A stretch of 64,000 nucleotides of DNA from [Eubacterium] hominis. Its GTDB lineage: Bacteria > Bacillota_I > Bacilli_A > Erysipelotrichales > Erysipelotrichaceae. Below are positions 1 to 64,000 of this stretch, one piece after another (within the stretch, counting starts at the first letter, position 1; each line of letters starts with the position of its first letter). The notes under the pieces were generated by a model that saw nothing but the letters and a program-made list of their open reading frames with translations, did not search any database and was not told the origin of the DNA. Made by a program: the position numbers and the translations under genes. Location of the stretch: contig CP060636.1 of assembly GCA_014337235.1 (NCBI GenBank), forward strand, positions 3,586,912 through 3,650,911, given 5' to 3'.

Positions 1-1965
1 GTGCACCAGGCAAAACATCATGGTACAAATTGCTGTGATCCATGTCCAGCCATGATCGACAAACAAAGTTTTTAATACGCTTAAATCTGCGATATTATTC
101 ATGGATCCACTTGCCATATATGCCATAATGATGATAGGAACGACGATTTCATTCGCTGGAAAGCCTAAGATAAATGCTAATAGAATCACGCCATCCAAGC
201 CCATTATGCGTCCAAATGGATCCAGAAAATCAGAAATCATCGTTAATAATGTTACATCTGAAATTGTAATATTGGCAAGCAGCCAGATAATTGCACCAGC
301 TGGTAGGGCAACACTAATGGCCCTGCCTAATACAAACAATGTACGATCAAAGATAGAACGAACGATTACTTTGCCAAATTGTGGTCTTCGATATGGTGGC
401 AGTTCTAATGTAAAGCTGCTTGGGACTCCCTTCAACAAAGTTTTACTTAATATTTTGGATATCACAAGAGTCAGAAATATTCCAAATACAATGACTCCTG
501 TCAATAACAGCGTGGATACAATACCATTCCATGGTGAAATCAATACCCCCGCAAAAAACATGGTAATTAAAGCAATCAGCGTTGGAAAACGTCCATTACA
601 AGGAATAAAAACATTGGTGAGTATCGCAATCAAACGTTCTCTTTGAGAATCTATAATTCTTGCGCCGGTAACACCAACAGCATTACAGCCAAATCCCATA
701 CAGATTGTTAACGCCTGTTTCCCACATGCATTTGCTTTTTGAAATAAACCATCCAGATTAAATGCAATTCTTGGAAGATATCCATAATCTTCTAATATCG
801 TAAACAATGGAAAAAAGATTGCCATTGGCGGCAGCATGACACTGATGACCCATCCTGCAGTTTTCACCATGCCATCAATCACAAAATTTTCTAAAGCTGG
901 ATATACCCCCCAGCCTTGAAAAAGTGAATGCATCCATGCTTCCAAATGCGTAAACATCGCGCTTAACACATCACTTGGCATATTGGCACCGGAAATCGTA
1001 ATCCAGAATATTACCGATAACAATACGATCATCCATACAAATCCCCATACTTTATCTGTAAAGATACGATCCAGTCTTGCATCTTTTTCCAGATAAGCGG
1101 CATTGTTAAAGATAATACTTTCATCACAGATTTCTTTTGCTTTCTGATGCAGCTTTTTCACGATTTCATCTTCATACACCTGGTAGATTCCACATGCGGA
1201 TAGTCGTTGTACTTCCTCTTGCACGCATTGTTTTACCTGTTTTGCATTGATGATTGCTTCATAAAATCGTATTTTTTCTCCTTCTGGCTCTAATAATTTC
1301 ATAGCGAGAAATCGTTTATTATCCATTGTGGTATCCATGATTTCACACAGGTGTGCAATGCTGTTTTCAATTTCTTTGGTATAGGTGATTACCTGCTTGT
1401 TTTGTAAATGGCTTTCTCCAACTTTCTTGATTGCTTTTTTTAAATCATCAAAACCTTCCTCACTTCTAGCACTCATCGACACTACTTCAATATCTAACAG
1501 ATCATGCAGCTTATCTAAATCGATGGTGATTTTTTTCTTTTTCGCCTCATCCATCAGGTTCACTACCATAATGACATTGGGTGTGATTTCCATTGTCTGT
1601 AGTACAAGGTGCATATTGCGTTGTAAACATGTCGCATCACAGATCACCAGACAGATGTCACATTTTTCAAAACAAATATAATCTCTTGTCACTTCTTCCT
1701 CACTGGAATGCGCCAGTAAGGAATATGTTCCTGGCAGATCTATCAGCTGATGCACCATATTCTGATCATTAAAGCTTCCCTGTGCCAGTTCTACGGTTTT
1801 CCCTGGCCAATTGCCTGTATGTTGATGCATTCCTGTCAATGCATTAAATACTGTACTTTTTCCTACGTTTGGATTTCCCACCAAAGCAATGGTATATCCT
1901 GGTCGTTCTTTTAATACTGCCGCATTGATTTCATCATTTACCGCAAGCATTTTCTCAAAGAGCAT
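1..1965 (-). CDS. feoB: Ferrous iron transporter FeoB (C-terminus off the left edge)
   Basis: FeoB is the inner-membrane Fe(II) permease with an N-terminal GTPase. The frame is open for 655 codons from an ATG at 1965 to the window edge, so only the last few dozen residues are missing. Seen: G1 loop GNPNVGKST at residues 30-38, G3 DLPGTYSL at about 76-83, an NLMDE G4 motif, and downstream the two Cys-containing gate segments of FeoB (GFGCNAVG and FIPCNGRFP, roughly nucleotides 590-690). A short tail of about 20 residues precedes the G domain. The start follows AAAGGGGGAAGAAC and overlaps the end of feoA by 11 bases, so the two genes are translationally coupled. Identity is secure; the only limit is the truncation. 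Confidence 0.97.
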   Translation of the reverse strand, partial: MLFEKMLAVNDEINAAVLKERPGYTIALVGNPNVGKSTVFNALTGMHQHTGNWPGKTVELAQGSFNDQNMVHQLIDLPGTYSLLAHSSEEEVTRDYICFEKCDICLVICDATCLQRNMHLVLQTMEITPNVIMVVNLMDEAKKKKITIDLDKLHDLLDIEVVSMSARSEEGFDDLKKAIKKVGESHLQNKQVITYTKEIENSIAHLCEIMDTTMDNKRFLAMKLLEPEGEKIRFYEAIINAKQVKQCVQEEVQRLSACGIYQVYEDEIVKKLHQKAKEICDESIIFNNAAYLEKDARLDRIFTDKVWGFVWMIVLLSVIFWITISGANMPSDVLSAMFTHLEAWMHSLFQGWGVYPALENFVIDGMVKTAGWVISVMLPPMAIFFPLFTILEDYGYLPRIAFNLDGLFQKANACGKQALTICMGFGCNAVGVTGARIIDSQRERLIAILTNVFIPCNGRFPTLIALITMFFAGVLISPWNGIVSTLLLTGVIVFGIFLTLVISKILSKTLLKGVPSSFTLELPPYRRPQFGKVIVRSIFDRTLFVLGRAISVALPAGAIIWLLANITISDVTLLTMISDFLDPFGRIMGLDGVILLAFILGFPANEIVVPIIIMAYMASGSMNNIADLSVLKTLFVDHGWTWITAICTMMFCLVH

Positions 1966-2191
1966 GTTCTTCCCCCTTTACCACTTCAATCAATTTGCTT
2001 TCGTTATTTCGCAATGCTATTTTACATCCTTTGATCAAATAGGCACGCATGCCTTTGCTTGGGCTTTCTAATACAGGCTCCACTAATGTACCATTCACAA
2101 AGCCAAGATCCAAAAGACGTCGTTTCATCTCACAGTCCACAATACTTTTCACAAAGACTTTTTCTTTCATCCTGCACTCGTATAAAGTCAC
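1955..2191 (-). CDS. feoA: FeoA family protein
   Basis: Small cytoplasmic SH3-like protein that works with FeoB in ferrous iron uptake. The 78-residue product has the FeoA pattern RRLLDLGF followed by a basic beta-rich core ending in ALRNNESKLIEV. Two GTG codons can start it: 2200 and 2191. I prefer 2191 because GGGAAG lies 8 bases upstream, while the same sequence would touch the 2200 GTG. It is the first gene of feoAB. Both the order and the overlap with feoB are typical of Firmicutes. Confidence 0.93.
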   Translation of the reverse strand: MTLYECRMKEKVFVKSIVDCEMKRRLLDLGFVNGTLVEPVLESPSKGMRAYLIKGCKIALRNNESKLIEVVKGEEHAL

Positions 2192-2233
2192 TCTTTTCAC
2201 TTCCCATTATTAGTTTATCGAAAGCAGGGCTTT

Positions 2234-2263
2234 ATGATAAGGCGAACACCTAAAAACCGTAAA
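2234..2263 (-). promoter_or_regulatory. Candidate feoAB promoter
   Basis: On the minus strand TTTACG (-35-like) is followed after 18 bases by TATCAT (-10-like), about 45 bases before feoA. It overlaps the terminator tail of the GGDEF gene. I saw no convincing Fur box, only AT-rich half-sites between the -10 and feoA. Confidence 0.4.
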
Positions 2264-2288
2264 AAGAAAAGGACAAGTGTCCTTTTTA
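2262..2288 (-). terminator. Intrinsic terminator after the GGDEF gene
   Basis: Minus-strand hairpin AAAAGGAC-ACTT-GTCCTTTT followed by CTTTTT. It begins at the TAA of the GGDEF reading frame. Confidence 0.8.
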
Positions 2289-3317
2289 TGAAATAATTTG
2301 ATTTTTACCTGATCGTTTTCCCTGATACATATGTTCATCTGCATTCTGTATGGCATCATCTACATCATCAAGTACTGCACTTAATCCAAAAGTCATGGTC
2401 ACTTGAATATGTTGATCATCAAAATTAAAATCAAATGCTTCAATTTTCTGCCGGATCTGTTCCAGCATCGCTTTTGGCATCATCACATCTTCATCCTCAA
2501 ACAACAATACGATTTCTTCTCCACCCCATCGCACGATACCAACACTTTGAAATAATATATCTTTGATAATCGTAGCAATCGAAACCAATACATAATCACC
2601 GCACATATGTCCATAATGATCATTGATATATTTAAAATCATCTATATCTCCCAAAGCCACAAAGGTTGGATGGATATGTTCCGACTTTATCGTATCATAC
2701 ATGTGCCAGCGGGTCTAAAGACCAGTCAACTGATCATAATTGGCAATCTCATATAAGCTTTCGTTTTCATCACTTAAACTCTTTTCTATTATATGAGAAC
2801 TGATTTTTGTGATAATCGCCCCATATAATATCATCCCAAAGCTAATACATGCATTGAAAAGATACATCCCCTGCATTACCTTCTGATGGGACAAATTTAA
2901 TACACCAAACATATTTTGATCCATAATCAGCTTCAACACAAAAAACAAAAGCACCTCACACAATGAGATCACATAAGGTACTGCACGATTCTTGAAAGGA
3001 CTGAAATACACTAATGAAGTCAATGCAATCAACAACAATGTATAACCAGAACTCCATCCTAGATACAGTGTAGAAATTACCACGAAGATGGATACCTCCA
3101 AATGCACGATACTGACAGCTAAACGGAAGTATCCTTTTTTTATGACAAGCAGCATAACTATGTAAAACAATACACTGCCAAAATTGTAAAACGTTAAAGG
3201 AATCTGGTGAATGATCGCGCAAATGACTGCATAAAGCATATGTGCACCCATCGCAAGAAGTATGATTTTTCGATATACATCCTTGATGTAAATTTTATTT
3301 TTATGAATATTATCCAT
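2286..3317 (-). pseudogene. Membrane GGDEF-domain protein interrupted by an in-frame TAG
   Basis: Diguanylate cyclases make c-di-GMP. The first half (from 3317) encodes about six hydrophobic segments and ends at the conserved GGDEF entry ANYDQLTGL. A TAG follows at 2715-2717, and the same frame continues with TRWHMYDTI and a complete GGDEF core: a GDIDDFKYINDHYGH-type Mg/GTP region and active-site RWGGEEI (GGEEF variant). No RxxD inhibitory site precedes it. One base change would restore a full protein of about 343 residues. The ATG at 3317 has AAGGAG 10 bases upstream; a GTG at 3323 is the alternative. It could be a true null allele, a low-level readthrough gene, or a sequencing error. Two shorter proteins are less likely, because the second part lacks a ribosome site. 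Confidence 0.85.
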
Positions 3318-3378
3318 TCCCACATATCTCCTTTATACTTCTGTATTATACCGCAGAAAAAGAAATTGAGGAATATTT

Positions 3379-4500
3379 TTATTTAAAAAATGCTAAATCT
3401 TTCTTCATTTGTTCTAAATCATCGCGAATAGCGATATGCTGAGGGCATAATCCTTCACAACGACCGCATTTTTTACATTGATCAAAACGTGCTTCCCTCG
3501 CCATTGCGTCAAGTTTTTTCTTGGTGGCATCTTTATTGCTGTATTTTGCATATTCATTCCATATTTTAAAATTACCTGGAATATCAATACCAAATGGACA
3601 AGGCATACAGTATTTACAAGCTGTACAGCCATTTTTTGTTCTTTCCAGAATCATATTGGCAACTTTTTCAATCAGTTGTTCCTCTTCCTCATTTAGTTGC
3701 TCCAGCTGATCAAAGGTATGTAAATTATCTTCCACCTGCTGCATGGTAGACATGCCACTTAAAATAACACGTACATTGCTATGACTTGCGACCCAGCGAA
3801 GTGCCCATGAAGAAATACTGTCATTTGGACGTTTCTTCTTTAAAATTTCTGCGATATCTTCAGGCAGCACTGCTAAATTGCCTCCCTTTACAGGCTCCAT
3901 AATTACCATAGGAATTTGTTTTTTTGCACACAACGCATACCCTTGATCTCCAGCTTGAACATTACGGTCAATATAGTTATATTGAATCTGACAGAAGTCC
4001 CAGTCCCGTGCATCAATCATTTCTTTAAATACTTCATATTCATCATGAAATGAAAAGCCCAAATTACGAATCTTTCCAGTTTCTTTCAGATCATCCAGAT
4101 ATTCTAATACGCCCAATGCTTTTGCCTTTTCCCATGTATCCTTATTCATCGCATGTAATAAATAAAAATCAACATTGTCCACATCTAAACGCTGTAGCTG
4201 TTCTTCAAATATACGCTTTGCATCGTCTAATGTTTCAATCTTAAACATTGGCAGTTTTGTTGCTAAGTAAAAACTACTTCGATCATATTTCTTTAATACC
4301 CTTCCTACAAATGGCTCACTATCCCCATTGTGATAAGGATATGCTGTATCAATATAATTCACACCATGAGCAATCGCTTTATCTAACATTGCCTCTGCTT
4401 CACACTCACATATACTGCCATCCATATTTAATGGAAAACGCATACAGCCAAATCCTAATAACGATACCTTTTCTCCATGTTTCATTTCTCTAACATCCAT
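3379..4500 (-). CDS. Aldo/keto reductase with C-terminal 4Fe-4S ferredoxin domain
   Basis: Predicted NAD(P)H-dependent oxidoreductase of the aldo/keto reductase fold carrying a bacterial ferredoxin-like tail. The N-terminal barrel has the family signature: Asp and Tyr in NYIDTAYPYH, Lys in ATKLP and His in LLHAMN form the usual catalytic tetrad. Near residues 290-360 two Cys clusters follow, CTACKYCMPCPFGIDIP and CKKCGRCEGLCP, consistent with two 4Fe-4S clusters. Such fusions are common in anaerobes, but their substrates are mostly unknown. Start: the GTG at 4509 has no spaced ribosome site, while the ATG at 4500 lies 8 bases after AGAGG. It stands alone, downstream of metA and its terminator. 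Confidence 0.9.
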   Translation of the reverse strand: MDVREMKHGEKVSLLGFGCMRFPLNMDGSICECEAEAMLDKAIAHGVNYIDTAYPYHNGDSEPFVGRVLKKYDRSSFYLATKLPMFKIETLDDAKRIFEEQLQRLDVDNVDFYLLHAMNKDTWEKAKALGVLEYLDDLKETGKIRNLGFSFHDEYEVFKEMIDARDWDFCQIQYNYIDRNVQAGDQGYALCAKKQIPMVIMEPVKGGNLAVLPEDIAEILKKKRPNDSISSWALRWVASHSNVRVILSGMSTMQQVEDNLHTFDQLEQLNEEEEQLIEKVANMILERTKNGCTACKYCMPCPFGIDIPGNFKIWNEYAKYSNKDATKKKLDAMAREARFDQCKKCGRCEGLCPQHIAIRDDLEQMKKDLAFFK

Positions 4501-4520
4501 TTTATTCACCTCTGCCTTTA

Positions 4521-4557
4521 TTATAAAATAAAATACAGGAAATTTCTCCTGTATTTT
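4521..4557 (-). terminator. Intrinsic terminator after metA
   Basis: Minus-strand stem AAAATACAGGA / TCCTGTATTTT with a short loop, then TATTTTAT. It separates metYA from the aldo/keto reductase. Confidence 0.85.
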
Positions 4558-4564
4558 TACATAT

Positions 4565-5476
4565 TTATAAACTTTCTAAATCAAATGGTGTCATCTGATA
4601 TACATAATTCAACCAGTTGCGATATAAAAGATTCGCATGACTTCTCCATGAGAATACTGGTTCATTGTTAGGATCATCTTCTGGGAAGTAATTATAAGGC
4701 AGCTGAATTGGTTTTCCCTGCTTTAAATCACGAAAATATTCTTGTGCCAGAGTTTCCTTCCCATATTCTAAATGTCCTAAAATAAAGATCTGATGAAAAT
4801 CGGGTGTCGCAATAATATTGCTGCCGGTATGTTTGGATTTACTTAAAACCTCTAAACCCTTTACTTTTGCCAATGCTTCTTCATCAATGGCAGTATGACG
4901 GGAATGTGGTGTTAAATGTATTTCATCAAATCCATTTGTCAAGAAGTTATATTCATCACATAAAACCTGTGGAAATATGCCAAACACTTTGTGATCCATC
5001 AATTTTTTCTGGATACCATAATGATAATATAAACCAGCCTGTGCTCCCCAACAGATGTGAATGGTAGAGTACACATGTTTTTTACTCCATTCCATGATTT
5101 CACAAAGCTCTTCCCAATAATCCACCTCTTCAAAAGGCAGATGCTCCACAGGTGCACCTGTGATAATCAAGCCATCATAATTATGCTTTTTGATTTCATC
5201 AAAGGTATCATAAAACTTAACCAGATGATCCTGGCTAGTATTTTTGGATACATGCCCTTTTACCATCATAAAATCAATATCCACCTGTAAAGGCGACTTA
5301 CTGATCAAACGTAAAATCTGTGTTTCTGTTTCTATTTTCTTTGGCATTAGATTTAATATAACGATTTTCAAAGGACGAATATCCTGTTTTGTTGCGACAT
5401 CTTCTTCTAATGCAAAAATCTTTTCACTTTCCAAAATCGCCTTTGCAGGCAATCCATTTGGTATGTTGATTGGCAT
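4565..5476 (-). CDS. metAA: Homoserine O-acetyltransferase (MetA family)
   Basis: Activates homoserine for methionine synthesis. The 303-residue protein aligns without gaps to MetA numbering: catalytic Cys142 (in HICWGAQAG), His235 and Glu237 (in LGHLEYGK). Residue 111 is Glu (TGAPVEHLPF). In the characterised Bacillus cereus enzyme Glu111 goes with acetyl-CoA use, whereas Gly111 goes with succinyl-CoA in E. coli. Acetyl donor specificity is therefore inferred. This fits the O-acetylhomoserine sulfhydrylase encoded 21 bases upstream on the same strand. The ribosome site is AGAGGTGGAG. No SAM riboswitch is seen in front of the pair. Confidence 0.95.
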   Translation of the reverse strand: MPINIPNGLPAKAILESEKIFALEEDVATKQDIRPLKIVILNLMPKKIETETQILRLISKSPLQVDIDFMMVKGHVSKNTSQDHLVKFYDTFDEIKKHNYDGLIITGAPVEHLPFEEVDYWEELCEIMEWSKKHVYSTIHICWGAQAGLYYHYGIQKKLMDHKVFGIFPQVLCDEYNFLTNGFDEIHLTPHSRHTAIDEEALAKVKGLEVLSKSKHTGSNIIATPDFHQIFILGHLEYGKETLAQEYFRDLKQGKPIQLPYNYFPEDDPNNEPVFSWRSHANLLYRNWLNYVYQMTPFDLESL

Positions 5477-5497
5477 AGCTGCTCCACCTCTTTTAAC

Positions 5498-6760
5498 TTA
5501 AATCTGTGCAAATGCCTGTTTTAAATCCTCAAGGATATCATCTACGTTTTCTAATCCTACTGAGAAACGAATCATTCCTCCATCAATTCCAGCAGCCACC
5601 AGCTGTTCATCACTTAACTGGCGGTGTGTTTCACTTGCTGGATGTAATACACATGTACGAATATCTGCGACATGAACTTCATTGGAGGCAAGTTTTAAAT
5701 GATCCATGAAAGCAGCTGCGGCAGGACGTCCACCCTTGATAATAAAGGAAATTACACCACTGCAGCCTGTCAGATATTTCTGTGCAAGTGCATAATTGGC
5801 ATCAGAAGCAAGACCTGGATAAGTAACTTTTTCTACCTTATCACAGCTTTCCAGATATTTCGCAACTGTTAATGCGTTATCACAATACTGTTTCATACGT
5901 ACAGCAAGTGTTTCTAATCCAAGGTTTAATAAGAAGGCAGAATGTGCTGCTGGATAACATCCAAAATCTCTCATCAACTGCATTCTTGCTTTAATGATAT
6001 ATGCCATATTGCCATAAGTTTCTGTATAAGAAATGCCATGATAAGATTCATCTGGTTCTACAAGACCAGGGAATTTTCCATTTGTCCAGTCGAATTTACC
6101 ACCATCGACGATGACACCGCCGACCTGTACAGCGTGTCCATCCATATATTTACTTGTGGAATGAATGACAATATCTGCGCCCCATTCAAATGGACGGCAT
6201 AAGATTGGTGTCGCAAATGTGTTATCTATGATCAATGGTACTCCCATTTCATGTGCGATATTCGCAAAACGTTCAATATCAAAAACAGCCAAAGCTGGAT
6301 TTGCGATTGTTTCCCCAAATACCAGTTTTGTATTCGGCTTAAATGCTGCCTTAATTTCTTCATCACTTGCGGACGTATCAATATAAATACATTCAATACC
6401 CAGTTTTTTCAAAGTGATTGAAAAAAGGTTGATACTGCCTCCATAGATTTGTGGAGTTGCGATGATACTGTCCCCTGCTTCACATATATTTAAAACTGAC
6501 AATAACGTTGCTGCCTGACCGGAAGTTGTACACATTGCACCAACACCGCCTTCTAATGCAGCGATTTTTTCTTCCACTGCCATCACGGTTGGATTTCCAA
6601 AACGTGAATAACATAGTCCTTTCGTAGGATCATCAAAGATTGCGGCTACTTCTGCAGCAGAATCATATACATATGTCGTGCTTTGTACAATCGGTAAAAC
6701 TCTAGGTTCTCCGTTTTTTGGTGTATAACCGGCATGTAAACATTTTGTTTCGGTTTTCAT
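5498..6760 (-). CDS. metY: O-acetylhomoserine sulfhydrylase (MetY)
   Basis: PLP enzyme of the Cys/Met metabolism family that turns O-acetylhomoserine plus sulfide into homocysteine. The 420-residue length, the N-terminal TKCLHAGYTP, the YSRFGNPT phosphate-contact segment, and the PLP lysine in IHSTSKYMDGH followed by a GGVIVDGG stretch are typical of MetY rather than the shorter MetB/MetC enzymes. GGAGGATGAAATAA precedes the ATG. It lies 21 bases upstream of metAA. Together they form a two-gene direct-sulfhydrylation route to homocysteine. The 56 bases to the preceding gene leave no room for an S-box or T-box leader. Confidence 0.94.
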   Translation of the reverse strand: MKTETKCLHAGYTPKNGEPRVLPIVQSTTYVYDSAAEVAAIFDDPTKGLCYSRFGNPTVMAVEEKIAALEGGVGAMCTTSGQAATLLSVLNICEAGDSIIATPQIYGGSINLFSITLKKLGIECIYIDTSASDEEIKAAFKPNTKLVFGETIANPALAVFDIERFANIAHEMGVPLIIDNTFATPILCRPFEWGADIVIHSTSKYMDGHAVQVGGVIVDGGKFDWTNGKFPGLVEPDESYHGISYTETYGNMAYIIKARMQLMRDFGCYPAAHSAFLLNLGLETLAVRMKQYCDNALTVAKYLESCDKVEKVTYPGLASDANYALAQKYLTGCSGVISFIIKGGRPAAAAFMDHLKLASNEVHVADIRTCVLHPASETHRQLSDEQLVAAGIDGGMIRFSVGLENVDDILEDLKQAFAQI

Positions 6761-6816
6761 TTATTTCATCCTCCATTTTCATTTGTAATTTATTTTACAC
6801 TTTTTTACTTAGTTTA

Positions 6817-7767
6817 TCAATCACATTCCCGTTTTTCTTCTATGACCTTCAATATTTCATCACTGCCAGCATAGGGCAACACAGGACTTTCTAACAATCC
6901 CTGATGAATACAGGAAATGGCATGTTCCACTTCTCCGGTAAAATCACTTTCCATCTGTACACTGATTTCTGTCTTTTCTCCATTTTTGATAAGATATGCA
7001 CGTGTATTCTTCCAAAAGTTCTCACAAACGATATATCCTTCATCACCATATAAAAAGCCTTTATTTTCCATACTAGCATCCCAACTACATACGATATGTG
7101 CCATCACACCATTTTCATACATCAGCATTCCCTGTGCCTGTGAAATATAGCCCTCTTTTTTTCTGCGAATCATCATATCATGATGTTTCAGTTTGCTTTG
7201 CGCAAAATAATTCGCATAGGCAATCGGATAAACACCAATATCATATAAACAGCCTCCAACATCACCACGCAATACCCATGAGCTGAGGTCTTTTTCATGA
7301 ACATTTAAATAGCTGCAATATCTAGCATCAATCATAGAAAGCTTTCCAATCACACCCTCCCTTACCATCTGAATCAGTTTTTGGTTTAACGGAGTAAATA
7401 ATGTTTTATGTGCTTCCATCAAAAAACAGTGCTGTTGTTTTGCATAATCGAAGCATTCTTTTAAATCCTCACGATTAGTCAACATCGGTTTTTCACAGAT
7501 CACATGTTTATGATGCTTTAAACACAACATGATATGCTCCTTATGTAAATGATTAGGTGTACAAATATAAATCAGCTCTATTGCATCATCAAGACATAAA
7601 TCCTCATAGCTTCCATAAGCTTTGATCGCATGGCATTCTTTTTGAAAAGCTTCTGCTTTTTCTATATTTCTTGATGCTACACCATATAAAACACCATCTT
7701 TGGCATGAATAATGCCATTTGCTACTCTTTTTGATATTTTTCCAAGTCCCAGGATTCCAATATTCAT
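6817..7767 (-). CDS. Gfo/Idh/MocA family oxidoreductase
   Basis: NAD(P)-dependent sugar or cyclitol dehydrogenase-type protein, 316 residues. The N-terminal Rossmann motif is GILGLGKIS. The family Lys-Pro pair is in VICEKPMLTN near residue 90, and a C-terminal alpha/beta domain carries the DIGVYPIAYA helix with its conserved Asp-x-Gly-x-Tyr. The substrate cannot be told from sequence. A longer frame starts at a TTG (7788), but the ATG at 7767 has AGAGGCGG 7 bases upstream and begins exactly at the Rossmann strand. It is upstream of metYA on the same strand, possibly co-transcribed, with no metabolic link evident. Confidence 0.88.
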   Translation of the reverse strand: MNIGILGLGKISKRVANGIIHAKDGVLYGVASRNIEKAEAFQKECHAIKAYGSYEDLCLDDAIELIYICTPNHLHKEHIMLCLKHHKHVICEKPMLTNREDLKECFDYAKQQHCFLMEAHKTLFTPLNQKLIQMVREGVIGKLSMIDARYCSYLNVHEKDLSSWVLRGDVGGCLYDIGVYPIAYANYFAQSKLKHHDMMIRRKKEGYISQAQGMLMYENGVMAHIVCSWDASMENKGFLYGDEGYIVCENFWKNTRAYLIKNGEKTEISVQMESDFTGEVEHAISCIHQGLLESPVLPYAGSDEILKVIEEKRECD

Positions 7768-7901
7768 AAACAAACCGCCTCTTTTCAAATTGATTTTACC
7801 ATACTTCTTTATGCCCTTACATTTATTTTTATTATTTTTTTAAATATACCCACAACGATTGTTTTTTATAGTATAATAGAAAAAATAAAGGAGGCGATCA
7901 T

Positions 7902-8579
7902 ATGCATTATGAAATCGTAGGTGGGCAGCTGCCCGTTGTCATCTGTAAAGTAGATGCAGGTGAAAAGATTTATACAGAATCCGGTGGTATGTGCTGGATG
8001 GATGATGGTTTTGAAATGGATAGTAATACAAGAGGAGGGCTTTTAAAAGGATTAGGTCGTGCAATGAGTGGCGAATCTATCTTTATGACGACATATACAA
8101 GTCCTCGTGATCATGCGGAAATCGCATTTGGTTCAAGTTTTCCTGGCAAAATCATTCCTTTGACATTACGTGAGCAAGAAAGCAAAATCGTACAAAAGAC
8201 TGCATTCCTTGCGGCTGAAGACAGTGTGCAGTTAAAAATGCATTTTCGTAAGAAACTTGGCGCAGGCTTTTTCGGTGGTGAAGGCTTTATCCTTCAAAGA
8301 GTCAGCGGACCTGGTACTGCATTCTTGGAAATCGATGGCGATATCGTAGAAAAAGAGCTTGCTCCTGGTGAAACAATCAAAGTAGATCAGGGATATATTG
8401 CGGCATTCGATGAAAGTGTCAGTTTTGATATCACAACCGTAAAAGGATTAAAAAATAAATTCTTAAGTGGAGAAGGTTTCTTTCTGGCAACATTAACCGG
8501 GCCTGGTAAAGTTTGGCTGCAGACCATGCCATTTTCCGTACTTGCTGATCGTATCATTGATATTGTTCCACACAAATAA
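7902..8579 (+). CDS. AIM24/TIGR00266 family protein
   Basis: A 225-residue beta-rich protein of the AIM24 (tryptophan RNA-binding-attenuator-like) family, whose role in bacteria is not established. Family features seen: GGMCWMDDGFEMDSNTRGG near residue 27, a repeated GEGFILQRVSGPG / GEGFFLATLTGPGKVW motif, and the end FSVLADRI. No signal peptide or membrane segment is present, so it is probably cytoplasmic. The ATG follows AAAGGAGGCGATCAT. A TATAAT at 7872-7877 may be the -10. It is a single-gene unit with its own terminator, divergent from the Gfo/Idh gene. Confidence 0.85.
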   Translation: MHYEIVGGQLPVVICKVDAGEKIYTESGGMCWMDDGFEMDSNTRGGLLKGLGRAMSGESIFMTTYTSPRDHAEIAFGSSFPGKIIPLTLREQESKIVQKTAFLAAEDSVQLKMHFRKKLGAGFFGGEGFILQRVSGPGTAFLEIDGDIVEKELAPGETIKVDQGYIAAFDESVSFDITTVKGLKNKFLSGEGFFLATLTGPGKVWLQTMPFSVLADRIIDIVPHK

Positions 8580-8612
8580 AAAATGCATGGCGTTTGTCCA
8601 TGCATTTTTTCT
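8579..8612 (+). terminator. Intrinsic terminator after the AIM24 gene
   Basis: Stem AAATGCATGG / CCATGCATTT with a 7-base loop and a T6 tail. The roughly 125 bases between here and the tRNA terminator hold nothing I can identify. Confidence 0.9.
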
Positions 8613-8737
8613 TATGATTTCAGCGTAATCCCACAATCTTCAAGTGAAATATTAATCTATTGAAATACATCTGTATGCTAAACATTGAAGTGAAAGATTT
8701 CTTCCTGCTTTTGGTTAAAACTCCAAAAAATTTGCAC

Positions 8738-8766
8738 AAAAAAAGCAACCCATCATCCAGGTCGCT
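8738..8766 (-). terminator. Terminator downstream of tRNA-Gly
   Basis: Minus-strand stem AGCGACC / GGGTTGCT (one G-U pair) followed by seven T residues, starting about 14 bases after the tRNA 3' end. Confidence 0.8.
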
Positions 8767-8779
8767 TATCTTTTCACAA

Positions 8780-8853
8780 TGGAGCGGATGATGGGAATCG
8801 AACCCACGTAGTCAGCTTGGAAGGCTGAAGTTCTACCATTGAACTACATCCGC
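8780..8853 (-). tRNA. tRNA-Gly (anticodon TCC)
   Basis: The minus strand folds as a standard 74-nt tRNA including an encoded CCA. The 7-bp acceptor stem is GCGGATG/CATCCGC, the D arm holds GTTCAATGGTAGAAC, the anticodon loop CTTCCAA gives TCC, and the T loop is TTCGATT. It is a single-gene unit with its own terminator, not part of a tRNA cluster. Confidence 0.97.
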
Positions 8854-8952
8854 ATTTCTTTGTGGCAATATAATACTATAAGATTTTTAGAATTTCAAGT
8901 CTTTTTTTAATTTTTTTTGAAATTTCATTACTTTTACAACATAAAACCTGAC

Positions 8953-8981
8953 TTGCCTATATCTAAAGAATGCGTTATAAT
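8953..8981 (+). promoter_or_regulatory. SigA-type promoter of the small exported protein gene
   Basis: TTGCCT (8953-8958), a 17-base spacer and a perfect TATAAT (8976-8981). The expected start point near 8988 lies downstream of the in-frame ATG at 8970, which rules that ATG out and supports translation from 9006. Confidence 0.75.
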
Positions 8982-9005
8982 TTCACATATGAAAAGAGTG
9001 ATGTT

Positions 9006-9293
9006 ATGAAGAAACATATCGCAGGTTGTTCATTGACTATTTGTTGCCTGCTGTTCATGATTATGATTATTATGGGAATGAATGGTAAAGCCTTATCCCC
9101 TAAACAAGCTGTCTTTGTATATCCTAAAGATACTGAAATATCAAAAGATGCACATACTTATTTAAAAGGTGTGATACGAAAAGATCATATAAAGCTTGAT
9201 CTATCCAAAGTTGATTCCCATACACCTGGTGTGTATCCTGCATATGCAAAGCAATCAAACAGAACATATGAATTTCAAATAGAAATCAAATAA
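9006..9293 (+). CDS. Small exported protein with Ig-like end, function unknown
   Basis: 95 residues. A short basic N-terminus and a hydrophobic segment (about residues 6-25, very rich in I, M, L and C) form a signal peptide or anchor. The remaining 68 residues look like one beta-sandwich repeat: KVDSHTPGVYPAYAKQSN resembles the closing strand pattern of bacterial Ig-like (DUF5011-type) domains (VDTSKPGTY-type). A single domain of this kind is usually part of a larger surface protein, so this may be a stand-alone secreted module. The start is set by the promoter position. The stop codon lies directly at a terminator stem that is now split by an insertion sequence. Confidence 0.6.
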   Translation: MKKHIAGCSLTICCLLFMIMIIMGMNGKALSPKQAVFVYPKDTEISKDAHTYLKGVIRKDHIKLDLSKVDSHTPGVYPAYAKQSNRTYEFQIEIK

Positions 9294-9342
9294 AGCTCCC
9301 AAAATGAAGTGAACCCAATTATTTGGACAAAAAGTAAATAAG

Positions 9343-10131
9343 TTAAATCAAGCTTACTAAGGATTGAGTTCTGTATTGCACAGGAGTTAATCCTTTTAAT
9401 TTTGTTGTGATCCTTTGTGTATTATAATACTGGATATATTCTTCCATGGCTATCTCTAATTCATCTAATGTTTTGAATTCATATTCATGTCCATAAAACA
9501 TTTCATTCTTCATTTTGCCAAAGAAGTTTTCCATAGGTGAGTTATCTAAACAGTTGCCTTTACGTGACATGGATTGAATAATTCCTTTCTCTTTAAGCAT
9601 TCTATGATAAGGCTCCATCTGGTATTGCCAGCCTTGGTCAGATTGAAAAATCAATCCATTAAGGTTTAGGTGCTTGTCGAATGCCTGATCAAGCATATTC
9701 TTCGTTTGATTAAAATTAGGACTTTTAGATATGCTGTAGGATATGATTTCACGGTTGTGTAAATCGATGATCGGTGATAGATACAGTTTACCTGATGCTA
9801 TATGAAATTCAGATACATCTGTTGACCACTTCTCATTACACCTTGTTGTTTCAAAATTTCTTTCATAATAAGTCTTATGGCTTTCTTCATCGATAACTTT
9901 TGTAAGCAGCTGATTTTTTACGGTACCGTCCATATCTCCTTTATAGGATTTGTATTTCGCTTTTGGTGTGATGCCATATAATCCCATCACAGACATCAGC
10001 CGTTTCACTTTTTTATGGTTGACTCTGAATCCTCTGTTTGCTAATTCTAACGTGATTCTGCGGTATCCATAGCGTCCTTTATGCGTATAGAAGATGCCTA
10101 TAATAGCGTTCATGACTTCATCGTTCTTCAT
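9343..10131 (-). CDS. IS3-family transposase OrfB (DDE integrase part)
   Basis: Catalytic half of the transposase. Seen: the HTH_21-like segment GRYGYRRITLELANRG; integrase core with first Asp in WSTDVSEF, second Asp in LIFQSDQGWQYQ, and Glu in LDNSPMENFFGKMKNE; and the end QRITTKLKGLTPVQYR typical of rve_3. The 263-codon frame has an ATG at 10131 but stays open upstream to about 10242, adding residues such as KVNGVYELQRKYPIRILLQ. OrfB is therefore expected mainly as an OrfAB fusion made by -1 frameshifting at the AAGAAAAAG just before the orfA stop. All three acidic residues are present, so it may be active. Confidence 0.93.
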   Translation of the reverse strand: MKNDEVMNAIIGIFYTHKGRYGYRRITLELANRGFRVNHKKVKRLMSVMGLYGITPKAKYKSYKGDMDGTVKNQLLTKVIDEESHKTYYERNFETTRCNEKWSTDVSEFHIASGKLYLSPIIDLHNREIISYSISKSPNFNQTKNMLDQAFDKHLNLNGLIFQSDQGWQYQMEPYHRMLKEKGIIQSMSRKGNCLDNSPMENFFGKMKNEMFYGHEYEFKTLDELEIAMEEYIQYYNTQRITTKLKGLTPVQYRTQSLVSLI

Positions 10132-10238
10132 ATCTTTATTAGTTTTAGAAAGAGTATAATAATATGTGCTTCTTTTCAGCCCTGAAATTTGTAGAAGAAT
10201 ACGAATAGGATATTTACGCTGTAATTCATAAACACCAT

Positions 10239-10757
10239 TTACTTTTTCTTCGGTTGTTGATTCTTCCTTGCCTGAACTACAGCTCTCAATTTTTTTAAGT
10301 ATTCATTCTCCGCTTCTAAATATAAATTTTTATCTTCGAGAAATTTAATCTTTTCCTCTGGTGCCATATCTTTATAATCTTTGTTCACAATGTTTTTCTT
10401 TGTCATAGTAGGAGATCTTCCTTTCTTCCTCTCTACTATAACACATCCATTCTCTTTATACGACTTAATCCAATTAATTAATGTACCATCTGAAGATAGC
10501 CCATACTCAATCGCAGTTGATTTAACAGAGTGATGTTGGAGTAAGACTCTGTTTATGATTTCTTCTTTAAGTGCTGGGGGATAATATTTGTTTTTGTCTT
10601 TTCTTAATATACTCTCCCCATGTTTATCAAGGAGTCTGATTAAATATTTTACATTTCCTATGAGAATTGCATATTCTTTGGATAATGAAGATATGCTCCT
10701 TCCTTGTTTTCTTTTCTCATAGATTTCTATTTTTTGTTCTTTCGTTAGTTTTGACAT
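10239..10757 (-). CDS. IS3-family transposase OrfA (helix-turn-helix)
   Basis: DNA-binding half of the transposase, 172 residues. It has two HTH regions (KQGRSISSLSKEYAI and HSVKSTAIEYGLSSDGTLINW) and a C-terminal leucine-rich coiled coil (EDKNLYLEAENEYLKKL) that usually mediates multimerisation. The ATG at 10757 is preferred over the ATG at 10775, because GGAGG lies between them. It ends QPKKK-stop at an A-rich run, AAGAAAAAGTAA, which is the probable frameshift site into orfB. Confidence 0.9.
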   Translation of the reverse strand: MSKLTKEQKIEIYEKRKQGRSISSLSKEYAILIGNVKYLIRLLDKHGESILRKDKNKYYPPALKEEIINRVLLQHHSVKSTAIEYGLSSDGTLINWIKSYKENGCVIVERKKGRSPTMTKKNIVNKDYKDMAPEEKIKFLEDKNLYLEAENEYLKKLRAVVQARKNQQPKKK

Positions 10758-10823
10758 AATAAAATGCACCTCCATATTTGGTTGTCCAAATTATGGGGTG
10801 CATTTCAAATCAGGGAGCTTTTC

Positions 10824-12535
10824 TTATCGAAGCATGGTCTTTGCGGCTTTCGCAAGTACCTTAGGATTTTTATGATGTGGTGTTACAGGACAAATCTTTT
10901 TATCAATATGTAGTAACGTATATACCGCAATTCGTGCAGCACGTACAGAATATTCTTCTGTAAATACCATATCCTCTGGTATTTCCACAAACTGTGAAAT
11001 CATCGCAAAATTAGTTGAACCAGATGGCACTACATGTGGGCGATCAGACATTGCACGTGGTTGGAATTGTGCATCAATATATGGCATCTACAAGGAATGA
11101 CATTCACAACATCCTCTAAGATATCTTTGGTATGCTCCTCAAAGTGTAAATGGCCTAACAGTTCTAATAAGATTTCTTCCCCTGTACAATCCCGCATTTT
11201 CTTTTTCACGTAATTGCCTTCTTGATCTGTGTATAATCCATATCCCCAGAAAATGGTTGTGTTTTGATCTTGAGCTTTGAAATGTGGCTGTGCAGCAACT
11301 ACAATACTCATCAGCCAGTTGCTGTCCTTAAATGTCATCAATGCACCACTGCCTGGAATATTGCCAGAAAATTGTTCAATCATTTTCAATAAGCGATTTC
11401 CCCTGCATGTCACTGTAAAGCTTTCCCAGTTTGTTTCTTCAGGCTTTGTAAAGAATGGGGCAGGATTACCTAGCGATGGCTTTTTATCTGCGACTTTTTT
11501 CCATAATGTTGCGGACATTGGATGATCTACTCGATAATCTGGAGCGTGGCGATAATCTCCAAGAGTTGCATTATCACTCATACAGCCATTACACATGATA
11601 CACAAATCGCCTTCTTCTAAATGAAGTACCCGTTCATGTCCGTTTTCTTTCACATAGATATCAGTAGCAGTTATACTTTCTTCTTCAAAATCAATATCTT
11701 CCACTACAGCTTTAATACTAAAATCTACACCATATCCTTCCAGATAGCTCTTTAATGGAAGGATCAGTGATTCATATTGATTGTATGGTGTACGTGTGAC
11801 ACCTTCTAATGTTTCGATTCTGGAGAATTCTAACATCATACGATTCATATACCGGCGGAATTCAAATAAAGAACTCCATTTTTGAAATGCAAAGGTTGTC
11901 TGCCACATATACCAGAAGTTTGTGGTAAAGAAATGTGGATCATCTTTAAACCAATCCTCAATGGTTAAATTATCCAGTTTTTCTTCTGGTGTCGCAAGCA
12001 GCTTCGTTAATAGAAAGCGGTCTTTATTATCAAATTGCATACTATGTACATCCAAGATATTTCCATGTTTATCGATTAAGCGTGCTTGTGCATGGGTAGG
12101 ATGTAAATGATCAAAATTCAGGATTTCTTCTGTGACACTTTTTCCCGGCCAGTCTAGTGATGGAATACTGTCAAACAATTCCCAGAAGTTTTCATAGGTT
12201 TCTTCATTCAGCATCCTTCCTCCACGACATACAAAGCCTTGTGTTACATTTCCTGCGCCATCATTACTGCCACCTAACACATCCAGACCTTCTATGATAT
12301 GGATATTTTCACCTAAAAAGCCTCCATCCTGTATCAGATAAACAGCAGCACTTAAAGCACCAATACCTCCACCAATTAAATATGCCTGTGGTTCTCCCTT
12401 TCTGCCAGGATGAACACGTGATGCTTCCTGTTCGATTTTCCTGCGATGTAAATGTCTTGCGACACCTGCGCCAGCTGCAGCTCCAATAATAACGCCACCC
12501 AGGGCAGCAAGTTTATGTAATTGATTTTTATTCAT
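10824..12535 (-). pseudogene. ohyA: Oleate hydratase (MCRA family), broken by a frameshift
   Basis: Oleate hydratase adds water to the cis-9 double bond of unsaturated fatty acids (10-hydroxystearate from oleate), an FAD-dependent detoxification common in gut bacteria. The first frame carries an N-terminal hydrophobic helix (KLAALGGVIIGAAAGAGVA), the FAD site YLIGGGIGALSAA, the GGRMLNEETYENFWEL region and most of the catalytic body up to DVVNVIPC. The last about 80 residues (PYIDAQFQPRAMSDRP to TMLR) lie in another frame. After TGT at 11090-11092 two bases, not three, precede the next in-frame codon ATG at 11085-11087, so one base is missing. Total length if repaired is about 571 residues, as expected. 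Start ATG 12535 follows AAGAAGGG; 12559 lacks a ribosome site. The loss removes part of the substrate and lid region, so function is doubtful. Confidence 0.93.
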
Positions 12536-12613
12536 AACACTCATTCCCTTCTTTTTCATTATCAGTATATCTCAATTCGCATGGGTTGTATCTATACATT
12601 TTGGATTGTTCGT

Positions 12614-13681
12614 TTATATATCCAATAGTTTCTTCTTTACCCGTTCTTGATTGGAAGCATACATCACTGCATTTTCTTTACTGATCTTCCCCTGTTTTAC
12701 TAGATGTACCAAACTATCATCCATAGAAATCATTCCCTGATCTTTTCCTGCGATGATGGAATTTTCTAATTGATGGATTTTTCCATCACGAATTTGTGTA
12801 CGAATGGCTGGATTGATGATCATGATTTCAAATGCGGGCACCATGGTATTATCTAATGCAGGCACCAGCTGTTCACTGATAACTGCCTGCAGTGTCATGG
12901 ATAGCTGCACACGAATCTGTTGCTGCTGGGCACTTGGAAATACATCAATCATACGATCAATTGTATTGGCAGCTCCCATAGTATGTAAAGTAGATAAAAT
13001 CAAATGACCTGTTTCTGCGGCAGTGACTGCGGTTTCCATCGTATCTAAATCACGCATTTCTCCGACCAGAATAACTTCCGGTGCTTCTCGAAGCGCAGAA
13101 CGAAGTGCCATGGGATAATCTTTTGTGTCATGAAATACTTCCCTTTGGGACACAATACTTTTCTTATGGGAATGTAAGTATTCAATAGGATCTTCGATTG
13201 TGATGATATGTACATTACGATTTTCATTGATTTTATCAATCAGACAGGCCAAAGTAGTAGACTTGCCACATCCGGCTGGACCACTGACTAAGATCATTCC
13301 CTTTTTGGTAGACCATAAATTTGTAATCGTTTCTGGGATTCCTAGCAAGGATGGATCAGGTAAATCAAATCGAACGACACGCAATACTGCTGCCTGTGAA
13401 TTACGCTGCATATATACATTCACACGAAAACGCCCCAGGCCTGGGATGGAGAAGGAAAAATCATCATCTTTACTGGCGATAAAATCTTCATAACGATTCT
13501 GTGGTGCATATGCATAAATATCTTTGATCAAGGTCGCTGTATCATCTGGTGTTAATCGTTCATTTCCTATATTTTCTATATTCCCATTAATTTTGAAGGC
13601 GTAACAATGCCCTGCGATTAAAAAGATATCACTTGCGTTACTATCTAGTGCTTCCTGTAAGATTGTTTGTATATTTACCAT
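12614..13681 (-). CDS. Type IV pilus twitching ATPase, PilT-like (copy 1)
   Basis: Hexameric secretion/retraction ATPase, 355 residues. Seen: N-terminal PAS-like domain, Walker A GPAGCGKSTT near residue 135, Asp box IITIEDPIEYLHS, Walker B VILVGEMRD and His box GHLILSTLHT, all PilT signatures. Walker A has Ala-Cys where most PilT proteins, including the second copy at 60.2 kb, have Thr-Gly-Ser. The start follows AGGAGCATAAAAAT. It is the last gene of the 17.2-12.6 kb operon, after the pilin-like genes. It could power retraction, or assembly of this second pilus set, since no PilB lies in the same operon. Confidence 0.92.
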   Translation of the reverse strand: MVNIQTILQEALDSNASDIFLIAGHCYAFKINGNIENIGNERLTPDDTATLIKDIYAYAPQNRYEDFIASKDDDFSFSIPGLGRFRVNVYMQRNSQAAVLRVVRFDLPDPSLLGIPETITNLWSTKKGMILVSGPAGCGKSTTLACLIDKINENRNVHIITIEDPIEYLHSHKKSIVSQREVFHDTKDYPMALRSALREAPEVILVGEMRDLDTMETAVTAAETGHLILSTLHTMGAANTIDRMIDVFPSAQQQQIRVQLSMTLQAVISEQLVPALDNTMVPAFEIMIINPAIRTQIRDGKIHQLENSIIAGKDQGMISMDDSLVHLVKQGKISKENAVMYASNQERVKKKLLDI

Positions 13682-13685
13682 ATTT

Positions 13686-14081
13686 TTATGCTCCTGTTCC
13701 TGTAGTTGTGTATGCTTTTATGATCCATGTATCTCCTGTTTCAATCACGGCACGTAGCGTGCGCTGTTCACTCACAGGATATGTCAAAGTCAAGGTATTA
13801 CCTTTTATATCATAGGTTATTTTATGCGTATTAAGTAGTTTTTTACTATACTCGTCAAGTGGCAGCGTATGATGCATTTCATGTAATACATATTGTAATG
13901 TTGCATCTGCCTGAGTATATGCTTTTTGTACTTGCTTCCCCTGATTTGCGATTTCTTCCTTCTGCAGTGCTTTACTATAAGATAATACGGATAATATCAT
14001 CATACATAGTACCACAAAAATCATCAGGATAGAACTTGCGCCTAAGCCCACTTGTACATGTTTGCGTTTATCCTTATTCAT
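13686..14081 (-). CDS. Small bitopic protein of the pilus operon
   Basis: 131 residues: basic cytoplasmic tail (MNKDKRKHVQ), one long hydrophobic helix at about residues 11-33, then a soluble part with a coiled-coil-like KALQKEEIANQGKQVQKAY and a C-terminal beta segment. The layout is that of a minor pilin or pilus-assembly PilN/PilX-like protein, but I see no clear prepilin cleavage site. Its ATG overlaps the stop of the upstream pilin-like gene (ATGA). The ribosome site lies in the upstream coding end (CAGGAGGTG). Specific function unknown. Confidence 0.6.
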   Translation of the reverse strand: MNKDKRKHVQVGLGASSILMIFVVLCMMILSVLSYSKALQKEEIANQGKQVQKAYTQADATLQYVLHEMHHTLPLDEYSKKLLNTHKITYDIKGNTLTLTYPVSEQRTLRAVIETGDTWIIKAYTTTGTGA

Positions 14082-14446
14082 GGGCGCACCTCCTGACGAT
14101 AAAAAGATAACACAGCTGTTTCTTTATTCTGTTTTGTGATATGCATTTCACACAGATCGCCATGACTGCCTTCTTGTTTTATAGCAATTGTGACCTGATA
14201 CATCGCTTCTTCCTGTTGTGGGACTCCCTCTTCATTTAAATAAAACTTTGATTTATATAAATAATCGTTTTCTTCATCAATCAGATTTTGGCCATAGATC
14301 AAAGATGTTTTTACATTTTTTGCATATAGTTGTTTATCTTTCGCATTGCTCATGACCAATACGCAAATACCTGAGGCAATTGTAAAAAAGAAAATCACGA
14401 TCAATAACTCCATGAGAAAGGATAATGATTTATGGTGTTGATTCAT
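14078..14446 (-). CDS. Pilin-like minor protein
   Basis: 122 residues. The hydrophobic N-terminal helix SLSFLMELLIVIFFFTIASG has the prepilin-like arrangement of a hydrophobic run with an acidic residue near its start (Glu in FLMELLIV, comparable to Glu5). The canonical Gly before the cleavage site is missing (Ser-Leu-Ser-Phe instead). A soluble beta domain follows. Both ends overlap neighbours by 4 bases (ATGA), so translation is tightly coupled. Pseudopilin or minor pilin is the best guess. Confidence 0.6.
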   Translation of the reverse strand: MNQHHKSLSFLMELLIVIFFFTIASGICVLVMSNAKDKQLYAKNVKTSLIYGQNLIDEENDYLYKSKFYLNEEGVPQQEEAMYQVTIAIKQEGSHGDLCEMHITKQNKETAVLSFYRQEVRP

Positions 14447-14895
14447 GATAATACACCTCCACTTCTTAAGGCAATCATCAAGGTGTTTTTCACGCCATCA
14501 TGCTCCATTGTGATATAAAGCTTATTGTTTTTTTCCTGAATTGTCATGGAATCCATCGCAAAACGCTCTTCCCCATATGACAGATTCACAGATAACTCAT
14601 CTATTTGATATAGTTCTTTCAACATATGATTATCTACATAAAGATAGACCACCTCGTGATCGTTATGTAATCGTAAACAAGAATGTCCATCGATTTCTTC
14701 TATTGTGATTTCTTGATAACGATCATAATCTCTTACCATATTTTTTATATAGGAAGATGCCTGATAGACACTGTTTTCATCTTCACTGATTTTATGATAG
14801 CCATTGATTTGAAATAATAGGAGAAAAAAGCTGCAGATCACAAAGACCATAAACAACGAAAGTGAAAATAACACATCCACGGTATGTCTTCGCAT
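14443..14895 (-). CDS. Pilus-operon membrane protein (DUF4860-like)
   Basis: 150 residues from the ATG at 14895, which has a perfect AAGGAGG 8 bases upstream; a longer frame to 14997 only shadows the previous gene. One N-terminal membrane helix (VDVLFSLSLFMVFVICSFFLLLF) follows RRHT. The outside part contains beta strands with EEIDGHSCLRLHN and SVNLSYGEERFAMDSM. This resembles the DUF4860 proteins that recur in Firmicute type IV pilus operons, though I cannot test that here. Role in pilus assembly is inferred from position. Confidence 0.55.
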   Translation of the reverse strand: MRRHTVDVLFSLSLFMVFVICSFFLLLFQINGYHKISEDENSVYQASSYIKNMVRDYDRYQEITIEEIDGHSCLRLHNDHEVVYLYVDNHMLKELYQIDELSVNLSYGEERFAMDSMTIQEKNNKLYITMEHDGVKNTLMIALRSGGVLS

Positions 14896-14896
14896 G

Positions 14897-15202
14897 TCAG
14901 TTTCCTCCTTTTCGATAGACGCTTGTTTCTGGCATAATGTTACTGCCAACGTATTCATATCGGACTTTATAAAGATCTTCTTGCAGATACAGTCCATAAT
15001 GCTCCTTAAGATAGCTTACATCTTCAGGATAAAATCCTTCTGTACTGTAGCATTCCAGTGCCGCTTTCTGGATTGCCTGTTTCACTCTGTCCAGATTTTT
15101 TTCATCTACTGTGGTATCTGTTTTCTGAAAGCCTATCGCAAAGATGACAAGCATACATACAAATGCCAGCAGCTGTAAAATCAAACGTATAGAATGTTTC
15201 AT
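14897..15202 (-). CDS. Small pilin-like protein
   Basis: 101 residues with a short basic start (MKHSIR), one hydrophobic helix (LILQLLAFVCMLVIFAIGF) and a soluble part containing KQAIQKAALECYSTEGFYPED. Helix residues leading into a Tyr-rich GFYPED turn are typical of small type IV pilins after their N-terminal helix. The prepilin peptidase motif is not obvious. Start and stop overlap the neighbours (TAATG with pilC). Possibly a minor pilin. Confidence 0.55.
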   Translation of the reverse strand: MKHSIRLILQLLAFVCMLVIFAIGFQKTDTTVDEKNLDRVKQAIQKAALECYSTEGFYPEDVSYLKEHYGLYLQEDLYKVRYEYVGSNIMPETSVYRKGGN

Positions 15203-16227
15203 TATACACTAGCCATGATGCTCATCAGCGGCAGCATCACAGATAATAAGATTACCCCAACAATAATTGACAACAATATAACAATTCCCGGTTCTATCGT
15301 ATTCAAAAAGGTAGAGATACTGTTATCTACATCTCGTTCATATAAGGCACTGACTTTCTTTAATACTTCTTCACTTTTCCCACTGTGAAAGCCGGTAAAG
15401 ATCATATTGGCATAAACACCTTCATAAAGTTTTTCCTTCTGCATGGCTTCAATAAAGCCTTCTCCTTCATCAATATCTTTTAAACACTGGTGAATCTTTG
15501 TTTGAAGCAATGGATGTTCTACCACACCAGGCAGATAAGCAAGTGCTTCTTCACTGTCATAGCCACTGGATACAAATAAGGATAAAGCGTATGTCATCTT
15601 TGCCATTGTGATATTATAAAACAGCTTTTTCGTTAAGAAGAAACGTGACAACAATCCACCCTGCCCTTTATGTCTTGTGAAATACAGATAACCAGCAAAT
15701 ACCAGCAGGATGCTTAATATCACAAAAGATATCATCGCAAAGGTATTGCCAAAGCTCATCATCGTTTTAGAACTTCCCGACAAGATTGCGCCCATATTAT
15801 GTAATACTTTATCGAATATAGGAAGTACTTTCCATATAATTAATAACACAATACACCACATCATCACTAACAAAATCATAGGATACACAAGTGCATCTTT
15901 TAAACTGTGTTTTAAGTTATCATTTCGCTCATAGTAAACAGCAAGCTCATTCATGACAGAATCTAAATGTCCGCTTACCTCTCCAATCTGCATCATTTTT
16001 TTCGCATAATCATCTATATATGGTTTGTCTTTTACTGATACATAAAAGCTTCCATTTTCTTTGATATCTTCACGCAAAGATAATAAATCCTGTTTTACGT
16101 GTTCCCGCTCGCAGCTTTCCAATATCACATCCATGCCATCTTCCAATGACAATCCACCCTCTAATACCATTGCCATACTCGTACAGAATTCGTACATTTC
16201 TTCATCATTCCATATATTTGAACTCAT
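15202..16227 (-). CDS. Type IV pilus platform protein PilC / GspF family
   Basis: Inner-membrane platform on which the pilus ATPases act. 341 residues with the two duplicated GspF domains: EFCTSMAMVLEGGLSLEDGM and ALSLFVSSGYDSEEALAYLP mark the start of each. There are three membrane segments (about 115-135, 160-180 and 315-338). It is shorter than the usual 400 or so because the N-terminal extension is missing. AGGAGGGCTTGAT precedes the ATG. In the same operon as the pilin-like genes and PilT-like ATPase. Confidence 0.9.
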   Translation of the reverse strand: MSSNIWNDEEMYEFCTSMAMVLEGGLSLEDGMDVILESCEREHVKQDLLSLREDIKENGSFYVSVKDKPYIDDYAKKMMQIGEVSGHLDSVMNELAVYYERNDNLKHSLKDALVYPMILLVMMWCIVLLIIWKVLPIFDKVLHNMGAILSGSSKTMMSFGNTFAMISFVILSILLVFAGYLYFTRHKGQGGLLSRFFLTKKLFYNITMAKMTYALSLFVSSGYDSEEALAYLPGVVEHPLLQTKIHQCLKDIDEGEGFIEAMQKEKLYEGVYANMIFTGFHSGKSEEVLKKVSALYERDVDNSISTFLNTIEPGIVILLSIIVGVILLSVMLPLMSIMASV

Positions 16228-16244
16228 ATCAAGCCCTCCTCAAA

Positions 16245-17192
16245 TTAATATTCATACTTTGTAATGTATTCGCCATCATAATCTGCATGTGTAGATGCAT
16301 AAGTTGGATCCATTCTTGTCCATGTATCTTTTTCAAATAATATCGCAGGATCTATCCAGCCTTTGCCTTCCAGCCAAACTTCCACCCACGCATGATAATC
16401 CCGTTCTGTATCTCCCACAATGACTTTGCATGGGATATGTTGGGAACGACACATGCCTGCCATGAGTGCCGCATAATCAAAACAAATACCTTTTTTCTTT
16501 TCTAATGTTTCATCAAGTATTGGAAGTACATAGTTATCTTTGACTTTCTCTAATTTATCGTAATCATAACTGATATCATTTACCACAAAATCATAAATAG
16601 ACTTAACCCGTTTTAAAGCATTGTCATCATCTTTACATAATGCAAAGGCCTTTTGTATCGCCTCGCTGTTTTGATCATATTCCACGGTTTGATTGGGGTA
16701 TAAAAATGGTATCTGTTCATTATCTAATTTCACATCGATATCCGCACCATATACTAACGCATATTTTCCTGTAGAAGGAACCTGAATACGAACTTCTAAC
16801 TGATACGTTCCAGAACCATTCACCAGTGGAAATGTTTCATAAACACCTGCTTTATTTAAATCATACCAGTAGTTTCCTTTTTCATTGTTTGTGAGCCTGA
16901 TTTTCATCTTGATGCCACTATCATCCAAGCGTTTGATACGAATATACCCAAGATTGGTATGACTATAATCAATATGTACTTTATGATCATCATCCTCCAG
17001 CACCTTTTCTTCAGGACTTTCAGCCAGCAGCAGTTCTTCTATTTTAGGACTTGGCGATGCTGGGAAATCAGATAAGGCTTCCTCTTCTTTGGAGGATGGT
17101 TTTGATGGTGTTACATCATTTGAATGATCATTACATCCATACAGCACAAACAAGAAAGAAAACAACAGACATAACAATCGTTTTCTTTTCAT
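16245..17192 (-). CDS. Transglutaminase-like lipoprotein heading the pilus operon
   Basis: 315 residues. It is a lipoprotein by its signal peptide FLFVLYGCND with Cys19. A Pro/Ser/Glu-rich linker and a beta-sandwich domain are followed by a transglutaminase-core domain at about 200-300, with Cys in KGICFDYAALMAGMCR, His in DYHAWVEVW and Asp in WTRMDPTY: the complete Cys-His-Asp triad. Such surface proteins are usually proteases or cross-linkers. A role in processing or linking pilus or wall components is inferred from its position 17 bases ahead of pilC. AAGGAGTGAACAC precedes the ATG, and an extended -10 TGATATAAT lies just upstream. Confidence 0.85.
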   Translation of the reverse strand: MKRKRLLCLLFSFLFVLYGCNDHSNDVTPSKPSSKEEEALSDFPASPSPKIEELLLAESPEEKVLEDDDHKVHIDYSHTNLGYIRIKRLDDSGIKMKIRLTNNEKGNYWYDLNKAGVYETFPLVNGSGTYQLEVRIQVPSTGKYALVYGADIDVKLDNEQIPFLYPNQTVEYDQNSEAIQKAFALCKDDDNALKRVKSIYDFVVNDISYDYDKLEKVKDNYVLPILDETLEKKKGICFDYAALMAGMCRSQHIPCKVIVGDTERDYHAWVEVWLEGKGWIDPAILFEKDTWTRMDPTYASTHADYDGEYITKYEY

Positions 17193-17302
17193 GTGTTCAC
17201 TCCTTACGTCAGGTTCATTATATCATTTATCCCTTCGTTTTAGAAGAAAAGCGTTTACTTTACGTATGAAACATGGCATGATAAAATTATTTTTATAAAT
17301 CA

Positions 17303-17329
17303 TGTAACATTTGATGAATGAAACACGTC
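17303..17329 (+). promoter_or_regulatory. ECF-sigma promoter, probable autoregulation
   Basis: TGTAAC (17303-17308), exactly 17 bases, then CGTC (17326-17329) followed by TA. This matches the Bacillus SigX/SigV/SigW type (TGtAAC-N16/17-CGTC) and lies 34 bases before the sigma gene start. The gene probably drives its own expression. Confidence 0.75.
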
Positions 17330-17362
17330 TAATTAGTGAAGATGATAGAGAGGGGTGATGAC

Positions 17363-17833
17363 ATGGATGCTTTTGAAGTCTTGTATCAAAAATATAAACA
17401 GGATGTTTATCATTACCTGTTATATCTATGTAAGAATCCATCTCTTGCGGAAGATCTGATGTCAGAAACCTTTTTAAAGGCCTATGTTTCTTTACATCAA
17501 TTGAAGAAGGATGAACAGGTCAAGACATGGCTGTTAACAATCGCCAGAAACCAGTTTCTAAGTGACTGTCGTAAAAAGAAAATTACCGTATCCTATGAGG
17601 ATTATATGGACAGCTTTGTGAAAGAACCCATTCCTTATGATATCTCTATGATCAAAGAACTCATTAAACAAAAGGATGAACGCAGTCAGCGCCTGTTTCA
17701 GATGCGATTAGATGGTTATTCCTATGCTGAAATTGCTTCTGCTTTACATATATCGGAAAATTCCTGCCGTGTCATTGATTTTCGTTTAAAACGATGGTTG
17801 AAAGAGGAACTGAAAAAGGAGGATGCCCTATGA
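17363..17833 (+). CDS. ECF RNA polymerase sigma factor
   Basis: 156 residues. Region 2 is DAFEVLYQKYKQDVYHYL to KTWLLTIARNQFLSDCRK, including the SETFLKAY core-binding helix. Region 4 is FQMRLDGYSYAEIASALHIS to RVIDFRLKRWLKEEL, with the -35-recognition HTH. The start ATG at 17363 is 7 bases after AGAGGGG; the earlier ATG at 17342 lacks a site. The stop overlaps the anti-sigma start (ATGA), so both are made in fixed ratio. The promoter upstream is of ECF type, indicating positive feedback. The signal is unknown; envelope stress is the usual theme. Confidence 0.92.
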   Translation: MDAFEVLYQKYKQDVYHYLLYLCKNPSLAEDLMSETFLKAYVSLHQLKKDEQVKTWLLTIARNQFLSDCRKKKITVSYEDYMDSFVKEPIPYDISMIKELIKQKDERSQRLFQMRLDGYSYAEIASALHISENSCRVIDFRLKRWLKEELKKEDAL

Positions 17834-18351
17834 ATAAACTGCCTTGTGAGGTTGTGATGGATTTGATTCCATTAATTAAAGATCATGTTGCCAGTAAAGA
17901 AAGTGAAGAGCTTGTAAGAGCGCATATTCGAGAATGTGATAACTGCCGTCAGTATTATGAGCTATTGGAGGATACCTCTTTTGATGATCAAAAAGTCATA
18001 GAAACAATACGTCATAAACGAAATCTTTATTTAACATTTATCTTATTGGCTGGTGTAATTACAGGCTATCAGCTCTCCTTAAGCTACTACATGTTTATCA
18101 ATGTATGGATCATGCCTGTGATTGGTATATTATGCCATATGATCAAACCAGTAAAAACTTATCGTCTGGCATTGATTTGCGCAGCAGTTTTCACTGTTTT
18201 ATCCCTATTTGGCACTCTGTTACAATATGGCATTGATGATGGAATGATCTTGAGTACGCTTGCGATTTTTATCCTCATGTTTGTTCTTATCATGATTGGA
18301 AAACTATTAGCAATGCTGCTTCATTATGCATGGAAAGGAAGATGGAAATGA
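17830..18351 (+). CDS. Zinc-finger anti-sigma factor
   Basis: 173 residues. The N-terminal zf-HC2/ZAS domain has CEVVMDLIPLIKD and the metal motif HIRECDNC (His-x3-Cys-x2-Cys). It is followed by about four hydrophobic segments (YLTFILLAGVITGYQLSL onward), so the protein is membrane-held and sequesters the sigma encoded just upstream. The start ATG at 17830 has AAGGAGG 8 bases before it. Overlaps both neighbours by 4 bases. Multiple membrane helices may sense the signal directly. Confidence 0.88.
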   Translation: MNKLPCEVVMDLIPLIKDHVASKESEELVRAHIRECDNCRQYYELLEDTSFDDQKVIETIRHKRNLYLTFILLAGVITGYQLSLSYYMFINVWIMPVIGILCHMIKPVKTYRLALICAAVFTVLSLFGTLLQYGIDDGMILSTLAIFILMFVLIMIGKLLAMLLHYAWKGRWK

Positions 18352-19046
18352 AAAACAATAAAATAAAAAGAAGCTTTGCATTACTTGCTGCTGTAATTAT
18401 CATAATCGTATTGATATTTCTTGTGATTAGTTTTTATGGTAATCCTTTAACCCACAAACATATGCGCAAAGAAGCAGACGCTTATATGAAAGAGCACTTT
18501 CCTGGTATCACTTATGAAATCACAGAAACCCGTTATATTCCTAAACTAAACAGTTATCGTATCACTGTATTAGATAAAGATCATAACCATAAATTTACCA
18601 TTTTGTACTATACAAAAAGTGGTGAAATGGATGATTCGTATTATTGGGAAACATGTGAATTTATTGATAATAAATATGCATCTATTGCGGATATGATGGA
18701 ACAGGATATCCAAAAGACCTTACCTGAAAAAGATGCTTACTTAGAAATATACATTGATTGTGACAGTAAAAACATGCATCTGGATATGGAATTTCAGCCA
18801 CAGCAAAACGATGTTCCTGTGACACTTTTCTATCATAGCAAAGAGAAAGAAACAGTGCCTATTTCAATGGAGGAATTTGAAAAAATATTAGAAATCTTAC
18901 AGCCATTACCCGATAAATTTCATGTACATGTGGATACGATACGTGTGTATAATATCGAAGTTTCAATTCATAAACTAGAAGATAAAGATTATCTTCAAAA
19001 AGCACTGGACAAACGTAATACATCTATCAAAGATTTGAATCAATAG
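18348..19046 (+). CDS. Third protein of the ECF operon, single-pass membrane, unknown
   Basis: 232 residues. Basic N-terminus (MKNNKIKRS), one strong membrane helix (FALLAAVIIIIVLIFLVISF), then an extracytoplasmic part of about 200 residues starting HMRKEADAYMKEHFPGITYE. The Tyr-rich N-terminal portion (VLDKDHNHKFTILYYTKSG) resembles YfjL-like Firmicute proteins, but I cannot confirm a family. It overlaps the anti-sigma by 4 bases (ATGA), so it is probably an effector or sensor partner of the sigma system. The terminator follows directly. Confidence 0.7.
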   Translation: MKNNKIKRSFALLAAVIIIIVLIFLVISFYGNPLTHKHMRKEADAYMKEHFPGITYEITETRYIPKLNSYRITVLDKDHNHKFTILYYTKSGEMDDSYYWETCEFIDNKYASIADMMEQDIQKTLPEKDAYLEIYIDCDSKNMHLDMEFQPQQNDVPVTLFYHSKEKETVPISMEEFEKILEILQPLPDKFHVHVDTIRVYNIEVSIHKLEDKDYLQKALDKRNTSIKDLNQ

Positions 19047-19049
19047 CTA

Positions 19050-19077
19050 AAAAAAAGGAACGCATGTTCCTTTTTCA
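19050..19077 (+). terminator. Terminator of the ECF sigma operon
   Basis: Stem AAAAAGGAAC / GTTCCTTTTT with loop GCAT, directly after the TAG stop. Confidence 0.9.
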
Positions 19078-19120
19078 TAGTATTTTGTGTATAAGTGTAA
19101 ACACATAGCATCAACGATAG

Positions 19121-20270
19121 CTACATTTCTTCTAACTTTCTTTTATATTCTATAACCGTTTCAATTCTTAACTTTACCTGTTCCACAATGGCTTTGATTC
19201 TAGTCTTATCCATAAAAGGATTCTTTGAAAAAATATCTTCTATTTCTTTTTCAAATCCTTTTAATTTAGATATATCCAGCCAGGACAAATCATCAACAAG
19301 CTCTAATTGCTTTTCTGGCAAAGGTTTAAAAGGTTTACTTTTATAAGCACTTCCAATCATCGTTGTTGGCTTTGTAGCCCAAAGAGAACTTCCACTATCA
19401 AATATCGGGGCAATGCGCATCCATTTTAAAGTATCAATATTATGTATTGCGCCAAAATTACGATAATGACGATCATAATTGGCAATCAAATAATCACAGA
19501 CGATCATTTTGTTAATACTTAGCTGTGCATTTGGAATATGAAGAAATTGACATGCCTCTAAAAAATGCTTATATAGAGAATCATTTCCTCTTTGCTTAAT
19601 TGTTCAATCTATATAATATGCAGAAACAAGTTTTTCAAACGTATTGATCATTGTCGGGCAAGCTGAATAATACAAACCATTTTCTTGAATCAGCGCATAA
19701 GGAACATAATCTTCACTATCAAGAATTCTATCATAAAGCTTTGTTGCAACAACTTCATTGAAAGGCTCTTGATTTGTAAAACTATTTCCACCTTTTAAAA
19801 AATAGCGCGTACCATTTATAATTTTCCATTTCTTTTTTAAATTTCCATCACTTGAGTTGTCTGGACTAAAGATATCTAAATCATCTGTATAATCAATTTG
19901 ACCCATAAGCAAATTTCCCATGTCTTCACTAAAATCATTTTCAAAGAAATTAATATCTTTCCATTCAATATCAGAGTCATCTTTTACCCAATATTGATCA
20001 CTTAAACTAAGCCCAAAACACTTTTCAAGTAATTCCATAGAAGAATCAATATTCATTTCTGCCATTGCTTCTTTAAATCTACTTCTAGAAGTAGGAATTT
20101 TTCCACCAATCATTGAAAGCTTTTCTTGTAATACCAGTTTTATATTCCATGATTCCTAAAGGTGCATATTCAGAATGGCTAATCTTTGTGATTTTAGTAA
20201 TCGTATGTGTTTCATGATCATAAGAAAAATCCAATACTTCAATATTTTTATTCATTAGCTTATAATTCAT
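19121..20270 (-). pseudogene. HipA-like kinase, two lesions (frameshift and in-frame TGA)
   Basis: Remnant of a HipA-domain Ser/Thr kinase. The N-terminal part (from the ATG at 20270, AAGGAG 8 bases upstream) reads through TRKAFNDWWKN, then leaves the frame near 20095-20105. The body resumes as KIPTSRSRFKEAM, consistent with the usual WWxNRxIPxxR order. It runs to SAYYID, where TGA (19604-19606) interrupts. The same frame then continues TIKQRGNDSLYKHF and the kinase C-lobe: catalytic IANYDRHYRNFG and metal-binding PIFDSGSSLW. Both catalytic motifs are intact, so the damage may be recent. TGA probably replaced a Trp codon (TGG). Without an adjacent HipB-like repressor it was more likely a solitary HipA-like kinase than a classical toxin pair. 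Confidence 0.85.
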
Positions 20271-20363
20271 ATAATACACTCCTTCTTATCCGAATGTTTT
20301 AAATATTATATCATATCTTAAACACTGTTTCACTAAAATGAAGAATCATCTATCTTATCTATC

Positions 20364-20606
20364 TTATTCATACAACTTTCCCATATAAAACATTTTAGCT
20401 ATCGTCTTAAAATCTGTATGTTCCCAATCAATTTCACTTTCATTGATTTCTGAAGCATCTTCCACCCAATTAGCTACTGACATCAAATATTCAGGTATGG
20501 TTAGATTATACCATTCTTTATGATGTTCTTGAAAGTCGTCAGCTAAAGCATTTAGAAAAGCAATAAAATCATCCTTATTTGAAATCTTATGAATTTCATC
20601 CATCAT
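20364..20606 (-). CDS. Small acidic protein, DUF7660-like
   Basis: 80 residues, acidic and Trp-rich, no membrane segment. The pattern FIAFLNALADDFQEHHKEWYN, EYLMSVANWVED and TIAKMFYMGKLYE matches the general layout of DUF7660 proteins. These are small proteins of unknown role often found in accessory or polymorphic-toxin regions; an immunity function would be speculation. GAGGAGG precedes the ATG. It lies upstream of the HipA-like pseudogene on the same strand, 94 bases apart. Confidence 0.6.
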   Translation of the reverse strand: MMDEIHKISNKDDFIAFLNALADDFQEHHKEWYNLTIPEYLMSVANWVEDASEINESEIDWEHTDFKTIAKMFYMGKLYE

Positions 20607-20701
20607 ACAAAATACCTCCTCTTATATTACCATTATATCTTTTATTATGTATAAAGCATATCTATATTATCAAAAAGTTCATATGGATATGCTTTTTTTA
20701 C

Positions 20702-21382
20702 TTATGGATCAATAACCGTAGGTGTTAATCCAATCCCCACGACTTCATTGACGATTCTTGTCCATGTGCCACAACCAACAATTCCATCTGCACTTAAGCC
20801 GTTTTCTCTTTGATATGCAACTAAAGCTGAGCGTGTATTTCCACCAAATATGCCATCTAATGTCTGCGTACTGTATCCTAACGCATTCAACGCATCCTGA
20901 AGAATCAATACATAAACACCACGACTTCCCTGTCGTAAGGTAGGATATCCTGCACTACATGCGGGCGCACCATATCGTTTATCAAAATGTACCCATGTCG
21001 GTGTTAGATATTGTGGTTCTACATACACCCATACACCTAAATCATTGGCGATATTCCAAATACGATTACGTTGTGTTTGGGATAATGCCTGCCCTACATC
21101 AAAAGAAACGCCAGCATAGTGTTGTGACTGGCGCCCATGCCCACCTTCCCAGATACGTTTGAATGCATATCGAAATGGAATCGGTGCCCCATACGTTCTA
21201 CGAGTAGCGTTCCAAGCTTCCATCGCTGCATTGGTCGTCCAAAGAACATTTGATCTAGATGATCCACGAAACTCCCGTACCAGCATGGTATTCCCATAAG
21301 CATATGGCATTGGGTCGTTTTCTCCTCGATCAAAAACTTCCAAAGCATCATTATATACATCATAAACAAAGATTTTTGCCAC
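20702..21382 (-). CDS. M15-type peptidase with C-terminal peptidoglycan-binding domain
   Basis: 226 residues. The N-terminal D,D-carboxypeptidase/endolysin-like domain has zinc ligands His88 and Asp95 in SQHYAGVSFDVGQ and His132 in WVHFD, the M15 set. Residues 147-210 form a PG_binding_1 domain (LRQGSRGVYVLILQDALNAL, DGIFGGNTRSALVAYQ). There is no signal peptide, so release would need lysis or a holin, as with phage endolysins. A cytoplasm-stored or non-classically exported wall enzyme is the alternative. It starts with GTG after AAAGGAGGG. No other phage genes are nearby, so it is an orphan. Confidence 0.85.
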   Translation of the reverse strand: MAKIFVYDVYNDALEVFDRGENDPMPYAYGNTMLVREFRGSSRSNVLWTTNAAMEAWNATRRTYGAPIPFRYAFKRIWEGGHGRQSQHYAGVSFDVGQALSQTQRNRIWNIANDLGVWVYVEPQYLTPTWVHFDKRYGAPACSAGYPTLRQGSRGVYVLILQDALNALGYSTQTLDGIFGGNTRSALVAYQRENGLSADGIVGCGTWTRIVNEVVGIGLTPTVIDP

Positions 21383-21419
21383 GTTTTCCCTCCTTTCAAT
21401 CTATTTTATGAGGATAAAA

Positions 21420-21907
21420 ATGGTAGGTATGGACAAATCAGCTATATCTGTTTTAAACTCAATTATTCTAGTTGTATGCATCTTGTGGGGTTATTCAAAA
21501 AGAAAGAGAAAAAGATAAAAACAGAATCTATCAAAATTTATAAATGAAACAGAATTTGATGAATTAGAAAGCTATATCATGAATACTTTTGGGGAAATGG
21601 AAAATGTTTTTCATGAAGTATATTCCCCTGATATCCATGTCGATATCGAAATCATTCCTCCTAATGAACATGATCATTTCTACAATTTGAAAGTATTGCC
21701 TTAGTAGAAGCTTGTGATAAACATGGTGAAATTGCCTGTTGCCGTTTAAGTAGTGGAAAATTAATTCGATTTTATCAATTGATTCCTTTATATGATGAAG
21801 AACTACAAGTAAAAATGCAGTATGAAAGTATAGATGCCTTACTAGAGAAATTTGATGATGATTTTTCTTATGTAGTAGATATTCATCGTAAGCATTATTT
21901 GAAATAA
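21420..21907 (+). pseudogene. SUFU-like protein, decayed (stop, deletion, frameshift)
   Basis: The frame opens with ATG at 21420 (GAGGA upstream) and encodes a membrane helix, ISVLNSIILVVCILWGY, and a basic tail ending at TAA (21516-21518). The same frame continues KFINETEFDELESYIMNTFG and EVYSPDIHVDIEIIPPNEHD, matching the start of bacterial suppressor-of-fused (SUFU) domain proteins, then stops at 21702. Another frame gives SIALVEACDKHGEIACCRL, FYQLIPLYDEELQ and LLEKFDDDFSYVVDIHRK, the C-terminal SUFU part. Roughly 90 residues between the two are missing. Such proteins are often immunity-like in polymorphic toxin regions. The first 32 codons could instead be an independent small membrane protein. 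Confidence 0.7.
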
Positions 21908-21910
21908 TTT

Positions 21911-21946
21911 AGAAAAAGGCCTGAAATACATGTTTCAGACCTTTTA
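21911..21946. terminator. Two-way terminator
   Basis: AAAAGG-C-CTGAAA / TTTCAG-A-CCTTTT stem with loop TACATG. It serves the SUFU-like remnant (plus) and the ABC operon (minus), which end on either side. Confidence 0.8.
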
Positions 21947-21949
21947 TGT

Positions 21950-22714
21950 TTACAACTGTTTACGATTAAATAATATGACTGCGCCAATATAAGTAGTAGC
22001 ACATAGTACAATACAAACGCCAATCGCTGGATAGATTTGATCTAAAGATATCGTTTCTTGTAGTAAAGCCATATTATCAGAAATCAATGTCACAGGATTA
22101 TACTTTGTGATCTCAGGAATCATATTCATGAGCATAAGTGCGATATAACTTCCTCCACTTAATAATAAACCACCCGCACTTGAACATGTTATGACACCAC
22201 CTAAAAGCATGAGTGAACACATCATGATACCAAATAACCATACACAGGTCAATGAAAGGAATAGATGTGGAAGATGCCATTGTGACCAAAAAATCAATCC
22301 ATAAAGTAACGTCACGATAACACAGGTTACATAGCATATTGTCCAAACACATACAAGAAATGTCATTTTTGATAGAAGGATCTTTTTTCTTGATAATCCT
22401 TTGGTTACTATGTTGATAAGGGTTCCTTTTTGAATTTCAGTGGATAAAATAGAGCTGAAGGATAATAGAAAGATGATAAGTCCCATTTGATTGATATTCT
22501 TGAAGAACTGTGCCCATGAATCAAATACTGTTGGCTGTGGAAGCTCCATAGACATTCCCACTGGCATCATACTTTTTAAAAGCTCTGGCATATATTTCGC
22601 AAAGATGGGATTCATAAAACCAAAGGCAAGAAATACGATGATCAAAATCATAAATTTATAAGAACGGATACATTCCATGAATTCTTTTTTGGTAAAGGCT
22701 AAATATCCTTTCAT
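21950..22714 (-). CDS. ABC-2 type transporter permease
   Basis: 254 residues, six predicted membrane helices with a large outside loop after the first (PELLKSMMPVGMSMELPQ). The cytoplasmic segment KGTLINIVTKGLSRKKILLSK is the usual ABC-2 permease coupling region. The ATG at 22714 overlaps the stop of the ATPase gene (ATGA) with ribosome site GGAGGTGG inside it; the longer frame to 22759 is a shadow. Forms an exporter with the ATPase next to it. Substrate unknown, perhaps a peptide or antibiotic, as with Bcr/Yxl-type systems. Confidence 0.87.
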   Translation of the reverse strand: MKGYLAFTKKEFMECIRSYKFMILIIVFLAFGFMNPIFAKYMPELLKSMMPVGMSMELPQPTVFDSWAQFFKNINQMGLIIFLLSFSSILSTEIQKGTLINIVTKGLSRKKILLSKMTFLVCVWTICYVTCVIVTLLYGLIFWSQWHLPHLFLSLTCVWLFGIMMCSLMLLGGVITCSSAGGLLLSGGSYIALMLMNMIPEITKYNPVTLISDNMALLQETISLDQIYPAIGVCIVLCATTYIGAVILFNRKQL

Positions 22715-23628
22715 TGTACCACCTCCATAAACACATGCTCCAGAGATGGCTGCTGCCAAGCAAAATTTAGAGGCATGATATTTTGTTCAAGCAATTTCTC
22801 CATCAGCTGTTTTTCTAATACTTCTGGTGTATCACTTTGAATAATCATCTGGTTTTCTTCGATATGAATTTGATCATGTATGGTGGATAGTGTTTTATAC
22901 ATTCTTTGTAAGTCATCTGTCTTTTGAAAATGTATCATAAAAGTATTTTTCCCATATGCCTGCCTTAATTCATTTAATTCCCCATGAAGTGCAATCACAC
23001 CATCTTTTAATATTGCGATATGATCACAAATACGCTCTACATCACTTAAGATATGGGTTGATAAAATAATCGTTGTTTTCTCTTTCACTTGTAAAAGGAT
23101 ATCCAGAATTTCTTTCCTGCCGATGGGATCTAATGCAGATGTAGGTTCATCACATATCAATAATTTTGGTTCATTCAATAAAGCCTGAGCAATGCCAAGT
23201 CGCTGTTTCATTCCACGGGAATATCCTTTTAATTTCTTTTTCTTATAGGCATCTAAGCCTACCATTTTTAACAACTCCTGAATTCTTAATTTAGAAGCGG
23301 ATGTTTCCATATGACTGATATCAGCGCATAATTTCATATACTCTGTTGCATTCATAAACCCATAATATTCTGGCACATCGCTTAAATATCCGATATAAGC
23401 ATTGGTTTTTGTTTCGCCAAAGCTTACCTTTTCTCCACATACATAGATGCTGCCTTCATCACTTTTCAATAAGCCTAAAATCATTTTCATGGTTGTGGTT
23501 TTCCCTGCCCCATTTTGACCAATAAACCCATAAATGGAATGCTGGGGAACGTGTAGATCAATGCCTTTCAGCACTTGTTGTGTACCAAAACTTTTTTTCA
23601 GGTGTTGGATTTCTAAGATATCACTCAT
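22711..23628 (-). CDS. ABC transporter ATP-binding protein (BcrA/YxlF type)
   Basis: 305 residues. Walker A IGQNGAGKTT, Q loop region YLSDVPEYYGFM, signature YSRGMKQRLGIAQ, Walker B LLICDEPTSALD, H loop LSTHILSD, and a C-terminal extension of about 90 residues as in drug or lantibiotic export ATPases. It overlaps the upstream PLDc_N gene and the downstream permease by 4 bases each. Third gene of an Xre-PLDc_N-ATPase-permease operon. Confidence 0.93.
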   Translation of the reverse strand: MSDILEIQHLKKSFGTQQVLKGIDLHVPQHSIYGFIGQNGAGKTTTMKMILGLLKSDEGSIYVCGEKVSFGETKTNAYIGYLSDVPEYYGFMNATEYMKLCADISHMETSASKLRIQELLKMVGLDAYKKKKLKGYSRGMKQRLGIAQALLNEPKLLICDEPTSALDPIGRKEILDILLQVKEKTTIILSTHILSDVERICDHIAILKDGVIALHGELNELRQAYGKNTFMIHFQKTDDLQRMYKTLSTIHDQIHIEENQMIIQSDTPEVLEKQLMEKLLEQNIMPLNFAWQQPSLEHVFMEVVQ

Positions 23629-23825
23629 TCCTGATCAACCCTGCCAAAGACAAAATAGATAATTGGCCCGATAAATTGAAGGAATACTACAATGATACAC
23701 CAGATCATTTTATTCCCAAAACGGTAATTGGGATGGCGTAATACATGAATCAAAGAAAATACCGCAAGAAATATTTCTAATATCGCTAGTGGCAGAATAA
23801 TAGGAAGGGCTTCATTTAGTGACAT
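23625..23825 (-). CDS. PLDc_N-domain small membrane protein
   Basis: 66 residues, two membrane helices, with the PLDc_N (phospholipase D-nuclease N-terminal-like) pattern RHPNYRFGNKMIWCIIVV and IGPIIYFVFGR. Stand-alone versions like this are common beside YxlF-type ABC exporters (YxlE-like) and have no catalytic residues. Probably a small partner or anti-sigma-like modulator; inferred from family context. Sits 2 bases after the Xre gene. Confidence 0.85.
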   Translation of the reverse strand: MSLNEALPIILPLAILEIFLAVFSLIHVLRHPNYRFGNKMIWCIIVVFLQFIGPIIYFVFGRVDQE

Positions 23826-23826
23826 A

Positions 23827-24939
23827 TTAATTTTCCTCCTTAAGCATTGATTTTAGCTTTTCTATTATATTTTTATAACGGAATTCTTCATGAATAAATG
23901 TGAAGGAAGGATTCTGTTCAAGACTTTGGATTAATGTATCTTTGATACTATGTTCATTTCTTGGGGCATTTGGTCCTAAATCAAGTTCTTCCAGCCATGC
24001 GTCGATTTGATTAAAGAAGGCATCTCCTTTTAATACGTGAAAATCCCCCTGATGAAGCTCTACAACATGCATGATATGTTCCAGCTGTGTTAAAACAGCT
24101 TCTTTGTCCTGACGCATAGCGTAAACATTTGCTGTGGAAAGATAAAAGCCAACTGCAGTAAATGGGTGCAACTGATCAAGTTCAAATAATTGCACAATAC
24201 CGCCAATACGATGAATCACCTGATCACATATATTCTGCTCCTGCATATGGTAAACCATATAATTCAAACTATCCTGTACAAAATACAATAAATACTGGAA
24301 AATAGAAGCCTGTAAGATTTCACTTGCTTTTTCTGTTTTGTTCATCATTTGATATGCCATCGCAATCAATTCATTATCCATTTGTATGTTCTTAGATGAT
24401 TCCCCCAGTATATTTAGGACTTCTTCTGGTTGATTCAGCTGAAGATGAACCATGGAGGCCATGATTTGCGATTCTTTAATCAAGGAAGCATCACCGCTTT
24501 TTTCCTCGATTCTTTTACATATCGTTAAAATCTGTTCATAGATTTCTGCTTGATTTTCATAAAGATAGGCATGATTCAATAATAATACCGTCATTTGATT
24601 TAAGAATGGAAAACAGCTAGCATAACGACGAAGATATTCCTTTAATTTCTCCATAGCCGCATCTTTATCACCATTTCCCATTTCATCTGATAATGTATGA
24701 TAGATTCTTCTGATTTGTTTTTTGTTTAGCTGTGGCTCATAGCCAATTAATTCATCTAACGTCACATTAAACAGATTTGCTAATTCTGGTAAAAACATGA
24801 TATCGGGATACGTCGCCGATGTTTCCCATTTTGATACACTTGATTTACTAACTCCCATATAATTCGCAAGTTCCTCCTGCGTCATATGTTCCTTTTTACG
24901 TAAACGGATGATATTCTCTCCTAAATGTAATAACTCCAT
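23827..24939 (-). CDS. Xre-family regulator with TPR-like C-terminus
   Basis: 370 residues. N-terminal HTH_3 at residues 6-62 (IIRLRKKEHMTQEELANYMGVS, SKWETSATYPDIMFLPELANLF). The remaining 300 residues are helical repeats of TPR type with Tyr/Leu/Ala periodicity, resembling peptide-sensing or load-sensing regulators. It lies first in the operon with the ABC exporter, so it probably controls it. GGAGG lies 9 bases before the ATG. The promoter at 24966-24994 includes TTGTGTCATGTACAA (TTGT-N7-ACAA), which may be its own operator. Confidence 0.85.
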   Translation of the reverse strand: MELLHLGENIIRLRKKEHMTQEELANYMGVSKSSVSKWETSATYPDIMFLPELANLFNVTLDELIGYEPQLNKKQIRRIYHTLSDEMGNGDKDAAMEKLKEYLRRYASCFPFLNQMTVLLLNHAYLYENQAEIYEQILTICKRIEEKSGDASLIKESQIMASMVHLQLNQPEEVLNILGESSKNIQMDNELIAMAYQMMNKTEKASEILQASIFQYLLYFVQDSLNYMVYHMQEQNICDQVIHRIGGIVQLFELDQLHPFTAVGFYLSTANVYAMRQDKEAVLTQLEHIMHVVELHQGDFHVLKGDAFFNQIDAWLEELDLGPNAPRNEHSIKDTLIQSLEQNPSFTFIHEEFRYKNIIEKLKSMLKEEN

Positions 24940-24965
24940 TACACTTACCTCCTTTGTTCATGTCC

Positions 24966-24994
24966 ATTATATCCTTGTGTCATGTACAAAACAA
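24966..24994 (-). promoter_or_regulatory. Promoter of the Xre-ABC operon
   Basis: TTGTTT, 17-base spacer, TATAAT on the minus strand, 27 bases before the gene. The spacer contains an imperfect dyad, TTGT-N7-ACAA, a plausible repressor site. Confidence 0.65.
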
Positions 24995-25111
24995 TGGAGT
25001 AAGACGCAACAACAGGAAGAAAAGTTTCCTGAAAGGAAATCACAATATATAAAATATTGTAAAAAATATCCATGGATGATAAAATACGTGTGGGAAAAAG
25101 GAGAATATGAC

Positions 25112-25915
25112 ATGAAATATGTAATATGTGATATGGATGGTACGCTGCTGGATAGTAAAAAGCGTTTACCTTCAAAGTTAAATAAAGTGATTGACGAATT
25201 AAAAAAAAGAGATGTCATTTTTGGCATTGCCAGTGGCAGACAATATTTTAATTTGTATGAACAATTCCCGGATCATCGGGATGATATGTTATTTATCGCA
25301 GAGAATGGCGGTATCGTTTATCAGGGAAATTCACCTGTATTTGCGGATGCCCTGCCTATGGAAGATATACAACGTGTTATCATAAAAGCACGTCAGATAA
25401 AAGATTCTTATCCAATTGCCTGTGGTATGAAAAGTGCATATCTGGAAACAGAAGATGCGCAGTTCTTAAAAAATGCACATATGTATTATGCCCATTTGGA
25501 AATCGTTGATGATATTTTAACAGCGATACAAAATGATCAAATCGCAAAGATCACACTATATGATAAACGCAATGCACAGACAAATTCCTATGCAGCGATC
25601 AAAGCAGATACTGGAAGTTTACGACCTGTGGTTTCTGGTGAGGACTGGGTAGATATATCTAATCCAACCACTAGTAAAGGCAATGCCATTGCGATGTTAA
25701 AAACAAAATATCATCTAGACAGTGATGATTTTGTGGCTTTTGGGGATTTCATGAATGATTATGAAATGATGAAAGAATGTACCTATTCTTATGCTATGGC
25801 AAACGCTCATCCTGATTTAAAAGCAGTGTGTAATTATGAAACATGCAGTAATGATGAAGATGGTGTAATCAAAGCCATTTGTGCATTATATGATTTAGAT
25901 TATGAAGCTTTGTAG
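25112..25915 (+). CDS. HAD-superfamily Cof-type phosphatase
   Basis: 267 residues, cytoplasmic. HAD motif I DMDGTLLDS with both catalytic Asp residues at the very N-terminus, motif II Ser/Thr region GIASGRQYFN, motif III Lys in the PTTSKGNAI stretch, and motif IV AFGDFMNDYEM. It has the C2B cap of Cof/YidA-like sugar or nucleotide phosphatases; the substrate is not predictable. The start at 25112 has AAGGAGA 8 bases upstream; the long open frame before it is not coding. Single-gene unit with its own terminator, divergent from the Xre operon. Confidence 0.9.
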   Translation: MKYVICDMDGTLLDSKKRLPSKLNKVIDELKKRDVIFGIASGRQYFNLYEQFPDHRDDMLFIAENGGIVYQGNSPVFADALPMEDIQRVIIKARQIKDSYPIACGMKSAYLETEDAQFLKNAHMYYAHLEIVDDILTAIQNDQIAKITLYDKRNAQTNSYAAIKADTGSLRPVVSGEDWVDISNPTTSKGNAIAMLKTKYHLDSDDFVAFGDFMNDYEMMKECTYSYAMANAHPDLKAVCNYETCSNDEDGVIKAICALYDLDYEAL

Positions 25916-25940
25916 GCATCGATATTGATGCCTTTTTTCA
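25913..25940 (+). terminator. Terminator of the HAD phosphatase gene
   Basis: Stem AGGCATC / GATGCCT, loop GATATT, then TTTTTC. It overlaps the TAG stop. Confidence 0.85.
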
Positions 25941-25942
25941 TG

Positions 25943-25972
25943 TAAAAAAAATACGCACAATCACGTATTTTT
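25943..25972 (-). terminator. Terminator of the second ABC operon
   Basis: Minus-strand stem AAAATACG / CGTATTTT with an 8-base loop and a T-rich tail, placed just after the stop of the last gene (25974). Confidence 0.75.
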
Positions 25973-25973
25973 C

Positions 25974-26615
25974 TTATTTATATTTTGTATAAGCCTCATT
26001 TTGAAGCATTTTAAATTTTTCCAAATTATGAACATCATATGCGATATAATCATATCCGCATGCTTCCTGTACACTCATTTTATGGTCCATATCGTATGCG
26101 GTATATTTCACATTTTCTCTCAAACGAAAATGTCCAAAACTTACAGATGTGAAGATATAAGAATCCTCTGTATTTGCATTTAGCGCAGGCTTTAAAAACA
26201 TAATATATTCCTCATTTTCATGTAATGGGACAGCACCTTCAAAATAATAGGCATTTTCATCCCATATGACATCATCATATACAGAAATCGTTTGATTCAC
26301 ATCATATCCTTTATATACCTGCGTGATTTCACATTCATTGATCACACCTTTTCCAGCAAATCTCCTATCTATCATTTTGGCTTTCACAATAACCTCAGAA
26401 TGTTTTTCTATATCTGTAAGATCTGATACATCATAATCCCTCATAATATAATCAAATAGCTCTTTATAGCTTAAACAATCTTTTTCAGAGTACATTGATA
26501 ATTCTAATCGGTTATATTTATCATTTGTTAAATGTTCTTTCCCAGACCAGACAAACGCTAATACACCAACTATGATGATATACACAGCAAAACATCCAAT
26601 ACATAACTTTCTCAT
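25974..26615 (-). CDS. Membrane-anchored protein at the end of the ABC operon, unknown
   Basis: 213 residues. An N-terminal signal anchor (LCIGCFAVYIIIVGVLAFVW) is followed by an outside domain with beta-strand content: SEVIVKAKMIDRRFAGKGVINECEI and YKGYDVNQTISVYDD, then PLHENEEYIMFLKP. This strand pattern, a protein responding to a repeated INECEITQVYKG element, is seen in many Firmicute extracytoplasmic proteins without assigned role. It overlaps the ATPase gene by 4 bases, so it belongs to the exporter unit. Confidence 0.65.
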   Translation of the reverse strand: MRKLCIGCFAVYIIIVGVLAFVWSGKEHLTNDKYNRLELSMYSEKDCLSYKELFDYIMRDYDVSDLTDIEKHSEVIVKAKMIDRRFAGKGVINECEITQVYKGYDVNQTISVYDDVIWDENAYYFEGAVPLHENEEYIMFLKPALNANTEDSYIFTSVSFGHFRLRENVKYTAYDMDHKMSVQEACGYDYIAYDVHNLEKFKMLQNEAYTKYK

Positions 26616-27256
26616 ATGAACATCCCCTGATTTTCTATCAGCTTTCCCTGACTCATATAAAATATTTGATCACATATTTCTAAATCTTTTTCATTATGAC
26701 TGCTGATTAAAATCAGCTTGCCTTTTTCACGTTCTTCCTTCAAAATTTCATATAGATCCTGTACGCCTTCTTTATCAATTCCATTAAATGCCTCATCTAA
26801 TACGATGATTTTCTGGTTTTCCATCATCGCCTGAGCTAGACGTAAACGTTGTCGCATACCAAGAGAATAAGTTTTATATTTTTTATATTCATGCCCTTCT
26901 AAACCAAATTTTTTTAATTGTTGTTTAATCAGGATAGTATCCGGTTGATGATTGATACGATATAACAACATCAAATTATCAAAGCCACTCAGGTTGTCAT
27001 AAAACTCTGGATGCTCAATCAATGTCCCAAAAATGCGTAAATCGATATCATCATAGATAATTGATTTATGATCTAAAATAACATCCCCTTTGGTTGGTAA
27101 AATGATACCGGTAATCGCTTTAAACAACATGCTCTTTCCTGCACCATTTCTACCTGAAAAGCCATAGATATGCCCACTTGTTAAAGATAAATTGATATCC
27201 TCTAAAATGGTATATCCTTTTATGATTTTTGTATAATGTGTTACTTCTAATTCCAT
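26612..27256 (-). CDS. ABC transporter ATP-binding protein
   Basis: 214 residues, a minimal ATPase. Walker A SGRNGAGKSML, signature YSLGMRQRLRLAQAM, Walker B IIVLDEAFNGID, with Ala replacing the common Pro after the catalytic Glu, and H loop ISSHNEKDLE. No C-terminal extension. Encoded between two membrane proteins (27.3-28.7 kb) and an anchored protein. Together they look like a bacteriocin or lantibiotic self-protection type exporter, with the cargo unknown. Confidence 0.92.
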   Translation of the reverse strand: MELEVTHYTKIIKGYTILEDINLSLTSGHIYGFSGRNGAGKSMLFKAITGIILPTKGDVILDHKSIIYDDIDLRIFGTLIEHPEFYDNLSGFDNLMLLYRINHQPDTILIKQQLKKFGLEGHEYKKYKTYSLGMRQRLRLAQAMMENQKIIVLDEAFNGIDKEGVQDLYEILKEEREKGKLILISSHNEKDLEICDQIFYMSQGKLIENQGMFI

Positions 27257-27259
27257 ATG

Positions 27260-27883
27260 CTATCCCTCCAAAACCTTGTTTATATTTCCAATTTTATCTG
27301 TATGCTTCATAAGATAAACATACAATAAATACAGAACGCTGTTGAAACAGATGATCATACACAGCAATACAGCTATAGGATATACATATGGCAAAATCCA
27401 TAGTTTTGTAAAGAATGTGCTGATATTCAAATTTTCCAATATGAATTCTAACAATATGAATAATATAAAAAATAAAATATATCCATATATCTTTTGTTTA
27501 CAGAGAATACCTAATATTTTACAAAGATGATCTATGATGATGAAGATACCTGTATCAATCAATACATAGATGACAAAGTAATACATAGAATCAAATCTTA
27601 GTACAGCACTGTTCAACATCAATGCCATACATAAATACCATTTACATTTTAGTAACCATGTTTTTCTAACATATACAGAAATATTTTTATATCGAAAATA
27701 AAGCATTGGCCATATCTCTGTTTTTTCTAATATATATCCTGTTAAAAGAATAACCATGAATATTCCATAACGTGGAATCAGCATCGTATAAATATTGATA
27801 TATAATTCTATGTGATCGATAAAGATACATAAGAAGCAGGCAATGACCAACATCAGTTCAACATATCTTCTTGTAGGAATCAT
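27260..27883 (-). CDS. Polytopic membrane protein of the ABC operon
   Basis: 207 residues with about six hydrophobic helices and almost no soluble part, starting MIPTRRYVELMLVIACFLCI. No recognised motif. It overlaps the upstream membrane protein by 4 bases and lies 3 bases before the ATPase. Likely one half of the permease. Confidence 0.65.
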   Translation of the reverse strand: MIPTRRYVELMLVIACFLCIFIDHIELYINIYTMLIPRYGIFMVILLTGYILEKTEIWPMLYFRYKNISVYVRKTWLLKCKWYLCMALMLNSAVLRFDSMYYFVIYVLIDTGIFIIIDHLCKILGILCKQKIYGYILFFILFILLEFILENLNISTFFTKLWILPYVYPIAVLLCMIICFNSVLYLLYVYLMKHTDKIGNINKVLEG

Positions 27884-28695
27884 AAGAGTAAATCTTTCTT
27901 TTTAAACAGGAAAACACAAAGTGTGGCAATCCCAGACAGAAATAAAATAAAGTATAACAGTAAAGCATCTGATACATCAAAAACAGAATTTGGCTGTAAT
28001 TGCAGCATAATGGAAAGATGTGGGATTTTCAATATCATCGTAATAAATTCATCAACGATAATCAAAATCATACTGCTGAAATAAATAAGTATTCGTTTTT
28101 TAAACAGGAAGGATAAAGCATAAGATAGTCCTGCTAATAAGGCATAAATCATGGAAATATGTAGCATAAGCATGATGGAATACATCATGGGATTATCAAA
28201 TTTAAGTGTATCTAAGAACCACTTAGTGCTAACCTCCTGCATAAATGGCAAATCTGATCGATATGTTACCATATTACCATTACCAAAAATGATGGAAAAA
28301 CTGATATAATTCAAAAAGAAACAAAAGCACGATAGCAGGAAAACCAAAATGATACTTAAAAAATAACGAATTAATATATTTTTCATATAATCCATTCTTG
28401 TGTGAAGGAATGCACAGTTTCCCTGTTTCAATTCCATGAAAGTAGAATCAGCTAACAGCGTATTAAACAAAAATGGCAATCCAAAAATCAAAAAAGGCGC
28501 AATTCTTAAAAACGGATAGGTAAGTATAGATAAATAATCAGCACTTGGACAATTTTGTGTATATGCAATCCATTCATAATTTTTTATGAATACAATTAAG
28601 ATATCACTTAATGAAAAGATCATCAACGCACATAAAATAAAGTAAATCACCTTTTGTTTCTCTATTAACAATAAATTATATTTCCATATTTTCAT
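27880..28695 (-). CDS. ABC-2-like permease
   Basis: 271 residues, six predicted helices. The first is in MKIWKYNLLLIEKQKVIYF; a large outside loop (YEWIAYTQNCPSADYLSILT) and the cytoplasmic MELKQGNCAFLHTRMDYMKN resemble the coupling region of ABC-2 permeases. GGAGAATGAT precedes the ATG. First gene of a four-gene operon under the promoter at 28757-28784. Confidence 0.7.
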   Translation of the reverse strand: MKIWKYNLLLIEKQKVIYFILCALMIFSLSDILIVFIKNYEWIAYTQNCPSADYLSILTYPFLRIAPFLIFGLPFLFNTLLADSTFMELKQGNCAFLHTRMDYMKNILIRYFLSIILVFLLSCFCFFLNYISFSIIFGNGNMVTYRSDLPFMQEVSTKWFLDTLKFDNPMMYSIMLMLHISMIYALLAGLSYALSFLFKKRILIYFSSMILIIVDEFITMILKIPHLSIMLQLQPNSVFDVSDALLLYFILFLSGIATLCVFLFKKKDLLL

Positions 28696-28756
28696 ATCAT
28701 TCTCCTATACTGAATGATCAGCTTCCCCTTTTGTATGTAGCTTTCTTTATAGATAC

Positions 28757-28784
28757 ATGATATCATTTTACAAGTATTAGTCAA
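28757..28784 (-). promoter_or_regulatory. Promoter of the second ABC operon
   Basis: Minus-strand TTGACT, 16-base spacer, TATCAT. Each box has one mismatch to consensus. It lies about 60 bases before the permease gene. Confidence 0.7.
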
Positions 28785-28800
28785 GTGCTTTCAGGCATAC

Positions 28801-28836
28801 AAAAAAAGAAGATGCGCTAATACTTTGCATCTTCAC
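28801..28836 (-). terminator. Terminator of the suf operon
   Basis: Minus-strand stem GAAGATGC / GCATCTTC, 11-base loop, T7. It begins inside the last codons of the cyclo-ligase gene. Confidence 0.85.
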
Positions 28837-29341
28837 TAATGATTAGATCCATTGGGATATCATGTGGATAAACATCTAATTGAGGAAACTTCTGGCATTC
28901 AAATGCAACACCAATTTTCATTCCCTGATAATCTTTTAAATAGCGATCATAGTATCCTTTGCCATGTCCCATACGATGCCTTTGTGCATCAAACGCAACC
29001 ATAGGCACAATGATCATATCTATTTCATTTTTATCAATGATTTTGGCATTGACTGGTTCTAAAATCCCATAATGGCTTTTTTTGAATACTGTATTTTCAT
29101 CCACAAGATAAAAGCTCATTTGATAATCGCCATCACATACTGGTACACAACATGTGATATCCGCTTGTTTTAAAAGTTTTGTGATATCCACCTCATGACC
29201 ATATGCCATATATATACCAACAATGCCTTTTAGATAAGGTTCAAGATTCTTTAAAATGGTTTCACTTTTTATTTGAACTTCTTTCATACTCAAAGCATTT
29301 CGCTTTGTATAAGCAATTTCACGTTTATCCAATAGAATCAC
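28817..29341 (-). CDS. 5-formyltetrahydrofolate cyclo-ligase
   Basis: Converts 5-formyl-THF to 5,10-methenyl-THF using ATP. 174 residues with the family signature [12 protein letters not shown] and the basic N-terminal [14 protein letters not shown]. It starts with GTG at 29341 (a TTG at 29332 is possible), overlapping the end of sufB by 17 bases with no good ribosome site. Translation probably depends on sufB. Being last in the suf operon is unusual but tightly packed. Confidence 0.93.
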
Positions 29342-30725
29342 TCATATCTAATTTTAATAACTGGTTTAATTCGACTGCATATTCCATTGGCAGCTCTCTT
29401 GTGAACGGTTCTAAAAATCCCATAACGATCATTTCAGTAGCCTGTGCTCTAGTAAGTCCTCGACTCATCAGATAGAATAATTGTTCCTCACTGATATTTG
29501 ATACCGTGGCTTCATGCTCGATTTGAGAAGTTAAATTCTTAGATTTGTTTGTAGGAATCGTATCACTGCGGCTTTGTTTATCCAGAATCAATGTATCACA
29601 TTCTACCTTGCTTTTCGCATGTTCTGCATTTGGTGAATGATAGACAAGTCCTCGATAATTGACTTCCCCGCCATTTCTCGATACGGATTTACTAATAATA
29701 TTACTATAAGTATTTGGCGCAAGGTGGATCATTTTCGCACCAGCATCCTGTACCTGATTTTTTCCAGCGACTGCAATGGAAATACATGTACCCTTCGCAT
29801 ATGGTTCAGCCAAGATACAGGCAGGATATTTCATATTGATATGAGAACCAATATTACCATCGATCCATTCCATGCTTCCATTCTCCAATACTTTTGCACG
29901 CTTTGTGACAAGATTCAATATATTATCACTCCAGTTTTGAACGGTTGAATAACGACATCTTGCATTTTTATGCACAAAAATCTCTACGACAGCCGCATGT
30001 AAAGAATCTTTGGAATAAATCGGTGCTGTACAGCCTTCTACATAGTGTACATCCGCACCTTCATCCACGATGATCAGTGTTCTTTCAAACTGTCCCATGC
30101 TTTCGGTATTGATACGGAAATAAGATTGTAGTGGTTTATCCAGATGTACCCCTTTTGGCACATAGATAAAACTTCCTCCACTCCATACACAGCTGTTTAA
30201 TGCCGCAAATTTGTTATCTGTATAAGGAACCAGTTTCCCAAAGTATTGTTTAAATAATTCTGGATGCTTTTTAAGTGCGGTATCTGTATCTAAGAAGATT
30301 ACACCTTTTTCTTCTACTTCTTCCAACATATTGTGATAAACAGCTTCACTATCATATTGTGTCGTAACACCAGCTAAAAACTCTTTTTCTGCTTCTGGGA
30401 TACCCAGTTTATCAAAAGTATCTTTGATAGTTTCTGGTACATCATCCCAGCTTTTTTCAGTTTTATCACTTGGTTTTATGTAATATGTATAATCATCAAA
30501 ATCTAAAACACTTAAATCCGGTCCCCAGTCTTGAATCTCCATGCTTTCAAACTTTTCAAATGCCTGAAGACGATATTCTCTCATCCAGTCAGGCTCTTGT
30601 TTGATTCTACTAATTTCAAGAACCGTTTCTCTTGTCAAACCTTTATTGGTTTTATAAACACTGGTATCCTTGTCATGGAAACCATATTTATATTCTTCAT
30701 TATTTGGGATGTTATTATTTTCCAT
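29325..30725 (-). CDS. sufB: Fe-S assembly scaffold SufB
   Basis: Component of the SufBC2D scaffold on which Fe-S clusters are built. 466 residues with the SufB/SufD beta-helix. Typical stretches are [39 protein letters not shown] and the C-terminal [20 protein letters not shown]. The Cys in EGCTAPI matches the cluster-related Cys of SufB, and ERAK-type helices follow. The ATG at 30725 has GAGG 6 bases before it; the one at 30731 has none. Last core gene of sufCDSUB. Confidence 0.97.
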
Positions 30726-31167
30726 TTTCATCCTCGCTTTCTTCGATCATCTGCTGCATTGCTTTCCAGCCAATGGTTGCACATTTGATACGGTTGGCTT
30801 GTTTACCAACATTATAGAATGCCACAGCTTCTTCTAATAATTCTTCATCATAAGGTTTATTATCAATCATATTAAAATAATTCTCAATGATTGCTTTGGC
30901 TTCTTCTAGGGTTTTTCCCTGAAGCAGTTCACTCATAATGGAGGTGGAAGCTGTGGAAATGGTACATGCTTCTCCATCGAAACGTATATCTTCCACAACT
31001 CCATCTTTGATTTTGCTTTGTACATAGATATCATCGATACAAGAATCACTTGCCATGTGTTTTTCGTGGTATTCAGGGTTCTTGCATAATTCATGATTTC
31101 TTGGATATTCATAATGATCCATAATAATCTGACGTAAGATCATAGGATCTTTTAATAAATCTGACAT
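30715..31167 (-). CDS. sufU: SufU, zinc-dependent sulfur acceptor
   Basis: SufU accepts persulfide from SufS in Gram-positives. 150 residues, IscU fold, with three Cys ligands in [16 protein letters not shown] and IKCATIGW, plus the Asp of the SufU zinc site (SCIDDIYV). The insertion relative to IscU ([19 protein letters not shown]) is the SufU hallmark. It overlaps sufB by 11 bases. AGGAGG precedes the ATG. Confidence 0.95.
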
Positions 31168-31180
31168 CGCTTACGACCTC

Positions 31181-32413
31181 CTAAAAGAATACATCAATAC
31201 ATGCTTCCATCGTAGCTTTTCTACATACATCAAGGAAACGGTCAATATCTTCCTTAGATGTATAGAAATATAAGGATGCACGTACCGTAGCACTGGTTCC
31301 CAGTACTTCATTTAATAATTTCGCACAATGCTGTCCTGTTCTTACCGCAATGCCATTGGCATTAAAGAAAGAACCAACATCCTGTGCAAATACACCTTTT
31401 ACATTAAAGGTAATAATCCCTGTATCATTGTTTTCATTATAGATAATGATATGATCCATCTTTTTCATTTCTGACACTGCATAATCACGCAGTTGTTTTT
31501 CATAGGCATGAATATTTTCTTTACCCAGTGCATTGATATAATCAATTGCCGCATGTAAACCAAATACACCTTCAATTGGCTGTGTACCACTTTCAAATTT
31601 CAAAGGAGCATCCTTCAACAACACATCTCCACATGCATTGAAGCGGGCATTGCTTTCCCCACCATATAATAAAGGATCCATTGCTTCTAATAATTCATAT
31701 TTGCCATATAATACACCAATCCCAGTTGGTCCACACATTTTATGTGCAGAGAATGCCAGAAAATCGCAATCTAAATCTTTCACATCCACAGGAATATGTG
31801 GAACACTTTGTGCACCATCCACAACTACGATTGCACCATAGCGATGTGCCAGAGCACAGATTTCTTTGATTGGCACAAGATTTCCCAATACATTGGTAAT
31901 TTGCGCTAAAGCGATGACTTTGACATTGTCATTCATCATATATTCTATATTTTCAACGGTAATTCTGCCTTCTTCATCTAAGGGAATATATTCCATAACA
32001 GCGCCTGTTTCCTGCGCCACTTTCATCCATGGAAGTACACAAGAAGCATGTTCTGCCTCACTGCTCAAAATGATATCGCCTTCAGATAAAAACTTTCGTC
32101 CATATCCAAACGCAACGGTATTCAAGCCTTCACTTGCGCCGCTGGTATATACGATTTCATTAACATCCGCATGGATAAAATCCGCAACCACCTGTCGTGT
32201 ACCTTCAAATTCTTGATCGACAAAATAGCTTAAATCGTAATCCCCACGATGGGCATTGGTTGAATAATTCTCATAATAATTGCAGACAGCATCAATCACA
32301 CTTCTTGGTTTTAATGTTGTCGCCCCATTGTCTAAATACACAAGTGGGTGCTGCTGCATCATTTTTCCCTGCAGCATAGGAAAGTCTTTACGGACTTCTT
32401 CTATATTACGCAT
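31181..32413 (-). CDS. sufS: Cysteine desulfurase SufS
   Basis: PLP enzyme that mobilises sulfur from Cys. 410 residues: N-terminal VYLDNGATTLKPRSV, PLP-binding THRG-like region TNAHRGDYDLS, PLP lysine in FSAHKMCGPTGIGVL, active-site Cys in RTGQHCAKLL within the short group-II loop. It overlaps the end of sufD by 8 bases and passes sulfur to SufU encoded 13 bases downstream. Confidence 0.97.
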   Translation of the reverse strand: MRNIEEVRKDFPMLQGKMMQQHPLVYLDNGATTLKPRSVIDAVCNYYENYSTNAHRGDYDLSYFVDQEFEGTRQVVADFIHADVNEIVYTSGASEGLNTVAFGYGRKFLSEGDIILSSEAEHASCVLPWMKVAQETGAVMEYIPLDEEGRITVENIEYMMNDNVKVIALAQITNVLGNLVPIKEICALAHRYGAIVVVDGAQSVPHIPVDVKDLDCDFLAFSAHKMCGPTGIGVLYGKYELLEAMDPLLYGGESNARFNACGDVLLKDAPLKFESGTQPIEGVFGLHAAIDYINALGKENIHAYEKQLRDYAVSEMKKMDHIIIYNENNDTGIITFNVKGVFAQDVGSFFNANGIAVRTGQHCAKLLNEVLGTSATVRASLYFYTSKEDIDRFLDVCRKATMEACIDVFF

Positions 32414-33206
32414 GTAATCCCACCTTTGTTTCTATTTCATTTTTTAATTCTGCCGCAAGCTTTTCATCATCTAATACGGTAGTGATTGGCATCATATAGC
32501 CAATCGTTAATAAACCTAATGCCTGTTCACGTGTCAAGCCTCTTGACTGCAGATAATATAATTGATTTTCATCCGGCTGTCCAAGGGTTGTCGCATGACT
32601 TGCTTTTACATCGTTTTCATCAATCAAAAGCAATGGAATAACTTCACTGCTTTGCTGATTGCTTAAGGTAAGCACTCTACTTGCCTGATGTGATGCGCTA
32701 TCATGTGCACCTTTCACAATTTTGCCACAAGCCTCCATAGAATAATCTCCATGCTCCTTGATTACTGCATAATTTTCAATCAAACCGCTTGTATAAGGCA
32801 CTTCATGAACACATAAGACATGGTAGTGTTTCTTGCTTTGCGCAATGCATACATTCATTAAATGAGCATCTGCACCTGTTTCTTTTAGATATACTTTATT
32901 ATCTGCCAAAACAACGCCATCCTCTATTTCCAGATACCCAAGTGTTAAGTGTGCATCTTTATAGATTTCACTTACATCATCCATCTTCATCTGTGATACT
33001 TCATTACGAAGCAATACATGTGTCTGACTGCCTTCTTCACAAATGAAACGACTCTTTACCTGTGCATCCTTTCCACTATATGTAATTGATAAGGAAACGT
33101 TTCTATGTTTACCTATATGAAAGATGAATTCTTGTTCTCCATGTACATCAAAGTGATGAGAAGAAAATCCGTTTTCTTCAATTCTGATTTCCTTGATCTC
33201 ACTCAT
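32406..33206 (-). CDS. sufD: Fe-S assembly protein SufD
   Basis: Partner of SufB and SufC. 266 residues, shorter than the typical 350-430 because the N-terminal helical part is reduced. The beta-helix and end are recognisable: GKIVKGAHDSASHQASRVLTL, LIDENDVKASHATTLGQPDE and the C-terminal YYLQSRGLTREQALGLLTIG, which mirrors SufB. AAAGGAGTATAGCT precedes the ATG. Lies between sufC and sufS. Confidence 0.94.
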   Translation of the reverse strand: MSEIKEIRIEENGFSSHHFDVHGEQEFIFHIGKHRNVSLSITYSGKDAQVKSRFICEEGSQTHVLLRNEVSQMKMDDVSEIYKDAHLTLGYLEIEDGVVLADNKVYLKETGADAHLMNVCIAQSKKHYHVLCVHEVPYTSGLIENYAVIKEHGDYSMEACGKIVKGAHDSASHQASRVLTLSNQQSSEVIPLLLIDENDVKASHATTLGQPDENQLYYLQSRGLTREQALGLLTIGYMMPITTVLDDEKLAAELKNEIETKVGLHA

Positions 33207-33208
33207 AG

Positions 33209-34021
33209 CTATACTCCTTTAGCTGCACATGAACCAAGCAGTTCTACCTTTTTTTCTTCTTCCTTCACTACATGAACATCGTATTCTTTTTCAATCCAGT
33301 CATAGCCCTGCTGATCGATTTTATCCACAAGCTCTTTCCCACCGCTGACAACGATTTTTCCATCTACCAGCACATGCGCATGCGTTGGTTTTAATAAATC
33401 CAGGAAACGAGCATAGTGAGATACAACCACAAGTCCTAAATCCTGTGTTTCTTTCATATCATTAACAGCGTCAGCCACGATTTTTAACGCATCTACATCC
33501 AGCCCACTGTCGATTTCATCCAGCATCGCAATACTTGGTTTTAACATTTTCATCTGTACGATTTCATTACGTTTCTTTTCACCACCGGAAAATCCTTCAT
33601 TTAAGAAACGATGTGCCAAATCTTCTTTCATTTCCATCTGTTTGATGGTTTTTTCCATTTCTTTGATAAAGCTGAATAATGGAATCGGACGTTCTCTTCT
33701 GGCATTGATTGCCGCACGTAAAAAATCAGAATTTGTTACACCGCTGATTTCACTTGGATATTGCATACCTAGAAACAGACCAGCACGGCTTCTTTCATCC
33801 ACTTCCATCGCCAATACATCCTTGCCATCAAGCAGAATACTTCCTTCACTGATATGGAACTTTGGATTTCCCATAATTGCCGCTAACAGCGTACTTTTTC
33901 CATTCCCGTTAGGTCCCATCAGCGCATGGGTTTCTTTACTGTTGATTGTAAGATTTAATCCTTTTAATATCGCTTTTCCATCCACATCTACGTGTAGATT
34001 TTTTATTTCAAGACAACTCAT
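33209..34021 (-). CDS. sufC: Fe-S assembly ATPase SufC
   Basis: ABC-type ATPase of the SufBCD complex. 270 residues: Walker A GPNGNGKSTL, signature FSGGEKKRNEI, Walker B AMLDEIDSGLDVDAL, H loop VVSHYARFLD. The C-terminal extension (EYDVHVVKEEEKKVE) is slightly longer than usual. The ATG at 34021 has AAAGGA 8 bases upstream; the open frame to 34078 crosses the promoter. First gene of the operon. Confidence 0.96.
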   Translation of the reverse strand: MSCLEIKNLHVDVDGKAILKGLNLTINSKETHALMGPNGNGKSTLLAAIMGNPKFHISEGSILLDGKDVLAMEVDERSRAGLFLGMQYPSEISGVTNSDFLRAAINARRERPIPLFSFIKEMEKTIKQMEMKEDLAHRFLNEGFSGGEKKRNEIVQMKMLKPSIAMLDEIDSGLDVDALKIVADAVNDMKETQDLGLVVVSHYARFLDLLKPTHAHVLVDGKIVVSGGKELVDKIDQQGYDWIEKEYDVHVVKEEEKKVELLGSCAAKGV

Positions 34022-34049
34022 TGTCATCATCCTTTCATTTCCTTGTATT

Positions 34050-34078
34050 ATTCTACCAAAAAATCTAACGTTTAACAA
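34050..34078 (-). promoter_or_regulatory. suf operon promoter
   Basis: Minus-strand TTGTTA, 17-base spacer, TAGAAT, about 30 bases before sufC. No Fur- or SufR/IscR-like dyad was recognised nearby. Confidence 0.7.
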
Positions 34079-34202
34079 TCAAAACGATTATCCATTTTCA
34101 TACATTTCTTCCATATTTAAAAAAACTGTAGAATCCTAAGGGATGACATCTGAGGATTGTATGAACATTTCATGGGAAATTACGTGAAAAATGCGTAAAA
34201 AA

Positions 34203-34231
34203 TTGCAATTCATACGCAGATAATTTATAAT
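34203..34231 (+). promoter_or_regulatory. Promoter of the prsA-like pair
   Basis: TTGCAA, 17-base spacer, TATAAT. The -35 lies in GCGTAAAAAATTGCAATTCATACGC, whose ends (GCGTA / TACGC) are complementary, perhaps an operator. Confidence 0.7.
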
Positions 34232-34257
34232 ATTACGGTACGACTTAGGAGGCCTAT

Positions 34258-35268
34258 ATGATAGAAATATTAAAGAAACAATGGTTTGTGGTTCTAGTCG
34301 CAGTAATCTTTATCGGATTTGCGATATACTGTGTCTATGATACAAACAAAGGAAAACTTCCTGGAAAGAAAGTAGATGGCAAAGAAGTTGTTGCCACAAT
34401 GAAGGATTACACATTGACAGCAGATGATTTGTATACAAGTTTATACAAAGAAAACAATGGTGCTCAAACTTTGTATATCCGTTTCCAGAATCTAGTAATT
34501 GATGAATCTGTAAAAACTGATGATGCATTGAAAACACGTGCAGATGAAATCGCAAAAACTTTACAGAGTCAGGCAGAATCAATGGCAAGTTATTACAGCA
34601 CAACAGCAGAAACGTTAATTGCCAGTCAGTTAAAGAGCTATGGCTTTGAAGAAGATGATCTTGACGGTTATGCATTAATGGCTGCGAAAAACGAAAAATT
34701 AAGAGATGCTTACATCGATGCTCACAAAGATGAATTATTAACACCATTCTATAAGGATAAAAAACCACGTGTGGTATCCCACATCCTAATTAAAGTAGCT
34801 GATGTAAATAATCCAACTAAAGAAGAACAGAAGAAAATTGATGAAGTAGAGAAAGCATTAAAAGATGGCACTGATTTTGCGGAAGTTGCTAAAAAATACA
34901 GTGATGATACAGGAAGTAAAGATAACGGTGGATATATCGGCTATGTAGACAGCACCAATCCATCCAAGCTTGTACAAAGCTTTGTAGATGCCTCATTAAA
35001 ACTGACAAAAGATGGTGAAGTTAGTGGCTGGGTAAAAGAAAGCAATGACAGCTACAGTGGATGGCATATGATCAAAGCTGATAAAGCTCAGTTAGATACC
35101 TTATTAAAGGATAAAGATGTGAAAAACCAGATTTATTCATCTATCGCATCATCCAGCAATGACATGTCTTTCAAATATATTTGGGAAGCAGCAAAAAAAT
35201 TAGATATCAAATACGCAAATGATGATGTCAAGAAAGATATCATGAACTACATGGGCGTAGAAGAATAG
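34258..35268 (+). CDS. PrsA-like membrane-anchored peptidyl-prolyl isomerase
   Basis: Extracytoplasmic foldase, 336 residues. The N-terminal anchor is VVLVAVIFIGFAIYCVYD; no lipobox, so it is membrane-anchored rather than a lipoprotein. A SurA_N-like helical part (residues 45-165) precedes a parvulin domain at about 172-275 with the key His in VVSHILIKV, TDFAEVAKKYSDDTGSKDNGGYIGYV, and FVDASLKL to SGWHMIKAD. Active-site residues look intact. The ribosome site is AGGAGG. Helps secreted proteins fold after export. Confidence 0.9.
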   Translation: MIEILKKQWFVVLVAVIFIGFAIYCVYDTNKGKLPGKKVDGKEVVATMKDYTLTADDLYTSLYKENNGAQTLYIRFQNLVIDESVKTDDALKTRADEIAKTLQSQAESMASYYSTTAETLIASQLKSYGFEEDDLDGYALMAAKNEKLRDAYIDAHKDELLTPFYKDKKPRVVSHILIKVADVNNPTKEEQKKIDEVEKALKDGTDFAEVAKKYSDDTGSKDNGGYIGYVDSTNPSKLVQSFVDASLKLTKDGEVSGWVKESNDSYSGWHMIKADKAQLDTLLKDKDVKNQIYSSIASSSNDMSFKYIWEAAKKLDIKYANDDVKKDIMNYMGVEE

Positions 35269-35281
35269 GAGGCATACGACA

Positions 35282-36157
35282 ATGAAGAAAACATTAGTTC
35301 TATTAAGTACCATTGCGATGGCTCTGACTTTGAGTGCCTGCAGCGATGCAACAGCAAACATTTCTGATGGAAATGAAACACTAATCAGTGTTGGTAGTGA
35401 AAAAGTAACAAAAGAAGATGTATACCAGTCATTAAAAGCTAATATTGGTACTGCGACTCTGGCGAAATTAAAAGCAGAGGTTTACAAAAAAGAAGATATT
35501 AAAGAAACTGATGAAATTAAAAAACAGGCTGATGAAAAACTTGCCCAAATTAAAAAACAGTGGGGCGACAATTATGAAAAGCAGCTGAAATCTGAAGGTT
35601 TCGCAAATGATCAGGAGTTAAAAGAAGCGTATATCTTACCTGCTCTGTATCAGACAGAACTTCAGAAAAAATATGTTACAGAAAACAAAGAAGCATTATT
35701 CAAAAGCTATGTTCCTTATAAAGCACAAATTTTCCAGGCTGATGATGAAACAAAAGCCAATGATGCGCTAAACGCATTAAAGAAAGGCGATAAATTCTCA
35801 GACGTTGTGAAAAAATATGGTACTACATCAACATATGATGGAAGTGAAAAGGTTTATACAAACCAGAGTGGACTTCCTAATGAAGTATTCTCCGCAATGT
35901 CTGGTGCTGGTAAAAAAGGACTTATAGAAAAAGTTATCACATCAACAAATACTTCTACTTCTGTGACATCTTATTACATTGTTAATTTAGTGGAAACAGA
36001 ACCTAAGAATTATGAAGATGAAGCTATTCAGGCAATTGCTGAAACAAGCACCCTGGCTACAGAAGCTACAAAATTCTATTTTAAGAAATACGATATGACG
36101 ATTTATGATATCGACGCATACAACAGCTTGAAAAATAGTGATTTGATCGTACAGTAA
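35282..36157 (+). CDS. PrsA-like foldase lipoprotein with degenerate parvulin domain
   Basis: 291 residues. Lipoprotein signal with lipobox LSAC (Cys20). The helical SurA_N-like portion LISVGSEKVTKEDVYQSLKA is PrsA-like. The expected parvulin domain (about 165-260) keeps ALNALKKGDKFSDVVKKYG but lacks the SHIL His (it reads KAQIF) and the GGxLGY strand, so isomerase activity is doubtful and a chaperone-only role is likely. 13 bases after the intact paralogue and presumably co-transcribed. Confidence 0.8.
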   Translation: MKKTLVLLSTIAMALTLSACSDATANISDGNETLISVGSEKVTKEDVYQSLKANIGTATLAKLKAEVYKKEDIKETDEIKKQADEKLAQIKKQWGDNYEKQLKSEGFANDQELKEAYILPALYQTELQKKYVTENKEALFKSYVPYKAQIFQADDETKANDALNALKKGDKFSDVVKKYGTTSTYDGSEKVYTNQSGLPNEVFSAMSGAGKKGLIEKVITSTNTSTSVTSYYIVNLVETEPKNYEDEAIQAIAETSTLATEATKFYFKKYDMTIYDIDAYNSLKNSDLIVQ

Positions 36158-36183
36158 AAGAGCGAAAGCTCTTTTTCTTTTGG
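36157..36183 (+). terminator. Terminator of the prsA-like pair
   Basis: AAGAGC-GAAA-GCTCTT with a TTTCTTTT tail, directly after the TAA. Confidence 0.9.
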
Positions 36184-36229
36184 TATCGTTTTGTTATAAT
36201 GAATAAGAAAAGAAAGAAGGTAAACATCA

Positions 36230-36625
36230 ATGTGTATTTTTTGTAAAATCGTAAATCATGAAATTCCAAGCAGTGTGGTATATGAAGATGATGATGTATT
36301 AGCATTCTTAGACATCTCTCAAGTCACAAAGGGACATACACTTGTCATTCCTAAAAAACATTATGCAAATTTTATGGAATGTGATCCAGAAGTTATGAAG
36401 CATGTCATGGAGGTTGCACAAAAACTTGCCAAACAAATTATGGACGCAACTCATGCAAACGGTATGAACATTTTAAGTAATGTTAATGAAGTTGCTGGTC
36501 AAAGTGTGCCACACTTTCATATTCATCTGATTCCACGCTATCGTGAAGATGATGCTTGCGTGATTGAATTTAAGGAAAGTGAACCACAGGATTTAAATGA
36601 AGTATTATCACTTATAAAAAAATAA
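36230..36625 (+). CDS. HIT family hydrolase
   Basis: 131-residue nucleotide phosphoramidase/hydrolase-type protein. N-terminal zinc-like CIFCKIV, middle GHTLVIPKKH, and the histidine triad HFHIHLIPRY. Cytoplasmic, general nucleotide housekeeping (Hit/HinT-like). The ribosome site is AGAAGG. TATAAT at about 36193-36198 is a plausible -10. Confidence 0.95.
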   Translation: MCIFCKIVNHEIPSSVVYEDDDVLAFLDISQVTKGHTLVIPKKHYANFMECDPEVMKHVMEVAQKLAKQIMDATHANGMNILSNVNEVAGQSVPHFHIHLIPRYREDDACVIEFKESEPQDLNEVLSLIKK

Positions 36626-36654
36626 TGAAGGAAATTTCTCCTTCATTATTTTTC
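36620..36654. terminator. Two-way terminator
   Basis: AATAATGAAGGA / TCCTTCATTATT with a 6-base loop, between the convergent HIT and Imm5-like genes. It overlaps both ends. Confidence 0.85.
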
Positions 36655-37163
36655 TAACACCTCCATTTGATATTTACTGGGTGTTCTTCATTTTCTATCG
36701 CTACTTGCTTCAGTGAACGATATGCTCTACAAAACTCATTTCTGCCATATTCTTCATAAACAGCTTGTTCAGCTTCTGTACCAGCTTCATGATAGGCAGT
36801 AGCCGCAGCGCCATAAAACAAGAAACCCAACGCATTACTTGGCGTTTGCAAAATTGCACAAGCTGTCGCTATCGCTCTTGATGCCGCAACATCTACAGGA
36901 TCATTTATTGTTTTCACATCATCTCTTGCTGTTTTCAGATATGGTTTTAGTTCTTTTACAGTAATTTCTTTTTCTAAACAGCATTTAACCATATTCATTG
37001 TTTCATTCAAACAGGAAGATGTATAAATCTTTGTATAATATTCTTTCACATAGGAAAGCGCCCATGCAGCCAGTGTTTCCTTGCTTTGAGTATCAATCAA
37101 ATGCATCATATCCATACATTCCTGTCCATTTACATCACCCAACATTTTTCTAAGCTTTGCCAC
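36654..37163 (-). CDS. Imm5-like putative immunity protein
   Basis: 169 residues, all-helical, cytoplasmic. Repeated Ala-rich helices (LAAWALSYVKEYY, VAASRAIATACAIL, ALGFLFYGAAATAYHEAG) and an acidic/Arg surface resemble Imm-5-type immunity proteins of polymorphic toxin systems. I see no toxin next to it. Such proteins also occur alone, guarding against neighbours, so function stays inferred. It ends NIKWRC. It may be co-transcribed with the 37.2-38.0 kb gene, 9 bases upstream. Confidence 0.55.
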   Translation of the reverse strand: MAKLRKMLGDVNGQECMDMMHLIDTQSKETLAAWALSYVKEYYTKIYTSSCLNETMNMVKCCLEKEITVKELKPYLKTARDDVKTINDPVDVAASRAIATACAILQTPSNALGFLFYGAAATAYHEAGTEAEQAVYEEYGRNEFCRAYRSLKQVAIENEEHPVNIKWRC

Positions 37164-37172
37164 TTCAATCCC

Positions 37173-38033
37173 CTATTCTATTTTCTCAATTGTATATTGT
37201 TTGCCATATTTATGACTCATATAATTCTTAAAGTCTTTTTCTTTTTGTAAATTCTGTTTACCACTGACAATGATTTTTTCACCATAAATATCTTCTTTTA
37301 AAATCTTGCCACTGGTATTGATTTCATTATATGTAATCATATAATAAATCGTTTCATCCTTTGTTTCCAGCTTTTCTTCTTTATTAGATACATTGACTTC
37401 CCCTTTTGCGGTGATAGAATAAATATCTAATATCTTATCTTTACTTTCATCATCTTTCGCATTTAAAAAGATTCGATACATAAAACGATAATTTTCCAAT
37501 TCTGGTTCACTTGTAAAATAGAAAGCTGTAAAATCATCAGACAGGATGGAAGACATGTTCTTTTCTAAATATTTCTTAGAATTATCTTTTACCTCATCTA
37601 ATAATGTTTGCGGTATCTGTTTAACATTCTCATAACGCACAGGAAGTCCTTCTACTGTCACTTCTTTTACCACATTGATGGCATTGATATGATAACGGGA
37701 TGCCAAAGTTTCATCATAGGTTGTGCTGATTTTTATTTTATCCCCGTTTTTTAGGTTTTTATTTGGCGTTACTTTATATTCTACCGTATCCATAAATTCC
37801 TGAATACGCTGATTGTAATTCAGGTTTTTATTACGCACGCTCACAACACCAGAGCCATCTTCTCCACGATATAATATTTCAATATCTTTGGTAATATCTA
37901 CACCTGTTGTTCTAAAAAACAATAAATAACAGGTTGTATAAAGACTTAGAATGATCAAAGCCAGACATAATGCAGAAATCATCTTGCTTTTTATCGCATC
38001 TTTGCTTGGCACTTTAAAATGCATATCAGACAT
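37173..38033 (-). CDS. Single-pass membrane protein with a repeated beta domain, unknown
   Basis: 286 residues: cytoplasmic N-terminus, one helix (ISALCLALIILSLYTTCYLLFF), then an outside region. A section near residues 45-130 (DIEILYRGEDGSGVVSVRN, TPNKNLKNGDKIKIST) matches the beta domain that follows the membrane helix in TcaA/YvbJ-like Firmicute envelope proteins; the zinc ribbon they carry in front is absent here. Promoter at 38062-38067 (TATAAT with TGC extension). AGGAGG precedes the ATG. Confidence 0.6.
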   Translation of the reverse strand: MSDMHFKVPSKDAIKSKMISALCLALIILSLYTTCYLLFFRTTGVDITKDIEILYRGEDGSGVVSVRNKNLNYNQRIQEFMDTVEYKVTPNKNLKNGDKIKISTTYDETLASRYHINAINVVKEVTVEGLPVRYENVKQIPQTLLDEVKDNSKKYLEKNMSSILSDDFTAFYFTSEPELENYRFMYRIFLNAKDDESKDKILDIYSITAKGEVNVSNKEEKLETKDETIYYMITYNEINTSGKILKEDIYGEKIIVSGKQNLQKEKDFKNYMSHKYGKQYTIEKIE

Positions 38034-38061
38034 TTATGATCATCCTCCTTTTTTCTGTACT

Positions 38062-38070
38062 ATTATAGCA
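38062..38070 (-). promoter_or_regulatory. Extended -10 promoter
   Basis: Minus-strand TGC-TATAAT about 30 bases before the 286-residue membrane protein gene. No clear -35. Confidence 0.55.
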
Positions 38071-38101
38071 TGCTCCTATTACTTTTTCTATGTACCATTC
38101 C

Positions 38102-38584
38102 TTACGATTTTCTGTATTTTTCCATCAAGGCTTCCTTTACATCCTTACTTACTAGTGCATCGATATTCACATCATATTTCATCATTTCTCGAATAATGGA
38201 ACTGGACACAAAGGCGTATGCAGGCGATGAAAATAAAAGCACAGTTTCGATTTCAGGATTTAAATATTGATTGGCACTTGCGATATCTAATTCATATTCA
38301 TAGTCTTTTACACTTCTGACTCCACGAATTATTGCACAGGCACCATGCTGTTTTGCATATGTTACCGTTAAAGAAGTATCCGCATCTACAATTACATTAT
38401 TTAAATGACTGGTATTGTTTTTTAACATACGCAGACGTTCTTCCTGTGTAAACATTGTCTTTTTCTCACTGTTTTCAAGAATTACAACAATCAGTTCATC
38501 AAATAATCTGCTTGCCCGCTCTATAATATCTAAGTGTCCTTTGGTTAATGGATCAAAGCTTCCTGGAAAAATCGCTTTTTTCAT
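38102..38584 (-). CDS. coaD: Phosphopantetheine adenylyltransferase CoaD
   Basis: Fourth step of CoA synthesis. 160 residues, nucleotidyltransferase fold: GSFDPLTKGHLDIIERA at the start, RGVRSVKDYEYELDIA in the middle, and SSSIIREM near 130, the adenylate-binding set. Its ATG overlaps the rsmD stop (ATGA), an order often seen in Firmicutes. Confidence 0.97.
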   Translation of the reverse strand: MKKAIFPGSFDPLTKGHLDIIERASRLFDELIVVILENSEKKTMFTQEERLRMLKNNTSHLNNVIVDADTSLTVTYAKQHGACAIIRGVRSVKDYEYELDIASANQYLNPEIETVLLFSSPAYAFVSSSIIREMMKYDVNIDALVSKDVKEALMEKYRKS

Positions 38585-39141
38585 AAACTTCCTCTTTTCT
38601 TATAATATGTAATACGTGTAATTCCATATGTTACATCTTTTACTTTTTCAAAACAGCCGACTTGATCTTCAAAAACATCTTCTTTCTGGCTCTCACAGAC
38701 AACATCACCATCATCTTTTACTAAATCAAGTTCATCTAACAGGTTCAGTATTTCATGAATCTGTTGTTTTTTATAAGGTGGATCAAGAAAAACAAGATCA
38801 AATGTTTTTGCTTCTTCTTTTGCCTGTTGTAAAGCACGGTGATAATCCATCTTCCATACCGTTACTTTCTGTTCCACGCCTAATGTTTTCGCATTTGCCT
38901 TGATGGTGCGTATCGCTTTGACACTCACATCACATAACAGACTTGTATCTATGCCTCGACTAATTGCCTCAAAACTCATATTGCCACTACCACCAAATAA
39001 ATCTAACATAGACCCACCATCAAAATATGGTCCAATACGTGAGAAAATTGCTTCTTTCACTTTATCCGTGGTTGGTCTTGTGCCATTTCCTTCTACAGCG
39101 GATATGACTCTTGAACGAAATTCTCCAGCAACGATTCGCAT
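38581..39141 (-). CDS. rsmD: 16S rRNA (guanine966-N2)-methyltransferase RsmD
   Basis: 186 residues. SAM-binding DLFGGSGNMSFEAISRG and catalytic FLDPPYKK are diagnostic; N-terminal MRIVAGEFRSRVI and TRPTTDKVKEAIFS are standard. The start at 39141 has AAGGAG 9 bases before it; the open frame to 39222 is not part of the gene. In an operon with coaD. Confidence 0.96.
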   Translation of the reverse strand: MRIVAGEFRSRVISAVEGNGTRPTTDKVKEAIFSRIGPYFDGGSMLDLFGGSGNMSFEAISRGIDTSLLCDVSVKAIRTIKANAKTLGVEQKVTVWKMDYHRALQQAKEEAKTFDLVFLDPPYKKQQIHEILNLLDELDLVKDDGDVVCESQKEDVFEDQVGCFEKVKDVTYGITRITYYKKRGSL

Positions 39142-39245
39142 TTTTTTCAACTCCTTGTGTATAAAACTTTTTCTACTGGGAAGATTAATAGTGCAACCGA
39201 TAAAACGGTTGTTACCCCCCAATCTTTGTTTCTCCTCTTCCCTTT

Positions 39246-39286
39246 CTTAAAGAACCCTATCCCCTTGGGGTTCTTTTTTCTTTACC
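39246..39286 (+). terminator. Plus-strand terminator-like hairpin over the ftsW/rodA end
   Basis: Plus strand reads AAAGAACCC-TATCCCCTTG-GGGTTCTTT followed by TTTCTTT. The U-tract is on the plus strand, opposite to the overlapping gene. No plus-strand gene ends here, so it may stop antisense transcription or be chance. Confidence 0.4.
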
Positions 39287-40488
39287 CTTTTTACCTTACG
39301 TATGGCTCCCTGACGCCGTATCCTTGATATTACAGCTTGCGAAATCCCAATCGCAGACATAATTGCCATCAAGGAAGATCCACCACTGGATATAAATAAC
39401 AATGGCACACCTGTTAAAGGAATCAGGCCGCCAACACCACCAACATTCAGAATAAAGTGAATAAATATATAACTGGCGGTACCAAATAAAATAATCTTAT
39501 ATCCTTCATTTACTGTATGTTTTGCATAATAAAACAATTGACGGATGATGGTAAGGTAACATAACACAATAAACAAGAACCCAAACAGTCCTAATTCTTC
39601 AATAATAATGGCCAGAATAAAGTCATTGTCTGATTGTGTCAGATAACCATATTTCTGTATAGAGTTACCTAATCCTACCCCTTTTAATCCACCTCGTGCA
39701 ATACCATATAATCCATTAATTGTCTGATAACCATTATTGAAAGGATCCGTAAAAGGATTCGCAGCATTTTCAATACGTACCGCAATATGGCTTAATGGCT
39801 GAATACTCGAAAACAGTTTAACACCAATATCACTCATCAAAACCAAGGCGCCAACACACCCAATCATGATGAGAATCCGCATAATTTTTTGTTGTTTCCT
39901 TAATCCTCTATTACTTGGAATCAAAAAGCATAAGACAGAAATCATCACGAATACCAGCATACTACCAATATCCTTCTGTAAAATGATAGGAATCAGACAC
40001 ATAAAGAAATATATAAACGGCCATTGCATGATTCGCATGAAGTTCCAGCGATTATTTCCTGCAATCGCAACGTATACTGCCATCACAACAATAATGAAGA
40101 CTTTTGCGAATTCTGAGGGCTGAATCGTAACAATCTGCCCGGCTATCGCAAAACGAATCCATGCTTTACTACCATATACTTCTTTAGAAAATTGTGTAGC
40201 AATCAATGCCACCATAATCAAAATGCCGACAATCGGCAATGCTTTTTTTGCCCTTCCCATGTTGAAGTTATTCGCAAAAAATGTCAATAGCAGATAGGAT
40301 ACGATAATAAAGATGCTTTGTTTTATCATTACTTTTACGATATCCATGACGCCGCCTGTCGCATTTCCAACATTTGTTGAAATAATCATCAATGTGCCAA
40401 AGACCACAAGAAGCAAACTTGCAATATGTATCGGCATATCATATTTTTTTGGCATTTTTATTGATACAACGAGATTTTTTATTCGCAT
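39247..40488 (-). CDS. SEDS-family glycosyltransferase FtsW/RodA
   Basis: Peptidoglycan polymerase of the SEDS family, 413 residues, about ten membrane helices. Family landmarks: GSKAWIRFAIAGQIVTIQPSE (membrane helix plus GxxxQPSE), ILQKDIGSMLVFV, GNSIQKYGYLTQSDNDFILA and the final LIPLTGVPLLFISSGGSS. The Asp in QSDNDFI is the catalytic region. FtsW, RodA and SpoVE cannot be told apart here because no partner PBP is nearby. The coding end overlaps a hairpin described separately. Confidence 0.9.
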   Translation of the reverse strand: MRIKNLVVSIKMPKKYDMPIHIASLLLVVFGTLMIISTNVGNATGGVMDIVKVMIKQSIFIIVSYLLLTFFANNFNMGRAKKALPIVGILIMVALIATQFSKEVYGSKAWIRFAIAGQIVTIQPSEFAKVFIIVVMAVYVAIAGNNRWNFMRIMQWPFIYFFMCLIPIILQKDIGSMLVFVMISVLCFLIPSNRGLRKQQKIMRILIMIGCVGALVLMSDIGVKLFSSIQPLSHIAVRIENAANPFTDPFNNGYQTINGLYGIARGGLKGVGLGNSIQKYGYLTQSDNDFILAIIIEELGLFGFLFIVLCYLTIIRQLFYYAKHTVNEGYKIILFGTASYIFIHFILNVGGVGGLIPLTGVPLLFISSGGSSLMAIMSAIGISQAVISRIRRQGAIRKVKRVKKKEPQGDRVL

Positions 40489-40630
40489 CTTTCATGACTC
40501 CTTTCTGCGTGATTTCCTTATAATGATATCATATTCCCTGTAATTTTTCACAATTAATTTATCAAAAGACTTCCATTCTATGAAAAAACCGTTTAAAATA
40601 ATAACGTTGATAGAAAAGGAGTTAATCTAC

Positions 40631-41191
40631 ATGTATATTCATTATGATAATATCGTTAAAGATACAGACAGTGTTGTACGTCAAAAAAGTGAAAAAGTCA
40701 ATCTTCCTTTAAGTGAAGAAGATAAGACTTTGTTACATGATTTATTTGTTTATGTAAAAGACAGTCAGGACGCAGAAATTGCAGAACGTGAAGATCTTCG
40801 TCCAGCAGTTGGTATTGCGGCTATTCAAATTGGTATTCCAAAAAGAATGCTGGCTGTTGTTGTTCCAGGTGAGGAAGAAGATGAAGTCTTTGAATATGCG
40901 CTGGCTAATCCACGCATTGTTTCTGAATCTGTACAAAAGGCCTATTTAAAGAATGGTGAAGGCTGTTTATCAGTAGAAGAAGAACATGAAGGCATTGTCC
41001 CTCGTAGTGCACGTGTGACTGTAAAAGGATATGATTTATTACAAGATAAAGAAGTAACCATTAAGGCTAAAAACTATCTTGCGATTGTTTTACAGCATGA
41101 AATTGATCATTTTTCAGGAACTTTATTCTATGATCGTATCAATGAAGATGATCCATGGCGTGCTATCCAGGATGCCGTTGTGATTGAATAA
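40631..41191 (+). CDS. def: Peptide deformylase
   Basis: Removes N-formyl from new proteins. 186 residues: motif I VGIAAIQIG (Ile instead of the common Pro), motif II EGCLSVEE with metal Cys, motif III LQHEIDHFSG with the HExxH. The length and the Glu-rich insertion (PGEEEDEVFEYAL) are those of Gram-positive type 2 enzymes. ATG at 40631 has AAGGAG 9 bases before; the ATG at 40580 lacks a site. Confidence 0.95.
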   Translation: MYIHYDNIVKDTDSVVRQKSEKVNLPLSEEDKTLLHDLFVYVKDSQDAEIAEREDLRPAVGIAAIQIGIPKRMLAVVVPGEEEDEVFEYALANPRIVSESVQKAYLKNGEGCLSVEEEHEGIVPRSARVTVKGYDLLQDKEVTIKAKNYLAIVLQHEIDHFSGTLFYDRINEDDPWRAIQDAVVIE

Positions 41192-41217
41192 TGCTCTGCT
41201 ATAAGAGCATTTTTTAT
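41190..41217 (+). terminator. Terminator of def
   Basis: ATGCTCT-GCTATA-AGAGCAT then T6. Confidence 0.9.
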
Positions 41218-41256
41218 GGCTTTTTTTGAAGTTTTACGTTTATTCTCTATTTTTTA

Positions 41257-41265
41257 TGCTATAAT
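41257..41265 (+). promoter_or_regulatory. Extended -10 promoter of the RNase J gene
   Basis: TGC-TATAAT 50 bases before the start. The -35 region is T-rich without a clear hexamer. Confidence 0.55.
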
Positions 41266-41314
41266 AATGAAAGATATGGTGCCATCTATATTCTAAATAT
41301 CGAAAGGAGTTAAT

Positions 41315-43168
41315 ATGAATAACTATCATAACAATAAACAAGGCGCACCTAGAACTCATCAAGATCCAACAAGAAACAGTTATAATAAAATGAATACGGA
41401 GCGTAATGACACTTTAATCTATGCATTAGGTGGATTAGGCGAAGTAGGTAAAAATATGTACTGCTTTGAACATGAAAATGAGATTTTGATTGTGGATGCA
41501 GGTGTACGATTCCCAGAGGACAATCTTTTGGGTGTCGATTACGTCATTCCAGATTATGGATATCTGGTAAAAAACAACCGCAAGCGCAAAGTGCTTGTCA
41601 TTACACATGGACATGAGGACCACATTGGTGGTATTCCCTTCCTGTTGAAAAGCGTGGATATTGAAGCAATTTATGCGCCAGCATTTGCAGTTGCTTTGAT
41701 TAATAAAAAATTGGAAGAACGCAAAATGCTTCGCAGTGTGAAGCTGATTGAGATCAATGATCGCAGTTCTTTAAAAATGAATTATTTTACATGTGGTTTC
41801 TTTAATACCACACACTCTATTCCTGATTCCTTGGGAATTTTAATCAATACACCTAATGGCAGAATTGTCACTACCGGCGACTTTAAGTTCGATTTAACAC
41901 CGGTTGGAAACAATGCGGACTATCAGGTCATGGCCTATATGGGACAAATTGGCGTCGATTTATTATTAAGTGATTCCACAAACTCAGGTGTTGAAGACTT
42001 CTCTATTTCAGAGAAAAAAGTCGCACAGGAGATTTTAGATATCATGAAGAAAACCAGCGGTCGTTTAATTGTCGCAACATTTGCATCTAATATATATCGT
42101 GTATCACAGATATTAGAAGCAGCTGTCGCATGTGGCCGTAAGGTAATCATCTTCGGACGCAGTATGGAAAACGTCGTAACGATTGGACGAAAGATGGGTA
42201 AAATCAAAGTTGGCGAACAGCATTTCTTATCCATTGACCAGTTGTCTACAACTCCTGCGAATAAAACATGTATCGTATGTACTGGAAGTCAAGGTGAACC
42301 TCTTGCGGCATTAAGCCGTATTGCCAATGGAACACATCGTTATATCAAACTGATTCCAGGTGATACTGTTATCTTCTCCAGTTCCCCAATTCCAGGAAAT
42401 GGTGCAAGTGTAAATCAGGTTGTCAATAAGCTGTTTCGTGCTGGTGCCAACGTATTAACAAAATCCGTCTTAACCAATCTGCATACAACAGGACATGCCT
42501 CCCAGGAGGAACAAAAGCTGATGCTGCAGTTGATTAAGCCAAAATATTTTATGCCAGTGCATGGTGAATATAAGATGCTGAAGCAGCACAAGGATACAGC
42601 AATAGAAACAGGTATTCCTAGAGAAAACATCTTCACATGTGCAAATGGCGATGTATTGATTTTACGTGATCACAAGGTATATGAAAGCAGCTTTAGAATT
42701 CCTGCAGACGATATCTATGTTGATGGAAATGACATCAGCGGTGTATCAACGGCAGTGCTGAAAGACCGTAAGATCTTAGCGGACAATGGTCTTGTGGCAG
42801 TTATTATCGCAATAGATTCCAAAGACAACAAAGTTCTTTGTAAACCTGTCATTGTATCTCGTGGCTTTGTCTTTATCAAAGACAGCCAGGGACTATTAAA
42901 AGAAGCAGAAATGATTGTGTATGATGCATTGAATGAAAAGATGAAACAACGTACAACCTTCTCTGATTTAAAGAATACCGTACGTGGATCATTAGAACCA
43001 TTCCTTTACAACAAAACGCATCGTAATCCAATCGTAATCCCTGTTATTATAAATTCTAAATCCGCAATGCAGGCAATGGCACAAGCAAGAGCTGCCAGAA
43101 TGGCTGGTAAACGTATTCCTAGAAACAATGTAGCACCTGCTACTGAAAAACAAGAAAAAGCTGAATAA
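41315..43168 (+). CDS. Ribonuclease J
   Basis: Dual endo/5'-exonuclease of the metallo-beta-lactamase/beta-CASP family, core of RNA decay in Firmicutes. 617 residues: HGHEDHIGGIPFLL, later GDFKFDLTP, beta-CASP region with VATFASNIYRVSQI, TGSQGEPLAALSRIA, TGHASQEEQKLML and PVHGEYKMLKQH. An unusual N-terminal tail of about 35 residues rich in N, H and R (NNYHNNKQGAPRTHQDPTRN) precedes the core. AAAGGAGTTAAT precedes the ATG. RNase J1 versus J2 cannot be assigned with certainty, but the metal ligands are intact. Confidence 0.95.
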   Translation: MNNYHNNKQGAPRTHQDPTRNSYNKMNTERNDTLIYALGGLGEVGKNMYCFEHENEILIVDAGVRFPEDNLLGVDYVIPDYGYLVKNNRKRKVLVITHGHEDHIGGIPFLLKSVDIEAIYAPAFAVALINKKLEERKMLRSVKLIEINDRSSLKMNYFTCGFFNTTHSIPDSLGILINTPNGRIVTTGDFKFDLTPVGNNADYQVMAYMGQIGVDLLLSDSTNSGVEDFSISEKKVAQEILDIMKKTSGRLIVATFASNIYRVSQILEAAVACGRKVIIFGRSMENVVTIGRKMGKIKVGEQHFLSIDQLSTTPANKTCIVCTGSQGEPLAALSRIANGTHRYIKLIPGDTVIFSSSPIPGNGASVNQVVNKLFRAGANVLTKSVLTNLHTTGHASQEEQKLMLQLIKPKYFMPVHGEYKMLKQHKDTAIETGIPRENIFTCANGDVLILRDHKVYESSFRIPADDIYVDGNDISGVSTAVLKDRKILADNGLVAVIIAIDSKDNKVLCKPVIVSRGFVFIKDSQGLLKEAEMIVYDALNEKMKQRTTFSDLKNTVRGSLEPFLYNKTHRNPIVIPVIINSKSAMQAMAQARAARMAGKRIPRNNVAPATEKQEKAE

Positions 43169-43196
43169 AGTGAAGTCATGTGCTTCACTTTTTCTT
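43167..43196 (+). terminator. Terminator of the RNase J gene
   Basis: AAGTGAAG-TCATGTG-CTTCACTT, T-rich tail. Confidence 0.9.
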
Positions 43197-43265
43197 CATC
43201 AATTTTTCATGGTGTTCTATACATAAATATGATAAAATAATAAAGAATGTGAAAGGAGTGTTCCT

Positions 43266-44135
43266 GTGAAGAAATTATTAAAAATCTTATCTGTATTAGT
43301 GATTCTCGCCTTACTTTTGGCTGGTGTCTTCTTCTACAGTATTTATATATCCGTTGACCGTGTATCCTTAAATTATACAACCCTTACCTCACCTAAAATA
43401 TCTGCGGATATGAATGATATTAAAATTGCTATGATATCTGATATCAAATACAATGGGTTTATGGGAAAAGATCGATTAACAAAGATGATCAATGAATTAA
43501 ATGATGCAAATTGTGATATTGTATTATTTGGTGGTGACATGTTTGATAATCCTGCCACCAAAGAACCAGACAGTGCAGTTGTTAAAGAATTGACGGATAT
43601 CTTAAAAAGTATTCAGGCTCCTTTAGGTAAATTTGCGGTATTGGGTGATCAGGATCAAGTTAATGACGATGTTAAAAATATTGTTTCTGATATCCTTTAT
43701 CAATCTAATTTTGAAATATTAACAAATCAGGCAATCCGTATTCGTAATCATACAAAAAACAGTATTACCTTGGTTGGTATTGATTCTTTGATCAATGGCA
43801 ATCCAAATCCTGACAGTGCCTTTAAAACGATTAGTGAGGATGAATACAATATCGTATTGACACACTGCCCTGATCTTATTTCAAGTGCAGACTTCAACAG
43901 CAATTATGTAGATGCGATGTTCGCCGGTCATTCTCTTGGTGGACAGATTTATTTACCTGTCATTGGGCCATTAAAAACCTTTGATGGCGCAAGAAGTTAT
44001 AATCATGGCATGTATACTGTGAATAAAACGAAATTGTTTGTGTCCAATGGTCTTGGCACCATTGATATTGATATGCGTTTATTCGCCCCACCGGAAATTA
44101 TGATCTTCCGTTTGCAAAATGGAAATGCCGCTTAA
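43266..44135 (+). CDS. Metallophosphoesterase-fold membrane protein with altered active site
   Basis: 289 residues. An N-terminal anchor (ILSVLVILALLLAGVFFYSIYI) puts the domain outside the cell, as in YkuE-type enzymes. The phosphoesterase strands are all present but metal ligands differ: SDLH is SDIK (His to Lys61), GGD is kept in FGGDMFDN, GNHD is GDQD (residues 127-130; Asn and His lost), and GHTHGGQ is GHSLGGQ (221-227; His to Leu). LTHCPD is intact. Three canonical ligand or catalytic positions are therefore changed, and a binding role or new chemistry is likely. GTG start with AAGGAG 9 bases upstream. Monocistronic. Confidence 0.85.
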   Translation: MKKLLKILSVLVILALLLAGVFFYSIYISVDRVSLNYTTLTSPKISADMNDIKIAMISDIKYNGFMGKDRLTKMINELNDANCDIVLFGGDMFDNPATKEPDSAVVKELTDILKSIQAPLGKFAVLGDQDQVNDDVKNIVSDILYQSNFEILTNQAIRIRNHTKNSITLVGIDSLINGNPNPDSAFKTISEDEYNIVLTHCPDLISSADFNSNYVDAMFAGHSLGGQIYLPVIGPLKTFDGARSYNHGMYTVNKTKLFVSNGLGTIDIDMRLFAPPEIMIFRLQNGNAA

Positions 44136-44164
44136 ACATCTGTGCTATGCAGATGTTTTTTTCT
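44133..44164 (+). terminator. Terminator of the metallophosphoesterase-like gene
   Basis: AAACATCTG-TGCTATG-CAGATGTTT then T4. Confidence 0.9.
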
Positions 44165-44253
44165 TGAAATCGTATCAGAAAATATACAGAATCTGACGAA
44201 ATCAGACAGGCATTTCTAAAGTTTTATGATTTGCATTTTTTTCTATTTTTCTA

Positions 44254-44262
44254 TGCTATACT
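44254..44262 (+). promoter_or_regulatory. Extended -10 promoter of the lipoprotein pair
   Basis: TGC-TATACT, 26 bases before the first lipoprotein. A TTGCAT lies 20 bases upstream of the -10, too far for a standard -35. Confidence 0.5.
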
Positions 44263-44288
44263 TTCCTTATCTTAAGGAGGAGCATTAT

Positions 44289-45404
44289 ATGAAATTTAAA
44301 CAAGGACTGGCTATCCTGATGTGTACATTGCTGTTATTTGGCTGTACAAAAAAAGAAGAAACAATGACAGATGAAGTATCGGATATCATGGAAGTTTCAA
44401 ATATGAAAATCAAAGTTGAAGATACCACATTCTATCTATATCAGCCAATGAATAAAGTTTTAGACAAATGGACTCCTGATCCATCTCTCAACATTACAAA
44501 GATTCAGGCAAAGGATCAATCATCTTTCAATCTGTTTTATAAAGCAGATTCCGAAAAAAAGATTTTTGTGACAGCATATAACCCTGAATCTAGTGAACAA
44601 TCTGTAGAAAACTGTATCATCTTATACATATCTTTTGATGAATTCACGAAAAATATCAACAATTATGAACTGCCTCAAAATTTTAAATTAAATGAATCCA
44701 AAGAAGAGGATATCTTTCATACATTTGGTATTCCTATGTCATATCAACAGACAGCTACCCGTCGCACATATCTATACCATTCCTCTATGGATTTTACGAA
44801 TACAGAACAGCTAAAATTAGAATTTGACCAGGGATTATTATTGGGAATGGAATTAAGAGGTACACCAGAAGGTATGAAACAAAAAACAAACACCTTCCTT
44901 ACAGAAAAAGTATTAAAAAGAGCATTAATTCCCTTCTCCCCTACCAAGGATAAATCAACCGAGCTTTCCAAAGGTATCCTAGTCATAGAAAATAAAAAGA
45001 TATCCGCAAATACATCGTTGAAAATCCTTCTTGATGATGGCTGGTCATGTGATTGGACTTCTGCACATATTAACAATGGCATTACCACAGTTTCCTTAAA
45101 AAAGAATGATGCGCATTATACCATGGATGTAAGTGGTGAATTTCAAAAGATAGAAGATGTCACAGATAAAAATATCATACAAACTATTGATTTCGATGCT
45201 CATGCGCATATTCAATTTCCTGAAAATCTGACAAGCAAATCAAATGCCGCAGAGTTCTTAGAAACATATGGTGCACCAACACGAATGATCTACACTCAAC
45301 AAAATGCTGGATGTGGTTATATGTTTGATGATGGCTTGGAAGTTCATTTGACTTTCGACCCAGAAAATCATTTAACTTATACATCTATACGCTACCCCAA
45401 ATAA
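44289..45404 (+). CDS. Lipoprotein with two internal G-x-P modules (paralogue A)
   Basis: 371 residues. Lipobox LFGC (Cys at about 18). No catalytic motif. It contains two related units: DIFHTFGIPMSYQ...YLYHSSMDF...LKLEFDQGLLLGMEL, and EFLETYGAPTRMIYT...YMFDDGLEVHLTFD...LTYTSI. Each is a helix then FG/YG-x-P then strands, a layout like SmpA/BamE-type beta-lactamase-inhibitor-like folds. The ATG at 44289 follows AAGGAGG. The open frame further upstream overlaps the promoter. A second, similar gene follows 21 bases later. Role unknown, surface-exposed. Confidence 0.75.
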   Translation: MKFKQGLAILMCTLLLFGCTKKEETMTDEVSDIMEVSNMKIKVEDTTFYLYQPMNKVLDKWTPDPSLNITKIQAKDQSSFNLFYKADSEKKIFVTAYNPESSEQSVENCIILYISFDEFTKNINNYELPQNFKLNESKEEDIFHTFGIPMSYQQTATRRTYLYHSSMDFTNTEQLKLEFDQGLLLGMELRGTPEGMKQKTNTFLTEKVLKRALIPFSPTKDKSTELSKGILVIENKKISANTSLKILLDDGWSCDWTSAHINNGITTVSLKKNDAHYTMDVSGEFQKIEDVTDKNIIQTIDFDAHAHIQFPENLTSKSNAAEFLETYGAPTRMIYTQQNAGCGYMFDDGLEVHLTFDPENHLTYTSIRYPK

Positions 45405-45425
45405 CAAGAAAGGAATTTCTAAATT

Positions 45426-46541
45426 ATGAAACTAAATCAACATTTAATAATTTTATGCAGCTGTTTATTACTAGCTGGTTGTGGCAGCAGCCAAGATTCA
45501 ACACCTAACACAAGCAAGCCTTCTTCCAATGCAGATAATTTATCGATATCCAATGTAAAAATACAGTTGGAAGGTACTGACTTTTATCTTTACCAGCCCA
45601 CAAAAGAAGTTTTAAAAGATTGGGAACCAGAGAAACCGGTGGAAAATCTTCATACAGGAAAATATAAAGCGCTTTATTTTATCAACAAGAAGAATGATCA
45701 GGCTCGTATCAGTGTTCGTGTCTATAATAAAGAAATAGAAGACTGTTCCTTAGAAGATACCATCATAACGGAAATTTATACTGGTGTTTACAGCAGATCA
45801 AATGAAACCTTCCATTTACCTAAAGATGTAAAACTGAATGTATCAAGTGAAGAAGATGTATGTAAAGCGATTGGATATCCTTTGATTTATACACAGGAGG
45901 AAAAAGATCCTGTATTCATTTATAAAACTGCCTTTGAAGATAACAAGGCAGAAACGATGACCATAGAATTTAAGGATCATCGTTTAGATGGCATCACATT
46001 GCATGCAACTGGTACCAATCGTGATCAACCAGAAAAAAGCTTTGATCCTAAGTCATTAACAGGTATGGATCCTGTGGCATTTTCACTTAATAAACCAATA
46101 TCTTCATCACTTTCTGAAGGTATCTTGGAATTAGAAGGTATAAAAATCCAAAAAAACACCCCTATCAAAACATTGATTGATCAGGGATGGACTACAGATT
46201 GGTTATCTCAGCATTTGGATTCTACCACAATTCCGTTGACAAAAGATAAAGAAAAATACATGATTGATGTCAAAGGTATTGTAAATGATATAAAAGATCT
46301 TACAAAAGAACATGTCATTACCAGTATTGATTTTAATGAAACTTCTAATATCATTCTGCCAGAAAATATCACACTTGGCGCAGAAATCAGTGATGTGATC
46401 AATCATTATGGCACACCATTTTATTTAAGCTATACAGATGACCAAGAAGTCTATGTAAAATATCAATGTGATAATGATATGATCTATCATCTTAGTTTTG
46501 ATAAGAACAAAAAATTAGTTCATGGTATTGTTAGCTATTAA
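45426..46541 (+). CDS. Lipoprotein paralogue B
   Basis: 371 residues, the same length as its upstream neighbour and clearly related by motif order (FYLYQPTKEVLKDWEPE against FYLYQPMNKVLDKWTPD; DQGWTTDWLSQHLD against DDGWSCDWTSAHIN). Lipobox LLAGC. It has the same two units: DVCKAIGYPLIYT and DVINHYGTPFYLSYT...YQCDNDMIYHLSFD. A Ser/Pro/Asn-rich linker follows the Cys. Duplication followed by divergence is the simplest origin. Same operon, ending in a terminator shared with pheT. Confidence 0.75.
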   Translation: MKLNQHLIILCSCLLLAGCGSSQDSTPNTSKPSSNADNLSISNVKIQLEGTDFYLYQPTKEVLKDWEPEKPVENLHTGKYKALYFINKKNDQARISVRVYNKEIEDCSLEDTIITEIYTGVYSRSNETFHLPKDVKLNVSSEEDVCKAIGYPLIYTQEEKDPVFIYKTAFEDNKAETMTIEFKDHRLDGITLHATGTNRDQPEKSFDPKSLTGMDPVAFSLNKPISSSLSEGILELEGIKIQKNTPIKTLIDQGWTTDWLSQHLDSTTIPLTKDKEKYMIDVKGIVNDIKDLTKEHVITSIDFNETSNIILPENITLGAEISDVINHYGTPFYLSYTDDQEVYVKYQCDNDMIYHLSFDKNKKLVHGIVSY

Positions 46542-46544
46542 ATG

Positions 46545-46575
46545 AAAAAAGGAGATTTCTCTCCTTTTCTTTTAT
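46545..46575. terminator. Two-way terminator
   Basis: AAAAGGAGA-TTTC-TCTCCTTTT with T runs on both strands, between the lipoprotein pair and pheT. Confidence 0.85.
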
Positions 46576-48974
46576 GCTCTTAATTCTGCGTTGACATCCT
46601 TCTTTAAGGAAGCCATAATTTTTTCATGAATTTCATTGATTTCTGTATCCTTCAATGTCTTATTGAAAGACTGGAATGTTACTGTCAATGCGATAGACTT
46701 GTATCCTGCTTCTACATGTTCTCCCATATAAACATCGAATACTTCTACATTTTGAATAATATTTTCTTTTTCCAGTTTACCATTTTTCTTAATGCTGGAA
46801 ATAATATCCGCTACCTTGACATCTTCTTGTACAACAAGTGCATAGTCACGAGTCACAGATGGATATTTACTGATTTCTGTGAATTTTACTTTTGCCGGTT
46901 TATTCTTTAACAGGATTTCCATATTGATTTCCATAGCAACAGTTTCATTGATACCATATCTCTTTGCAACAGCTGGATGAATCTGACCTAAGATACCCAG
47001 CAACTCTTTTCCAAGATATACTTCTGCGCTGCGATATGGGTGGAAGTTTTTCATATCTGTTTTGTTTTCCTTAAACATGATACGTTTTGCATCATATCCA
47101 ATAGAAGCCATAATTGCTTCCAACAGACCCTTCATGGTATAGAAGTCCACATCGACACTGTATTTCTGCCAACGGTTTTTATGTAATGCGCCACTAGCGA
47201 CAACACATAAACGTTCTTCTACTTCACCTACACCGTATACATTGCTCATTTCATATAACGCAATATCCTTGATGCTTCTTGCCTGATTGTATGCAATACA
47301 TTCCAATAGACTTGGTAAAATAGAGTTACGTACATATTTATGATCTTCACTCATTGGTGAAGCTAATTCATAAACATGTTCCTGTCCCATTACAGCATCA
47401 TCGATTTCTTTTTGACCTACTAAAGAATATGTCACAGCTTCATTGTAGCCTAAGTCTGCCAACATACCACGGAATTTTCTTCTCAAAGCCTGACGCTTGT
47501 TTAATGCGCCAAGGGTAGCTGGAAGCTCTGGTAATGTACTAGGTAAACGATCATATCCTAAGATACGAATCAGTTCTTCTGCGATATCTTCTTCAATAGA
47601 TAGATCGGTACGATAACTTGGGATTACAACATGAATGTCTTCCCCGTTTTTAACAGGCTGTAAATGCAAATCACATAATACCTGCATGACTTCTTCTTCC
47701 CCAAAATCAGTACCCAGTAATTTATTGATACTTGCTAAATTCACATCAAATTCTACTGGTGTATAGTTATTAGAACCATATTGTTTGGTTTCTTCTAAAC
47801 CACTGGCATCTGCATATTCACACAGTAATTGAACAGCACGATCCATTGCCTTAAAGGTAGCCATTGGCTCAATACCTTTCTGATAACGGACACTTGCATC
47901 TGTATTCAGATTTAAACGACGTGCTGTATTACGGATAGATACATGATTGAATACAGCAGCTTCGATTATGATACCTGTTGTTGTATCTTCAATCTTACTG
48001 TCATCTCCACCCATGACACCAGCAATACCAATTGGTTTGCCTTCTGTAGTAATAACGATATCATCTTTTGTTAATTGATATTCAATACCATCTAATGCTG
48101 TATATACTTCTTCAATACCATCTTTTACAGTAATCTCCTGTGCAGGTATTGCATGAATATCATAAAAGTGCAATGGCTGACCAGTTTCTAACATGACAAT
48201 GTTACTGATATCCACAACATTATTGATAGATTTCATACCAGATGCCATCAACAGTTCTTTCATCCATTTTGGTGATTCTTTGATCGTCACATGATTGATC
48301 ACTTTACCTAAGAACAATGGACATTTTTCTGTTTCACTGGATACATGTAGTTTTGTTTCTGTACCAACAGATGCAGCACCATCTGCATAAGGAATTTTTA
48401 CTTCTTTATGTAATACAGCACCAGCTTCTAAAGCCATAGACCATGCGGCCATACAATCATTACGATTTGGTGTTAACCCGATATCTAAAATTTCATCATC
48501 TAATCCTAAATACCCTAATGGATCACAGTTTCCTACAGGTGCATCTTCATCTAATACTTCAATACCATTCTTACTTTCTTCACTCAGCATATGTGCATCT
48601 ACGCCAAGTTCTAATAAAGAACATATCATACCATTGCTTTCCTGTCCACGAATCATACCTGCTTTGATTTCACCACCAGGAAGTTTTGCGCCAACACGTG
48701 CCACAATGACCTTCTGTCCAGCTGCCACATTTGGCGCTCCACAAACGATCTGTTCAATTTTTTCACCCAGATCTACTTTACAAACATGTAAATGATCACT
48801 ATCTGGATGATCTACACATTCTAAAACTTTTCCTATGACCAGATTAGTTCCCTGGCTCATTTTTTCGATTCCTTCTACTTCAGAACCACTATTTGTGATC
48901 TTATCTGCTAATTCTTCAATGCTTAGATCACTTACATCCATATATTGACTTAACCATTTTCTACTTATGATCAT
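46572..48974 (-). CDS. pheT: Phenylalanyl-tRNA synthetase beta subunit
   Basis: 800 residues: N-terminal tRNA-binding domain (VIGKVLECVDHPDSDHLHVCKVD), B3/B4 editing domain (LTPNRNDCMAAWSMALEAGA), B5 domain (VMGGDDSKIEDTTTGIIIEA), core, and C-terminal FDX-ACB anticodon-binding domain (EISKYPSVTRDYALVVQEDV). Full length. AGGAGGGTACATC precedes the ATG. Cotranscribed with pheS under the T-box leader. Confidence 0.97.
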   Translation of the reverse strand: MIISRKWLSQYMDVSDLSIEELADKITNSGSEVEGIEKMSQGTNLVIGKVLECVDHPDSDHLHVCKVDLGEKIEQIVCGAPNVAAGQKVIVARVGAKLPGGEIKAGMIRGQESNGMICSLLELGVDAHMLSEESKNGIEVLDEDAPVGNCDPLGYLGLDDEILDIGLTPNRNDCMAAWSMALEAGAVLHKEVKIPYADGAASVGTETKLHVSSETEKCPLFLGKVINHVTIKESPKWMKELLMASGMKSINNVVDISNIVMLETGQPLHFYDIHAIPAQEITVKDGIEEVYTALDGIEYQLTKDDIVITTEGKPIGIAGVMGGDDSKIEDTTTGIIIEAAVFNHVSIRNTARRLNLNTDASVRYQKGIEPMATFKAMDRAVQLLCEYADASGLEETKQYGSNNYTPVEFDVNLASINKLLGTDFGEEEVMQVLCDLHLQPVKNGEDIHVVIPSYRTDLSIEEDIAEELIRILGYDRLPSTLPELPATLGALNKRQALRRKFRGMLADLGYNEAVTYSLVGQKEIDDAVMGQEHVYELASPMSEDHKYVRNSILPSLLECIAYNQARSIKDIALYEMSNVYGVGEVEERLCVVASGALHKNRWQKYSVDVDFYTMKGLLEAIMASIGYDAKRIMFKENKTDMKNFHPYRSAEVYLGKELLGILGQIHPAVAKRYGINETVAMEINMEILLKNKPAKVKFTEISKYPSVTRDYALVVQEDVKVADIISSIKKNGKLEKENIIQNVEVFDVYMGEHVEAGYKSIALTVTFQSFNKTLKDTEINEIHEKIMASLKKDVNAELRA

Positions 48975-48985
48975 GATGTACCCTC

Positions 48986-50026
48986 CTATTCAAAACGGTT
49001 GAACGTTTTCAAGAAACGAATATCGTTTGTATAGAAATCACGAATATCTGTGATACCATACTTCAACATTGCGACACGTTCAATACCGATACCAAATGCA
49101 AAGCCGCTTAGTTCATCAGGATCATATCCTGCCATACGTAAAACATTTGGATGTACCATACCAGCACCTAAGATTTCAATCCATCCAGTACCTTTACAAA
49201 CAGGACATCCTTTACCACCACATACATGGCAGCTGACATCTACTTCTACACTAGGTTCTGTGAACTGGAAATAGCTTGGACGGAAACGAATCGTTCTGTT
49301 TTCCCCAAACATTTTCTTTGCCAGGAATAATAATGTACCCTTTAAATCTGATAATGTGATATTTTTATCTACGACCAATCCTTCACACTGCATAAACTGG
49401 TGAGAATGTGTCGCATCATCATCATCTCTACGATACACTTTACCTGGACAGATTACCTTGATTGGAAGTTTTTGTTCTTTTGCGCCTGCCTCTAATTCAC
49501 GCATCTGTACCGCAGTTGTATGGGTACGCATCAATTCTTCCGCATTGATATAGAAAGTATCCTGCATATCTCTTGCTGGGTGATCCTTTGGAATATTCGC
49601 ACGTTCAAAGTTATATAAATCCTGTTCTACTTCAGGACCTTCTCCAATTTCATATCCAAGACCAATAAACAAGTCTTCCATTTCCTGCTGTACAAGCATC
49701 AATGGGTGAATATTACCAAGTGTAGGTTTTTGTCCATCTAATGTGATATCGATTTTTTCTGATTCGATTTTCTTGTTCATTTCCTCTACTTCCAGCACTG
49801 CTTTACGATCTTCGATTACTTGTGCAAGCTGGCTTTTTACTTCATTGACCTGCTGACCAAAAGCAGGACGTTCTTCTTTTGGAAGATCCTTCATTGATTT
49901 CATTACTTCCTGAATTGGTCCTTTTTTACCAAGATATAAAACACGTAGACTTTGTAGTTCATTCATATCTTTACAGGACGCAATCTTATTCAGAGCTTCT
50001 TCTCTGATTGTTGTTAGTTTTTCCAT
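48986..50026 (-). CDS. pheS: Phenylalanyl-tRNA synthetase alpha subunit
   Basis: 346 residues: N-terminal coiled coil ([20 protein letters not shown]), class II motif 2 [21 protein letters not shown], Phe-binding [12 protein letters not shown], and motif 3 [14 protein letters not shown]. It also has a zinc-like [17 protein letters not shown]. The ATG at 50026 follows AAAGGA; the longer frame (to 50116) reads through the leader. First gene of pheST. Confidence 0.97.
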
Positions 50027-50046
50027 GTCTAATCCATCCTTTCTGC

Positions 50047-50270
50047 CATAAAAAAAGCCCCAAGATACAGGAACGCTGGACATTGCGCGGTACCATCCTG
50101 TTTCATCTTGCGACACACCTTACTTATCATGATAACCGTCATGGATACGGGAGATGATTAATCTCACTCCAAGGTGAATTCATAAAGCCATACATCAAGA
50201 AAACTTTCAGTCCATGATTTTCTCTCCCTAACATGCTGGTGCCTTATTACTACTCCTTATCAACGTTTTC
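50047..50270 (-). promoter_or_regulatory. T-box leader of pheST (tRNA-Phe sensing)
   Basis: Minus-strand leader with the T-box core TGGTACCGCG (50086-50095) and a U-run at about 50051-50056 that ends the terminator. Stem I has a candidate specifier TTC (50176-50178) followed by A, in TATGAATTCACC. TTC is a Phe codon, as expected. Uncharged tRNA-Phe would favour the antiterminator and expression. Confidence 0.93.
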
Positions 50271-50276
50271 TCATTC

Positions 50277-50305
50277 ATTATACCCAATTTGTCCTTTATT
50301 TACAA
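50277..50305 (-). promoter_or_regulatory. pheST promoter
   Basis: TTGTAA, 17-base spacer, TATAAT on the minus strand, placing the start at about 50270, just before the T-box leader. Confidence 0.8.
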
Positions 50306-50414
50306 GCATTTTTTCTGATTTGTACACTATTTTGAATCATAAATTTTACAAAAAATTAATGAAAAAATCTGTATTCTGTAGTATCATGATACATAAGCAA
50401 AGGGAGGAATGAAA

Positions 50415-51551
50415 ATGTTAAAGATTATGAGTGCAGGTCCTACACAGGTCAGAGAAAATGTACGTCAAGCTAGAAGCCGCATTTGCACAAACCCTGATTT
50501 AGACCCGGCTTTTTTTCAATCTTATGAAGAAACATGTAAGAAAATCAGTAGTATTCTGCATACAAACAACGATACCCATATCCTGTCTGGTGAAGGTATA
50601 CTTGGTTTAGAAGCAGCCATCGCATCCTTAACAGAGCCAAATGATCGTGCTTTGGTTATAGAAAATGGTATCTTTGGAGAAGGCTTTGCGGATTTTATTC
50701 AAATGTATCAGGGAGATGTGACATTCTTTCATGGAGATAAATTAAAAGGCATCGATCTGGATGAATTAAAAGCATTTTTGGATAAAGACCATGATTTCGC
50801 ATATGCAACACTTGTCCATGTAGATACACCAAGTGGTGTTTGTAACGACATTACCGCAATCTGCACTCTGCTTCACAGCTATGGTATTTTAAGTGTTGTA
50901 GATAGTGTGGCAGGTATGATTGGAGAAGAAGTAAACGTAGATGAAGCACATATCGATATCCTTTGTGGAGGCTCACAAAAAGCCATCAGTGTACCACCAG
51001 GATTAACCATTGTGACAATCAGTGATGATGCATGGAGAAAGATGGAACAGCGTAAAACACCAATTGCAGGATTTTATGTGAATCTTTTAAACTTCAAAAA
51101 TGTTTTGAAAGAACAATGGTTTCCTTATACCATGCCAGTATCCGATATCGAAGGATTACGTGTTGCCATTGATAATATCTTAGATGAACCAGCTATTGTA
51201 AACCGTCATGAACGCATTGCAAAAGCTACAAGAGAAGCTGTCACAAAAGCAGGATTAACGTTATATCTGAATGACAATCACGCCAATACAGTCACAGTCA
51301 TCAATGTTCCAGAAGGTGTATCTTCACCACAACTTTTACAAGATATGATAGATGATCATCATATTCTGATTTCCGGATGTTTCTCTTATCTGCAGGATAA
51401 AGTCATCCGTATCGGTCATATGGGAGAAAACGCAAATGTTGAAGATGTTGCTTTAACGCTTTCCGCATTGCAGGCATGTTTTACAAAACAAGGTTATCAT
51501 TTATCATGTGATATGGAAGACGTATTCTTATCTTCCGTTCGTCAAGGATAG
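50415..51551 (+). CDS. Class V aminotransferase, alanine-glyoxylate type
   Basis: 378 residues, cytoplasmic PLP enzyme of the alanine-glyoxylate/serine-pyruvate aminotransferase group. PLP lysine in GGSQKAISVPPGL, LVHVDTPSGVCND and the Asp in LSVVDSVAGM fit the family. The C-terminus has a GYHL end with an extra Cys. Which amino donor it uses is not clear. The ATG at 50415 lies 7 bases after GGAGG; the one at 50409 lies too close. No linked metabolic genes. Confidence 0.87.
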   Translation: MLKIMSAGPTQVRENVRQARSRICTNPDLDPAFFQSYEETCKKISSILHTNNDTHILSGEGILGLEAAIASLTEPNDRALVIENGIFGEGFADFIQMYQGDVTFFHGDKLKGIDLDELKAFLDKDHDFAYATLVHVDTPSGVCNDITAICTLLHSYGILSVVDSVAGMIGEEVNVDEAHIDILCGGSQKAISVPPGLTIVTISDDAWRKMEQRKTPIAGFYVNLLNFKNVLKEQWFPYTMPVSDIEGLRVAIDNILDEPAIVNRHERIAKATREAVTKAGLTLYLNDNHANTVTVINVPEGVSSPQLLQDMIDDHHILISGCFSYLQDKVIRIGHMGENANVEDVALTLSALQACFTKQGYHLSCDMEDVFLSSVRQG

Positions 51552-51572
51552 TTTCGACTATCCTTTTTCTTT
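51542..51572 (+). terminator. Terminator of the aminotransferase gene
   Basis: AAGGATAGT-TTCG-ACTATCCTT then T-rich. It includes the TAG stop. Confidence 0.93.
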
Positions 51573-53462
51573 TTATTTTATATCTTTCCAAATCATTTTC
51601 GCTTTCTTCTGATGATTTCCAATACCAATTTTTATCGCATCATCACCATAATGTTTATTTAAAATTTGTGCCATCGCTTTTTCCGCAGAAGCTAATAAAC
51701 TTTCTTCTGTTTCGCTTTCTGCATACTTCATTTCTATGACGATATCTCGCTGGCCTTTTTTTGATTTCAAATATATATCTGCTCTCCCATATCCCTTTTC
51801 TTGATTACTCATGATTTCATAGCTATCACTTACGATGATGCATAATCCCAACATCAAAACATGATAACTGTTTTCATCCTTTAAATCAAAATAGCTGGGA
51901 TAATTGAATAAAATTTCCTGATAGGCTTCTTCAAATTCTTTCATTTTTCCTTCTTGTATCATTTCAAACATCTCATATACATTACAATCATCTAATGAAA
52001 AAATTCTTTTTAAAATTTGTATTAAATCTTGTTTTACTTCTCCATTTACAATCCTTAATACATACTCATCAAAGCTTACCTTCGCTTTTATTGTAAGATA
52101 TCCTGCATGTACCAATAACGCCCATAACTGTGTAGCACCACGCAATTCTATGTAGGCTCCTTCCAAAATACAATTGACCTTCATTTCACCTTTTTCTAGT
52201 AATTCAATATATTGCTTTTTTACTTTATTACTTGATTTTTCTAGTAATTGACAAACAACCTCATTACTTCCAGTGTTAATCCAATAAGATGCTAAAACAC
52301 CTTTATCTGCATAATTTATTACAGACCATGGATTATAGATTTCGGTTCCTCCAATCGTATATCCATCATACATTTCTTTTACGTCCTGATTCAATTCAAG
52401 ATGATGTGCTTCTAATAACGTTCTTGTTTCATCTTCCGTAAATCCAAACACATCTTTATATTTTTCATCCTGTATACTGCATACTTCTAAATTGTTTAAT
52501 CCTGAAAACAAGTTTTCTTTCGCAATTCTTTGTATACCTGTTAATACGCCTTTATACAAATATTCATTATCTTTTAAAGCTGATGAAAGCATTCCAGTCA
52601 AAAGATCTTTTACATTTTCATAATACTTACCAGTCAATGCACTCATAAATGGTGTATCATATTCATCAATTAGGAATATAACATTTTTTTGATATTTTTT
52701 ACTCAAAAATTCTATTAATCTATTTAATGAATTCTTTATGAAAACTACATTACTAAAATTATTTCCTTTTTTCAATTCTTCATATGTTTGACATAATTTA
52801 TCTCTTAGTTCTTTTTCATCAAATGTTTTATAAATAGGATAATATTTTGCATACAAATCTTCCAAATGTTCAATCAAACTGCCGATCATGATATTTTCAT
52901 TACCTTTACAATCAAAAAAACTTAAGAAAATTACTGGCCACTTGTTCATTTCTTTGACATATTCTGTTTGATAGATATAGGTATCTTTAAATATTTCTTT
53001 GCTATCCTTTGTGATATCGAAAAATTCTGCCAACATACTCATATTTAGTGTTTTTCCAAATCTGCGTGGGCGTGTGATTAATGTTACTTGATCATTTAAT
53101 CGTAATAGTTCTTCAATCATTTTGGTTTTATCTACATAATAGGCGTTTTCTTTCTTAACCATTCGATAATTACTCATACCAATTGGCACATGCTTCTCTT
53201 TTGCATCATCCATATCATATAATACTTTTGATTCGTCAACACGTAAATCTTCAACGCCTTTTTCATACATTTCTATCTTTTCTCTGCCAATCGTTGCCTT
53301 ACACCCTATATTCGTTAATCGGATATCCATAACAAAAGGAATTCCTCGTCTCTTTAATTCTTCCTCTAAAGCCATCACTTCTTTTAATCCTTTAAGTTTT
53401 ACATTAATGATTTCATCATTACAACCTACGATTTTTTCTATTATTTCCTCTAAACTTCCCAT
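51573..53462 (-). CDS. AAA-ATPase-like / PD-(D/E)XK nuclease-like protein, copy 1
   Basis: 629 residues. Residues 1-95: small domain with EELKRRGIPFVMDIRLTN and GCKATIGREK. At about 110-430: AAA-ATPase_like (PF09820-type) core: VPIGMSNYRM...YYVDKTKM, P-loop RPRRFGKTLNM, Walker B NVIFLIDEYDTPFMS, sensor-like YKGVLTGIQRIAKEN. C-terminal PD-(D/E)XK-like domain (PF08011 type) with RADIYLKSKKGQRDIVIEMKY carrying the D...E-x-K set. Cytoplasmic. Families of this kind are widespread in anaerobes and lack a proven function; defence or element biology is suspected. The middle variable block is nearly identical to copy 4, the rest nearer copies 2 and 3. The ATG at 53462 follows GGTGG; the TTG at 53498 overlaps copy 2. 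Confidence 0.85.
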   Translation of the reverse strand: MGSLEEIIEKIVGCNDEIINVKLKGLKEVMALEEELKRRGIPFVMDIRLTNIGCKATIGREKIEMYEKGVEDLRVDESKVLYDMDDAKEKHVPIGMSNYRMVKKENAYYVDKTKMIEELLRLNDQVTLITRPRRFGKTLNMSMLAEFFDITKDSKEIFKDTYIYQTEYVKEMNKWPVIFLSFFDCKGNENIMIGSLIEHLEDLYAKYYPIYKTFDEKELRDKLCQTYEELKKGNNFSNVVFIKNSLNRLIEFLSKKYQKNVIFLIDEYDTPFMSALTGKYYENVKDLLTGMLSSALKDNEYLYKGVLTGIQRIAKENLFSGLNNLEVCSIQDEKYKDVFGFTEDETRTLLEAHHLELNQDVKEMYDGYTIGGTEIYNPWSVINYADKGVLASYWINTGSNEVVCQLLEKSSNKVKKQYIELLEKGEMKVNCILEGAYIELRGATQLWALLVHAGYLTIKAKVSFDEYVLRIVNGEVKQDLIQILKRIFSLDDCNVYEMFEMIQEGKMKEFEEAYQEILFNYPSYFDLKDENSYHVLMLGLCIIVSDSYEIMSNQEKGYGRADIYLKSKKGQRDIVIEMKYAESETEESLLASAEKAMAQILNKHYGDDAIKIGIGNHQKKAKMIWKDIK

Positions 53463-53485
53463 ATAACCACCAAGCTTTTCCTTTA

Positions 53486-55372
53486 TTATATTTTCCAAGC
53501 CATTTTCGCTTTTTTCTGATGATTTCCAATACCAATTTTTATCGCATCATCACCATAATGTTTATCTAAAATTTGTGTCATCGCTTTATCCGCAGAAGCC
53601 AATAAGCAGTCTTCTTTGTCATTTTCTGCATACTTCATTTCTATGACGATATCTCGCTGGCCTTTTTTTGATTTCAAATATATATCTGCTCTTCCATATC
53701 CCTTTTCTTGATTACTCATGATCTCATAGCTATCACTTACGATGATGCATAGTCCCAAAAGCAAAACATGATAGCTGTTTTCATCCTTTAAATCAAAATA
53801 GCTGGGATAATTGAATAAGATTTCCTGATAGGCTTCTTCAAATTCTTTCATTTTTCCTTCTTGTATTAATTGAAACATACCTGCCACATCAACTTCATCC
53901 CACGCATAGATACGCATCATGATATATATTAAATCTTGTTTTACTTCTCCATTCACAATTCTTAATACATATTGATGATACGTAATTTTTTCCTTTATCG
54001 TCAGATATCCTGCATGTACCAATAATGCCCATAATTGTGTAGCACCACGCAATTCTATGTAGGCTCCTTCCAAAATACAATTGACCTTCATTTCACCTTT
54101 TTCTAGTAATTCAATATATTGCTTTTTTACTTTATTACTTGATTTTTCTAGTAATTGACAAACTACCTCATTACTTCCTGTGTTGATCCAGTAAGATGCT
54201 AAGACACCTTTATCTGCATAATTTATTACAGACCATGGATTATAGATTTCTATTCCTCCAATCGTATATCCATCATACATTTCTTTTACGTCCTGATTCA
54301 ATTCAAGATGATGTGCCTCTAATAATGTCCTGGTTTCATCTTCCGTAAATCCAAACACATCTTTATATTTTTCATCTTGCATACTGCATACTTCTAAATT
54401 GTTTAATCCTGAAAACAAGTTTTCTTTCGCAATTCTTTGAATACCAGTTAATACTCCTTTATACAAATATTCGTTATCTTTTAAAGCTGATGAAAACATT
54501 CCTGTTAGAAGATCTTTTACTTGTTCAGAATATTTACCAGCATAAGCACTCATAAATGGCGTGTCATATTCATCTACCAAAAGAATTACTCGCTTTTCAT
54601 ACTTTTTATATAAAAAGCGCATCAAAAGTTCAATTGCATTAATCACAGTCACTTCACCATTTATACTAATATCCGCATCTAACAAAACATCACAAATTTC
54701 TAATAACTGATTTGAAAGAAATCTATCTTTTACGCTTTGAAATTCATCATAATATCTTCCATATTCTTTAGAAAGTTCCATATATAATTGCTTTATTAAT
54801 TTTTCTTTTTTTCCTTTACAATCTTTTAGTGTCATAAATATCACTGGCCATTGATTCATTTCTTTTACATACTTTGTATGATAAATATAGGTATTTTTAA
54901 ATAATTCTTTACTTTCCTTTGTGATATCAAAAAACTCTGCCAGCATACTCATATTTAATGTTTTTCCGAATCTGCGAGGTCTTGTGATTAATGTTACCTC
55001 ATCATTCAGCGTTAATAATTCTTCAATCATTTTGGTTTTATCAACACAATAAGCGTTCTCATTTATAACATCACGATAATTGCTTATACCAATTGGCACA
55101 CGCTTCTCTTTTAAAATTTCCGTTTCATATAATACCTTTGGTTCTTCAACATAAAAGTCTTGCATATTCTTCTCATAGATATCTAATTTTCTTCTGCTGA
55201 TTGTTGCTATACATCCTTCATTCGTTAATCTGATATCCATTACAAAAGGGATTCCTCGTTCATTTAAAGCTTTCTCCAATGTTACAGCATCCATTAGTCC
55301 TTTAAGATTTACAATAATGTTTTCATCTTTATTACTCAAAACCTTTTCTATAATTCCATCTGTACTTTCCAT
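53486..55372 (-). CDS. AAA-ATPase-like / PD-(D/E)XK nuclease-like protein, copy 2
   Basis: 628 residues, same three-part layout as copy 1. N-terminal DIRLTNEGCIATISRRKLD (like copy 3), P-loop RPRRFGKTLNM, Walker B RVILLVDEYDTPFMS, nuclease RADIYLKSKKGQRDIVIEMKY. Its central block (LYMELSKEYGRYYDEFQSVK, LLDADISINGEVTVINAIEL) is unlike any other copy. The segment RIYAWDEVDVAGMFQLIQEG is also private. Second in the transcription order 3-2-1. The ATG follows GGGTGGTTAT. No lesions. Confidence 0.85.
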   Translation of the reverse strand: MESTDGIIEKVLSNKDENIIVNLKGLMDAVTLEKALNERGIPFVMDIRLTNEGCIATISRRKLDIYEKNMQDFYVEEPKVLYETEILKEKRVPIGISNYRDVINENAYCVDKTKMIEELLTLNDEVTLITRPRRFGKTLNMSMLAEFFDITKESKELFKNTYIYHTKYVKEMNQWPVIFMTLKDCKGKKEKLIKQLYMELSKEYGRYYDEFQSVKDRFLSNQLLEICDVLLDADISINGEVTVINAIELLMRFLYKKYEKRVILLVDEYDTPFMSAYAGKYSEQVKDLLTGMFSSALKDNEYLYKGVLTGIQRIAKENLFSGLNNLEVCSMQDEKYKDVFGFTEDETRTLLEAHHLELNQDVKEMYDGYTIGGIEIYNPWSVINYADKGVLASYWINTGSNEVVCQLLEKSSNKVKKQYIELLEKGEMKVNCILEGAYIELRGATQLWALLVHAGYLTIKEKITYHQYVLRIVNGEVKQDLIYIMMRIYAWDEVDVAGMFQLIQEGKMKEFEEAYQEILFNYPSYFDLKDENSYHVLLLGLCIIVSDSYEIMSNQEKGYGRADIYLKSKKGQRDIVIEMKYAENDKEDCLLASADKAMTQILDKHYGDDAIKIGIGNHQKKAKMAWKI

Positions 55373-55388
55373 ATAACCACCCTCTCCA

Positions 55389-57275
55389 TCACATTTTCCA
55401 AGTTATTCTAGCTTTCTTCTGATGATTTCCAATACCAATTTTTATCGCATCATCACCATAATGTTTATCTAAAATTTGTGTCATCGCTTTATCCGCAGAA
55501 GCCAATAAGCAGTCTTCTTTGTCATTTTCTGCATACTTCATTTCTATGACGATATCTCGCTGGCCTTTTTTTGATTTCAAATATATATCTGCTCTTCCAT
55601 ATCCCTTTTCTTGATTACTCATGATTTCATAGCTATCACTTACGATAATACATAATCCCAACATTAAAACATGATAGCTGTTTTCATCCTTTAAATCAAA
55701 ATAGCTGGGATAATTGAATAAGATTTCCTGATAGGCTTCTTCAAATTCTTTGATTTTTCCTTCTTGTATCATTTCAAACATCTCATATACATTACAATCA
55801 TCTAATGAAAAAATTCTTTTTAAAATTTGTATTAAATCTTGTTTTACTTCTCCATTTACAATCCTTAATACATACTCATCAAAGCCTAACTTTGCTTTTA
55901 TCGTCAGATATCCTGCATGTACCAATAACGCCCATAACTATGTAGCACCATGCAATTCTACATAGGCTCCTTCCAAAATACAATTGACCTTTATTTCACC
56001 TTTTTCTAATAATTCTACATATTGCTTTTTTACTTTATTACTTGATTTTTCTAATAATTGACAAACAACCTCATTACTTCCAGTGTTGATCCAATAAGAT
56101 GCTAAAACACCTTTATCTGCATAATTCAAAACAGACCATGGATTATAGATTTCTATTCCTCCAATCGTATAGCCATCATACATTTCTTTTACATCCTGAT
56201 TCAATTCAAGATGATGTGCCTTTAATAATGTTCTTGTTTCATCTTCCGTAAATCCAAACACATCTTTATATTTTTCATCCTGTATACTGCATACTTCTAA
56301 ATTGTTTAAACCAGAAAAAAGATTTTCTTTCGCAATTCTTTGTATACCTGTTAATACGCCTTTATACAAATATTCGTTATCTTTTAAAGCTGATGAAAGC
56401 ATTCCAGTCAAAAGATCTTTTACTTGTTCGTAATACTTACCAGTCAAGGCACTCATGAATGGTGTATCGTATTCATCTAGTAATAAAATCACCTGTTTAT
56501 TATATTTCTCATATAAAAATCTTATTAATAAACTCAATGCTTCTTGCATTAAAAACAGTTCTTTATCCGATTCCACATTTCTTAATAATATATCATAAAC
56601 TCTTTCAATTCTTTTTTTAAATCCTATTGACTTTATATTATCAAATTCCAAGGAATATTTATCATATTCATAAAGCAAATTTCCAATCAAGCTCTCCATC
56701 ATAAAACCTTCATCGCCTTTACAATCAAAAAAGCTTAAGAAAATCACTGGCCACTTATTCATTTCTTTGACATATTTTGTTTGGTAGATATAGGTATCTT
56801 TAAATATTTCTTTGCTATCCTTTGTGATATCGAAAAATTCTGCCAACATACTCATATTTAGTGTTTTTCCAAATCTGCGTGGGCGTGTGATTAATGTTAC
56901 TTGATCATTTAATCGTAATAGTTCTTCAATCATTTTGGTTTTATCTACATAATAGGCGTTTTCTTTCTTAACCATTCGATAATTACTCATACCAATTGGC
57001 ACATGCTTCTCTTTTGCATCATCAATATCGTATAATACCTTTGGTTCTTCAACATGAAAGTCTTGCATATCCTTCTCATAGATATCCAATTTTCTTCTGC
57101 TGATTGTTACTTTACATCCTTCATTCGTTAATCTGATATCCATAACAAAAGAAATCCCTCGTTCATTTAAAGCATTCTCCAATGTTACAGCATCCATTAA
57201 TTCTTTAAGATTTACATAAATGACTTCATCTTCATGACGCAAAATTTTCTCTATAATTCCATCTATAAATCCCAT
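55389..57275 (-). pseudogene. AAA-ATPase-like / PD-(D/E)XK nuclease-like protein, copy 3 (in-frame TAG)
   Basis: Two frames in register: 55938-57275 (N-domain and ATPase) and 55389-55925 (nuclease part), parted by TAG at 55938-55940. The other copies read GATQLWALLVHAG here, so the lesion is CAG (Gln) to TAG. Without it the protein would be 628 residues. P-loop RPRRFGKTLNM, Walker B QVILLLDEYDTPFMS and ADIYLKSKK...EMKY are all intact. Residues up to EEPKVLY follow copy 2, then DIDDAKEKHVPIGMSNYRM follows copy 1, a visible recombination switch. First gene under promoter A. The truncated 445-residue ATPase could still be made without its nuclease. Confidence 0.88.
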
Positions 57276-57304
57276 ATGTCCACCCTACCTTTTCATTTAC
57301 TGCC

Positions 57305-57346
57305 ATTATAACATTACATAGTTTTTTGTCCATCACATTATAATGT
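57305..57346 (-). promoter_or_regulatory. Promoter cassette A with 12-bp palindrome
   Basis: Minus strand: perfect palindrome ACATTATAATGT (57335-57346), then TGGACA (57327-57332), 16 bases, TATAAT (57305-57310). An almost identical cassette precedes copy 4. The palindrome touching the -35 could be an operator or an activator site. Confidence 0.7.
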
Positions 57347-57361
57347 ATATTTATATCGTAT

Positions 57362-57394
57362 AAATAATAATAAGTGCTATTTAACAGCACTTAC
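57362..57394 (-). terminator. Terminator of copy 4
   Basis: TAAGTGCT-GTTAAAT-AGCACTTA then TTATTATTT on the minus strand. It separates copy 4 from the copy 3-2-1 unit. Confidence 0.85.
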
Positions 57395-57429
57395 ATTAAT
57401 TTATTACTATTCGCTTTCATCTAGATTTT

Positions 57430-59325
57430 CTATTTCCAAGCCATATCCATATGCTTTCCATGATATGCGATACCAACCTTAAATGCATCTGGTGCATATT
57501 CTTCTTCTATGATCTGTTTTAACGCTTTTTCTGCTTCTTTCTTTAAACTGTTTGTAGTATCTTTTTGATATGATTCACTTTTTAAATATTTCAGTTCTAT
57601 TATGATATCCTGCTTTTGTTTTCTTGACTTTAAGAAAATATCACATCTTCCTGTACCCGTTTCTTGATTACTATGTATTTCATACTCTTCATGAAGCTTA
57701 TCTAAAAGAAGCACTAATAATATGTGATGTGCTTTTTCATTATCCAGATCATAATAGCTGTATCGTTCCTTCAAGATTTCAGTATATAACTCTTTAAATC
57801 TTGGCATATCTTTACTTGTTAATGCCTGTAACATTTTATTGATTTTTTTCTCATCTACTTTTAAATGGCTTAACATCATTTTCGATAATGCTGCTCTTGT
57901 TTCTCCATTCACGATCCTTACGATATAATCGCCTTCTTGTATTTCTTCTATGATCGTAAGAAAACCTGCATTGATCAATAATGCCCACAGATAATTATCT
58001 GTTTCTTCTTCCTGATAATTACTTTCTAAATCACATATTACTTCTACACTTCCTGTTTCTATCAATTCTTGATAATCATCGAAAAAGGACTGTGATACTT
58101 GTTTCAAAGAATCTTTAATGATTTGATTTCCTCCTGTGTTCACCCAATACCGCTTTAATTTTCCACTAGATGCGTATTTTACAATAGACCATGGATTATA
58201 GATTTCTTTATTTCCAATACGATAACCATCATACATGCTTTTTACTTCTTCACTCAATTTCAAATGATGACTTTCCAATAAGGCACGTGTTTCTTCTTCT
58301 GTAAAGCCAAACATATCTGCATATTTATCTTCCTGCATCGTACATACTTCTAGATTATTCAAGTCTGAAAACAAACTCTCTTTTGCGATTCTTTGAATAC
58401 CTGTCAAAACTCCTTTATACAACATGGAATTATCTTTGAGTGTCTTTAACAATAAACCTCTTAATATATCTTTTACATGATCATAATATTTCCCTGCATA
58501 TGCACTCATAAATGGAGTATCATATTCATCGATTAAAAGGATGACTTTTTTTTGATACTCTTTATTCAAAAATTCTATTAATCTATTCAATGAATTCTTT
58601 ATGAATACTACATTACTAAAATTATTTCCTTTTTTCAATTCTTCATATGTTTGACATAATTTATCTCTTAGTTCTTTTTCATCAAATGTTTTATAAATAG
58701 GATAATATTTTGCATACAAATCTTCCAAATGTTCAATCAAACTGCCGATCATGATATTTTCATTACCTTTGCAATCAAAAAAACTTAAGAAAATCACTGG
58801 CCACTTATTCATTTCTTTGACATATTTTGTTCGGTAGATATAGGTATCTTTAAACAATTCCCTACTATCTTTTGTGATATCAAAGAACTCTGCCAACATG
58901 CTCATATTTAGTGTTTTTCCAAACCTACGTGGGCGTGTGATTAATGTTACCTGATCATTCAGCTGTAATAACTCTTCAATCATTTTAGTTTTATCTACAC
59001 AATAAGCATTTTCTTTTTTTATCTCACGATAGTCACTTATACCGATCGGTACCCGTTTTTCTTTTGATTTTTCAACGTGATAAATAGAATTTGCTTCTTC
59101 TACATGTAAATCTTTAACGTCTTTCTCATACATCACCCTCTTTTCTCTGCCAATCACTGCATTACATCCTGTATTCGTCAATCGGATATCCATAACAAAA
59201 GGAATTCCTCGTCTTTTTAATTCTTCCTCTAAAGCTACTGCTTCTTTTAATTCTTTAAAATTTACACGAATGTTTCCATTTTTACAACTCCCAATTTTTT
59301 TTATTATTTCCTCTAAACAATCCAT
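57430..59325 (-). CDS. AAA-ATPase-like / PD-(D/E)XK nuclease-like protein, copy 4
   Basis: 631 residues. It shares N-domain type with copy 1 (EELKRRGIPFVMDIRLTN) and an almost identical central block (EHLEDLYAKYYPIYKTFDE, KGNNFSNVVFIKNSLNRLIE). It diverges strongly after Walker B (KVILLIDEYDTPFMSAYAG): RGLLLKTLKDNSMLYKG, SHHLKLSEEVKSMYDGYRIG, and a nuclease domain with GTGRCDIFLKSRKQKQDIIIELKYLK. The D...E-x-K set is intact. Separate transcription unit with its own cassette B and terminator. The ATG at 59325 follows GGGTGGTTAT; upstream frame not supported. Looks like the older lineage into which copy 1 sequence was exchanged, or the reverse. Confidence 0.85.
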   Translation of the reverse strand: MDCLEEIIKKIGSCKNGNIRVNFKELKEAVALEEELKRRGIPFVMDIRLTNTGCNAVIGREKRVMYEKDVKDLHVEEANSIYHVEKSKEKRVPIGISDYREIKKENAYCVDKTKMIEELLQLNDQVTLITRPRRFGKTLNMSMLAEFFDITKDSRELFKDTYIYRTKYVKEMNKWPVIFLSFFDCKGNENIMIGSLIEHLEDLYAKYYPIYKTFDEKELRDKLCQTYEELKKGNNFSNVVFIKNSLNRLIEFLNKEYQKKVILLIDEYDTPFMSAYAGKYYDHVKDILRGLLLKTLKDNSMLYKGVLTGIQRIAKESLFSDLNNLEVCTMQEDKYADMFGFTEEETRALLESHHLKLSEEVKSMYDGYRIGNKEIYNPWSIVKYASSGKLKRYWVNTGGNQIIKDSLKQVSQSFFDDYQELIETGSVEVICDLESNYQEEETDNYLWALLINAGFLTIIEEIQEGDYIVRIVNGETRAALSKMMLSHLKVDEKKINKMLQALTSKDMPRFKELYTEILKERYSYYDLDNEKAHHILLVLLLDKLHEEYEIHSNQETGTGRCDIFLKSRKQKQDIIIELKYLKSESYQKDTTNSLKKEAEKALKQIIEEEYAPDAFKVGIAYHGKHMDMAWK

Positions 59326-59353
59326 ATAACCACCCTGCCTTTTCTTTATTGTC

Positions 59354-59395
59354 ATTATAACATTGTATAGTTTTTTGTCCATCACATTATAATGT
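59354..59395 (-). promoter_or_regulatory. Promoter cassette B with 12-bp palindrome
   Basis: Palindrome ACATTATAATGT (59384-59395), TGGACA (59376-59381), 16-base spacer, TATAAT (59354-59359). Matches cassette A from the palindrome through to the ribosome site with few changes. Confidence 0.7.
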
Positions 59396-59440
59396 ATATT
59401 TAGTTGTAAATATTCTATATACTGTATAAATCACATTATA

Positions 59441-59466
59441 AAAAGCAGGCGATTTGCCTGCTTATT
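59441..59466 (-). terminator. Terminator of the second pilus locus
   Basis: AAGCAGGC-AAATC-GCCTGCTT followed by TTTATAA on the minus strand, starting at the stop of the last gene. Confidence 0.9.
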
Positions 59467-60148
59467 TACGTACTTCTAATGTATTATAATCATCATGCTC
59501 CACAATGATAATTGAACATAGTAATTTCTGATTTCGATCATAGACTTCATATCCATTTTCTGCATGTATATTCTGATTTAATGGTTTTAAACTTATTTGA
59601 TTATAAAGAAAATCCGTATTCATTTCTCTCAATAAGTTCTTTAAATCTTCTTCATCTTTCGTCTTTCTCATGATATAGCGTGGTTCATCTAATTCTGGTG
59701 TTCCAAAAATATGTCCCATCATCCAGTTTCGCAGTGGATGTTCTTTTACCTGCAAGGCACTTTCTTCAAATGGTATTTCATAAAAGTCATCATGAAAGTG
59801 CGTGACTTTCATTTTTCCTGTCCACCCTGCCATATATTGTGCCGTACCATATTCTTTTAAACCTCTGCTTCGCATATCCAGATATCCAAAATAACTCAGA
59901 AATAGCCAGACAAGCACAATCGCAAACCATTTATCAAATTTTTGACGTGTGGATATATCTGGTTCTATAATTAACAACACATAAAATGGAAATAGAAATC
60001 CTATAAACAGCAATATCAATAGTGTTTCAATTGCCTGATGATAGATCAACTCAGATAATGCCATGAAGATATATACGATTCCACTGGAAATGGCAATGAC
60101 CCATTTCACAATGCTTTTTCGTATGGTTGTATCCTGATCTTGTTTCAT
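59462..60148 (-). CDS. Membrane protein of the pilus locus, unknown
   Basis: 228 residues with three N-terminal hydrophobic helices (WVIAISSGIVYIFMALSELI, TLLILLFIGFLFPFYVLLII, WFAIVLVWLFLSYFGYL) and a soluble C-terminal half containing FHDDFYEIPFEESALQV and DLKNLLREMNTDFLYNQIS. No family recognised. One base downstream of pilT and probably co-transcribed with pilB-pilT, so it may be a pilus accessory factor. It ends at the locus terminator. Confidence 0.65.
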   Translation of the reverse strand: MKQDQDTTIRKSIVKWVIAISSGIVYIFMALSELIYHQAIETLLILLFIGFLFPFYVLLIIEPDISTRQKFDKWFAIVLVWLFLSYFGYLDMRSRGLKEYGTAQYMAGWTGKMKVTHFHDDFYEIPFEESALQVKEHPLRNWMMGHIFGTPELDEPRYIMRKTKDEEDLKNLLREMNTDFLYNQISLKPLNQNIHAENGYEVYDRNQKLLCSIIIVEHDDYNTLEVRK

Positions 60149-60149
60149 C

Positions 60150-61202
60150 TTACATGAGGTATTGCATTAATTCATCAGGATCATCACTGTATTTCTTAGC
60201 TGTTTCACGACTTACTTTGCCACTTCTAACTAACTGTGCCAATGAGAAGTTTAAAGTCATCATGCCATCCTTGATACCTGTTTGGATCTGGGAATTGATT
60301 TGATGTACTTTACTTTCACGAATAAGTGCACCTACAGCATCCGTTACGGTCATGATTTCCATGGCGGCAGCTCTTCCCTGCCCATCTGCGGTTGGCAATA
60401 ATTGCTGTGTGATGACAGCTTTTAAGATACCTGATAGCTGCATTCTGATCTGTGCTTGTTTATGCTGTGGGAATACGTCAATGATACGATCGATTGTCTT
60501 AGCGGCACCAATGGTATGCAGGGTACTGAATACCAAGTGACCAGTTTCTGCCAGGGTGATAACGGAACTGATGGTTTCATAGTCACGCATCTCCCCTACC
60601 AGGATAACATCAGGATCTTCACGCAATGCGGAACGAAGGGCTGTATCAAAAGAATCTACATCCCGTTCGATTTCACGCTGATGAATCATGGCACGTTTTG
60701 GCTGATAGACATACTCGATTGGATCTTCAATCGTCAATACATGACAGTCTTTATTTTCATTGATATAATCCATAACAGCCGCAAGTGTTGTTGATTTACC
60801 ACTACCGGTAGGTCCAGTTACCAATACCAGTCCACGAGGCTCCATGGCAAGTTTTTTTAATACCTCTGGCATATTTAATTCATCCAGTGTCTTGATTTCA
60901 TCATTGATGATACGCAAAGCCGCACATAGTTTTCCCTGCTGGCGATATATGTTTACCCTTTGACGATTGTTATCACTTGAAACATAGGTAAAGTCTAAGT
61001 CTTTTCCCTGTTTTAAATCATCCAGTTGAGCTTCATTGATCATGGATAAAATCATTTCCGTTGTTTGTGCATCATTCACATTCCCTGGATATTCCATCAG
61101 TTTTCCATTCCTTCGAATAATTGGTGCACCACCTACCTGTAAGTGTAAGTCACTGCATTTACTTGATCTGGCAAATGCCAGCATCTCATCTAACATACTC
61201 AT
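60150..61202 (-). CDS. pilT: Type IV pilus retraction ATPase PilT
   Basis: 350 residues. N-terminal PAS-like domain, Walker A GPTGSGKSTTLAAVMD, Asp box LTIEDPIEYVYQ, Walker B VILVGEMRDYET, His box GHLVFSTLHT, and the C-terminal GILKAVITQQLLP and NSQIQTG of true PilT. More canonical than the copy at 12.6 kb. AGGAGAAAAT precedes the ATG. 8 bases downstream of pilB. Retraction gives twitching or adhesion strength. Confidence 0.95.
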   Translation of the reverse strand: MSMLDEMLAFARSSKCSDLHLQVGGAPIIRRNGKLMEYPGNVNDAQTTEMILSMINEAQLDDLKQGKDLDFTYVSSDNNRQRVNIYRQQGKLCAALRIINDEIKTLDELNMPEVLKKLAMEPRGLVLVTGPTGSGKSTTLAAVMDYINENKDCHVLTIEDPIEYVYQPKRAMIHQREIERDVDSFDTALRSALREDPDVILVGEMRDYETISSVITLAETGHLVFSTLHTIGAAKTIDRIIDVFPQHKQAQIRMQLSGILKAVITQQLLPTADGQGRAAAMEIMTVTDAVGALIRESKVHQINSQIQTGIKDGMMTLNFSLAQLVRSGKVSRETAKKYSDDPDELMQYLM

Positions 61203-61210
61203 ATTTTCTC

Positions 61211-62884
61211 CTAATCAAGATAACTTGTGATCTTGTATAATTCATCCATTGTGGTGATTCCTTGTTTTACATAATCGATTGCCTGATCACGCAAGGTCTT
61301 TAAGTTTTGACTTGTTTTGACATAGGCATAGATATCATCAATATCGATTTTATTAGAAATCATCTTTCTTACTTCTTTATCAATCATGATTACTTCATGA
61401 ATTGCTGTTCTTCCTTTATAACCCGTGTGGTTACATAAGTGACAGCCTGCCCCTTTATAGATATATTTTACATCTTCACCTAATACTGAACGATCAAGTT
61501 CTGTTGTGGATATCTTTTCTTTACAATGCGGACATATCGTTTTGACTAATCGCTGGGAAATACTTCCAATCAGAGAGTTTGCGACCATGAATGGCTCTAC
61601 TCCCATATCTTCCAAACGAACGATAGTAGAAATAGCATCATTGGTATGCAATGAGCTTAATACCAAGTGACCGGTAATAGCGGCACGTACAGAAATACTT
61701 GCAGTTTCTCCATCACGTGTTTCTCCTACCAGGATAACATCCGGGTCCTGTCGCAATAATGCACGTAATCCCATTTCAAAGTCAAGTCCTGCCATATTGT
61801 TGATCTGCATCTGGTTACAACGTTCGATATTTTTTTCGACTGGATCTTCAATCGTTGAAATATTGATCTGACGTTTTGCCAACGTTTCCAATATCATATA
61901 TAGTGTCGTTGTCTTACCACTACCAGTAGGACCGGTAAAGTAGATAATTCCATGTGGCATCTCTAACATCTTACATATCTTTTCATAGTTTTCCTGAATC
62001 ATACCATACGTCTTGTTATGCATAATTGTCGTATTGCTGTTTAAGAAACGAAGTACTGCTTTTTCTCCATAAGAAGTTGGAATGATACTGACACGCAAGT
62101 TCATCTTTACACCATCAATCGTTGTCACAAAGTGACCATCCTGTGGTAATCGTTTTTCTGCGATATCCATATTTGCCATAATCTTAATACGTACAATCAA
62201 AGATGCATGCAGATTCTTCGCAAGTTGTACATAATCCACGATCATACCATCAATACGCATACGCACCATTGTCTTATCCTCATAAGCCTCAATATGGATA
62301 TCACTCGCATTCTGGTTATATCCACGACTCAACAAAGAATTAAACAACTTAACGATTGGGGTATCATCGGTTTCTGAATTAAACAGTTCTTCCTCGTTAA
62401 ACTCAAAAGAAGTAACGTTTTGATTGGCTGCCGTAGCAGCTTCTCTAGCCTTGATTTCCGCATAGTAATAATCAATTGCCTTTAATATCTCCGCCTTCTC
62501 ACAAAGTCCAATAGACAAGTTTAAGCCTGTTACTAAACGAACATCCTCAATCCCATAGAAATTCAAAGGATCGCTTGTGACAACGGTTAATACACCATTT
62601 TGTTCAGTAATGGCAATTAAATCATACTTTAAAGCCAGTGCCTTTGGAATCTTAGCGACCGCATCAACTTCAATATGACTCGTATTCAAATCCACAATTG
62701 GTTCATTCAGCTTATCACTCAATGCCTTCAACATCTGTTTCTCTGTGATAAATCCCAAATCAATCAAATGCTGACCTAAACGTCTGCTTCTATCTTTCTT
62801 CTGTTCTGCCAGTGCTGTTTGAAGCTGATCTTCATTAATGTATCCATACTCCTTCAGCACTTCCCCTATAGGTATATTCTTCAT
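61211..62884 (-). CDS. pilB: Type IV pilus assembly ATPase PilB/GspE
   Basis: 557 residues. N-terminal MshEN domain (YGYINEDQLQTALAEQ and RRLGQHLIDLGFI, a known c-di-GMP binding fold in this family), the ATPase with Walker A GPTGSGKTTTLYMIL, Walker B VILVGETRDGET, His box GHLVLSSLHT, and a zinc tetra-Cys (CPHC...GCHLCNHTG). Powers pilus extension. The gene pairs with pilT in one operon. It is the only PilB in the window, so it may also serve the distant pilC cluster at 12.6-16.2 kb. Confidence 0.96.
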   Translation of the reverse strand: MKNIPIGEVLKEYGYINEDQLQTALAEQKKDRSRRLGQHLIDLGFITEKQMLKALSDKLNEPIVDLNTSHIEVDAVAKIPKALALKYDLIAITEQNGVLTVVTSDPLNFYGIEDVRLVTGLNLSIGLCEKAEILKAIDYYYAEIKAREAATAANQNVTSFEFNEEELFNSETDDTPIVKLFNSLLSRGYNQNASDIHIEAYEDKTMVRMRIDGMIVDYVQLAKNLHASLIVRIKIMANMDIAEKRLPQDGHFVTTIDGVKMNLRVSIIPTSYGEKAVLRFLNSNTTIMHNKTYGMIQENYEKICKMLEMPHGIIYFTGPTGSGKTTTLYMILETLAKRQINISTIEDPVEKNIERCNQMQINNMAGLDFEMGLRALLRQDPDVILVGETRDGETASISVRAAITGHLVLSSLHTNDAISTIVRLEDMGVEPFMVANSLIGSISQRLVKTICPHCKEKISTTELDRSVLGEDVKYIYKGAGCHLCNHTGYKGRTAIHEVIMIDKEVRKMISNKIDIDDIYAYVKTSQNLKTLRDQAIDYVKQGITTMDELYKITSYLD

Positions 62885-62899
62885 AGGATCACTCTCCTT

Positions 62900-64000
62900 T
62901 TAGTTAACAATTGTCCAAGTCTTATTACTAGTGTTATACTTCACCTGTACCCAATATTTACTATTTAAATTGCCTAATGCATCCATTGGTGGTGTACCAT
63001 CTAAAACATCAACTTTTGCTTCGAAATATTTACTATCATATCTAATTCTATCAGTTTTTATATATCCACTAGTCTCATCCCAATCTAATTGTATTTTTTG
63101 CCATACATATATGTTATCATCTGAATCTTTAATGCCCGGTATACTTTTTGGGTACCCATTTAAAACTTTATTCCATATATCACCATTATATTTTACAAAC
63201 TTTTGTTTACCATATCCTTCAGTCTCACTAAATTCTGGAAAATCATAAATATTATCTATTTTATTAGCAACAGTACCAGTTAAATCTTTAGCTACATATA
63301 TGTCACATCTTTTATTCGATTCTGTAGGTTTATCTATTTTCTCCCAAAAAGTTTCAGAATTATAATCGCCAGTAGGTTTAGCACGATCTCCATTTCGCAT
63401 ATCTTTAATACAACGATAATAATCATTATTATAAATTACAACATCACCTACTAAATATGCACTTGTAGAATGAAAGTTACCATCTATAACTTTCCACCTA
63501 TAAGAACTATCTCCAGTAACTTCACCTAATTGATCAACAAATATATCAACAAGACATAAATACCATGTTGTTTTTTTAGTTACTGGATCAGTAACTGATA
63601 CATATTGACCTGCCATATATAGTCTTCCTAATTGCAACTCTCCAAATTTATTCTCACTATTAATACAATCCATTTGATCAGCAACAGTTCCAAAATAATT
63701 TTCATCTTTATTATCGTCACCCTCGTCAGGAGTTAATGATTGATGTATTAAATCTCCTTTATAATATAAAATATATCCTCTTCCTTTATTCTCCAAAACT
63801 TGCACAGAAGGATTTTCTAAGTTACGCGTATTTCCTTTTTTTTCAAAAGGTGTAATTGTTGAATCAGCTATGATATTGCTTTCCATATTCAATAATTCAA
63901 TTGTTGTAGCTGTTTTATAATACGTTTCTTCGTTTTTCTTTAAATTAAATTTTAAATCAACTCTAAATTGATCAAAGCCTCTTGCATCTATACTTAGCTT
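62900..64000 (-). CDS. Surface protein with carbohydrate-binding-like repeats (N-terminus off the right edge)
   Basis: The last 366 codons are visible; the frame is open to the edge, starting KLSIDARGFDQF. At least four units resemble the CBM5/12 or ChtBD3 chitin-binding pattern: YLVGDVVIYNNDYYRCIKD...TFWEKI is the clearest, others are TTWYLCLVDI, KQKFVKYNGDIWNKV...VWQKI and IRYDSKYFEAK...YWVQV. It ends exactly at the repeat, so the tail is free. 15 bases ahead of pilB in the same orientation. Either a pilin or pilus-tip adhesin with a grafted binding domain, or an unrelated adhesin sharing the operon. The missing N-terminus would show a prepilin leader if it is a pilin. AT-rich relative to pilB. 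Confidence 0.7.
   Translation of the reverse strand, partial: KLSIDARGFDQFRVDLKFNLKKNEETYYKTATTIELLNMESNIIADSTITPFEKKGNTRNLENPSVQVLENKGRGYILYYKGDLIHQSLTPDEGDDNKDENYFGTVADQMDCINSENKFGELQLGRLYMAGQYVSVTDPVTKKTTWYLCLVDIFVDQLGEVTGDSSYRWKVIDGNFHSTSAYLVGDVVIYNNDYYRCIKDMRNGDRAKPTGDYNSETFWEKIDKPTESNKRCDIYVAKDLTGTVANKIDNIYDFPEFSETEGYGKQKFVKYNGDIWNKVLNGYPKSIPGIKDSDDNIYVWQKIQLDWDETSGYIKTDRIRYDSKYFEAKVDVLDGTPPMDALGNLNSKYWVQVKYNTSNKTWTIVN

Follow-up and report, generated by a model that had tools for sequence, protein, structure and literature searches.

The four DUF1703 genes lying in tandem within the analysed window (a 64,000-nucleotide stretch of [Eubacterium] hominis DNA) are mosaics of one another, and divergence is concentrated in a single block, V, located between the strand after the P-loop and the Walker B motif; the same location recurs in two named phyla besides the order of the window's organism. 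We envision a STAND-like ATPase-nuclease in which the helices of V recognise a partner or target protein, a reading to which we assign a probability of about one half.

A mosaic array of ATPase-nuclease genes

The first-pass annotation had placed four tandem paralogues of common architecture here, and this holds: four minus-strand open reading frames (ORFs) are found at these positions, each with PF09820 and PF08011 (DUF1703) above cut-off (Table 1). Scores were 138.6-143.5 bits for PF09820 (cut-off 26.1) and 42.5-50.5 for PF08011 (cut-off 25.5), with the domains of c3 on separate pieces. In this copy, an in-frame TAG at 55938-55940 yields two ORFs of 445 and 178 aa; the other three of the four copies (c1, c2 and c4) are intact. 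The RPRRFGK P-loop, D267, E268 and D270 are invariant in 12 sequences, and Y269, D563, E578 and K580 are present in at least 90%. Judged by both domains, this P-loop, the DEYD Walker B and a D...ExK nuclease motif, the array products are full DUF1703 members. Probable start codons are the ATG at 53462 for c1, with a GGTGGTTAT stretch just before it as in c2 and c4, and the ATG at 59325 for c4. A terminator-like hairpin between c4 and c3 suggests two transcription units, c4 and c3-c2-c1. Promoter-like sites, 49 in total, are not above shuffles (54.1). The genome contains 25 PF09820 matches, fragments among them. Judged by c2, its closest named relatives are Blautia and [Ruminococcus] faecis (41-42%).

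Table 1. Coordinates of the array features within the window
Feature	Position	Strand	Remarks
Copy 1 (c1)	51573..53498	-	PF09820 ATPase, PF08011 nuclease
V block of c1	52686..52907	-	residues 198-271; near-identical to V of c4
c1/c4 shared tract	c1 52703..53096; c4 58566-58959	-	400 columns, 94.8%; P-loop region and most of V
c1/c3 shared tract	c1 52903..53225; c3 56716-57038	-	323 columns, 97.8%; VLYD to V edge
Copy 2 (c2)	53486..55372	-	PF09820 and PF08011; intact; V type of its own
V block of c2	54593..54817	-	residues 186-260
Copy 3 (c3)	55389..57275	-	architecture as other copies; in-frame TAG
V block of c3	56496..56720	-	third V type
Promoter-like TGGACA-16-TATAAT	57305..57332	-	upstream of c3
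Terminator-like hairpin	57370..57394	-	between c4 and c3
Copy 4 (c4)	57430..59385	-	most divergent framework, 54-64% aa versus other copies; V as in c1
V block of c4	58549..58770	-	residues 206-279
Promoter-like site	59354-59381		upstream of probable c4 start; scores equal to that of c3

Two-against-two informative sites number 137, of which 75 group c1 with c4 and c2 with c3, 47 group c1 with c3 and c2 with c4, and 15 group c1 with c2 and c3 with c4. They fall into long runs (104 adjacent-equal versus 57.9 +/- 5.2, reached by 0 of 20,000 shuffles), and a PHI-like recombination test on the four copies gave 0 of 1000 permutations. Together with blockwise dS and the shared tracts, these results support the earlier proposals that the copies are mutual mosaics and that gene conversion has occurred among them. 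Between c1 and c4, which are 64% identical overall, dS is 0.09 in V, rises to 0.32 in the N-terminal block and ranges from 0.86 to 1.82 over the remaining six blocks; the near-identical central block that had been noted for this pair is thus real, but their N-domains, though of the same type as claimed, are only moderately alike. The N-domain reported as common to c2 and c3 is confirmed (dS 0.17), as are the switch of c3 to c1-like sequence at VLYD and the RIFSLDDCNVYEMFEMIQEG block, which is common to c1 and c3 (dS 0.12) and different in c2 (dS 1.0-1.7). A C-terminal end common to c2 and c3 is found over the last ~48 columns (dS 0.09), but it does not set this pair apart, because c1 is likewise close (0.19-0.21). 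The varying block does sit, as described, between a fixed P-loop and Walker B.

Does conversion, as the annotation went on to propose, vary a recognition region? V is not apparently hypervaried, and the conversion event between c1 and c4 reduced V diversity. Of 769 subfamily pairs, 43 have V blocks that are at least 0.7 identical; in these, to which the comparison is limited by construction, V has a pN/pS of 0.32-0.33 and the flanks have one of 0.25-0.27. V is under purifying selection among pairs in which it aligns well, and hypermutation is unsupported; V would therefore seem to be a module that is conserved and can be exchanged, not one subject to hypermutation. Between V types, dN/dS cannot be interpreted, given a nearly saturated dS and an uncertain alignment. 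We infer that the types are mostly kept distinct by selection for V diversity.

Recurrence of V divergence in other genomes

None of the 60 relatives searched is listed as belonging to the genus of the window's organism. The sequences analysed were selected from longer match lists, mostly as long open frames; G020, G072 and G077 were among the genomes searched but contributed no sequences. ORFs below 400 aa (380 aa in the Persicobacter comparison) or with no recognisable P-loop were excluded from the subfamily set, c3 entered by its N-terminal piece only, and 3 of 80 ORFs fell outside every subfamily. Taking as close those pairs whose flanks are at least 80% identical, and as a drop a V at least 0.15 less identical than the flanks, V dropped in 40 of 50 same-genome paralogue pairs versus 8 of 18 between-genome pairs; in 6 of the 50, V was within 0.05 of the flanks or above. 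The pattern also occurs in Fusobacterium and Persicobacter. In one Persicobacter pair, identity falls from about 99% over the rest of the protein to 52% within V, and a pair from G045 (L091) differs in V between sides that are both 0.96 identical. The single close same-genome pair in subfamily SF4 showed no drop. In SF1, V does not cluster by genome, whereas the other blocks do: the nearest neighbour lies in the same genome for 5 of 31 V blocks (random expectation 0.22) and for 11-21 of 31 in the other blocks. In SF2, V clusters by genome like the other blocks (13/20 versus 12-15 of 19-20), and the contrast between same-genome and different-genome pairs is significant in SF1 only (p 0.0037; SF2 0.17; SF3 0.29).

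Between genomes, too, V was the window of highest divergence in 9 of 18 pairs, and part of the signal is therefore ordinary fast divergence. Such divergence might even be the whole explanation: V would then be a loosely constrained helical region, a heterology block that halts conversion tracts while the flanks homogenise, and would have no functional meaning. The weak contrasts in SF2 and SF3 are in keeping with this idea. We nevertheless consider it unlikely, because alignable V is under purifying selection close to that of its flanks, its length (46-75 aa in the subfamilies analysed) is nearly fixed within each, it differs despite near-identical flanks on both sides in the Persicobacter and G045 pairs, and V has been transferred from one framework to another (c1/c4).

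Known relatives and the question of defence

Recombination among DUF1703 paralogues is known already from Cardinium cCpun and a midge Rickettsia, in which an expansion of 25 paralogues with reticulate evolution and unknown function bears intragenic recombination by RDP4/PHI (PMC6387759). The location of breakpoints is not given in the accessible text of that report; here the divergence is placed in V and traced in further lineages. The domains and motifs of the family were described by Knizewski et al. 2007 (PMC1913061); the array shares with these proteins both domains, the RPRRFGK variant of the P-loop and the DEYD Walker B, but an exchange block does not feature in the accessible text. No paper describing such a block was found in the literature searched, which lay outside subscription papers and most preprints, and the accessible parts of PMC12445526, PMC7159879 and PMC12039267 contain nothing bearing on V. 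Rpn nucleases likewise are PD-(D/E)XK enzymes that combine a constant catalytic with a highly variable part, for which their authors suspect phages as the driver (PMC10327210). There, however, the variable part is a C-terminal domain that also serves as intragenic antitoxin and varies in repeat number, whereas the variable block of the array is internal to the ATPase core and goes together with recombination. The array also differs in the position of this part, inside the ATPase, from STAND/NLR-type ATPases (Avs3-5, CED-4, Apaf-1, plant resistosomes); a repeat sensor of their kind (TPR, LRR, WD) gave no Pfam match at E 0.001, where only PF09820 and PF08011 appeared, and repeats below Pfam's reach are possible.

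Might the array serve defence or antigen variation, as first suggested? RdrA of RADAR, PARIS1 and Old-tin are defence proteins that share the PF09820 listing (PMC10952713), yet c1, c2 and c4 matched no PADLOC-DB model at E 1. Five ORFs gave no match in NCBIfam, nor did c1, c2, c4 and a 228-aa ORF in PHROGs. Viral contigs yielded nothing with c1 alone; alignment A1 found 10 loci, with 33-37% for the seven longest, three of them apparently a single locus. No enrichment of defence islands was seen in a crude test of the neighbourhoods of paralogues outside the array: 94 of 165 neighbour ORFs (at least 150 aa), hand-picked as more central, matched 55 PADLOC models, with single-protein matches to the helicase models ZorD, DpdE and DrmD, while 85 of 185 control ORFs, picked likewise from 13 stretches at round coordinates, matched 235; both figures count models rather than genes, and one Septu-like gene set inflates that of the control. 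An array with one expressed gene and silent partial donors was also considered and rejected: with 40 of 183 first-look candidates scored, the best DNA match elsewhere in the genome was 80% over 119 bases, no such donors were found, and most copies are intact. The defence or antigen reading thus lacks direct support; as to biological role, our guess is that the proteins protect against phages or plasmids, or act when cells compete.

A possible role for V

How might V act? Models of moderate quality (pLDDT 74-75, pTM 0.57-0.63) predict V to be helical, with three helices (189-206, 217-231 and 239-258 in c2). A PDB sequence search gave no usable match; Foldseek with the c2 model returned weak AAA+ matches, and ORC/Cdc6 and TnsC are among the structural matches. 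V follows the second strand of the ATPase core, which we take to be where initiator-type AAA+ proteins carry their DNA-contacting helices. Such contacts are documented (PMC7450096, PMC11208146), and V could by analogy touch DNA and set the DNA target of the nuclease, as a counterpart to the initiator-specific motif that ORC/Cdc6 and IstB carry. Its position and the structural matches would fit, but the charge of V, neutral to acidic (-4.6 per 100 residues, sd 5.8, 79 proteins), makes this highly improbable.

Such a charge fits a protein interface, which need not face an outside ligand. STAND proteins, the putative structural relatives of the models, oligomerise, and V might be a self-assembly interface that insulates paralogues as homo-oligomers. 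The many paralogues per genome and the fact that V differs most between copies of the same genome would agree with this. Yet c1 and c4 have V in common despite their overall divergence, as do some other same-genome pairs with different D or N blocks, so that cross-assembly would be allowed; we regard self-assembly as a rather doubtful account of V.

We return to recognition of a partner or target protein. The PF09820 STAND/AAA+-like ATPase would probably switch on the C-terminal PD-(D/E)XK nuclease, and V, with its roughly three helices, would most likely be the protein-recognition surface that sets the trigger or target of each copy. The copies would undergo homologous recombination, with the conserved P-loop and Walker B segments as its probable anchors. 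The framework (N, ATPase flanks, D and C-terminal blocks) would thereby be homogenised or reshuffled, whereas distinct V types would for the most part stay separate, and one genome would therefore come to hold near-identical enzymes with different V. More tentatively, and with less confidence, DUF1703 proteins as a whole may be widespread STAND-like nucleases whose specificity resides in an exchangeable helical module within the ATPase core, with gene conversion both preserving and reshuffling repertoires of near-identical copies that differ in this module and together form a modular system of innate recognition.

Some bacteria carry DUF1703 proteins by the dozen (one draft genome has 86 PF09820 matches, counting fragments), with no established function in the literature consulted. 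A recurrent position of divergence in an otherwise homogenised enzyme directs experimenters to V, and the near-isogenic pairs that exist in nature, Persicobacter L226/L228 among them, are suited to a clean test of it. Copies that are almost identical elsewhere usually differ in V, which suggests that proteins of this family, so far of no assigned function, contain a recognition part open to exchange.

Mosaic structure of the tandem array

The array consists of four consecutive minus-strand ORFs, c1 to c4, each of which carries PF09820 (AAA-ATPase_like) and PF08011 (PDDEXK_9 nuclease) above the Pfam cut-offs, confirming the four tandem ATPase/PD-(D/E)XK paralogues of the first-pass annotation. 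Both the DUF1703 family with its architecture and recombination among DUF1703 paralogues have been described, in PMC1913061 and PMC6387759, respectively. The GC content of the array stretch is 0.301, as opposed to 0.349 for the whole window and 0.36-0.37 on either side.

Features of the array region (window coordinates)
Feature	Position	Strand	Remark
Array	51573-59385	-	four ORFs
c1	51573-53498	-
c2	53486-55372	-
c3	55389-57275	-	split into two ORFs
In-frame TAG in c3	55938-55940
c4	57430-59385	-
58-base stretch	about 59342-59399		5' end of the c4 ORF and upstream
228-aa ORF	59462-60148		no Pfam or PHROGs match

That the copies are mosaics of one another, as had been proposed, is borne out by block switches in sliding identity, by the clustering of 137 two-against-two sites (104 adjacent-equal, 57.9 +/- 5.2 expected; 0 of 20,000 shuffles reach 104) and by a PHI-like recombination test (0 of 1000 permutations). 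Copies of the array have exchanged sequence recently, because synonymous divergence is low in particular blocks: for c1/c4, dS is 0.09 in V (the block bounded by the strand that follows the P-loop and by Walker B), rises to 0.32 in the N-terminal block and lies at 0.86-1.82 in the remaining six; it is likewise 0.09 around the P-loop for c1/c3 and at the C-terminus for c2/c3. Since a search of the genome, one contig of 3.88 Mb, revealed no outside donor (best match 80% over 119 bases), the exchange probably took place inside the array.

One side of the array is occupied by what we take, from ORF reading and not from a family search, to be phenylalanyl-tRNA synthetase genes and an aminotransferase; on the other, the 228-aa ORF precedes genes that we presume on the same basis to encode type IV pilus ATPases. 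Both c4 and c3 are preceded by a promoter-like site, the two scoring equally, and a terminator-like hairpin separates the two genes, an arrangement that suggests one transcription unit for c4 and another for c3-c2-c1; promoter-like sites are no more numerous in the sequence than in shuffles. The 58-base stretch recurs with 81% identity at two distant genome sites (L063 and L064), and is perhaps a common promoter or small repeat.

Divergence of V within and between genomes

The window's genome holds 25 PF09820 matches, fragments among them, in several subfamilies, and by reading, close proteins of two of these diverge most in V. With 60 stretches, mostly containing long open frames, from five additional genomes of the order, 80 ORFs were kept in total, 77 of them in five subfamilies (SF1 31, SF2 20, SF3 13, SF4 9, window array 4). 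Same-genome pairs with a flank identity of 0.8 or more have a mean V identity of 0.52 in SF1 (n=14), 0.65 in SF2 (n=15), 0.71 in SF3 (n=6) and 0.51 in the array (n=3), and their other blocks stand at 0.67-0.97; in the sole SF4 pair, V is at 0.75 and a different block is lower at 0.65. Between genomes, at the same flank identity, V reaches 0.77 (SF1, n=7), 0.69 (SF2, n=5) and 0.73 (SF3, n=6), a contrast that is significant only in SF1 (p 0.0037; SF2 0.17, SF3 0.29).

Of 39 same-genome pairs, 33 have their 30-codon window of lowest similarity inside V (uniform share 0.13); between genomes, this holds for 9 of 18 pairs. Two genomes fetched later as a test (40 ORFs) gave 3/5 at flanks of at least 0.8 and 9/16 at 0.7-0.8, the uniform share being 0.14. 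With all sets pooled, V lies at least 0.15 below the flanks in 40/50 same-genome versus 8/18 between-genome pairs, and within 0.05 of them or higher in 6/50 versus 8/18, where the 11 pairs added from the two test genomes and the Fusobacterium and Persicobacter sets are all same-genome, with no between-genome counterpart. At flanks of at least 0.85, the drop of at least 0.15 occurs in 21/27 same-genome versus 1/8 between-genome pairs (Fisher p 0.0017, the pairs not being independent). In the draft genome G077, many PF09820 matches at contig ends break off near profile position 50-70, as though assembly paths forked past the common P-loop segment, ahead of V.

The pattern is sharper in records labelled complete from Fusobacteriota and Bacteroidota, with identity junctions at the V edges. 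A Fusobacterium vincentii pair (L223/L225) has V at 0.69, the P-loop block at 0.89, and the N block and Walker B onward at 0.95-0.99. Persicobacter sp. JZB09 carries three copies inside 11 kb: L226/L228 have V at 0.52, 0.96-0.98 ahead of it and identity from Walker B to the end, and L224/L226 have V at 0.62, identical N and P-loop blocks and divergence past V. Transposase-like ORFs lie between two of these copies (L216, about 7888-11018; our own reading, no family search). In the literature searched, we found no paper with a recurrent exchange-block position, its recurrence in distant lineages or preserved V set against a homogenised framework; these appear to be what is new here, the mechanism being still a proposal.

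Assortment of V, and a possible role

How might such divergence arise? The first-pass annotation envisaged gene conversion that varies a recognition block; conversion stands, and hypervariation of V seems not to hold. V does not look hypermutating, with a pooled pN/pS of 0.32-0.33 versus 0.25-0.27 in the flanks (43 of 769 SF1-SF4 pairs, those with V at least 0.7 identical) and a length almost constant within each subfamily. In SF1, the nearest neighbour of V is in the same genome for 5/31 copies (random 0.22), hence no clustering by genome, as opposed to 11-21/31 for other blocks; SF3 leans likewise (3/13 versus 5-7 of 11-13), and SF2 lacks the contrast (13/20 versus 12-15 of 19-20). Now and then V is common to differing frameworks (c1/c4, L067/L075, and L128/L131 of genome G054), and V and block D assort independently. 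Two types (0.65-0.68 versus at least 0.95) likewise exist for a second block, at Walker B +56 to +110, and their assortment is independent of V (L128-L131 of G054, SF2 copies of the window's genome). In the simplest account, conversion would homogenise the frameworks, and distinct V types would persist and sometimes be passed between them.

The family is patchy, being present in 50 of 208 genomes of the order and, among 295 genomes sampled evenly from the phylum, in 13; both counts include the window's genome. The unusually big expansion of draft genome G109, of the same family as the window's (10% contamination listed), is the largest, at 86 PF09820 matches including fragments. Besides multiplying, DUF1703 copies decay, because several others in the window's genome are split or truncated: L066 (G000:C1:283000-297000) has overlapping frames of 402 and 211 aa, L075 429 aa and L076 a 418-aa open frame. 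Relatives of c2, below 60% identity, occur in 34 of 50,697 phage and 56 of 72,556 plasmid records.

Patchiness, expansion and diversity of the repertoire would fit conflict systems, but PADLOC models gave no match to c1, c2 or c4, and a crude test of neighbouring genes no enrichment in defence models; PF09820 is listed among the domains of RADAR, PARIS1 and Old-tin in PMC10952713. Because near-identical copies mostly differ in V, the data suggest selection for V diversity.
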